A stretch of 31,696 bases of DNA, from IMG/VR virus record IMGVR_UViG_3300037071_002407, positions 1 to 31,696 of that record; one strand, 5' to 3'. This stretch comes from a virus. The notes under the pieces are model-generated. The model saw only the letters and a program-made list of their open reading frames with translations. It did not search any database and had not been told where the DNA came from. Below, one piece after another: positions 1-31,696 of this stretch; positions within the stretch are counted from its first letter, which is position 1; every line of letters begins with the position of its first letter. The translations under genes and the position numbers were made by a program.

Positions 1-687
1 AATCCCTTTCAAGACAACCTTGCACTATCAACGGCTCTCGATGAATTCAAGAGATTAAAGGTTGATGTTATTCTTCTGAACGGTGACGTGATTGATTGTT
101 ACGCGGAGTCTGACTTTCTTCGTGATCCCACCAAGAGACGTTTTAAGGAAGAGCTTGCAATTCTGAAAAACTTCCTTTCAATCTTACGAAAAGAGTTTCC
201 TTCTGCGAGAATTATCTACAAGGAGGGGAACCACGAGATGCGCCACAAAGCGTACATGCTTCGCAAGGCTCCTGAGATGTATGGGTTGGAAGAAACCAAA
301 TTTGAAAATCTCGCTGGTCTTGAAAGCTTTGGTGTCGAATGGGTCGACAACAAACGCATTATAGAAATCGGCAAACTAACTGTTGTTCATGGTCACGAGT
401 TTCCTCGTGGTTTTGGCTCACCAGTTAGTCCTGCGAAAACCTTTTATACCAGAGCCAAGAAGAGTGTCCTCGGTGGTCATCATCACCAAGTAACTTCTTA
501 TTCAGCCAAAGCGATTAACGGTAAACAGCACGTTGCTTATTCAACTGGTTGTTTATGCGATCTCACACCAGAGTATATGCCATTGAACGAGTGGAGTCAT
601 GGTTTTGCAATCATTGAATTGTTTCCTGACGGCACCTTCGACGTGCAGAACAAAAAGTTAGTATTAGGAAAAATAACAAACAGTTAA
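1..687 (+). CDS. Metallophosphoesterase (calcineurin-like), 5' end cut by window
   Basis: The frame is open from base 1, so the true start lies upstream; the in-frame GTG at 88 falls inside a metal-binding motif and cannot be the start. Visible motifs of the binuclear metallophosphoesterase fold are GDVID (82-96), GNHE (226-237), VHGHE (385-399) and GGHHH (472-486). Only the first DxH motif is missing, and it should lie upstream. Such enzymes hydrolyse phosphomono- or phosphodiesters, and phage versions may act on DNA, nucleotides or RNA ends; the substrate cannot be read here. It ends in a TAATG junction with the next gene, so it is probably co-transcribed with the small genes that lead to the packaging module. 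Family is confident, role is not. Confidence 0.85.
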   Translation, partial: NPFQDNLALSTALDEFKRLKVDVILLNGDVIDCYAESDFLRDPTKRRFKEELAILKNFLSILRKEFPSARIIYKEGNHEMRHKAYMLRKAPEMYGLEETKFENLAGLESFGVEWVDNKRIIEIGKLTVVHGHEFPRGFGSPVSPAKTFYTRAKKSVLGGHHHQVTSYSAKAINGKQHVAYSTGCLCDLTPEYMPLNEWSHGFAIIELFPDGTFDVQNKKLVLGKITNS

Positions 688-929
688 TGCCAGATAAAAA
701 GAAAGGGCCGTCACTTGCCCGCGCCGCTAGAAATTATAAGAAGGCGTACACGAAACCAAAATCAGAAAGCGTCGGCTCTCATTACTTCAACGACGGAGCG
801 AGTCCTTACGCGATCGGTACCACGGAAAGGAAAATGAAGTACAAGCCGAAACCTCGCGCCGGTACCTATGGCGGCAGTGTAGATGGTAAACCAGCAACCA
901 AACGTGTCAGACGTAACAAAGGGTTATGA
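687..929 (+). CDS. Small, very basic protein of unknown function (80 aa)
   Basis: Not recognised. The 80-residue product is rich in Lys and Arg along its whole length (for example KKKGPSLARAARNYKK near the start and KRVRRNKG at the end), with Gly, Ser and Tyr between the charged patches and no hydrophobic segment. This suggests a disordered nucleic-acid-binding or virion-internal protein, but that is inference from composition only. It starts inside the stop codon of the metallophosphoesterase (TAATG) and its end overlaps the next start by 4 nt (ATGA), so translation is probably coupled on both sides. Gene reality rests on this tight packing and the absence of any better frame. Confidence 0.65.
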   Translation: MPDKKKGPSLARAARNYKKAYTKPKSESVGSHYFNDGASPYAIGTTERKMKYKPKPRAGTYGGSVDGKPATKRVRRNKGL

Positions 930-1168
930 TTATTACAGAAGCAACTCTCCGGCAGTTTAATCAGGTCATAAAAGAGTTCAGCAACGAACGAATAGAAATT
1001 GCAGGCGCTCCCGGTAAGATCAGAAACAACGGACAGAACGTTGATGTGATTAAGGTTGTGATAGGTCATGTTCCAACGCAAAAAATTCACGAATATATTT
1101 ACCGCGACTTGACCAGCAACTTTCGAGTATGGTTGAAAGAGAAAGTCGACAAAATTGATAACAAATGA
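926..1168 (+). CDS. Hypothetical protein (80 aa)
   Basis: Not recognised. It is an 80-residue mixed alpha/beta-looking protein. The N-terminal half has a helix-like stretch (ATLRQFNQVIKEFSNERIEI), a central glycine/asparagine turn and a beta-like run (VDVIKVVIGHV), and the C-terminus is a charged helix ending KEKVDKIDNK. No signal peptide, membrane segment or catalytic motif is visible. It overlaps both neighbours by ATGA, which supports translation as part of the compact small-gene operon upstream of the packaging genes. Function unknown. Confidence 0.65.
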   Translation: MIITEATLRQFNQVIKEFSNERIEIAGAPGKIRNNGQNVDVIKVVIGHVPTQKIHEYIYRDLTSNFRVWLKEKVDKIDNK

Positions 1169-1410
1169 AATTTACTGTAGACACTTCTAATAAAACCGTG
1201 ACCATTAACAGTTCGGTCAAATACGAAGAAGTCAAAGAACTTCGTCAGATGTTGTCCGAGTTTGTCGACAACTATACGTGGTTGGTTCCCCTCGACGTAA
1301 TTGAAGAAGGTTCAATAAAAGAATTTCTCGAACCATCTTGTAGTTGTGTTGTTGGCGAAAAAGTTCCATGTGTCTGCGGAGCCGCTCCTCCACGAAACGA
1401 ATATTGTTAA
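1165..1410 (+). CDS. Small protein with C-terminal cysteine cluster (81 aa)
   Basis: Not recognised. Residues 1-50 look like a small alpha/beta unit (KFTVDTSNKTVTINSSVKY, then a helix around EEVKELRQMLSEFV). The last 25 residues hold five cysteines at 59, 61, 69, 71 and 81, arranged CxC-x7-CxC-x9-C, with Cys as the final residue. Paired CxC motifs suggest a structural zinc or iron site, or redox cysteines, but there is no family match to lean on. It starts with an ATGA overlap on the previous gene and ends 12 nt before the next ATG. Confidence 0.65.
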   Translation: MKFTVDTSNKTVTINSSVKYEEVKELRQMLSEFVDNYTWLVPLDVIEEGSIKEFLEPSCSCVVGEKVPCVCGAAPPRNEYC

Positions 1411-1422
1411 AAACCTTAAAAA

Positions 1423-1809
1423 ATGAATAACTTTTTTGTAACTATTGTGTTTTCCGGCGACCACGGTGTTGACCTCGAAAAACAGGACGGGGAAACCGTT
1501 AACTTCCTCGCAGAAGGCGACACGAAGGCCGACCATATAATCAGGCGCCACGTCGTGAGTTTGGCTAACGCGTTGAAGGAGTATAAACATACAGAACTCG
1601 TATCCGCGACCTTGACACACAGCAACGGTCTTATAGACGATAATTTAATTACGGGTGTCCGGCGGGTCCTCGTCGGCTTCGACGATGGAGAATTCGATCC
1701 TGCCGAGGTTGAAGATGTTATTGTGGACAGCGGCGGAGCAATCGTCTTGGGAGGCACAGCAATCGAGCTTTCTCCCTCAACAACCGCAGAAAAACCCGCC
1801 GTTGAATAA
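1423..1809 (+). CDS. Acidic hypothetical protein (128 aa)
   Basis: Not recognised. The 128-residue product is acidic, with clusters such as FDDGEFDPAEVEDVIVD around residues 84-100, and it ends in a Ser/Thr/Pro/Glu-rich tail. It lacks hydrophobic segments and known catalytic motifs. The ATG sits in an A-rich leader (CCTTAAAAAATG) with no Shine-Dalgarno, the initiation context used across this window and typical of Bacteroidota. It is the last gene of the leading small-gene cluster; the next promoter-like element begins one base after its stop. An almost equally long antisense ORF covers the same span but is judged a shadow. Confidence 0.6.
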   Translation: MNNFFVTIVFSGDHGVDLEKQDGETVNFLAEGDTKADHIIRRHVVSLANALKEYKHTELVSATLTHSNGLIDDNLITGVRRVLVGFDDGEFDPAEVEDVIVDSGGAIVLGGTAIELSPSTTAEKPAVE

Positions 1810-1810
1810 G

Positions 1811-1834
1811 TTGGCACGGTTTTTGTGGTATATT
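1811..1834 (+). promoter_or_regulatory. Promoter-like element, copy 1 of TTGGCACGGTTTTTG
   Basis: TTGGCACGGTTTTTG at 1811-1825 is followed by TATATT at 1829-1834. The 15-mer matches the sigma-54 consensus YTGGCACGRNNNTTGCW except for T in place of C at the -12 element. A sigma-70 reading (TTGGCA, 17-nt spacer, TATATT at 1834-1839) is also possible. It is intergenic, 61 nt upstream of the ATG at 1872, and an identical 15-mer recurs at 4178 and 6589. Confidence 0.7.
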
Positions 1835-1840
1835 ATATTC

Positions 1841-1860
1841 TAAACCTAAAACCTAAACCT
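1841..1860 (+). repeat. Short A/C-rich direct repeat in the leader of the 79-aa gene
   Basis: The 5' leader contains a CCTAAA-type unit about three times (taaacctaaaacctaaacct). It lies between the promoter-like element and the ATG at 1872. It is likely an unstructured A/C-rich leader that aids initiation in a host without strong Shine-Dalgarno use; a protein-binding role is possible but unsupported. Confidence 0.4.
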
Positions 1861-1871
1861 TACTCATTGCA

Positions 1872-2111
1872 ATGAGAGTACTTGTTACTGTTACCAAAAT
1901 CGTTAAGCCGGGAACAACGGTAGGTCGCGCAACCACTGGTGATCGCCACATCGAAGGATCAGAACTGGAATTATTTTCCGGTGAAGGAGCTTTGCTGGCT
2001 ATCCAGAATAACATCACTGGCGCTATTTACCAGACCGACTTCGCCTATGCAGGTGTAGCCGCTGTTCTTGCTGCCGCTCCCACCACAGGAGGTCACTTTC
2101 TTTTGACCTAA
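1872..2111 (+). CDS. Small structural-type protein in its own transcription unit (79 aa)
   Basis: Family not recognised. The 79-residue protein is small, rich in Gly/Ala/Thr and mostly beta-like (MRVLVTVTKIVKPGTTVG at the start, an Ala-rich segment near residues 57-69, then TTGGHFLLT at the end). It has no cysteines or obvious membrane segment. It is flanked by a strong promoter-like element 61 nt upstream and a hairpin-plus-T-run terminator 33 nt downstream, so it appears to be made from its own short mRNA. That layout suits an abundant virion component such as a decoration or head-completion protein, which is inference from context and composition. Confidence 0.7.
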   Translation: MRVLVTVTKIVKPGTTVGRATTGDRHIEGSELELFSGEGALLAIQNNITGAIYQTDFAYAGVAAVLAAAPTTGGHFLLT

Positions 2112-2143
2112 GCCTTAAAAAGCTTTTCCTCCCGCCTATTTTC

Positions 2144-2189
2144 AAGGTCGTTGGTTTGGACATTCGTTCCACGACCAATCGACCTTTTT
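2144..2189 (+). terminator. Rho-independent terminator
   Basis: AAGGTCG-TTGGT (2144-2155) pairs with ACCAA-T-CGACCTT (2174-2186) to give a 12-bp stem with one bulged base, followed by a T run (2185-2189). It closes the short unit containing the 79-aa gene and lies 23 nt before the terminase start. Confidence 0.8.
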
Positions 2190-2211
2190 CTGTTTACACA
2201 CCCCTTTACCG

Positions 2212-3411
2212 ATGACCGAAGAAAAAGAAGACAAAGTCGCGATAATTTCCCCCGCCGACTATCGTCAGGATTTGGAACAAGAAGTTGCTCTTCATTTGGC
2301 TAGGATCAACAGAACACCTCAGTTTCGAGTCACAAAGAAATACGAGCATATTACCTTTCCAACCTTCAAACCGAGCGAACGTAAAGAACGACTTGATTGG
2401 GAGTTGGAAGAAATTCGTCGTTGTAGAGAGGGTTACAACGGGATGCCCGGACGCTATTATTATTTCTTCAACCACGTTAAGATCAAGCATAAGAAGAAGG
2501 GTATGATTCGCCCCGACTTTCGCTCCACGCAGATGCTTTGGGCGAAAACAAAAGAGCGAATCATGAATACACCCGGAACAGGTATTGTGATGATTAAGCG
2601 CCGTCAGGTAGGTATGTCGTGGGACATGTCTGCCGACAACATTTACGATGCGCAATTTTTTCACGAGGTCGACATCGGGATGAACTCGAAGTCAGAAGCA
2701 GACTCGCGAAAGCTCTTCCTAAAGCACAAATACATCCACAGAAATCAGTCGCCATTTCTCCGCGCCTATGTACACATAGACAGAAGAGATGCAATGGTGT
2801 TCGGTAGATGGGTAGAGAAGAAAAAGGATCACGTCGGCACAATGTCGACAATCACATCTGTTGCTCCAACACCCACCGCACACGCTGGTAACCAGTACAG
2901 AAAACTTGTGATGGATGAAGCCGGAGAGTCAGACGTTGTGGCAATTTGGTCTAACGCGGAGGATACACTCATGCAAGACGGTGTACTGATCTGTACACCG
3001 TTTATCTTCGGAACGATGGGGGACACAGATACCATCGGTCAAGGTTTGATGGAATTCTGGAAGAACCACAAGGTTTACAGTCTTGAACAGTTTGCCTTTT
3101 GGGGTTACAACTGTTTGATCATCGATAATCTCGGCAACGACGATATTGAGAATTCCTTGCGATGGATTATCTATGAGAGGAAGCGGAGAGAAGCGGGTGC
3201 GACGAGGATGTATAAAAAATTCCTTCAGAAGTATCCTATCACGGAAGAGGACGCATTTTTAAGTATCAGTGGTGTTGGTGTTGGTGATCCGTTGTTGCTT
3301 CAGAAGCAACGACTCAGATTGTTCGATGAGCCGCCTATGATGGTTCCCGGTTTCATGCGCCCGAGACTCGGCCAAAACATTACACCTCAGCTTATAACCT
3401 CTTTATCATGA
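2212..3411 (+). CDS. terL: Terminase large subunit, ATPase part (399 aa)
   Basis: This is the motor ATPase that pumps DNA into the prohead. A deviant Walker A of the K-x-R-Q-x-G-x-S type lies at residues 129-136 (KRRQVGMS), where the lysine precedes the loop. Walker B is at about 232-236 (LVMDE), and a coupling-type motif follows near 260-268 (TPFIFGT). The ORF stops right after the ATPase domain, shorter than a usual full terminase, and the nuclease domain is encoded by the next ORF through an ATGA overlap. The frame of that next ORF is open back to 3330, so one indel between 3330 and 3408 would fuse the two. No promoter motif was seen between the upstream terminator and this start. Confidence 0.85.
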   Translation: MTEEKEDKVAIISPADYRQDLEQEVALHLARINRTPQFRVTKKYEHITFPTFKPSERKERLDWELEEIRRCREGYNGMPGRYYYFFNHVKIKHKKKGMIRPDFRSTQMLWAKTKERIMNTPGTGIVMIKRRQVGMSWDMSADNIYDAQFFHEVDIGMNSKSEADSRKLFLKHKYIHRNQSPFLRAYVHIDRRDAMVFGRWVEKKKDHVGTMSTITSVAPTPTAHAGNQYRKLVMDEAGESDVVAIWSNAEDTLMQDGVLICTPFIFGTMGDTDTIGQGLMEFWKNHKVYSLEQFAFWGYNCLIIDNLGNDDIENSLRWIIYERKRREAGATRMYKKFLQKYPITEEDAFLSISGVGVGDPLLLQKQRLRLFDEPPMMVPGFMRPRLGQNITPQLITSLS

Positions 3412-4172
3412 TAGCGGATTTTGTACCCGATCCTTTAAACGGCAAGATCATTGTGTATCAGCAGCCGGACCCGAACAGGGTGAACGGGTATATTTTTACG
3501 TGTGACCCCGCCGAGGACGATGACGTCGAAAAGACCCGCGACACCTCTAACCTCTCACTGTGCGGCCTAACAAAACCCTACGGAACAGAACCCGCGCTAC
3601 TTGTTCTCGAATACTGCGACAGACCAAAGAAGCTTGTCGACTATTATCAACAGGTTGCTTATATACTTCTCTGGTATCGATCCAAGGTACACATAGAGTT
3701 GAACAAAGGGGGATGGAGAATGCTCCAATGGTTTCAGGAGCACTACCCCGAACTCCTCGCGCTGCTCCCGGCCTCATATAATTCGGCCAAGGGTGGTGTA
3801 AAGATGACACACGGTTATCGTATAACCAACGAGCGCAAGACACAGCTAAAAGGTCTCGGCGACGCTTACGTAGAAAACTACTGGTCCTATATTCCTTCAA
3901 TCCGACTCCTTGACGAGCTTAAGGTCGTGGGGGCCGCTGGCAAGGACGATGACTTGGCGATGGCATTCCTTGGGGGGTTAATGATCCTTCAGGGTGATCC
4001 GGTTCCCGCCCAAACAGCACAGCAGGCCACCGTGTCCACACCCTCTGTTCATTATGAGAAGAAGAATGGAAAAATAACAATGGTGACTCCGGGCGTAGGA
4101 AGCTTCGTCTTGAACACCCCCCAACAGAAACCTCCTCAAACCAGACCCAAATCAGCACTTTTCAGATTTTAG
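3408..4172 (+). CDS. Terminase large subunit, nuclease part (254 aa)
   Basis: This ORF carries the RNase H-like nuclease domain of a large terminase, which cuts concatemeric DNA at the start and end of packaging. Candidate acidic metal ligands are D33 (FTCDPAEDDD), E97 (VHIELNKGGW) and D190-D192 (GKDDDLAMAFLGG), in the usual order and spacing for such nucleases. The last ~50 residues are Gln/Pro/Thr-rich and probably disordered. The start ATG overlaps the stop of the ATPase ORF (ATGA), which suggests translational coupling and equal amounts of the two parts. It could instead be one gene broken by a frameshift, natural or a sequencing error. A promoter-like motif starts 6 nt after the stop. 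Confidence 0.8.
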   Translation: MIADFVPDPLNGKIIVYQQPDPNRVNGYIFTCDPAEDDDVEKTRDTSNLSLCGLTKPYGTEPALLVLEYCDRPKKLVDYYQQVAYILLWYRSKVHIELNKGGWRMLQWFQEHYPELLALLPASYNSAKGGVKMTHGYRITNERKTQLKGLGDAYVENYWSYIPSIRLLDELKVVGAAGKDDDLAMAFLGGLMILQGDPVPAQTAQQATVSTPSVHYEKKNGKITMVTPGVGSFVLNTPQQKPPQTRPKSALFRF

Positions 4173-4177
4173 TCCAA

Positions 4178-4201
4178 TTGGCACGGTTTTTGTTCTATAC
4201 T
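4178..4201 (+). promoter_or_regulatory. Promoter-like element, copy 2 of TTGGCACGGTTTTTG
   Basis: TTGGCACGGTTTTTG lies at 4178-4192 and TATACT at 4196-4201. The spacing between the two elements is the same as in copy 1. The motif starts 39 nt before the portal ATG, so the leader would be only about 5-15 nt under either a sigma-54 or a sigma-70 reading. Confidence 0.7.
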
Positions 4202-4216
4202 AAATTCCCCCATTAG

Positions 4217-6553
4217 ATGCCCGGAAATTATTCCCTTCCTCGTCTGGACGTTCCCGATAGCGAGAAGAATACCCAAAAATACCACGAAGACTTTGCAAGA
4301 GCAATTGTAAATCGTTCCATTTCCGATAGTTGGAGGAACGATTATATGCTCGTAGCAGAATGCTACAAGTTCCTTGAAGAAGGTTCTAGCGGCGAGCTTG
4401 TGTCTCACTTACAAAAAGGAGACGACGGCACAGACCTCCCCGCAATTTGGTTATCGCTCAACACCATCCCCACAAAGATTGATCTTCTAACTGGCGAACT
4501 CGAAACTCGTGGTTACGACATCCGTGTGAGAGCGTTGAACAAAGAAGCTGTTTCTCGCAAACAGGAGCAGGTCGAAAAGCTTCGTGTAAAAAGGAAGCTT
4601 GGCCCTCTGTTCAAAGAAGCCGATGAGATCGCTGGTATAGCCAGTGGTGAGAGTGAATACGTTCCTCAGTCAGAAGCAGAACTCCGTGAATATGCAGACC
4701 TATCCATCAAGGACAAGTTTGAAATTATTATGACGGGGATTTTGAAGTGGGTTGCTAAGAGAAACGATTGGGATGAAGAACGGAAGACATTGTTCCGCGA
4801 CATTCTTATCGCCAATCGTGCGTGGATAAGGAATGAGATAATCAGAGGTATACCGCGCTCACGCAGGGTACATCCGCTGAATATGATCTTCGACACATCC
4901 GCGAAAAAGGATGATCTATCTGATGCAACTTTTTTCGGAGAGGTAGAATACCTGCCCCTAGCCAGTGCAGCAGAGCGATACAACCTGAGCACAGAAGAAT
5001 TGGAGCGCGTCTACGGAAAGTACCAAGAGTACATGGGAACGAACGCAGCTACCGAAGCGATATCTCCTTCAGCGGACTATGCCGCGAGTTTTGAAACAAT
5101 CGGCGGCAAACGCCTGTCATGGTTTAAAACAGTCGATGACGAGTTACGAGTTCTGGTAACTCGCGCCGTGTGGAGAGACTACAAGTATCTCCATCACAAA
5201 CACGAGAAGAATAAGAAGTACGGTTCGGAACACCTTCAAGAAATTCCCTCCACCTCTGACGTTCGCTCAAGAGAACAGAACAAGACCCAACTGATTACGA
5301 AGAAGTTGGAAATATGGAGACAGTGTACAATCATTGGTGGTCACGTTGTTCGTGAGTGGGGTGAATGCCCTAATCAAGCTCGGGATGTAAACGATCTCGG
5401 CACTACAGAGGCTCCGTACAAAGCTTGGATACCAAACTATAGTTCTGGTCGCGGCGTTTCTAAAGTCGAACAGCTTGCTTCTGTACAGCTATACAAAGAC
5501 GTCCTTTTGTACAACATGCAGTTGGCTGTTTTGAGGGCTGGCGCAAAAGGTATCAGCTACGATTTAGCAATGAAGCCTGACACCATGACGGTCGAACAGG
5601 TTATGAAATACCTGAAGACAGCGGGTGTCACTTTCTACAACTCAAAAGATTTTCAATTCCTCGCCGGTAGTAATACATCTCCGTTCAGAGAATACGATCT
5701 GAGTATGAGTGATTCTGTGGTCAAATATGTTGACCTCATGAATTACCTCGACAGAGAGATGGACAAAATTTCCGGTATATCGCCGGAACGTCAGGGAGCC
5801 GTACAAGGAGCTTCACAAGGTTTGGGTGTTCAGCAAACAGCGCTATTTCAATCGAACCTTATCACACAGCCGTACTTCATTGGCTTCGAACGGTTCTGTT
5901 CCCGTGTGTTGAATCATCAAGCCAAGCTGGCCAAAATTTCTTGGGCGGAAGGCAATGATGTTTTTGCTCCGGTTATAGGTGACGTCGGTGTCGACTTTCT
6001 CCGAGAGCACGTCGATTTAGACTTCGAAGATTTTGCAGCGTTTTCTGAATCAATACCTCCGCTGATCCGCGACCGCGAGAAATTCGAGTCGCTTGTAATG
6101 ATTGCTGTTCAAAGCGATCCTACCTTTATCGACGAGGCTATTCAAATCCTCATGGAGCAAGATACACGTGTTGCTGTCAGACGCTTCCAGCGCAGACGGG
6201 CAATGCAGAAAGTGTACATGGCACAGGAGCAACAGGCTTCAGAAGAACGTCAAGCAGCGCTCGAAGAACGCCTGAAGGGGTTAGAGATGCAGGGCAGGCA
6301 GATGGAGATCGACGGTCGTCTGGAAGAGACTCAAATGAAGAATGAAGCCGGACAGTTGAAGACATCTTCGACAGGGCGCACCAAACTTTCCGATACCAGT
6401 ATTAAAACTCATGTTGATTTACTCAAACATCAACAAACACTACGGTCCCAAGAAAAACAACAAAAAGAACAAAATGAAATCAAGCGTCAAGAAATTATTG
6501 CCCGCAATCGGGAAAAATCCAAACAGCAGCGTAAAACCAACGCCAAAAAGTAA
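4217..6553 (+). CDS. Portal protein (778 aa)
   Basis: This is the dodecameric gate at the packaging vertex through which DNA enters and leaves the head. The length (778 aa), its place directly after the terminase, and a middle region with many aromatic and Arg residues fit crAss-like and other podoviral portals. The segment near residues 520-545 (SGISPERQGAVQGASQG, followed by a Gln/Ser-rich stretch) resembles the conserved portal tract where 'gisperqG' precedes a helix. The last ~120 residues are highly charged and Gln/Glu/Lys/Arg-rich with coiled-coil character (QASEERQAALEERLKGLEMQ), as expected for an internal barrel or tail. The start ATG at 4217 is the first after the promoter-like motif. 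No truncation is evident. Confidence 0.85.
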   Translation: MPGNYSLPRLDVPDSEKNTQKYHEDFARAIVNRSISDSWRNDYMLVAECYKFLEEGSSGELVSHLQKGDDGTDLPAIWLSLNTIPTKIDLLTGELETRGYDIRVRALNKEAVSRKQEQVEKLRVKRKLGPLFKEADEIAGIASGESEYVPQSEAELREYADLSIKDKFEIIMTGILKWVAKRNDWDEERKTLFRDILIANRAWIRNEIIRGIPRSRRVHPLNMIFDTSAKKDDLSDATFFGEVEYLPLASAAERYNLSTEELERVYGKYQEYMGTNAATEAISPSADYAASFETIGGKRLSWFKTVDDELRVLVTRAVWRDYKYLHHKHEKNKKYGSEHLQEIPSTSDVRSREQNKTQLITKKLEIWRQCTIIGGHVVREWGECPNQARDVNDLGTTEAPYKAWIPNYSSGRGVSKVEQLASVQLYKDVLLYNMQLAVLRAGAKGISYDLAMKPDTMTVEQVMKYLKTAGVTFYNSKDFQFLAGSNTSPFREYDLSMSDSVVKYVDLMNYLDREMDKISGISPERQGAVQGASQGLGVQQTALFQSNLITQPYFIGFERFCSRVLNHQAKLAKISWAEGNDVFAPVIGDVGVDFLREHVDLDFEDFAAFSESIPPLIRDREKFESLVMIAVQSDPTFIDEAIQILMEQDTRVAVRRFQRRRAMQKVYMAQEQQASEERQAALEERLKGLEMQGRQMEIDGRLEETQMKNEAGQLKTSSTGRTKLSDTSIKTHVDLLKHQQTLRSQEKQQKEQNEIKRQEIIARNREKSKQQRKTNAKK

Positions 6554-6588
6554 CCCTCCCAAGAAAATGTTGCCGAAGCCGTAAGACT

Positions 6589-6612
6589 TTGGCACGGTTT
6601 TTGTGGTATTAT
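6589..6612 (+). promoter_or_regulatory. Promoter-like element, copy 3 of TTGGCACGGTTTTTG
   Basis: TTGGCACGGTTTTTG lies at 6589-6603, followed by TATTAT at 6607-6612 with the same spacing as copies 1 and 2. It is intergenic, 102 nt upstream of the scaffold-like gene. Unlike the other copies it is followed by a terminator-like hairpin before the start codon. Confidence 0.7.
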
Positions 6613-6621
6613 AATTAACAT

Positions 6622-6663
6622 ACCCGTCAGGCCGCTCGGCACACTTCGACGGGTCCTTTTTTT
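6622..6663 (+). terminator. Terminator-like hairpin in the leader of the scaffold-like gene
   Basis: ACCCGTC (6622-6628) pairs perfectly with GACGGGT (6648-6654), followed by CC and seven T residues (6657-6663). It could terminate transcripts coming from the portal gene. Because it lies just downstream of promoter copy 3, it could also act as an attenuator or as a protective 5' stem-loop. Confidence 0.7.
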
Positions 6664-6690
6664 CCTTTCCTTTTACAATCCCTTTATTTA

Positions 6691-7887
6691 ATGGTCGAAA
6701 ACGTTAATTCCGCTTTATTAGCGAATAAACAAAAACGTGACGCCGATTCAGCACCTGTTACCCCTCCGGCGACCGTTGCTCCCGTCGTTACCCCAACAAC
6801 GCAATCAATTCCGGTTCCCGCGCCTGCGGTCGCCGCGCCGGTTGTAGAGAAGCCATCCGAGGCAGTGCCCGAAACAACTTCAAAGCAACCCGACGCCGCC
6901 AAAGAGTCAGCGAAACCGGAAACCACCCCGGCGACCCAAACCCCTCCGCTTGAAGAAGTGGAAGAGTACAAATGGGACGCCGATATACCTGACGAAACAG
7001 TCACCCCGGCAGAAGCACAAAGCCCTGCTCAAATCGACATTAAGAAAATAGGCAGTGCCTTAAATCTGGATGTTAAAGACGAGCAAGAATTTGTAACAAC
7101 TGTTTCACAAAAGTTGACGAAGCTCAAAGAGTTGGAAGCAATAGACACGCTTCCTGAATCACTGAAGCTCGCAATCGATGTGGCGAAAAAAGGGGGGGAT
7201 TGGTTAGCACTAACAGGAGCCGTCGCATTTGATGCGAACGCCCTACTGCCCGAAGAGTTGTTTGACAGACAGTTCGAGCGCGAAAACCTTCATTTGTTTA
7301 AAAATCCAGATGGGTCTATAAACATCGAAGCCTACGACGCAGAACTTGCAAGCGTTTCTCCCGCTCTTAAAAAGATGCACGGGAACATGATTAAGCAACA
7401 GATCGTTGCGCGTCAACAACAACAGAAGAACGAAATTTTGGCTCGAACAGCCGCACAGCAAGAACGCTTCCAAAAAGGTTTGAGCGATGCCGCGCAAGAG
7501 TTATCGAAGACTCTCCCCAAGGAGAAGTTTGGTATTTCTATCGAGCCAAAACACTCAGCTTATCTCTACAAGGGGGTGGCTGATGGAACGTTGATCAAGA
7601 AGCACCTCGGCAACATTGATGCTGCCGCGCTTGCTCAGATGGACCCGAAGAGGTTGATGGCCACCGTGGCGATCGCAGAATTGGGAGAAAAGATCAGCGA
7701 GTTCAATAAGAAGCAGGGAATCGCAGAGGGCAAAAAACAACTGTTGAAAGTAGCAACAAACCCGCAGGTACAATCACCTTCATACGCTCCTCGTCCGAAC
7801 GACCCCGGTGAACCGGCACCTGTGCCCACATCAGCCGAACGTCTAGCCGGAATGCAAGAGCGACAGAAGCCGAAAAACTCATTGTAA
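6691..7887 (+). CDS. Probable capsid scaffolding protein (398 aa)
   Basis: It sits between portal and major capsid genes, the standard place for the scaffold that guides prohead assembly and is later removed. Residues ~20-115 are Pro/Ala/Thr/Val-rich and low-complexity, then acidic (PPLEEVEEYKWDADIPDE). Residues ~125-360 look almost entirely helical and Gln/Lys/Glu/Ala-rich (IVARQQQQKNEILARTAAQQ). The C-terminus is Pro-rich with a basic end (QERQKPKNSL), similar in kind to scaffold tails that touch the capsid protein. No protease motif was seen. The call rests on position and composition. Confidence 0.7.
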   Translation: MVENVNSALLANKQKRDADSAPVTPPATVAPVVTPTTQSIPVPAPAVAAPVVEKPSEAVPETTSKQPDAAKESAKPETTPATQTPPLEEVEEYKWDADIPDETVTPAEAQSPAQIDIKKIGSALNLDVKDEQEFVTTVSQKLTKLKELEAIDTLPESLKLAIDVAKKGGDWLALTGAVAFDANALLPEELFDRQFERENLHLFKNPDGSINIEAYDAELASVSPALKKMHGNMIKQQIVARQQQQKNEILARTAAQQERFQKGLSDAAQELSKTLPKEKFGISIEPKHSAYLYKGVADGTLIKKHLGNIDAAALAQMDPKRLMATVAIAELGEKISEFNKKQGIAEGKKQLLKVATNPQVQSPSYAPRPNDPGEPAPVPTSAERLAGMQERQKPKNSL

Positions 7888-7918
7888 GATTTTCAACAAC
7901 CAACAACAAAAATACTAA

Positions 7919-9262
7919 ATGGCATTAATTCCCGGCACCAACGTGCCTACCACCGTAAGTGGTACTGGCACGCAAGCCCGCTCCGAAGTCCTTTCTGGCC
8001 ACATTCACAACGCTGGTCTTGAAGTTCCTCAAATCCTCGACGATCTCGTCGTAAAATTTCCGAATTATTGGTTTGCAAAAATGTTGGACGAAGTTCCCGG
8101 CGCGACTAGCGATGATCTTCATTCCGACAACTTCACTTGGGAGATTCTTGACAGAACACGTAAAGGTGCTACTGTTACAGCTATCGCCAACGGTACGACT
8201 GCTACCGCCACATTGACTCTTGATATTACCGCTGATGGAAGCGCCGACCTCGGTTACTTCTTGGTAGGTGATGAATTCCGTGTTGCCAACTCTGGTGAAA
8301 ACGGTCGTGTTACTGTTGTAAGCAACGCGGGTGGTTTCCAAACCATTCAGGTTGTTCGTTACGGCGGTGGCAACTGGTCCACCACGTTGATCAACACTAC
8401 TCATAAGATTGGTCACATTGGCACCGGTTTCGCAAGAGGCTCTTCTGCTTCTGGTGGATATCGTACATACCTGCCGACATCTGAGTACAACGTAACCACT
8501 ATCCACAGACGCGGTCTTAAGATCGAACGTGGTGTGATGGATCAAATTACGTGGGTCGACAAACAAGCTGGTTACTGGTACTACAAGCAAGAAGATATTG
8601 AACAGAAAGAATTCTTCCGTGACTTCCACGCCAAGCTTCTTTTTGGTAAGCGCTTCCTGACTAAGACCGGGGTTCAACAGAACCGTGGTTTGATGGAGTA
8701 CGCTGAAAACTCTGGTAACCTCGTAGGTTTCTCTTCGGCTGTTGGTGTCCAAGAATCCGACTGGATTTCTACGGCAGAATCGCTGATCACTCAGCAAGGT
8801 TCTGATGATCTCGTGGTCCTCATGGGACACAGGATATTCCTGCAAAATCAAACAGCTTTGGGAGATCGTTATCGGTCAATCCCGAACAGCGAAAAACCCG
8901 CACAACTTGCCGGTCTGAACTTCTCGTCTTACGAGATTGGAAATAAGAAGTTCCACTTTAAGTACTTCGATATGTTCTCCGATGAGGCAATCGTTCCTTC
9001 GGTAACTCCGAGTTCGACAGCCAAAGACTTCAAGAACGTAGCACTTGTGCTTGATTTGGGAATGGCAACGCCTTCTCAGCGCAATGTTCAGGTGAAATAC
9101 CGCAACGGTGCGAAGTTCATCCAAAAACTTATCCCCGGTATGGTGGGCACTGGCGCGGAAGCGTCTAACGCTTACGACGGTGTAGGTGGAGAACTCTTGT
9201 GTGAATTCACGAACGCTGTTCTTTTGTCCAACAGGCTCGCTCTGGTTTACGCAACGTCGTAA
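7919..9262 (+). CDS. Major capsid protein (447 aa)
   Basis: It follows the scaffold-like gene and has the size and character expected of an HK97-fold capsid protein of crAss-like or related phages. There is an N-terminal arm (ALIPGTNVPTTVSGTGTQAR), a helix-rich region around residues 25-55, an inserted beta-rich Gly/Thr/Val region at ~80-165, then Trp/Tyr/Phe-rich core segments (YWYYKQEDIEQKEFFRDF) and a compact C-terminus. The start lies in an A/C-rich unstructured leader (CAACAACCAACAACAAAAAT) without Shine-Dalgarno. A strong terminator follows 13 nt after the stop. A long antisense ORF over its first two thirds is rejected as a shadow. Assignment is from context and architecture rather than a signature motif. 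Confidence 0.8.
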   Translation: MALIPGTNVPTTVSGTGTQARSEVLSGHIHNAGLEVPQILDDLVVKFPNYWFAKMLDEVPGATSDDLHSDNFTWEILDRTRKGATVTAIANGTTATATLTLDITADGSADLGYFLVGDEFRVANSGENGRVTVVSNAGGFQTIQVVRYGGGNWSTTLINTTHKIGHIGTGFARGSSASGGYRTYLPTSEYNVTTIHRRGLKIERGVMDQITWVDKQAGYWYYKQEDIEQKEFFRDFHAKLLFGKRFLTKTGVQQNRGLMEYAENSGNLVGFSSAVGVQESDWISTAESLITQQGSDDLVVLMGHRIFLQNQTALGDRYRSIPNSEKPAQLAGLNFSSYEIGNKKFHFKYFDMFSDEAIVPSVTPSSTAKDFKNVALVLDLGMATPSQRNVQVKYRNGAKFIQKLIPGMVGTGAEASNAYDGVGGELLCEFTNAVLLSNRLALVYATS

Positions 9263-9275
9263 TAAAATATTACCC

Positions 9276-9313
9276 AAGATAGAAGGGTTTGAATACTCTT
9301 CTATCTTCTTTTT
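9276..9313 (+). terminator. Rho-independent terminator after the capsid gene
   Basis: AAGATAGAAG (9276-9285) pairs perfectly with CTTCTATCTT (9298-9307), a 10-bp stem with a 12-nt loop, followed by C and five T residues. It probably limits read-through so that capsid mRNA exceeds downstream mRNA. Confidence 0.85.
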
Positions 9314-9333
9314 AACTTTACAAACCATTTAAA

Positions 9334-10143
9334 ATGTCATCTAAGAAAAACAAGACCATCGAACAAAATCAGTTCGTTATTACTGGTCCATTTGTCGATA
9401 CAATTTTCAGAGGCGGCTCTTATGCCATCTCATTGGGCTACACCGATCACGCAGGTGTTATCAAAGATCAACAATACCCTCAAGGACAGAAAGGTCGTTA
9501 CGTCGAGTACGTCCAAAACAAGGACGAGAAAGGTCGCGACAGAGCAAAACGTTATCGCTTCGATCAATCATTGGGTCGCTTGCTGACAAGACCATCCGAC
9601 ACAGATATCTACGGCAAATCCCAATATGCGTTCCTCAAGAATCACCCTGAGTGTGAAGGTTCCCCTAATGGAAACTACGAGAAAGATGATGCTGGCAAAG
9701 ATGTTCAAACAGGTATAACCTTTCGAGAACTTAACGCAGCAGCAGACGCTGCAATTGCATTGAAGGCGGACACTCAGCGGATTAAAGCGGAAGTCAACGC
9801 TCTCGCTCTTGACGATCAAACGCTCGAAGAAATTGCGGCCCTTGGTCCTAACTACTTCGGTGAAGTCGACGATATGATGAGGTTGAAGGTGGTTGAATTT
9901 GCAAGGAGATTTCCGGGTCAGTTCACTGATATTTTTAACGAAGCCGACAGAGGCATCCGTGCGATAATTCGCAAAGCGGTAAAAGAAGGAATCTTTTCCG
10001 AGCAACAGTCAGGCGTTATCAAGTGGGAGACCACAACGATTGGCTCAAGCGAAGATGATGCGGTGGTAACACTACGTAAGGACAAGGATATGGTGAAGGC
10101 TCTTCAAGACAAATTGGGGCTGAACGTGACCAAGTCCAAATAA
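9334..10143 (+). CDS. Head-associated protein of unknown function (269 aa)
   Basis: Not recognised at family level. It lies between the capsid terminator and another terminator, so it is likely a virion or assembly protein. Residues 1-100 are beta-like and rich in charged and aromatic residues (QFVITGPFVDTIFRGGSYAI; then many KGRY/KGRD/KRYR basic turns). Residues ~125-200 are helical (AAADAAIALKADTQRIKAEV), and the C-terminal half keeps a helix-rich pattern ending in a basic tail. No membrane segment or enzyme motif is seen. A head-completion, minor capsid or auxiliary role is an inference from position. It starts in an AT-rich leader (CATTTAAAATG). Confidence 0.6.
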   Translation: MSSKKNKTIEQNQFVITGPFVDTIFRGGSYAISLGYTDHAGVIKDQQYPQGQKGRYVEYVQNKDEKGRDRAKRYRFDQSLGRLLTRPSDTDIYGKSQYAFLKNHPECEGSPNGNYEKDDAGKDVQTGITFRELNAAADAAIALKADTQRIKAEVNALALDDQTLEEIAALGPNYFGEVDDMMRLKVVEFARRFPGQFTDIFNEADRGIRAIIRKAVKEGIFSEQQSGVIKWETTTIGSSEDDAVVTLRKDKDMVKALQDKLGLNVTKSK

Positions 10144-10180
10144 GGTTGTAAACTTTCAACATCAAGATATTCAAAAGAAG

Positions 10181-10214
10181 AGGATGTGTCACACTCAGTG
10201 GGCCGTCCTTTTTT
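10181..10214 (+). terminator. Probable rho-independent terminator
   Basis: AGGATG (10181-10186) pairs with CGTCCT (10204-10209, one G-U pair), and an inner CAC/GTG stem extends it across an internal loop. Six T residues end at 10214. It lies 38 nt after the preceding stop and just before the DUF5675-like gene. Confidence 0.65.
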
Positions 10215-10228
10215 AGTTTAAAGGCACA

Positions 10229-10669
10229 ATGGAATTACTTGTAAAAAGAAAATCAGAGTCTGATGAATGGACCATTGGTGAATTATACATCGACGGTAAA
10301 TTCGAATGCTACACATTAGAGGATCAGCATCAAGACAAAAAGGTGATGCACGAAACTCGAATCGGCGCTGGTCGACATGAAATAAAGCTTCGCACCGAAG
10401 GAACTCATCACGAGAAATATACCAAACGATTCCCCGGATTCCACAAAGGAATGTTGTGGTTACAAGACGTCGAAAATTTCCAGTGGATTTTAATTCATAT
10501 TGGAAACACAGATAGCGACACGTCTGGATGTATTTTGGTTGGTCAATCTTATGTAGATGGTATCTTATACGGGTCTACAGCGGCATACGCGATTCTCTAC
10601 AAGAAAGTAATTAAGGCGTTCGACAAAGGCGAGCGCGTCTTCATCACAATACTCGATCCTCATCCTTAA
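10229..10669 (+). CDS. DUF5675 / L,D-transpeptidase-like protein (146 aa)
   Basis: The protein matches the pattern of DUF5675 proteins found in phages and bacteria. It has an early beta strand with TLED at residues 29-32, an R-x-G-A-G-R-H turn at ~44-50, a GMLWLQDV strand at ~74-81, and a catalytic-looking HIGN...DTSGCILVG at 90-105. His90, Ser99, Gly100 and Cys101 mimic the H...SxGC signature of YkuD L,D-transpeptidases, which act on peptidoglycan stem peptides. A wall-modifying or lysis-related role is therefore plausible, but activity of this family is not established to my knowledge. It has no signal peptide. It shares one base with the next start (TAATG), placing it in the fibre operon. 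Confidence 0.7.
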   Translation: MELLVKRKSESDEWTIGELYIDGKFECYTLEDQHQDKKVMHETRIGAGRHEIKLRTEGTHHEKYTKRFPGFHKGMLWLQDVENFQWILIHIGNTDSDTSGCILVGQSYVDGILYGSTAAYAILYKKVIKAFDKGERVFITILDPHP

Positions 10670-11361
10670 TGGCAAATACACTCTCATTCACCGTTGACTC
10701 AATCACATCCGACAGAACAGAAGGTGTTCTTTTGGACGGCACAACATATTCCAGCCCGGTGAGAACCGGTGTTGGTGTTTTCGTTTCTGGACGAAAAATG
10801 TTATATAACTCCTCCGTGGAGTCCACCCTTACCATTGTAGGTGATGACAATGATCCCGAGACCGATTCTCAATGGACATTTAATATACCCAAAGACGGTT
10901 GGTTCCGGTTCTTAATAGTGTCTGTTCCCGACTTCAACGCGGCGTCAACATACGCAATTTATGATGCTGTCTTTGATCCAGCAACCAATAAGGTTTATCG
11001 ATCGAAGCAGAATACAAACACAACAGACACGCTCACCGATACGGCTTGGTGGGAAGAAATTACCGATCCCGGATCGCTCGCTTCCAACGAAGGTGAAGCT
11101 AATGAGAGCGCGAACATCGACTCGTTGACTTATGAACCGGGTATTTTCCCGAACAGTGAATATGGTTTTGCAAATCAAATAGCAGACGCTTCTGAAAAAT
11201 ATTTGACGTCCTTCAGTATCCCCGACGAAGACCTTGAGACCTACAGCACACTGGCTGTGTTGGTAGATGGTGAGTATGTTCATTCAGACAGAAGTCAGAT
11301 GAGTCAGGCAGAACGCATTGCTCGTCGGTTAGAATCTTTATTTGAAAGCTTAGCCGCATAA
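10669..11361 (+). CDS. Fibre-associated protein with carbohydrate-binding-like module (230 aa)
   Basis: Not assigned to a family. Residues 1-85 are beta-rich. Residues ~88-134 read like a small chitin/cellulose-binding-type module (CBM5/12 style): a STYAIYDAVF strand, a KVYRSK strand, an Asn/Thr-rich loop, then WWEEITDP with paired Trp. A related-looking pattern occurs at residues ~73-120 of the 19898 gene product. The C-terminal third is helical (QMSQAERIARRLESLFESLA) and may form an assembly stalk. Its start overlaps the stop of the DUF5675-like gene, and its stop overlaps the next start (TAATG). A structural role in head or tail fibres is likely, the exact position unknown. Confidence 0.6.
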   Translation: MANTLSFTVDSITSDRTEGVLLDGTTYSSPVRTGVGVFVSGRKMLYNSSVESTLTIVGDDNDPETDSQWTFNIPKDGWFRFLIVSVPDFNAASTYAIYDAVFDPATNKVYRSKQNTNTTDTLTDTAWWEEITDPGSLASNEGEANESANIDSLTYEPGIFPNSEYGFANQIADASEKYLTSFSIPDEDLETYSTLAVLVDGEYVHSDRSQMSQAERIARRLESLFESLAA

Positions 11362-12014
11362 TGATAGTAGGAGCTAAACCATCCGTAAACGAAGAAGTAA
11401 TCAGATATCAAGCCCGAACAAAGCTTGCTACTCTGGCCACCGATATCGCGGCTGCTCGGAAGCTGATCAGCCCGGAGACAGAGAAGAAACGCAAGAAAGC
11501 GAAGATGATTCGCCTGTGGTTGAAGGCTCTTGACTACAAGGCTTACCTCAGTCGTGAACAAAGAGAGAAGATTTGGTACGCGTTAATTGATATCGCGGAG
11601 ATAAATGATTTTCCCATAGCGCCTCTTCTTGAGCAACGAGATCTACCCAACATCATCACGGGTGGTGGAACGGGACCTGCGGGAGCAGACGGGCAAGACG
11701 CCGGAACAACATTCAATAACTCAGACGTGGACACACCTTCAGAAATCGTCGACAGCTTTGCAACAAGTCTGGCGAACGGTTGCCGATGGGAATATACAAT
11801 CATCGACAGCACAGGACTTCTTTTGAGAAAAGGTAGTCTTATGGCCGGGTGGACTAGCGGAGGTACTATCGAGTTCGGAGGAGAGGTCACGGTCGAAATA
11901 GGAGATACGTCAGCAATTGTTTTGTCGGCGCAGATCACATCGGGCAGTGTTGAACTCAAAGCAACGGTGGCCTCGAACAACTGGATAGTGAAAGGTAAAA
12001 GATACCTCGATTAA
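11361..12014 (+). CDS. Fibre-type structural protein with short collagen-like hinge (217 aa)
   Basis: Three parts are visible. Residues 1-90 are helical and very basic (ETEKKRKKAKMIRLWLKALD), suggesting attachment to another virion protein. Residues ~101-115 form a short Gly-rich, collagen-like hinge (GGGTGPAGADGQDAG), a common trimer linker in phage fibres. Residues ~125-217 form a beta-rich globular domain with alternating hydrophobics (GTIEFGGEVTVEIGDTSAIV). Adjacent genes and the TAATG junction link it to the 10669 product. It could be a head fibre or a tail fibre adaptor. It was not recognised by name. Confidence 0.6.
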   Translation: MIVGAKPSVNEEVIRYQARTKLATLATDIAAARKLISPETEKKRKKAKMIRLWLKALDYKAYLSREQREKIWYALIDIAEINDFPIAPLLEQRDLPNIITGGGTGPAGADGQDAGTTFNNSDVDTPSEIVDSFATSLANGCRWEYTIIDSTGLLLRKGSLMAGWTSGGTIEFGGEVTVEIGDTSAIVLSAQITSGSVELKATVASNNWIVKGKRYLD

Positions 12015-12017
12015 AAA

Positions 12018-14192
12018 ATGGCAAAAGAGACAATATTATATGGCGAGGTAAAGTTTCGGGAGCGATCTATCTCTCAGGACTTAACGGCTCGGTTGATAGG
12101 GGTTGACAGCAATGGAAATCTTGTTGACCGTCCGGCGATCGATACCACAACCTTCATCACCACCTCCCTCGCCAGCGGCAGAGTATGGATTGGTAGTGCT
12201 GGTGGCGCGGCCACGGCTGTCGATACGGCTTCTGTTGGTGATATTCTTGCAAGCTCGGTAGGTGGCCTCACCATAAAAGCTGGCACGATTGTTGACGCAG
12301 ATATTAGTGGGTCTGCTGCTATTGCTAAAACAAAGCTTGCTCTCGCAGGCACGATCGTTAACGCCGATATTAACGCCGCCGCCGCGATCGCTTACTCTAA
12401 ACTCAATCTCGCGCTCGGGATTGTCAACGCTGACATCAGCGCCACAGCAGCTATTGTCAGAACGAAGATAGCCTCCGGTACAGCCTACAGACTTGTCGCC
12501 AACGATGGCACAGGTGTGATGTCTGAGAACGCCGCGATAACAGCTAGTCGTGCCGTGGCCTCTGACGCTAACGGCCAGCTAGTAGCTTCAGCAACCACAG
12601 CCACACAGCTTGGTTACTCAAGCACCCTGACGGGAGACATACAAACACAACTCGATAATGAGGTTGCCACAAAGACAGTAAAAGCTATTGTCAAAGCGCC
12701 CACAGTTGCTGAGCACGGATATGCTATTACATGGGATAACGCAGCCGGTCAATGGGACCTTACTGATCCTGTAACACAAGGGATTCCTGTGGGGGGTAAC
12801 ACTGGTCAGGTTCTTGCTAAGGTGGATGGTAGTGATTGGAATGTTGCGTGGGTAGATGTGTCAACTACACTGTCTGCTCCCGGTATTGACACACAAGTCA
12901 TATTCAACGACGGGGGTGTCGCAGGGACAGATGTAAACTTTGTTTTCGACAAAGCTCTTGATGCTTTAAGTATAGCAGGAGTAAGAATTAAAGGCGGTGG
13001 CGCTGGTAACACCTTTGTTGGAGCGAGTTCGGGATTGCCGGGGGCGAGCGGAATAAACAATACCGCTTTTGGCTCTAATACGCTCATAGCTCTCACAAGC
13101 GGGTCAGCCAACACTGTGATTGGAATGCAGGCGGGTCTTGACTTGACCACTGCAACAGGAACCGTTTTGATCGGATATACGGCGGGCAGCAATATTACAA
13201 GCGGTGATTACAATGTTGCTATCGGTTATCAAGCGTTACTAACAGCAACAACCGGTTCGGAAAACATAGCAATCGGTCGTCTTGCAGGGACAGACCTTAC
13301 TGTTGGTAATTTTAACATAATGATCGGTCTGAACGCTGGTGGAAACATTATCGGGGGGGCCGACAACGTGTTGATTGGTAGGCAGGCTGGCGACGGTATT
13401 ACATCGGGTTCTGACAACGTTTTTTTGGGTCTTAGTATGGCTCGAAACGTTACAACGGGTATCAAAAACGTTGCTATTGGTTATGCAATTGATCTCCCTT
13501 CAGCAACAGCAAACGGTCAGTTATCAATACAGAATGCTATTTTTGGTACGGGCAATATAGAAGGTGGCACTAATATTTCAACAGGCAATATTGGACTTTA
13601 TGTAGCGGCGCCAAGCGCACGACTTCACCTTCCAGCAGGCACAGCAACAGCAGGCACAGCGCCTCTCAAACTCACAACGGGTACCGCACTAGGAACACCG
13701 GAGAATGGAGCGATCGAATATCACAATACTCGTTTATATTTTACTCGTAATTCGGAGCGTCATGAAATTCAAACACTACTTACAGTAGAGTATCAGATTC
13801 TTAACGCCGAGTTGCAGACAATCTTTGCAACACCCAAAGTTTTAATACCGGCGCCCGGTTCGGGAAAACAAATCATTGTTCATAGTATATATGTACAACA
13901 AAAAACAAATACCACAGATTATCCTACAAACGCGGAAGGAGGAACGTGGACAATAGTGGTTGTCGGAGCAGCAGCAACAACTACGATCAATAGCCCCTCA
14001 ACTTTAAGAATAGGAGCCAGTTTCCCCGATCATTGGACTTATTACACGCGAATTACCACGTTTAGTAACAATTTCACGGACAATTATGAAAACGGACGTG
14101 TAGAATTACGCACATCAACATTGGTTACGGGCGCGGGAGACACGCAGATGAATATAAAACTTGTATATGAAATTGTCAATCTTGGTTTCTAA
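12018..14192 (+). CDS. Tail or head fibre with two repeat regions (724 aa)
   Basis: A large, repeat-built fibre protein. Residues ~88-154 hold three ~22-residue repeats of the type 'GTIV-ADI-AAAI-KTKL'. Residues ~330-490 hold about seven repeats of the type 'G-AG--ITSGSDNV-IG--A', like the beta-roll head repeats of YadA-type trimeric adhesins. Residues ~547-576 carry a familiar fibre tract, APLKLTTGTALGTPENGAIE followed by LYFT, seen at the base of many phage fibres. The C-terminal ~130 residues form a separate domain and may bind the receptor or cap the trimer. The gene starts 3 nt after the preceding stop in an AAAAAATGG context. Trimeric fibre function is likely; virion location is not known. 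Confidence 0.75.
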   Translation: MAKETILYGEVKFRERSISQDLTARLIGVDSNGNLVDRPAIDTTTFITTSLASGRVWIGSAGGAATAVDTASVGDILASSVGGLTIKAGTIVDADISGSAAIAKTKLALAGTIVNADINAAAAIAYSKLNLALGIVNADISATAAIVRTKIASGTAYRLVANDGTGVMSENAAITASRAVASDANGQLVASATTATQLGYSSTLTGDIQTQLDNEVATKTVKAIVKAPTVAEHGYAITWDNAAGQWDLTDPVTQGIPVGGNTGQVLAKVDGSDWNVAWVDVSTTLSAPGIDTQVIFNDGGVAGTDVNFVFDKALDALSIAGVRIKGGGAGNTFVGASSGLPGASGINNTAFGSNTLIALTSGSANTVIGMQAGLDLTTATGTVLIGYTAGSNITSGDYNVAIGYQALLTATTGSENIAIGRLAGTDLTVGNFNIMIGLNAGGNIIGGADNVLIGRQAGDGITSGSDNVFLGLSMARNVTTGIKNVAIGYAIDLPSATANGQLSIQNAIFGTGNIEGGTNISTGNIGLYVAAPSARLHLPAGTATAGTAPLKLTTGTALGTPENGAIEYHNTRLYFTRNSERHEIQTLLTVEYQILNAELQTIFATPKVLIPAPGSGKQIIVHSIYVQQKTNTTDYPTNAEGGTWTIVVVGAAATTTINSPSTLRIGASFPDHWTYYTRITTFSNNFTDNYENGRVELRTSTLVTGAGDTQMNIKLVYEIVNLGF
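12279..12479 (+). repeat. Three tandem ~22-codon repeats in the fibre gene
   Basis: Encodes three consecutive units beginning AGTIVDADIS, AGTIVNADIN and ALGIVNADIS, each continuing AAIA/V-KTK-type. The units are similar in protein and partly in DNA, indicating past duplication of a shaft segment. Confidence 0.75.
13005..13487 (+). repeat. YadA-head-like repeat block in the fibre gene
   Basis: Encodes about seven degenerate ~22-residue units with the core S/T-G-S/D-x-N-x-x-I-G-x-x-A-G. Examples are SGSANTVIGMQAG, SGDYNVAIGYQA and SGSDNVFLGLSMA. Such units form a left-handed beta-roll in trimeric adhesins. Confidence 0.75.
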
Positions 14193-14204
14193 ACTTTTAT
14201 AAGA

Positions 14205-14648
14205 ATGGCAAAAACCAACACGCTTGAGAACGAAATTCTCAAGCTCTTATTTCAGAACTCGCCGATGACGTTGGTGGGTGACGCGGCGGGACTTCTTGGC
14301 TCAGCGGCGGCTGGAAATTTATACGCCAGTTTGCACACAGCGGACCCCGGTGAAGCCGGACTACAAACCACGAGTGAAGCAGCGTACACGTCGTATGCGC
14401 GGGTGGCAATAGTGAGATCAGCGGTTGGTTGGACAGTAACAAATAATCTGCTGGAAAATGCGGCAACAATTACGTTCCCCATGTCGGGTAGTGGACCGGA
14501 AATAATAACACATATTGGTATCGGCACAGCCTCTTCTGGTGGCGCGGGAAAGCTCTTATACAAGGGCGCTCTTGTGACACCTTTAATTGTCAATATCGGC
14601 ATCATTCCAGAATTCCCCGCAGGAACCCTAGACCTAACAGAAGATTAA
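14205..14648 (+). CDS. Conserved phage structural protein (147 aa)
   Basis: The tract LYASLHTADPGEAGLQTTSE followed by AAYTSYARVAI (residues ~38-68) is one I recognise from many tailed phages, usually in small virion-associated or fibre-linked proteins near fibre genes. The remainder is beta-rich with Gly turns (THIGIGTASSGGAGKLLYKG), consistent with a jelly-roll-like or fibre-tip fold. Start ATGG follows an AAGA context 13 nt after the big fibre gene, and the stop is immediately followed by the next ATG. Exact place in the virion is unknown. Confidence 0.65.
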   Translation: MAKTNTLENEILKLLFQNSPMTLVGDAAGLLGSAAAGNLYASLHTADPGEAGLQTTSEAAYTSYARVAIVRSAVGWTVTNNLLENAATITFPMSGSGPEIITHIGIGTASSGGAGKLLYKGALVTPLIVNIGIIPEFPAGTLDLTED

Positions 14649-15266
14649 ATGAGCTTAGCAGGTGATTCTATAGATATAACACCCGGCACAGGTGCGGTGG
14701 TAGCCACTGAGACAGTTGCCGGGAAAGAGCATCAGGTGGTAATGATGGCACACGCTTCCGGCCACATTAAAGGAACGATCCCCACATACTATTATTGGTC
14801 AACGTTTGATGCAGGAGCATTGAACGAAGTCCTGATCGACATATTCAACGCCTCTGGTAGTGGTAAGATTCTAAAGATAAGAAAAATGTTCGTACACCAT
14901 AATCAGGCAACTGTGGTTGGTGTACCTTTTCTCTATGATGTAATCAAGACCACCGCTGTTGGTACGGGAGGAACAACAATTACCGGGCGACCCGTCGACA
15001 GCGCTAACGCAGCAATACCCGCACAAGTAACTTGCCGTCACGCCGCCACAGGTGGTGCAACAACAAGTTTCACTTATTTTGGTTTTGCTGTAGACACCGA
15101 GGAAACTCGTCCCGGAACATCTATCGCCCCAATGATAAACTGGATGCCAGAAGGAGAGGATGTACAGGAAATCGTGTTAAGAGAGGGGGAGGGGTTGAAG
15201 GTTGTTCAAACAACCAGCAGCACGGTGGGGGTAATGGCTTGTCTCCTCGTAGTAACAATGGAATAA
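14649..15266 (+). CDS. Probable virion protein, beta-rich (205 aa)
   Basis: Family not named. It is a beta-sandwich-looking protein with repeated Thr/Val/Gly strands, a central IFNASGSGKILKIRKMFVHH tract and a C-terminal LKVVQTTSSTVGVMACLLVV run. The 'ifNasGSGkilkirki' pattern resembles small phage decoration or fibre-associated proteins. It begins directly at the stop of the 14205 gene and is followed after 1 nt by the next gene, so this is one tightly packed accessory-structural cluster. It has no signal peptide, and its hydrophobic end looks like a strand rather than a membrane helix. Confidence 0.6.
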   Translation: MSLAGDSIDITPGTGAVVATETVAGKEHQVVMMAHASGHIKGTIPTYYYWSTFDAGALNEVLIDIFNASGSGKILKIRKMFVHHNQATVVGVPFLYDVIKTTAVGTGGTTITGRPVDSANAAIPAQVTCRHAATGGATTSFTYFGFAVDTEETRPGTSIAPMINWMPEGEDVQEIVLREGEGLKVVQTTSSTVGVMACLLVVTME

Positions 15267-15267
15267 A

Positions 15268-15663
15268 ATGTCTCTGCTACTTCTATTACGAAACAGTGGC
15301 GGAGGCGGCACAGTAGCGCCGATAGCGGCATCGTTGGCTGGTACATCAACCCTCTCGGGGAATATCCGGGGGCGGGGTGTGATAGCCACGGTTCTCACGG
15401 GGACTAGCGCAATGAGCGTGGCCGGAAGAGGTCGTGGACAAATCGCCGCGACGATGTCAGGTATTTCTTCTCTGTCGGCGATCATACGTGGTCGAGCGCC
15501 AATCGCCGCCTTGTTATCGGGTACATCTTCTATGATAGCGGTTGTAAGAGGTGTTGGTCGAATATCAGCAATCATGAGTGGTACCAGCACTTTTCTTGTT
15601 ACCTACACACAACGCATCACAAAAACTCTCGGCGGCAAAATAGCAAACGCTTTTAGAATTTAA
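15268..15663 (+). CDS. Protein of five 20-residue repeats (131 aa)
   Basis: Not recognised. After a start MSLLLLLRNSGGGG, residues 14-113 split exactly into five 20-residue units: units 2-5 begin RGRGVIA, RGRGQIA, RGRAPIA and RGVGRIS, with unit 1 beginning GTVAPIA, and all carry a core A/T-x-L/M-S/T-G-T/I-S-S/A-M/L. A short basic tail follows (RITKTLGGKIANAFRI). The exact period suggests a repetitive beta fold such as a beta-solenoid or a fibre shaft. It lies among small fibre-associated genes. The leucine run at the N-terminus could anchor it to a membrane or a partner protein, but is only five leucines long. Confidence 0.6.
   Translation: MSLLLLLRNSGGGGTVAPIAASLAGTSTLSGNIRGRGVIATVLTGTSAMSVAGRGRGQIAATMSGISSLSAIIRGRAPIAALLSGTSSMIAVVRGVGRISAIMSGTSTFLVTYTQRITKTLGGKIANAFRI
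15307..15606 (+). repeat. Five tandem 60-nt coding repeats
   Basis: Five adjacent units of exactly 60 nt encode the 20-residue motif of the 131-aa protein. The DNA copies have diverged much more than the protein, so the period is conserved by selection on the protein rather than by recent duplication. Confidence 0.7.
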
Positions 15664-15927
15664 ATGAAAATATTGAGTTGTTTTATCAGAAGAGAATTGA
15701 CTTTCTACAACAAATGTAGAAAGTTTTTCCGCTTATCGCTCAGGCCGTCCTTTTTTCTTGTATCGGTCGCAACCGATGAACCACTTATTAGCAATAGTTT
15801 GGTAATGACCCGAGAAGGTATAAAGCTAATCGTTGCTGATCACGGCGAGCTTCGAACACTCAAACCTCTGGACGAGTTTCCTCGACCAACAGAACTTTTC
15901 GTAGTATCAAACAAATGGATTAAATAA
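15664..15927 (+). CDS. Hypothetical protein (87 aa)
   Basis: Not recognised. Residues 1-35 are basic and hydrophobic with two cysteines (MKILSCFIRRELTFYNKCRK, then FFRLSLRPSFFLVSV). Residues 36-87 are mixed and strand-like (EGIKLIVADHGELRTLK). The N-terminus might attach to a membrane or to another protein, but it lacks the length of a clean membrane helix. The ATG follows the previous stop directly (TAAATG), and 5 nt separate its stop from the next gene, so it fits the operon. Codon content is ordinary. Confidence is limited by size and the absence of any motif. Confidence 0.5.
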   Translation: MKILSCFIRRELTFYNKCRKFFRLSLRPSFFLVSVATDEPLISNSLVMTREGIKLIVADHGELRTLKPLDEFPRPTELFVVSNKWIK

Positions 15928-15932
15928 ATCAA

Positions 15933-16484
15933 ATGTCACAAGCATTATTTCCCTCATTACAAGGCAGTGAAGGTTTCGCAATCACCGCTTCCGACACATT
16001 ACCCGTATTCAACGATCCCAATAATAAAGTTGGTGTTCGTCATGTTTTCGTTCACAATCGCTCAGCAGGTGGTGAGGTTCGTGTTATGCCCGCAGGACAA
16101 AGAATACCTCCCATAATCACTCTCACCGGCACCTCCGGCACAGCCAACATCTTGATTAAAAATGTCAACTATTTGGTAACGTTCAACACTTCGTTGAGTC
16201 AGACAGCCGCTGATTTTGTTACTGTGAACGCCGCTGCTCTTCGAACCGCTGGTGTTACGGTTGTCAATATTACAGGAGCAGAGCTTCGCTTCACCGGCAC
16301 AGCGGGTATATTGGCAATTAGCAACGCTACCGGCGACCTCAGCGGTACTGTTGCCACAGCACCAACACCCATCACAATTTACATTAATCAGGGAGACGTG
16401 TTTCCCGAAGCGATTAGTCAGATATACGCAACGTCACCCGTACCTCCTACAAATCTTGTCGGTCTTTTTGGTGGATCAAAATAA
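15933..16484 (+). CDS. Probable fibre or decoration protein (183 aa)
   Basis: Not named. It is a beta-rich protein with low Lys and Arg. It has an N-terminal arm (MSQALFPSLQGSEGFAITAS), a strand-rich core with many Thr/Ala/Gly residues (NAAALRTAGVTVVNITGAEL), and a C-terminal Pro/Gly tail (ATSPVPPTNLVGLFGGSK). This pattern is common to small phage virion proteins that bind surfaces or caps. It begins 5 nt after one gene and ends 8 nt before the large receptor-binding candidate at 16493, so it may serve as that protein's adaptor or neighbour in the virion. That link is inference. Confidence 0.55.
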   Translation: MSQALFPSLQGSEGFAITASDTLPVFNDPNNKVGVRHVFVHNRSAGGEVRVMPAGQRIPPIITLTGTSGTANILIKNVNYLVTFNTSLSQTAADFVTVNAAALRTAGVTVVNITGAELRFTGTAGILAISNATGDLSGTVATAPTPITIYINQGDVFPEAISQIYATSPVPPTNLVGLFGGSK

Positions 16485-16492
16485 ATCATAAA

Positions 16493-19012
16493 ATGTTGAA
16501 TATCATCGGTAGTTTTATTGGTAAAAGTGGTTCAGACAGCGCGGCAGCATTGGCTTCTGGTTTTGCATCTCGTGTGCAGGCCGATGGCGGTGTTGTGGAA
16601 GCTACAACCTGCCTTACAGATCGTATTCAAACATTGAAAAACAACGGTCTCTGGTCCAAAGCCTCTGCCGTATGGCTTCCTCATGGTTATAAAGAAGATA
16701 AACTTTATGCTGTGAAAGGTGGTGCTGGTGCTGACTTAGCTTTCACCCGTGCAGGAACAAGAACAAGGAAAGGTTCAACGTATGTTGAACAGGTTCCGTA
16801 CAATCTGCTTTCGAGGTCAGAGGAGTTCGATAATGCTGCGTGGACCAAAACAGATTCTACAATAACAGCTAACAGCACTGTCGCGCCTAATGGTTTAAGT
16901 AGTGCAGATTCGCTTTTAGAAACAGCAACTAGCGCTCAGCATTTTGTAAAACAAAATGTAATAAAATCAGCAGTTAGTGTTCAATATACTTTTTCAGTAT
17001 ATGCCAAACCACTTGGACGAGATTTTATAAGATTATTTCTTGGTAATGGAAGTAACGGGTGTCGAGTGTGGTATAATGTGTCCACGGGTATTGTAGCAAG
17101 TTCGTCTAACTTAGGTTTTGGATTCACATTAAATTCAAGCTCAATAACATCAGCGGCTAATGGCTTTTATCGTTGTGCTATTACTGTAACAACAGATGTT
17201 ACTACAACATTAGAGTGTTTTATTTTAACTTCTGATGTAGATGGTGGGACATCTTTCTTAGGCGATGTTACCAAAGGACTTTATATTTTTGGGGCACAAG
17301 TTGTAGTTGGTGCTGATACCAATTATTTCAAAACCACAGACCGCTTTGACGTACCTGCTCTCGACTACACAGGTAGCACGTGTCCAGCTTTATCTCTTGA
17401 ACCAGCGAGAACTAATTTAATACTTCAATCTGAGACATTTGACAGTGTAACATGGACCAAGGGACAATCAACGGTAGGTGTAAATAGCATCGCTGGTCCT
17501 GACGGATTAACCACAGCAGATAAACTAATTGAAGATACCGCCAACAACGAACATTATTTTTCACAAAGTGTAACAGTGGTTATTGGTACAACTTATGCCT
17601 TCTCTGTTTATGCAAAAGCAGGAAGTGCTAGTCGATGGTTAAAGTTGTCCGGTTTTGGTTTAAATGCAGCAACCGAATCTCCTGTATTTGATTTGCAAAA
17701 CGGAACAATCAGTGTTCCCGGTACCACAACTATTTTTAAGAGTGCCCGAATGGAGAGTTTGTTAGATTCTTCTGGTGCGGCTACAGGATGGTACAGATGT
17801 GTTTGCGTGTTCACAGCTAACGTAGCAAGCACATCAGCAAATATACAAATGTCAAATAGTGGCACCGCCAATGGTAGCAACGCTTACCTTGGTGATGGTT
17901 CGTCTTTTGTTTATGTAGTTGGCGCTCAGTTAGAGGCTGGTGCGTATGCCACATCCTATATCCCAACCACCACAGGAACCATTTCAAGGATTGCTGATAG
18001 TGTGCCCGCGCTATTACCAAAGGGGACTAATCAGTTATTACAAAGTCAAACGTTTGACAACGCTAGTTGGACAAAAAGCAATCTTACGCCCACAGCGAAT
18101 GACACAAATGCCCCTGACGGAACTTTAACGGCAGACAAAATGCTTGAAACCATCACCAACGCTGGTCACGGTATTTTTCAAGCAGTCTCAAAACCCTCCG
18201 CAGAATTAGTATATACACTTGCCGTTTCGGTAAAACCCATCGGGCGCGATTGGTTTATTTTGGCTTTAGCCAATGCAGGAATTGGTATTCGTAAATGGTA
18301 TAACCTTACAACCCAATCAATAGGCTCCACAGAAGTTCTCGGTTCCGGCTGGACTATCTTAAATTCAACAATTACACCAGAAGCAAATGGGTTTTATAGA
18401 TTGACATTAACTGTCAAAACTGATGCCACAGCAGGGATAACACCAAATATCAATACCGCGTCTGATGATTTAATTACTTCATTTGCTGGTGATATAACGA
18501 AGGGTATGTACGTGTGGGGTGCTCAGCTTGAGCAAGGTGATGTAGCTACAACCTATGTTGCTACCACTACGGTACCTGTACATAACAGTACAGTAATAGG
18601 ACAGACTCAAGGCACACTTTATTTTCGTGGAACTATTCCTGCTGACGGTATAAGTAAACAAATTACTATTAACGATGCAACAGGAAACAACAGGCTTGGT
18701 TTTGCCTTCCCTGCCTCAAATGTATTAGAGGGTTTTATGATTAATGGTGGTGTAGTGCAGGCTGATATTTTAAACTTAGGATTTACCAGTTTTTTTGAAT
18801 ATAAATTAGCATTAACATTTCAATCGAATAAGGTTGCTTTCTTTGCTAACGGTACAAAAATAGGGGAAGATTTAACAGCAACAGTACCAGCGACATTTAG
18901 GTTAAGTCTTGATGCTGGTACAGGTACAGCCAACTTTTATGGAAATATTTTCGCGCTTAGTTTATTACCAACTGCCCTCTCAGACGCAGAAGCAATCGCA
19001 GCAACAACATAA
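16493..19012 (+). CDS. Large tail fibre/receptor-binding protein with three-fold domain repeat (839 aa)
   Basis: Domain order: residues 1-10 MLNIIGSFIG, a peptide shared with the 19898 gene; ~22-75 a phage-fibre N-terminal tract (RVQADGGVVEATTCLTD, then LPHGYKEDKLYAV); three ~175-residue beta-sandwich-like repeats at ~104-275, ~308-490 and ~513-690; and a C-terminal concanavalin/LamG-like domain at ~695-839. Each repeat opens NLL/NLI/QLL-x-x-S-E/Q-x-F-D-x-x-x-W-T-K and ends with a Y-W/F/V-GAQ motif, typical of carbohydrate-binding modules in phage fibres. This architecture suggests glycan binding by an adsorption protein. By eye the gene is more AT-rich than its neighbours, a hint of independent acquisition. 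Confidence 0.75.
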   Translation: MLNIIGSFIGKSGSDSAAALASGFASRVQADGGVVEATTCLTDRIQTLKNNGLWSKASAVWLPHGYKEDKLYAVKGGAGADLAFTRAGTRTRKGSTYVEQVPYNLLSRSEEFDNAAWTKTDSTITANSTVAPNGLSSADSLLETATSAQHFVKQNVIKSAVSVQYTFSVYAKPLGRDFIRLFLGNGSNGCRVWYNVSTGIVASSSNLGFGFTLNSSSITSAANGFYRCAITVTTDVTTTLECFILTSDVDGGTSFLGDVTKGLYIFGAQVVVGADTNYFKTTDRFDVPALDYTGSTCPALSLEPARTNLILQSETFDSVTWTKGQSTVGVNSIAGPDGLTTADKLIEDTANNEHYFSQSVTVVIGTTYAFSVYAKAGSASRWLKLSGFGLNAATESPVFDLQNGTISVPGTTTIFKSARMESLLDSSGAATGWYRCVCVFTANVASTSANIQMSNSGTANGSNAYLGDGSSFVYVVGAQLEAGAYATSYIPTTTGTISRIADSVPALLPKGTNQLLQSQTFDNASWTKSNLTPTANDTNAPDGTLTADKMLETITNAGHGIFQAVSKPSAELVYTLAVSVKPIGRDWFILALANAGIGIRKWYNLTTQSIGSTEVLGSGWTILNSTITPEANGFYRLTLTVKTDATAGITPNINTASDDLITSFAGDITKGMYVWGAQLEQGDVATTYVATTTVPVHNSTVIGQTQGTLYFRGTIPADGISKQITINDATGNNRLGFAFPASNVLEGFMINGGVVQADILNLGFTSFFEYKLALTFQSNKVAFFANGTKIGEDLTATVPATFRLSLDAGTGTANFYGNIFALSLLPTALSDAEAIAATT
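16802..18562 (+). repeat. Three tandem domain repeats in the 839-aa fibre
   Basis: Codons ~104-690 encode three related domains. Matched landmarks are SEEFDNAAWTK, SETFDSVTWTK and SQTFDNASWTK at the starts, GFYRCAI, GWYRCVC and GFYRLTL in the middle, and IFGAQVV, VVGAQLE and VWGAQLE near the ends. Similarity is clearest in protein. Confidence 0.8.
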
Positions 19013-19014
19013 TT

Positions 19015-19371
19015 ATGAAAATTGTAAGGGTCAAATATATTCCACCACTCGGGCCTCTCATTCAGGACCTTCAAAGGGTATTTCCTCAATATACCATCAC
19101 AGCACAATTCTTAGACTCTCAGGGAGGTATCCTGATTGATACCGAGAAAAAGAGGTTTGTGTACGTGAAAGAGTTCAGGGATGAGGTAGGTACACGAACT
19201 AAAGTTATAGTATATATGCTCGCGCGGGATACGTTTCAGGTACCAAATTGGGTACAGGGCACGGTTCTTGCTGAGATAGATTTAGCAACAGAGCCAATAG
19301 ACCATTGGTTTATGGGACACGAAATACCGGTGCCGGACAACAGCAACGAAACACCAGACGATTTAATTTAA
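19015..19371 (+). CDS. Hypothetical protein (118 aa)
   Basis: Not recognised. It is a soluble alpha/beta-looking protein with a start MKIVRVKYIPPLGPLIQDLQ, a central strand pair (RFVYVKEF and KVIVYMLARD) and an acidic Asn/Pro-rich tail. It lies between the two large receptor-binding candidates, where phages often keep fibre-assembly or accessory factors, but no such family is evident. It starts 2 nt after the 839-aa fibre stop, so it is probably cotranslated with it. An internal GGGCACGGTTCTTGCT at 19257 resembles sigma-54 sites but is not convincing. Confidence 0.55.
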   Translation: MKIVRVKYIPPLGPLIQDLQRVFPQYTITAQFLDSQGGILIDTEKKRFVYVKEFRDEVGTRTKVIVYMLARDTFQVPNWVQGTVLAEIDLATEPIDHWFMGHEIPVPDNSNETPDDLI

Positions 19372-19384
19372 AACTCAAATTTTT

Positions 19385-19861
19385 ATGAAAACACAAGAAG
19401 TAGAAAGTCTTTACAAAGCAGTTAGCGACTCCAACATTCAACTCAAACATCTTTCCGTCGACGATTATATGCGATCGATCAAATTGACGAAGAGAATGTC
19501 TGAGTTTTTGCAGGAACGTACCGACGACATTCAAGCACTCATCAAAGAATACAACAAAGAGTTCGAAGCGTTTGCTAAAAGCGCTGAAGTGAGAGATATC
19601 GCGAAAAAAGACAAAGAGTCATTGACACCAGAAGAACAGGAAATACTCTCTCGCAAAGCACCTGTACAAGTATTACCACAAGGTTTACTCCAAGGGCCAG
19701 AAGATTTCATCGACAAGGTTAACGCGATACACGACAGAGAGTTCAAGACGAAGAAAGATGAACTCAATTTTATCAAGGACTCCAAAGTGTTCAAAGCTGT
19801 TATCGAAAATACAACACCATCCAATCAAGTAGTCCTGTACGAATTTTTGTTCAAGCAATAA
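19385..19861 (+). CDS. Helical hypothetical protein (158 aa)
   Basis: Not recognised. Almost entirely helical, with heptad-like charged stretches (residues ~35-75, KRMSEFLQERTDDIQALIKE; residues ~105-135, DFIDKVNAIHDREFKTKKDE), Lys/Glu-rich, with no membrane segment. A helical accessory protein beside fibre genes could be a chaperone or a structural adaptor, but this is inference. It starts in a T-rich context (TTTTTATGAAA), 14 nt after the previous stop. Its stop is followed by a 36-nt gap before the annotated start of the next fibre gene, the widest gap in this stretch and a possible module border. Confidence 0.55.
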   Translation: MKTQEVESLYKAVSDSNIQLKHLSVDDYMRSIKLTKRMSEFLQERTDDIQALIKEYNKEFEAFAKSAEVRDIAKKDKESLTPEEQEILSRKAPVQVLPQGLLQGPEDFIDKVNAIHDREFKTKKDELNFIKDSKVFKAVIENTTPSNQVVLYEFLFKQ

Positions 19862-19897
19862 ACCACCTCGGCGAAGTCCCTAACACACAAGAACAGA

Positions 19898-22045
19898 ATG
19901 ATCCGTTCCAGATTTTTATTAAATGAGTCCTCTGTTGAACTATCAGACACAATAGTAGGTAAAACCAAAAGGATGTTCAATATTATAGGCAGTGCCATAC
20001 GGAGTAACTCTATACAAGGGGGAGGACTACACACCGCCCTGTTAAATCAGTCAGGGAACAGGTCTACAGACATTAAGCTAAAGATCGGTTATGTCGGCAA
20101 TCCTGTTACGAAAGGGAATTGGAGCGCGGCTTCAACGTATAGCGCGGGAGAATTGCGGGCTTATCCTATCAACTCTCCAATTATGTGGCGGGCGAATGCG
20201 TCAGTTTCCGCTGCTGAAAATCCACCGATCAGTAATTCAAAATGGGATTTAGCCGTAGCCCCTGAAATGGTTCAGAATTTAGGGGGAGGAAAATATGCAA
20301 GGTCGGCCATGCAGAGGGATGAGGGTAGTTTTATCAAGCTCGGCACCTTTGAGATAGGTACGTATGCGCTTTCACAGTTCTCCTACAATCCAACGATGAA
20401 GAACTATAATACAGCGACAGCGATAAGCACAACTTCAGCCGATGCTATCACTATTCCAACTACACATCCTTCATCCAAAACCTTTACGATAGGGACAGGA
20501 ATAAGCAACCTGCCCGCAAGTTCAAGTATTGGGACAGCCACCGAATCATTTGCTATCCCAACCACTCATCCAACGATGATGAGCCGGACACTCCCGACAG
20601 GGTTAAGTTTATCGCCGGGTGAAAAGGTTACATTTTATGGGGATGCAAGTAATTACTTTGTCTTTGTGGTTTGTCGGTACAATTCTACAACCGGGGCAGC
20701 GTATGGTTTTTCATTGCTCCATGTGGGAACCGGGACGTTTGGAAGCTGGACTTTAAAGAAGGAAGTGCTCCTTCGTATACTCCGGACCGCCTCACCGACC
20801 ACTCATTATTTTTATGGCCTTGTTCAGTCTTACGATTCAGGTACAGGGTCAGTAACAGTCAACAGCACACGTAACACCGGCACCGGATCACAAACAGGAT
20901 GGACCGTAACACAGGCCCACGAACCACCTGCGGTCGGAAGTTCCCAAAGCCTTTCCTACAATCAGGAAGCTGCCATAGGTATGTTCCATGTTATTCAGTG
21001 GTCAGGTACGAGAATCAGCCATGTATGCCCTACAGATAACCGGGGGACAGGTTTCAGGTATATTTATTGCGATGGGCCTGATGTCGCAAGTCCACCCTCC
21101 GATGCGGTAATAGATACTTATTCCGCTTCATCACTTACCAATCAGGCAAAATTACTTTTTGATGATCTGTCCGTGGGAACGCATACAATTGTAGGGGTAA
21201 GCGTGACAAGCGCAGATGTTTCAAGTGCAAATACCCGTAACTGGATTTACGCCTCGACCAATATAGCAAACATCGCATCTGTAAATCAACAGTACAACTA
21301 TCATTTATTCACTGCTGATTTTGTTGTATGTAATCAAGGCCAGAGTATAGGAGAAATAGCGTTTAACTTCCGGGAATCAGCCGATGCTGGTGATACGCTC
21401 CAATGGATGCCATACCACGGAGCGCAGACGATGACATCGACCCCGGCGTTTACAGTTGATGGAGCTGTAGTAGACCATGAAGCGGATTTTACGACCGGGA
21501 CAAATCCATATGGATTAAAGTATCAGGATTTCACTACCTGCGTACTCGCTCAGACCGGAACGATCGTTCACCCGCAAGGGGCAGGGACGATTGCAAACTA
21601 CACCGCAAGCCACACGATTAACAAAGACGGCATTGATTGGAGAATTGATTTGCCTTCGTGGCTTATCGCTGTATACCGCTCAATTGGGTACGTCAATCTT
21701 ATGTTCTTAACCAAAGCCTTCTGCGATAAGATAGAATTTGAAACCGGAACAGTGTATACAGTTCCAACCGGCGCAGAGGCAGATGTAAACATTGCGAGTG
21801 AGGATTTAAACCCCGGCAGTATGCTTGCTTACAATGACGGCACCGGAAGCAATGGAGAACCGAACTATGCACTAGCTGTTTACTGGCCTGACACTTCAAG
21901 GAATTGGGTGTCTGCGTTCATTGATAATTACGATGGCAGTAATATCAAACTTTATCCTGTTCTTTTCTCAGATCAGACAATAGCACAAGGGACAGCAGAG
22001 ACTTTCAGGGGTAAATGGTATTTGGGCAACAAGGGAGATTTATGA
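19898..22045 (+). CDS. Second receptor-binding/spike-like protein (715 aa; start may be 19973)
   Basis: A large beta-rich virion protein, not matched to a named family. The annotated start at 19898 adds 25 residues before MFNIIGSAIRS (M26), which mirrors the first residues of the 839-aa fibre (MLNIIGSFIGK); the true start may therefore be ATG 19973. Residues ~73-120 resemble a CBM5/12-like binding module (STYSAGELR, MWRAN, then NSKWDLA). IPTTHP recurs at 186-191 and 220-225, a sign of internal duplication. The rest is Thr/Ser/Gly-rich strands ending FRGKWYLGNKGDL. More GGG-rich and differently worded in codons than its neighbours by eye, it looks like a swapped-in host-range module. Confidence 0.7.
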   Translation: MIRSRFLLNESSVELSDTIVGKTKRMFNIIGSAIRSNSIQGGGLHTALLNQSGNRSTDIKLKIGYVGNPVTKGNWSAASTYSAGELRAYPINSPIMWRANASVSAAENPPISNSKWDLAVAPEMVQNLGGGKYARSAMQRDEGSFIKLGTFEIGTYALSQFSYNPTMKNYNTATAISTTSADAITIPTTHPSSKTFTIGTGISNLPASSSIGTATESFAIPTTHPTMMSRTLPTGLSLSPGEKVTFYGDASNYFVFVVCRYNSTTGAAYGFSLLHVGTGTFGSWTLKKEVLLRILRTASPTTHYFYGLVQSYDSGTGSVTVNSTRNTGTGSQTGWTVTQAHEPPAVGSSQSLSYNQEAAIGMFHVIQWSGTRISHVCPTDNRGTGFRYIYCDGPDVASPPSDAVIDTYSASSLTNQAKLLFDDLSVGTHTIVGVSVTSADVSSANTRNWIYASTNIANIASVNQQYNYHLFTADFVVCNQGQSIGEIAFNFRESADAGDTLQWMPYHGAQTMTSTPAFTVDGAVVDHEADFTTGTNPYGLKYQDFTTCVLAQTGTIVHPQGAGTIANYTASHTINKDGIDWRIDLPSWLIAVYRSIGYVNLMFLTKAFCDKIEFETGTVYTVPTGAEADVNIASEDLNPGSMLAYNDGTGSNGEPNYALAVYWPDTSRNWVSAFIDNYDGSNIKLYPVLFSDQTIAQGTAETFRGKWYLGNKGDL

Positions 22046-22098
22046 GAACATCTTATAAACGAACGGTATTCTGGCAGAACGTTAAGAACACGTTATAA
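22042..22098 (+). CDS. Possible 18-codon micro-ORF after the spike gene
   Basis: An ATG overlaps the spike stop (ATGA) and reads MRTSYKRTVFWQNVKNTL before TAA. The sense product would be a basic 18-residue peptide. It could be a translated leader-like peptide, a remnant of a replaced gene, or chance. There is no independent support beyond the overlap. Confidence 0.2.
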   Translation: MRTSYKRTVFWQNVKNTL

Positions 22099-22108
22099 AT
22101 TTTAATCA

Positions 22109-22771
22109 ATGACGACACAAACAGCAGTAGATATATTCGCAATCCTTCAGGACAAATACGGGTCGCCCGATCTTGATCCCGACGAAGTTGTTCATTTGCT
22201 AAATATGGCAACCTATGAATGGCTCAACAGACTCGTTCCATCTAATCTCGGAGGCGCTGTAAATTTCGAACTCGATAGCAACACGCTTGCAAACATTAAA
22301 CCGTTGATCTATTCTATCACAGGAACGATGAACGGCTCTGGTGTTTTGACGAATGCGGTGATCACCGCCGCACTTGTAACCGCTGGTGCTGAGGCAACAG
22401 CCACATGGTACAGGATCGGAAACGTTGGTATAACTGTCAGCAGCAAAACCTATCCTGCGAAATTCGTCCGCCACAACGACTATCTCGCGTTTGTTCGTAA
22501 TTATTTCAAGCGCGGCAAAGCTACCAAACCAATCTACACAATTCGTCAGGACGGCCTGAAGTTTGATCCAATTGACGCGGTGAGTTCACTCTCACTCGTG
22601 GTAGTCAAACACCCCAAACTCCTCTCCCTCGTCGGTCCCGTCAATCCCGAACTCGACGATCAGGCAATGTACAACATCATTATGATCGCTCTGAAGTTTG
22701 CTGGTGTCAGCACTCGCGACGAAGAGTTGATCATGGATATACGCAACACGTCACTTCAAACCGCTCAGTAG
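22109..22771 (+). CDS. Ring/tail-connector-like protein (220 aa)
   Basis: It opens the connector module: a helix-rich start (AVDIFAILQDKYGSPDLDPD, then EVVHLLNMATYEWLNRLVPS), a middle beta segment and a C-terminal helical part (QAMYNIIMIALKFAG). Size and position, just upstream of other ring-type genes and a giant tail protein, fit the podoviral ring proteins that stack below the portal (gp4/gp11-like role). No diagnostic motif proves it. The leader is AT-rich (TTTTAATCAATG). Its stop shares a base with the GTG start of the following nuclease gene (TAGTG), meaning coupled translation. Confidence 0.6.
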   Translation: MTTQTAVDIFAILQDKYGSPDLDPDEVVHLLNMATYEWLNRLVPSNLGGAVNFELDSNTLANIKPLIYSITGTMNGSGVLTNAVITAALVTAGAEATATWYRIGNVGITVSSKTYPAKFVRHNDYLAFVRNYFKRGKATKPIYTIRQDGLKFDPIDAVSSLSLVVVKHPKLLSLVGPVNPELDDQAMYNIIMIALKFAGVSTRDEELIMDIRNTSLQTAQ

Positions 22772-23157
22772 TGCCAGCCGGACCCGAACAAAAACTTCAT
22801 TTTCAGATCAGTGATTATCTGAAGATACAGTATCCAAAAGTATTTTTTATCAGCGAGTCGAGTGGCCTGCGTGTCAGCCAAGGTCTCGCCTCAAAATTAA
22901 AACGAACTCGTAGTAATCACGTTCATCTCGATCTCTACATCCTCGAACCGAAGAAGGGCTACTGTGGCCTCATCCTCGAACTTAAAGCAAAACGAATTCA
23001 CAGAGCCGACGATCCCACCAAACTCCTGAAAGACGAACACGTGTCTGATCAGGCAGAAACAATTGAGAAGTTGTTGAAGAAGGGATACAAGGCAGCGTTC
23101 GCCATTCAGTTCAAAGATGCTAAAAAACAAATAGACGAATACTTAAATGGTAACTAA
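22771..23157 (+). CDS. VRR-NUC / PD-(D/E)XK endonuclease (128 aa)
   Basis: A small restriction-like nuclease. The catalytic triad pattern is clear: D54 in HLDLYIL, then E70 and K72 in LILELKAK (PD-(D/E)xK with a 15-residue gap), preceded by a helix with E6 and Q7. The layout HLDLYILEPKKGYCGLILEL is typical of phage VRR-NUC domains, which cut branched or structured DNA (Holliday-type or flap junctions). It starts with GTG, sharing a base with the ring-like gene's stop, and overlaps the next structural gene by 11 nt. Being embedded between connector genes is unusual for a DNA enzyme: possible roles are resolving packaging intermediates, travelling in the virion, or a homing-type intrusion. Confidence 0.85.
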   Translation: MPAGPEQKLHFQISDYLKIQYPKVFFISESSGLRVSQGLASKLKRTRSNHVHLDLYILEPKKGYCGLILELKAKRIHRADDPTKLLKDEHVSDQAETIEKLLKKGYKAAFAIQFKDAKKQIDEYLNGN

Positions 23158-23863
23158 GGAACAACTTATTTCCGATATAATTCTTCAACTCACACAAGGT
23201 AATCCATCGGACGACATTGCTGTTGAAGAGGATCAGGTTGCTTTCTGGCTTCAGTATCACTTGCACGACTTGATCAGGCGAGAGATCATTGACTACAGAA
23301 AAAAAGGTCAACAAATACCGCCGATTTACATTCGTCGCGACGTTGCTCTCGCTCTTGGTGAAGAAGCGATCGCTGATGTAGCAGACGCAAACCAAAGACT
23401 GTACGTGGAGTTGGAAGAGGATGTACTCGATCTGCCTCGTGATGGAGGTGTTATTCGTGTTCTTGACTACGACAGAAATTTGATTCACATGACAGCCGCC
23501 GAAGACCTCGAAGATTTGAGGAACTCCCGGTTCGCCAAACCGTCCATCGACAACGTCATAGGTTATCGCGAGGGTAAGAAAATATTTATCGAAGGTTTCA
23601 ATACCGCCGACATCGACTTCAACCCCCTCATGGTCTCCTACATTCCCAAACAAGATGTGATTGCAATGGCAGACGATGACGAGGTTCTCGTGTCCGACCA
23701 GCTAGTGCCTGTCCTAATTGATCTCTGCGTTCAACGCGGCAAGCTTCAGATGTACGGCACAGTCCCCGATCAAGCAAATGACGGCACAGATGCTAAACAA
23801 CCTGTCTATCACACCTCGATCCAAAACCCCACGAAACAAGACGCTCAACCTACTGAAGAATAA
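23147..23863 (+). CDS. Tail/ring structural protein (238 aa)
   Basis: An acidic protein in the connector/tail module. The N-terminal third is helical (EEDQVAFWLQYHLHDLIRRE), typical of connector and stopper proteins; the centre is strand-like with many Asp/Glu residues (VYREGKKIF type turns), and the C-terminal tail is Thr/Gln/Pro-rich and likely disordered. It overlaps the nuclease gene by 11 nt and shares TAATG with the next gene. Similar-size proteins in this position in crAss-like phages form rings between portal and muzzle. Which ring it would be cannot be told here. Confidence 0.6.
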   Translation: MVTKEQLISDIILQLTQGNPSDDIAVEEDQVAFWLQYHLHDLIRREIIDYRKKGQQIPPIYIRRDVALALGEEAIADVADANQRLYVELEEDVLDLPRDGGVIRVLDYDRNLIHMTAAEDLEDLRNSRFAKPSIDNVIGYREGKKIFIEGFNTADIDFNPLMVSYIPKQDVIAMADDDEVLVSDQLVPVLIDLCVQRGKLQMYGTVPDQANDGTDAKQPVYHTSIQNPTKQDAQPTEE

Positions 23864-24543
23864 TGTACGTCACTCTCGATAACACAATAAGCTTCGCGAA
23901 GTCAATCGTGAAGGACGCCAACAACATCGACACAAACGTGTGGAGGGATTGGATATACTCGGGTGCCTTGCTACACTTAGGTGTGGGGGACGATGAGATC
24001 GACGTTGCAGAGCTTACACCGACAAAATTAATAGCTCGCCTTCCAGATCATTGTCGAGTGATCTTGGGATTGTCTCTTTACGACACTTCTGGTAACCCTC
24101 TTAAGCACAAGTTTCGCGCCGGTAAGCAAAGAATTTATCAGGACACACGCCTTGCGAACACAGCAATAGGAACCGATACGAATATTAATCTTGCTGTTCC
24201 TGTCGACGTAAGTGCCGATGTCTCCAATCTTTACTTCGGAACAAACGGTGATATTGTTGGCAAGATTCTAATCAGGTATTTCAAGTATCCACTCGACGAA
24301 AAGAATCAACCTCTGATCCGCGAAGAAGATATGTACGCCTGTGCGCTCTTTATCAAGCTGATGACAGCAATGCGGGACAACGGCAACAAATCAGAAATAC
24401 AGTTGTACGATCAAATGTGGAAGCAAGCAGCCGACAAGGCGAAAGCCGATAAGCGCATGAAGAGTCTCACGCCAGAAGTTGCTCACACTTTGATGAATCA
24501 GATGATGAGACTCATCCCCCAATTTAACGACAGACTTTTCTAA
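23863..24543 (+). CDS. Tail/ring structural protein (226 aa)
   Basis: A connector-module protein of the same size class as its neighbour. Helical N-terminus (TISFAKSIVKDANNIDTNVW), a beta-like middle with a DVSNLYFGTNGDIVGKILIR segment, and a long helical end (MKSLTPEVAHTLMNQMMRLI). No enzyme motif or membrane segment. Its stop and the start of the giant tail protein overlap (TAATG), and it shares TAATG with the gene before it, so translation may be coupled along the whole set. Probable ring or tail-completion protein by position. Confidence 0.6.
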   Translation: MYVTLDNTISFAKSIVKDANNIDTNVWRDWIYSGALLHLGVGDDEIDVAELTPTKLIARLPDHCRVILGLSLYDTSGNPLKHKFRAGKQRIYQDTRLANTAIGTDTNINLAVPVDVSADVSNLYFGTNGDIVGKILIRYFKYPLDEKNQPLIREEDMYACALFIKLMTAMRDNGNKSEIQLYDQMWKQAADKAKADKRMKSLTPEVAHTLMNQMMRLIPQFNDRLF

Positions 24544-27500
24544 TGTCCATAAGACTTACAAGGAATAGTTGGGAAGGCGGTTTGAACACCGACACCGACA
24601 AATCCAAACTCGATCCGATTTTCTACACTGCTGCTCACAACCTCGATACGGTTGGTGACGGCAGTTTTTTTGCTTTAAAAAACATTCAAGGAACAGACAA
24701 AGTCAAGGCGATCGTTAATCCCCCCGACACAACCGTCCTCGGCGCGTTTGCCGCGAAGTTCTTAATCACGAGCGAATACAAACAGTGCGTGATTCTCTTT
24801 ACGATGACCGGCCCTTCTGGTGGATTGGGTTTTGCAAACAAGTTTAAGATTTGGTTGTACGACACGGAAGATAACAATCAGTATGAGTTGTTTCAAGAAG
24901 ATATTTCGGCGGATTATATCACAGACGATCGCGTGGTTACCGCTGTTGGCTTCGCCGAGAACAACGTTGATCATATTTATTTTACAGACCATTATAATGA
25001 AATTCGTCAGATTCGTTGTGAGATTCCTGCTGGTTATGTTGCTAATTATCTGAGAGCAGCCAACCTTTCTGTTCAGCGCTTAGGCACACACGGCCTGATT
25101 CAACTCGACAGCATTTTGACGGGCGGGTCGTTGCTCTCTGGCGCTTATCAGTTCGCATATCGTATGGTCGACCCGGTGAACAAACGCTTCACCAAATGGA
25201 GTTCGCTCACGCTTCCTATTCACGTATACTCTGCCGCAAACTCGACAGCTTTTGTATACGCCGATTACGGGTTACCAACAGAGTTCAAAATCAGGCTGGA
25301 TATTACCCTCACAGACGAGGAGTATGCTAATTGGGATTACTTCCAGTTAGCTGTTGTGGAAAACGTATATCCAACCGGACCAGAAACTATTGTTGACGGA
25401 CAGAATCAAACTTTTGTTGCTTCTGTACTTCCTGTTGCCGCTGTGGTAGATTATAAACTTATTCACGGCGACACAATTCTTCGCGACTACGACTATAAAA
25501 CAAACACAAAGGTTGGTGTAATTCCAATCGAAGAGTTGGTTGTTGATCACGCGTCAATCAAGACGGTAAAAACACTGAACGTAAAACAAAAACGATTGAT
25601 CGGCGGAAACGTTGAATATCACGATTTTGAATTTGATAATCCAAACGGTGATCCCGTTATAACCAGCGGGAGCGTAATCACACAGAGTGATTCGAGTGGT
25701 GATTTATTTTCTAGTCACGCAAATTCATTGTATCGCGGTTACTTCAGAGATGAGGTTTATCGGTTCGGTATTGTTTATTTCGACAAATACGGTAATCGTT
25801 CTCCGGTAAAGGTTCTCGACCTCAACGGAGTAACAAACAATCAAATCTCCACAGGTATTCCTGACATGCGCTTCCCCTCTCGCTCGACGAGCAATAGTTG
25901 GGGTGTATTCAACAGCAGCGATCAGCTTCAATCCCTTGGCCTACGCCTGACGAGTATAAAGAACCACCCGACATGGGCTGTTGGTTTTGAAATCGTCCGC
26001 GCAAAAAGAATTAAGCGTGTGCTTTCGCAGACGCCTGTTATCCCTATGACCTATGTTCAGGGTGTGGGCGCTCTCGGTGTCACCGTCGCGGGCGGCAGCG
26101 CTGACAACGAATACACCTCGGCGCAACCCCAAACAACAGACGAAATTTACATGCCCAAAAACCTGTTCTGGCCAGATCAAAGGGTGATCAGGAAGAATGG
26201 ATCGTTGACGGGTTCAGGTGTGTCCACACTAAAGAGGAATGAGGCGAAACTTGAGCGTAACAGTAAGGAGGTTCCTCTCGCCATGATCTTTCCCCAAAAC
26301 TATATGTACGGCAGCGGGCCGTTTCAACTCAATGGCTCGGAAAAGCTTGAGACAGTAGACTACTGTGCCCTGAGAGCACAGATCACGGACTACACAGGGG
26401 GGATAGCGGGGGACAGTCTGACTACCAAGATTAAGGCGAATTTTTATGCTCTTGACGGGGGCGACTATTACTTCGACCCTGCGTGGGTTGCCAAAGTAAT
26501 TGCTGAGGAATACAAGATCAAGGGATACGTTACCTTCAACAATCTCGGAGAACCAACATCTCTCGACGGCAAGAACATCATGGACTACGCGGCGCTGGTA
26601 ACAGAGGGTGTTGATCTTGGTTTCGCGCCCAAGATTCAGAAGAGTGTTGTGATTGACGTACCCACGGCGGTACACGACATCATGACAACAGGCACAAAAG
26701 TGTTTGCTAACGCCGGGACCAAAAATGCAACGGCCAGCGGTGTCGCGATTTTCAGCAGCAACGGTGCGCTCGTCTATCAAAACTCAAGCTCGTTAAACAA
26801 CAACTATATTAACGAGTATTCGGGCTACAGTGATGGCAACTCGTATATACAAGCGATCAAGATTGCCAACATCGTCAACAACTATGAGGATGACAGATAC
26901 GGCGACATTGATGACCGGCACGAGTTTATATCGACCGGTGCAAAAATATATTTCACATTCTCGCAGCTTACGGATGTTCGTGCAGGAACCACGGTCAACA
27001 TCTCTGTCGACGTGTGGGGTGGTGATTGTTTTGTTTCACCACACACTTTCAAGATCACAGACGGCGCGTATTCTGTTGTGAATTCCTACAAAGGAAACTC
27101 ACCAGCTTCCGCTGACTCTTCTGCCAACCTAATCACCAAGTGGGGCAAATACTTCTTGAACACGAGTGGCGCAGCAGTATCTCTTCCCGTTGGGGTTGAG
27201 GCGGCTGCTCAGTTTGTTACAGTGGTTCTTGAATCAGAGTACAACGGCGGCGTGATGGCGGAGGATATGCTGATCGATGACGGGAACCTGAACGGGATGC
27301 CGATACCGGTGCCGTCTGGTGAGGAAAGCTTGCGAGCGCCATTGACCTATCGATACAACATCAACCTGTCGAAACAAAACGATGAGAAGGTTTACTTCCC
27401 TCGGCCCGCGTTCAACTTTGAGAAGCACTCGTTCCCCGCTCGTATCATATACAGCGATCAAAAAATCTACAACACAGACAGCGTAGGGTTCGACATATTC

Positions 27501-28442
27501 CGAGTTCTAAACTTTCTTGATCTCGAAGAGAAAAACGGCGAGATCACAAAACTTTCGATCGAACGCGACAACCTGTACGCGATTCAGGAGGAGGGTGTTA
27601 TCGGTCTACCCGTTGGTGAAACACAGGTCACAACTACGGACGCCGGTCAATTATCTGTTGGTACATCAGACTTCTTCGGTCGGCCAATCGTGATCGACAA
27701 CAAACGAGGATCACAGCACATTCTTTCTATCGCCGAGACAGGCGAGATGATTTATGTCCCGGACCACAGAAACAAAACGATTTATGGTTTGGCTGGAAAC
27801 CGGTTGCAACCAATCGTCGAGAAGAACGAAACGTTGTTCAGGAGCTTCTTCGACGGAGACGTGTCGGAGAGAAATCTCTTCAGTATATACGATTCGCAAC
27901 GCGGGCAGTATTGGATCGCGAACAATGGTAACTGTTACCTCTTCAACGAGGACAGCGCACAATGGAAGACAAATCTTGAATTTCCTTCTGGCTCTCTGCG
28001 GACAGGTGTTTACACAAATCAAGACCTTTTCCTCGTCGGCATGGAAGGTGAGGACATCTCAATTTATAAGATGTACAAAGGAAACGCCAACGTATTGTTT
28101 GACGCCACGGTTACACCTCGTGTCACATTCGTGGTCAACCCCGACGATCCTATAGCCAAAAAATTCACCAACCAAGCCTATATCTCGACAGAACGATTGG
28201 CCACGGCTGACTTCACAATAGAACGAGAGCAAGAGCTTAGTGATCAGAGCATTTCTGGCACGGTAATTGCAGTATCTTCTAAGGGCGGCAATTATCGCAT
28301 AAAACTCTCTCGGGCCGCTGGAAACGAGCGCCTTCGAGGTCTCAGATTGATCACAACGATCAAGTGGAAGACCGACAATCTGTACTCTTCACTCTCACAG
28401 GTACTTACCAAGTATCAACACGAATCCCGAGTTCCTTTCTAA
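24543..28442 (+). CDS. Giant tail nozzle/muzzle-like protein (1299 aa)
   Basis: The N-terminus reads SWEGGLNTDTDKSKLDPIFY then an AHNLDTVGDGSFFALKNIQG tract, the 'GGLN-D-D ... A-N' style I know from crAss-like muzzle and T7 gp12-like nozzle proteins. The middle ~800 residues are beta-rich. The C-terminal ~300 residues look like a beta-propeller or sandwich ending in YQHESRVPF, with tracts such as GQYWIANNGNCYLFNEDS. Such proteins form the tail channel through which DNA and ejection proteins pass. It directly precedes the ejection-protein genes, as expected. No frameshift is seen over the full length. A sigma-54-like site lies inside it at 28255. Confidence 0.75.
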   Translation: MSIRLTRNSWEGGLNTDTDKSKLDPIFYTAAHNLDTVGDGSFFALKNIQGTDKVKAIVNPPDTTVLGAFAAKFLITSEYKQCVILFTMTGPSGGLGFANKFKIWLYDTEDNNQYELFQEDISADYITDDRVVTAVGFAENNVDHIYFTDHYNEIRQIRCEIPAGYVANYLRAANLSVQRLGTHGLIQLDSILTGGSLLSGAYQFAYRMVDPVNKRFTKWSSLTLPIHVYSAANSTAFVYADYGLPTEFKIRLDITLTDEEYANWDYFQLAVVENVYPTGPETIVDGQNQTFVASVLPVAAVVDYKLIHGDTILRDYDYKTNTKVGVIPIEELVVDHASIKTVKTLNVKQKRLIGGNVEYHDFEFDNPNGDPVITSGSVITQSDSSGDLFSSHANSLYRGYFRDEVYRFGIVYFDKYGNRSPVKVLDLNGVTNNQISTGIPDMRFPSRSTSNSWGVFNSSDQLQSLGLRLTSIKNHPTWAVGFEIVRAKRIKRVLSQTPVIPMTYVQGVGALGVTVAGGSADNEYTSAQPQTTDEIYMPKNLFWPDQRVIRKNGSLTGSGVSTLKRNEAKLERNSKEVPLAMIFPQNYMYGSGPFQLNGSEKLETVDYCALRAQITDYTGGIAGDSLTTKIKANFYALDGGDYYFDPAWVAKVIAEEYKIKGYVTFNNLGEPTSLDGKNIMDYAALVTEGVDLGFAPKIQKSVVIDVPTAVHDIMTTGTKVFANAGTKNATASGVAIFSSNGALVYQNSSSLNNNYINEYSGYSDGNSYIQAIKIANIVNNYEDDRYGDIDDRHEFISTGAKIYFTFSQLTDVRAGTTVNISVDVWGGDCFVSPHTFKITDGAYSVVNSYKGNSPASADSSANLITKWGKYFLNTSGAAVSLPVGVEAAAQFVTVVLESEYNGGVMAEDMLIDDGNLNGMPIPVPSGEESLRAPLTYRYNINLSKQNDEKVYFPRPAFNFEKHSFPARIIYSDQKIYNTDSVGFDIFRVLNFLDLEEKNGEITKLSIERDNLYAIQEEGVIGLPVGETQVTTTDAGQLSVGTSDFFGRPIVIDNKRGSQHILSIAETGEMIYVPDHRNKTIYGLAGNRLQPIVEKNETLFRSFFDGDVSERNLFSIYDSQRGQYWIANNGNCYLFNEDSAQWKTNLEFPSGSLRTGVYTNQDLFLVGMEGEDISIYKMYKGNANVLFDATVTPRVTFVVNPDDPIAKKFTNQAYISTERLATADFTIEREQELSDQSISGTVIAVSSKGGNYRIKLSRAAGNERLRGLRLITTIKWKTDNLYSSLSQVLTKYQHESRVPF
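28255..28276 (+). promoter_or_regulatory. Candidate internal promoter resembling the repeated motif
   Basis: CTGGCACGGTAATTGCA matches the sigma-54 consensus YTGGCACGRNNNTTGCW at every fixed position. TATCTT at 28273-28278 follows at the same spacing as in copies 1-3. It lies inside the muzzle-like gene, 189 nt before the first ejection-type gene, so coding constraint could also explain it. Confidence 0.35.
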
Positions 28443-28443
28443 G

Positions 28444-29025
28444 ATGGCATACACAACACCATATCTCGGCCCCGCACAACGGGCCAGCAAACCTCCTCGG
28501 TCATCGGCTGCTCCCAACACCGATGCCGGGGAGTTTATGTCTGACTTCGATTACGCTTCCTTTATTTCTGGCGGCGCAGGACTTGCCGGTAGTTATTACG
28601 GCATGGTGAATCAGGACTTGGGTCTTCAAGCACCACCAGCACTTCAACGCTCAGCCACAGGAGAACCAGTGTACAACCTTGGGTCCTCCTTCAATCAAGC
28701 CTATCTCTCCAAGCCTCAAGGGGCATCAGGGGAAGAAATTGTCTCGGGTCTGGCGCAGGGAGCGCAAGCTGGCGCGGCCTTCGGTCCAGTAGGCGCGGGT
28801 GTGGGGGCGGCTGTCGGATTAGCAACATCGATCTTTGGTGGTGCCCGGCGCAAGCACAATCAGCAGCGCGAGAAAGACAACGCACTCGCCAAAGTATCAG
28901 CAGGTCAAAACACCTACAATAAAGCGGCCAACGCTTATCAAGAAACTCAGTTGGCGTTGAACGACTATCAGCGCCGCTCTGAGATGACAAATCATCTTTA
29001 TAACCTCTTCCGGTCAAATGGATAA
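28444..29025 (+). CDS. Probable internal virion (ejection) protein, gp14-like (193 aa)
   Basis: It directly follows the muzzle-like gene, as ejection proteins do. Residues ~97-133 form a Gly/Ala-rich stretch with repeated small residues (AQAGAAFGPVGAGVGAAVGL, then ATSIFGG), a pattern of membrane-inserting glycine zippers, ended by a positive cluster (RRKHNQQREK). The remaining C-terminus is helical. Size (193 aa) and glycine-rich membrane segment match T7 gp14, the first protein ejected to make a pore in the outer membrane. Sequence identity to gp14 is not claimed. It overlaps the next start by 8 nt. Confidence 0.65.
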   Translation: MAYTTPYLGPAQRASKPPRSSAAPNTDAGEFMSDFDYASFISGGAGLAGSYYGMVNQDLGLQAPPALQRSATGEPVYNLGSSFNQAYLSKPQGASGEEIVSGLAQGAQAGAAFGPVGAGVGAAVGLATSIFGGARRKHNQQREKDNALAKVSAGQNTYNKAANAYQETQLALNDYQRRSEMTNHLYNLFRSNG

Positions 29026-30028
29026 AATACAAAGATACTTACGAATCATTCGTTTGATCCGCTCGGGTCAAGCGCAAAAGCTTTCAAAGGACGATTATAC
29101 CTTTTTCTCGAAATTCAGCTTTGATGTTGATCAAGACGCGATAGAGAAGCTTCAGAATACCGCTGAGTTCAAGGACATGAGTCCTGAACAAATCAGCAAG
29201 GCAAAAGAAGATGCTTTCTTGCTCGCTGTGCAGAATCCCGAATACCGGGAGAAAATTCTCACCTCGGCAGAAGGGATAGAGAACCAAGAGTTAACAGACA
29301 AGATCACCACGGCGATCAACATTGGTCTCGCTGGCGCAGACATAACAACGTCGATCGGTCAGATTCAAGCAGGTAAAAGAGCACAGGACAGTATTGCTCG
29401 TCCACAAGCTCCCGCACCGCTGACAGCAGACCCCCGCCTCGAATCCGCACTATCGGACGCAAGCCGTGGAGGCGAGTTAAATGCGGCAAGAGCGATGTCT
29501 CCCGCGCAGCTTCAAATCCTCGATCAATATCTCTCCGATCTAAACACGGCCCAAACTGTGTCGGGTGGTCAAGCTGGTGTGTATGGAAGTCTCGCGCAGG
29601 TTGCCTCAACAAGACGCGGGCGCAGATCAGCAGAGCTTGCTCCTATATACGATCAAATCAATCGAGAGGGTGTACAGCGGTACGATCAACTGCTCGCGCA
29701 GAAACTTCAGGAGAATCAAAACATTCAGCAGTCACAAGCGCAAGCATATCCATACGAGTTACAGCAATACGGATACGATCAGCGTATGGCCGCAGAGTTG
29801 GGTGCCGCTGGTAGGACCAATCTCAGAAGTTCGCTCGGTGCTGCGGGAAGCTTTGCTGCTCCCGTTATCGCGAAGATGAGAACACGTAAGCGATTTCGCG
29901 ACATCTATAATCAAGGACTCCCCTACGGCGAAGACAACGCGAAGACAATGGCTGAAGCGGATTACAAGTTATACAATCCAGACAGCTTCGATAGTCTTTA
30001 TCAACAACAAATGTACGGCGCAGAATAA
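29018..30028 (+). CDS. Probable internal virion (ejection) protein, second in set (336 aa)
   Basis: Not matched to a named family. It is a helical, Ala/Gln/Arg-rich protein with an N-terminal basic helix (MDKIQRYLRIIRLIRSGQAQ), a glycine-poor coiled stretch, a central Ala/Leu/Gln-rich segment (AMSPAQLQILDQYLSDLNTA) and a run of Gln/Tyr-rich residues at ~235-265. Low hydrophobicity and unusual amounts of Gln and Ala suit the flexible internal core proteins that travel with DNA. It overlaps the previous gene by 8 nt and shares TAATG with the next, supporting one ejection operon. Role is inferred from order (muzzle, then cargo). Confidence 0.6.
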   Translation: MDKIQRYLRIIRLIRSGQAQKLSKDDYTFFSKFSFDVDQDAIEKLQNTAEFKDMSPEQISKAKEDAFLLAVQNPEYREKILTSAEGIENQELTDKITTAINIGLAGADITTSIGQIQAGKRAQDSIARPQAPAPLTADPRLESALSDASRGGELNAARAMSPAQLQILDQYLSDLNTAQTVSGGQAGVYGSLAQVASTRRGRRSAELAPIYDQINREGVQRYDQLLAQKLQENQNIQQSQAQAYPYELQQYGYDQRMAAELGAAGRTNLRSSLGAAGSFAAPVIAKMRTRKRFRDIYNQGLPYGEDNAKTMAEADYKLYNPDSFDSLYQQQMYGAE

Positions 30029-31696
30029 TGGCATTTAACAGAGCACAGGCAGGGGGGTTATCATACCTTCTTCCAGAGAACAGATACATTAATCAACAAC
30101 CAATAGCTCCCTCCACACCAGAGGGGGCTGTTCCGTTTTTTAATCTACCGCAAGAGAATGATGATCTTGCGATCGTAGAGGGGTTGACCGATAAGTACAT
30201 AAACACGAAAGCCGAAATCGAACGTTTTGCGCTCGACATGGCGACCAAGTACGGTGTTGATGTTACCGCGCCTGATCACTCTCAGCAAGATGGTGGTGGA
30301 GCACCTTTCAAAACGTTTCAAAAGCTCGCGACGAGTCTTCTTGTTACGGCCAACGATTTGAAACAGCGCCGGGAGAATCAAAAACAATTACTGCCTCAGC
30401 TTGCTGCTGGCAACATTCGCACCATACAGAGCGGCGATCTTACTGCACAAAAACCAGAGACACAGTTTTATAACACAGACCTGTTACCAGAAGTCAAACA
30501 GGCGAATGACATTTTGAAGACGGCGGTATATACAGACGAGGACCACGATCGCTTCAAACAGCAAGTTTTTGATCCAATTGTTGCTGATCTCACAGCACGA
30601 ATGAACGAGGAAGGCGTCTCTCCGATGGAGAAGGAATATCTTCAGTACAACATAAACGCGTTGGTTCAAGCGCCGCGAACAACACCCTATGCTACTTTTC
30701 AAAACGCGGGAAAAAGTAAGTCAACGGTAGAAATCGATCTGTTGAAGAAAGTTACAAACGTGTCGCAGGGTAAATGGCCAAAAGGTAGTTACGACACAGC
30801 AACAGACGAGAAAGGAAATCCTGTTCTTGTCAATAAATTTCTCGATGGTGCTCAGGCGGGAGAATATGTATATGAGGACGCGAAGGGTGCTCAGAAAAGA
30901 GTACCAAAGATTGTCGACGGGTTTGTGAAAAAAGCAGACGGAGTTTATTTTTCGTTCAAACAAACAGATGGTGTTTCAATACCACCCGTTAAAGTATCGA
31001 GTCGTCGAGGCGATGAAATAGCACAAGACATCATCGCTTCTAATCCAAAGTACGGCTCTGTCACCAAAATGTATGAGGCTATGAGGAACATGGGTCTCGC
31101 AGATGAGGACGGCTCTCTTGTCAATGAAAAAATTCTGGCTGGTGAAGATTTTGATACGCCAGACCCTTCCATCTTCGGTGAACGCATTGCTGCCGAAAAG
31201 GAAAGGATCAAGAAGCGTCTGAAAGAAGGAACAGCAAATGATCCTGCGGCAAACCTTTTTGTCAACAGGCCAAAAATAGATTTGATTTTACCATCAGGCG
31301 AAACAGCAACTCTTGTCAAGCACCGTGTCGGTGACGGATGGTTCTTAGAGGGACAGGATGATAATGACGATTTTACACACATGACGTGGAATGATGTTGA
31401 GTCGTGGCTTGCTCAAGAAAAATATTTCGACCAGTTTTTAAACAAACCAGAGAAAGAAGAAGCCGCCCCCTCGCCACAACCAGTGGGTACAAAGTCCCCC
31501 TCGCCCTCGGCGTCAATACCTTCGCTGAAAAGTCAGATAGTTCCTCCGGGCTTAGGCCAACCGCAAGCAGCACCTCCTGACGCAACCACCGCAGCACCCG
31601 TACCAAAATTCAAAGTGACAGGCGAAAGCGGAACAGAAGGAATGCACCCGTGGGCAATCGTAGTCGGCAATCTCTTGACAGATAGTCTTGGTGGTG
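30028..31696 (+). CDS. Large probable ejection/cargo protein, 3' end cut by window
   Basis: The frame opens with ATG at 30028 (TAATG junction) and stays open for 556 codons to the window end, so the full protein is larger. The N-terminus is MAFNRAQAGGLSYLLPENRY. Beyond it are helical, acidic stretches (NDDLAIVEGLTDKYINTKAE), then a beta/charged region, and by codons ~475-530 a Pro/Ala/Ser-rich linker (EEAAPSPQPVGTKSPSPSAS). Length and place after the 28444 and 29018 genes fit the largest ejection protein (gp15/gp16-like or cargo protein of crAss-like phages). A lytic-transglycosylase or other enzyme domain may lie further on and cannot be judged here. Confidence 0.65.
   Translation, partial: MAFNRAQAGGLSYLLPENRYINQQPIAPSTPEGAVPFFNLPQENDDLAIVEGLTDKYINTKAEIERFALDMATKYGVDVTAPDHSQQDGGGAPFKTFQKLATSLLVTANDLKQRRENQKQLLPQLAAGNIRTIQSGDLTAQKPETQFYNTDLLPEVKQANDILKTAVYTDEDHDRFKQQVFDPIVADLTARMNEEGVSPMEKEYLQYNINALVQAPRTTPYATFQNAGKSKSTVEIDLLKKVTNVSQGKWPKGSYDTATDEKGNPVLVNKFLDGAQAGEYVYEDAKGAQKRVPKIVDGFVKKADGVYFSFKQTDGVSIPPVKVSSRRGDEIAQDIIASNPKYGSVTKMYEAMRNMGLADEDGSLVNEKILAGEDFDTPDPSIFGERIAAEKERIKKRLKEGTANDPAANLFVNRPKIDLILPSGETATLVKHRVGDGWFLEGQDDNDDFTHMTWNDVESWLAQEKYFDQFLNKPEKEEAAPSPQPVGTKSPSPSASIPSLKSQIVPPGLGQPQAAPPDATTAAPVPKFKVTGESGTEGMHPWAIVVGNLLTDSLGG

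Follow-up and report, generated by a model that had tools for sequence, protein, structure and literature searches.

The window analysed here is an IMG/VR virus record of 31,696 bases, present as a single contig. In this window the gene of the large terminase subunit (terL, protein TerL) is divided into two open reading frames, designated ORF1 and ORF2. The locus has the following features:

2212..3411, plus strand: ORF1, predicted ATPase half of TerL, 399 aa (phrog_6681, 52-63% identity to relatives, motifs)
3408..4172, plus strand: ORF2, predicted nuclease half of TerL, 254 aa (phrog_6681, acidic motifs, structure model)
3408..3411, plus strand: ATGA, the start of ORF2 on the stop of ORF1 (ORF coordinates)
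3388..3416, plus strand: segment of 29 nt between the homologous parts (tblastn with the TerL of the nearest relative, L007; comparison of linker lengths)

A search of the PHROGs profiles revealed that ORF1 matches positions 86-360 of the 758 positions of phrog_6681 (terminase large subunit; E 1.2e-25) and that ORF2 matches positions 517-663 of the same family (E 9.2e-8). The two ORFs are successive segments of one profile, in agreement with an earlier note made from the DNA letters, which had described the gene as divided at the boundary of the ATPase and nuclease domains. ORF2 is located in the -1 frame relative to ORF1 (frames 1 and 0), its ATG occupies positions 3408-3410 and the TGA of ORF1 positions 3409-3411. 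The ATGA overlap and an ORF2 frame that is open upstream to 3330 had both been described before, and the ORF coordinates confirmed them. The parts expected of a TerL are present, namely an ATPase with Walker A and B and coupling motifs and an RNase H-like nuclease with an acidic triad, and they are distributed over two ORFs with an ATGA overlap instead of one continuous frame.

The comparison with relatives showed that ORF1 retains a variant Walker A motif (IKRRQVGMSW), Walker B (KLVMDE), the sequence FGTMGDT and the coupling motif, and that ORF2 retains the catalytic acidic motifs CDPAED, IELN and DDDLA. The proposed location of the Walker motifs in the first and of the acidic nuclease residues in the second ORF thus held. 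The ratios of nuclease to ATPase identity were 0.74-1.06 for the window and 0.71-1.21 in unsplit pairs. Because all motifs are retained and the ratios are within the range of the unsplit pairs, neither half looks decayed. The predicted model of ORF2 (mean pLDDT 67) matches the nuclease domain of T4 gp17 and RB49 gp17 with E values of 1.8e-7 to 1e-6, which gives ORF2 the predicted fold of a gp17-type nuclease domain. For ORF1, AF2 modelling reached a pLDDT of 37, and for this reason the ATPase fold of ORF1 is assigned from sequence only.

Relatives were collected by alignment-based scans of IMG/VR. Single-protein scans with ORF1 and with the portal protein and two scans of genome contigs returned no relatives; the collection comprises six TerLs that are close relatives, found on seven contigs and 52-63% identical across the ATPase half, together with many distant ones. 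All distinct relatives with a readable TerL (64/64) have a one-ORF protein, which runs from the ATPase into the nuclease in a single frame; many distant members of this set are closely related among themselves, so that the 64 are not independent. The exact junction of ORF1 and ORF2 was absent from all other IMG/VR records scanned. An intact ORF in all relatives had been named in the earlier note as an observation that would speak against a real split. This observation was indeed made, but it shows only that the split, as judged by sequence comparison, is a derived state that was observed once. The nearest relative, L007, encodes its TerL at 1523-4651 in one ORF of 1,042 aa, including an intein of 406 aa between GYIIC and CDPAED, at or just before the first nuclease aspartate.

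Two further observations concern the terL region of other relatives. An ORF that by eye resembles a GIY-YIG endonuclease is present in L013 (5976-6791), where it separates terL from the portal gene, and in L008 (1201-1938), where it is upstream of terL. In-frame stops were seen in the ATPase half of some distant TerLs, one each in L040 and L042 and three in L076; these stops may reflect recoding, damage or an alignment that overruns the start.

The position of the frame change was analyzed by tblastn with the TerL of L007 against the window. Residue 392 of L007 ends at 3387 in the ORF1 frame and residue 394 begins at 3417 in the ORF2 frame; overall, homology in the ORF1 frame reaches 3387 and resumes in the ORF2 frame at 3414-3417. 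Between these anchors L007 contains 3 nt and the window 29 nt, which corresponds to a net gain of about 26 nt. The linker between two fixed anchors comprises 84 aa in the window versus 69-75 aa in the six nearest relatives. According to these alignments the frame changes within 3388-3416, at the place where the inter-domain linker contains about 26 additional nt. The earlier note had proposed that an indel within 3330-3408 would join the two frames; homology narrows the zone to 3388-3416 and adds the extra nucleotides. The 29-nt segment contains both the stop of ORF1 (TGA) and the start of ORF2 (ATG), and a search within the window for another copy of the insert found none. No homopolymer in 3330-3416 exceeds four bases. 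With 29 nt in place of the 3 nt of L007, a one-base error alone is insufficient to account for the locus.

To estimate how often an overlap of this kind arises by chance, one-base deletions and insertions were simulated in 18 coding stretches of the window (107,204 cases). A stop overlapping a downstream ATG as ATGA or TAATG resulted from 2.4% of the simulated indels, or from 1.6% if the first ATG was required. At the other gene junctions of the window overlaps of 1 or 4 nt are found in 8 of 30 cases. The ATGA layout is therefore ordinary for genuine genes of this genome and unusual for random damage. It has the form of a coupled gene pair as found elsewhere in the genome, and the translation of the two halves would presumably be coupled as well. 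Among the window genes with usable relatives, TerL is the only one for which the ORF of a relative spans two frames; several genes without a usable relative are outside this comparison.

The earlier note had listed a two-gene terminase, programmed frameshifting and a sequencing or assembly error without choosing between them. Of these, two genes are now best supported, from an unreplicated sequence, and frameshifting found no support in sequence or structure. On balance we lean towards a genuine, lineage-specific fission of TerL into two genes with coupled translation. The split probably originated from a short natural insertion, although a single sequence leaves room for an error. In an ancestral one-ORF terL this insertion would have lengthened the variable linker between ATPase and nuclease by about 26 nt net and would have created a stop together with an overlapping new ATG. 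A single mRNA would then be translated for both halves, ORF2 being reached most simply by termination-reinitiation at ATGA, and the two polypeptides, ATPase and nuclease, would join non-covalently at the portal. This sequence of events supposes that the DNA sequence is correct and that the halves work together. The resulting two-subunit motor, in which separate ATPase and nuclease proteins held non-covalently at the portal still translocate DNA, is conceivable but somewhat doubtful.

TerL is present in nearly all tailed phages, and in models of the T4 motor the ATPase and nuclease domains are coupled by a hinge on one chain. If the phage is viable with separate chains, it would provide a direct test of whether translocation requires the covalent link. 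If the split is an error, linker length and start/stop overlap would still be of use in assessing broken genes on single contigs. A fission has against it that it was seen on one contig and that the relatives have one ORF (64/64), and it must account both for its absence in relatives and for the function of the motor. In the laboratory, T4 gp17 was cut at the linker, at the same domain boundary as in the window; each half kept its own activity, but DNA translocation was abolished (PMC3012670). The division in the window, by contrast, would have arisen in nature, in a phage that is presumably viable; given the T4 result, a real split requires either that the two halves come together again or that a fusion protein of some kind is produced.

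The next reading to be considered is an error in the sequence or its assembly, or else a genuine but defective genome; here a one-ORF TerL with an unusually long linker would have lost its frame by an indel in the linker, either in the assembly or in a dead variant. We regard this as rather unlikely, but it has several points in its favor: the junction was seen once, all relatives have one ORF, the linker is variable, so that extra length would be tolerable, and a covalent link is needed for translocation in T4 (PMC3012670). On the other hand, the linker would still exceed those of the six nearest relatives by 9-15 aa, 3330-3416 is free of homopolymers longer than four bases, a chance ATGA or TAATG overlap is expected in 1.6-2.4% of cases, and all other comparable genes of the window are intact. 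An error would have to combine a linker extension and an indel in the same short stretch with this start/stop coincidence.

Recoding, in which some ribosomes move to the -1 frame between 3330 and 3411 (or skip the insert by hopping) and produce a full-length TerL with ORF1 as the shorter product, appears improbable. The ORF2 frame, open to 3330 and overlapping ORF1 in -1, would permit it, TTTA at 3402-3405 is located shortly before the stop, and the T4 data point to a need for a covalent link (PMC3012670). However, the canonical heptamer X XXY YYZ is absent from the overlap, in line with the earlier note, which had seen no strong slippery heptamer, and the RNA structures predicted around the junction or downstream of it do not exceed shuffled sequences in stability (z +0.6 to +0.9). 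The slippery heptamer and stimulatory RNA structure of a programmed -1 frameshift are thus both missing, and the arrangement occurs in none of the relatives. Codon pairs that might serve a ribosomal hop, for example ATA at 3394 and 3411, were given no weight, because several of them can be found within this short stretch.

An intron, intein or intein remnant in terL or readthrough of a recoded stop can practically be dismissed, even though L007 contains its 406-aa intein, introns, inteins and recoded stops are abundant in crAss-like phages (PMC7886860) and group I introns split terL in gut huge phages (PMC12363816): the homologous parts are just 29 nt apart with nothing spliceable between them, Rfam gave no match in the window, the split is about 30 residues before the L007 intein site, and in the ORF1 frame a TAG directly after the TGA and the persisting wrong frame would keep readthrough from reaching ORF2. 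The weights given to the fission, to an error or defect and to recoding, with the remainder left to other causes, are a matter of judgement.

Compared with known systems, the one-ORF TerL of crAss-like phages and relatives (phrog_6681) has the same domains, order and motifs and the same place directly before the portal gene; the relatives have a continuous ORF in 64 of 64 cases, whereas the window phage has two ORFs and about 26 extra linker nt. Interruptions of terL by group I introns (PMC12363816) and inteins in the TerL of crAss-like phages (PMC7886860) are already known. In the gut huge (Jug) phages terL is likewise found in fragments, but these are separated by introns and the message is restored by splicing (PMC12363816), in contrast to the 4-nt overlap of the window. 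The inteins of crAss-like phages (PMC7886860) and L007 likewise interrupt the TerL of related phages, but they are in frame and part of one precursor, and the L007 site is next to the first nuclease aspartate, beyond the split of the window. No report of a naturally divided TerL lacking a splicing element was found in the open-access literature searched, which does not prove that such a split is unpublished.

The gene directly after terL encodes the portal protein (phrog_6547, E 1.8e-74), which among named relatives is closest to crAss-like phages with about 20-28% identity. The putative major capsid protein had no tblastn match in the phage collection. Of the three proteins by which membership of the order Crassvirales is judged, TerL falls in phrog_6681, the portal has about 20-28% identity to crAss-like portals and the putative major capsid protein is unmatched; the phage appears distantly crAss-like, and the missing match of the capsid protein prevents a closer placement.

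The sequence TTGGCACGGTTTTTG occurs in three exact copies on the plus strand of the window (1811-1825, 4178-4192 and 6589-6603). Each copy is intergenic, located before a gene (at 1872, the portal gene at 4217 and at 6691) and followed by a TATA-rich stretch, and exact copies are also found in the relatives L015 (8050) and L021 (7562). We take this sequence to be similar to a sigma-54 promoter of the -24/-12 type. In the gap before terL, positions 2144-2190 of the plus strand contain a strong hairpin followed by a T run (fold z -4.05, no shuffled sequence equally stable), which looks like an intrinsic terminator in the predicted fold.
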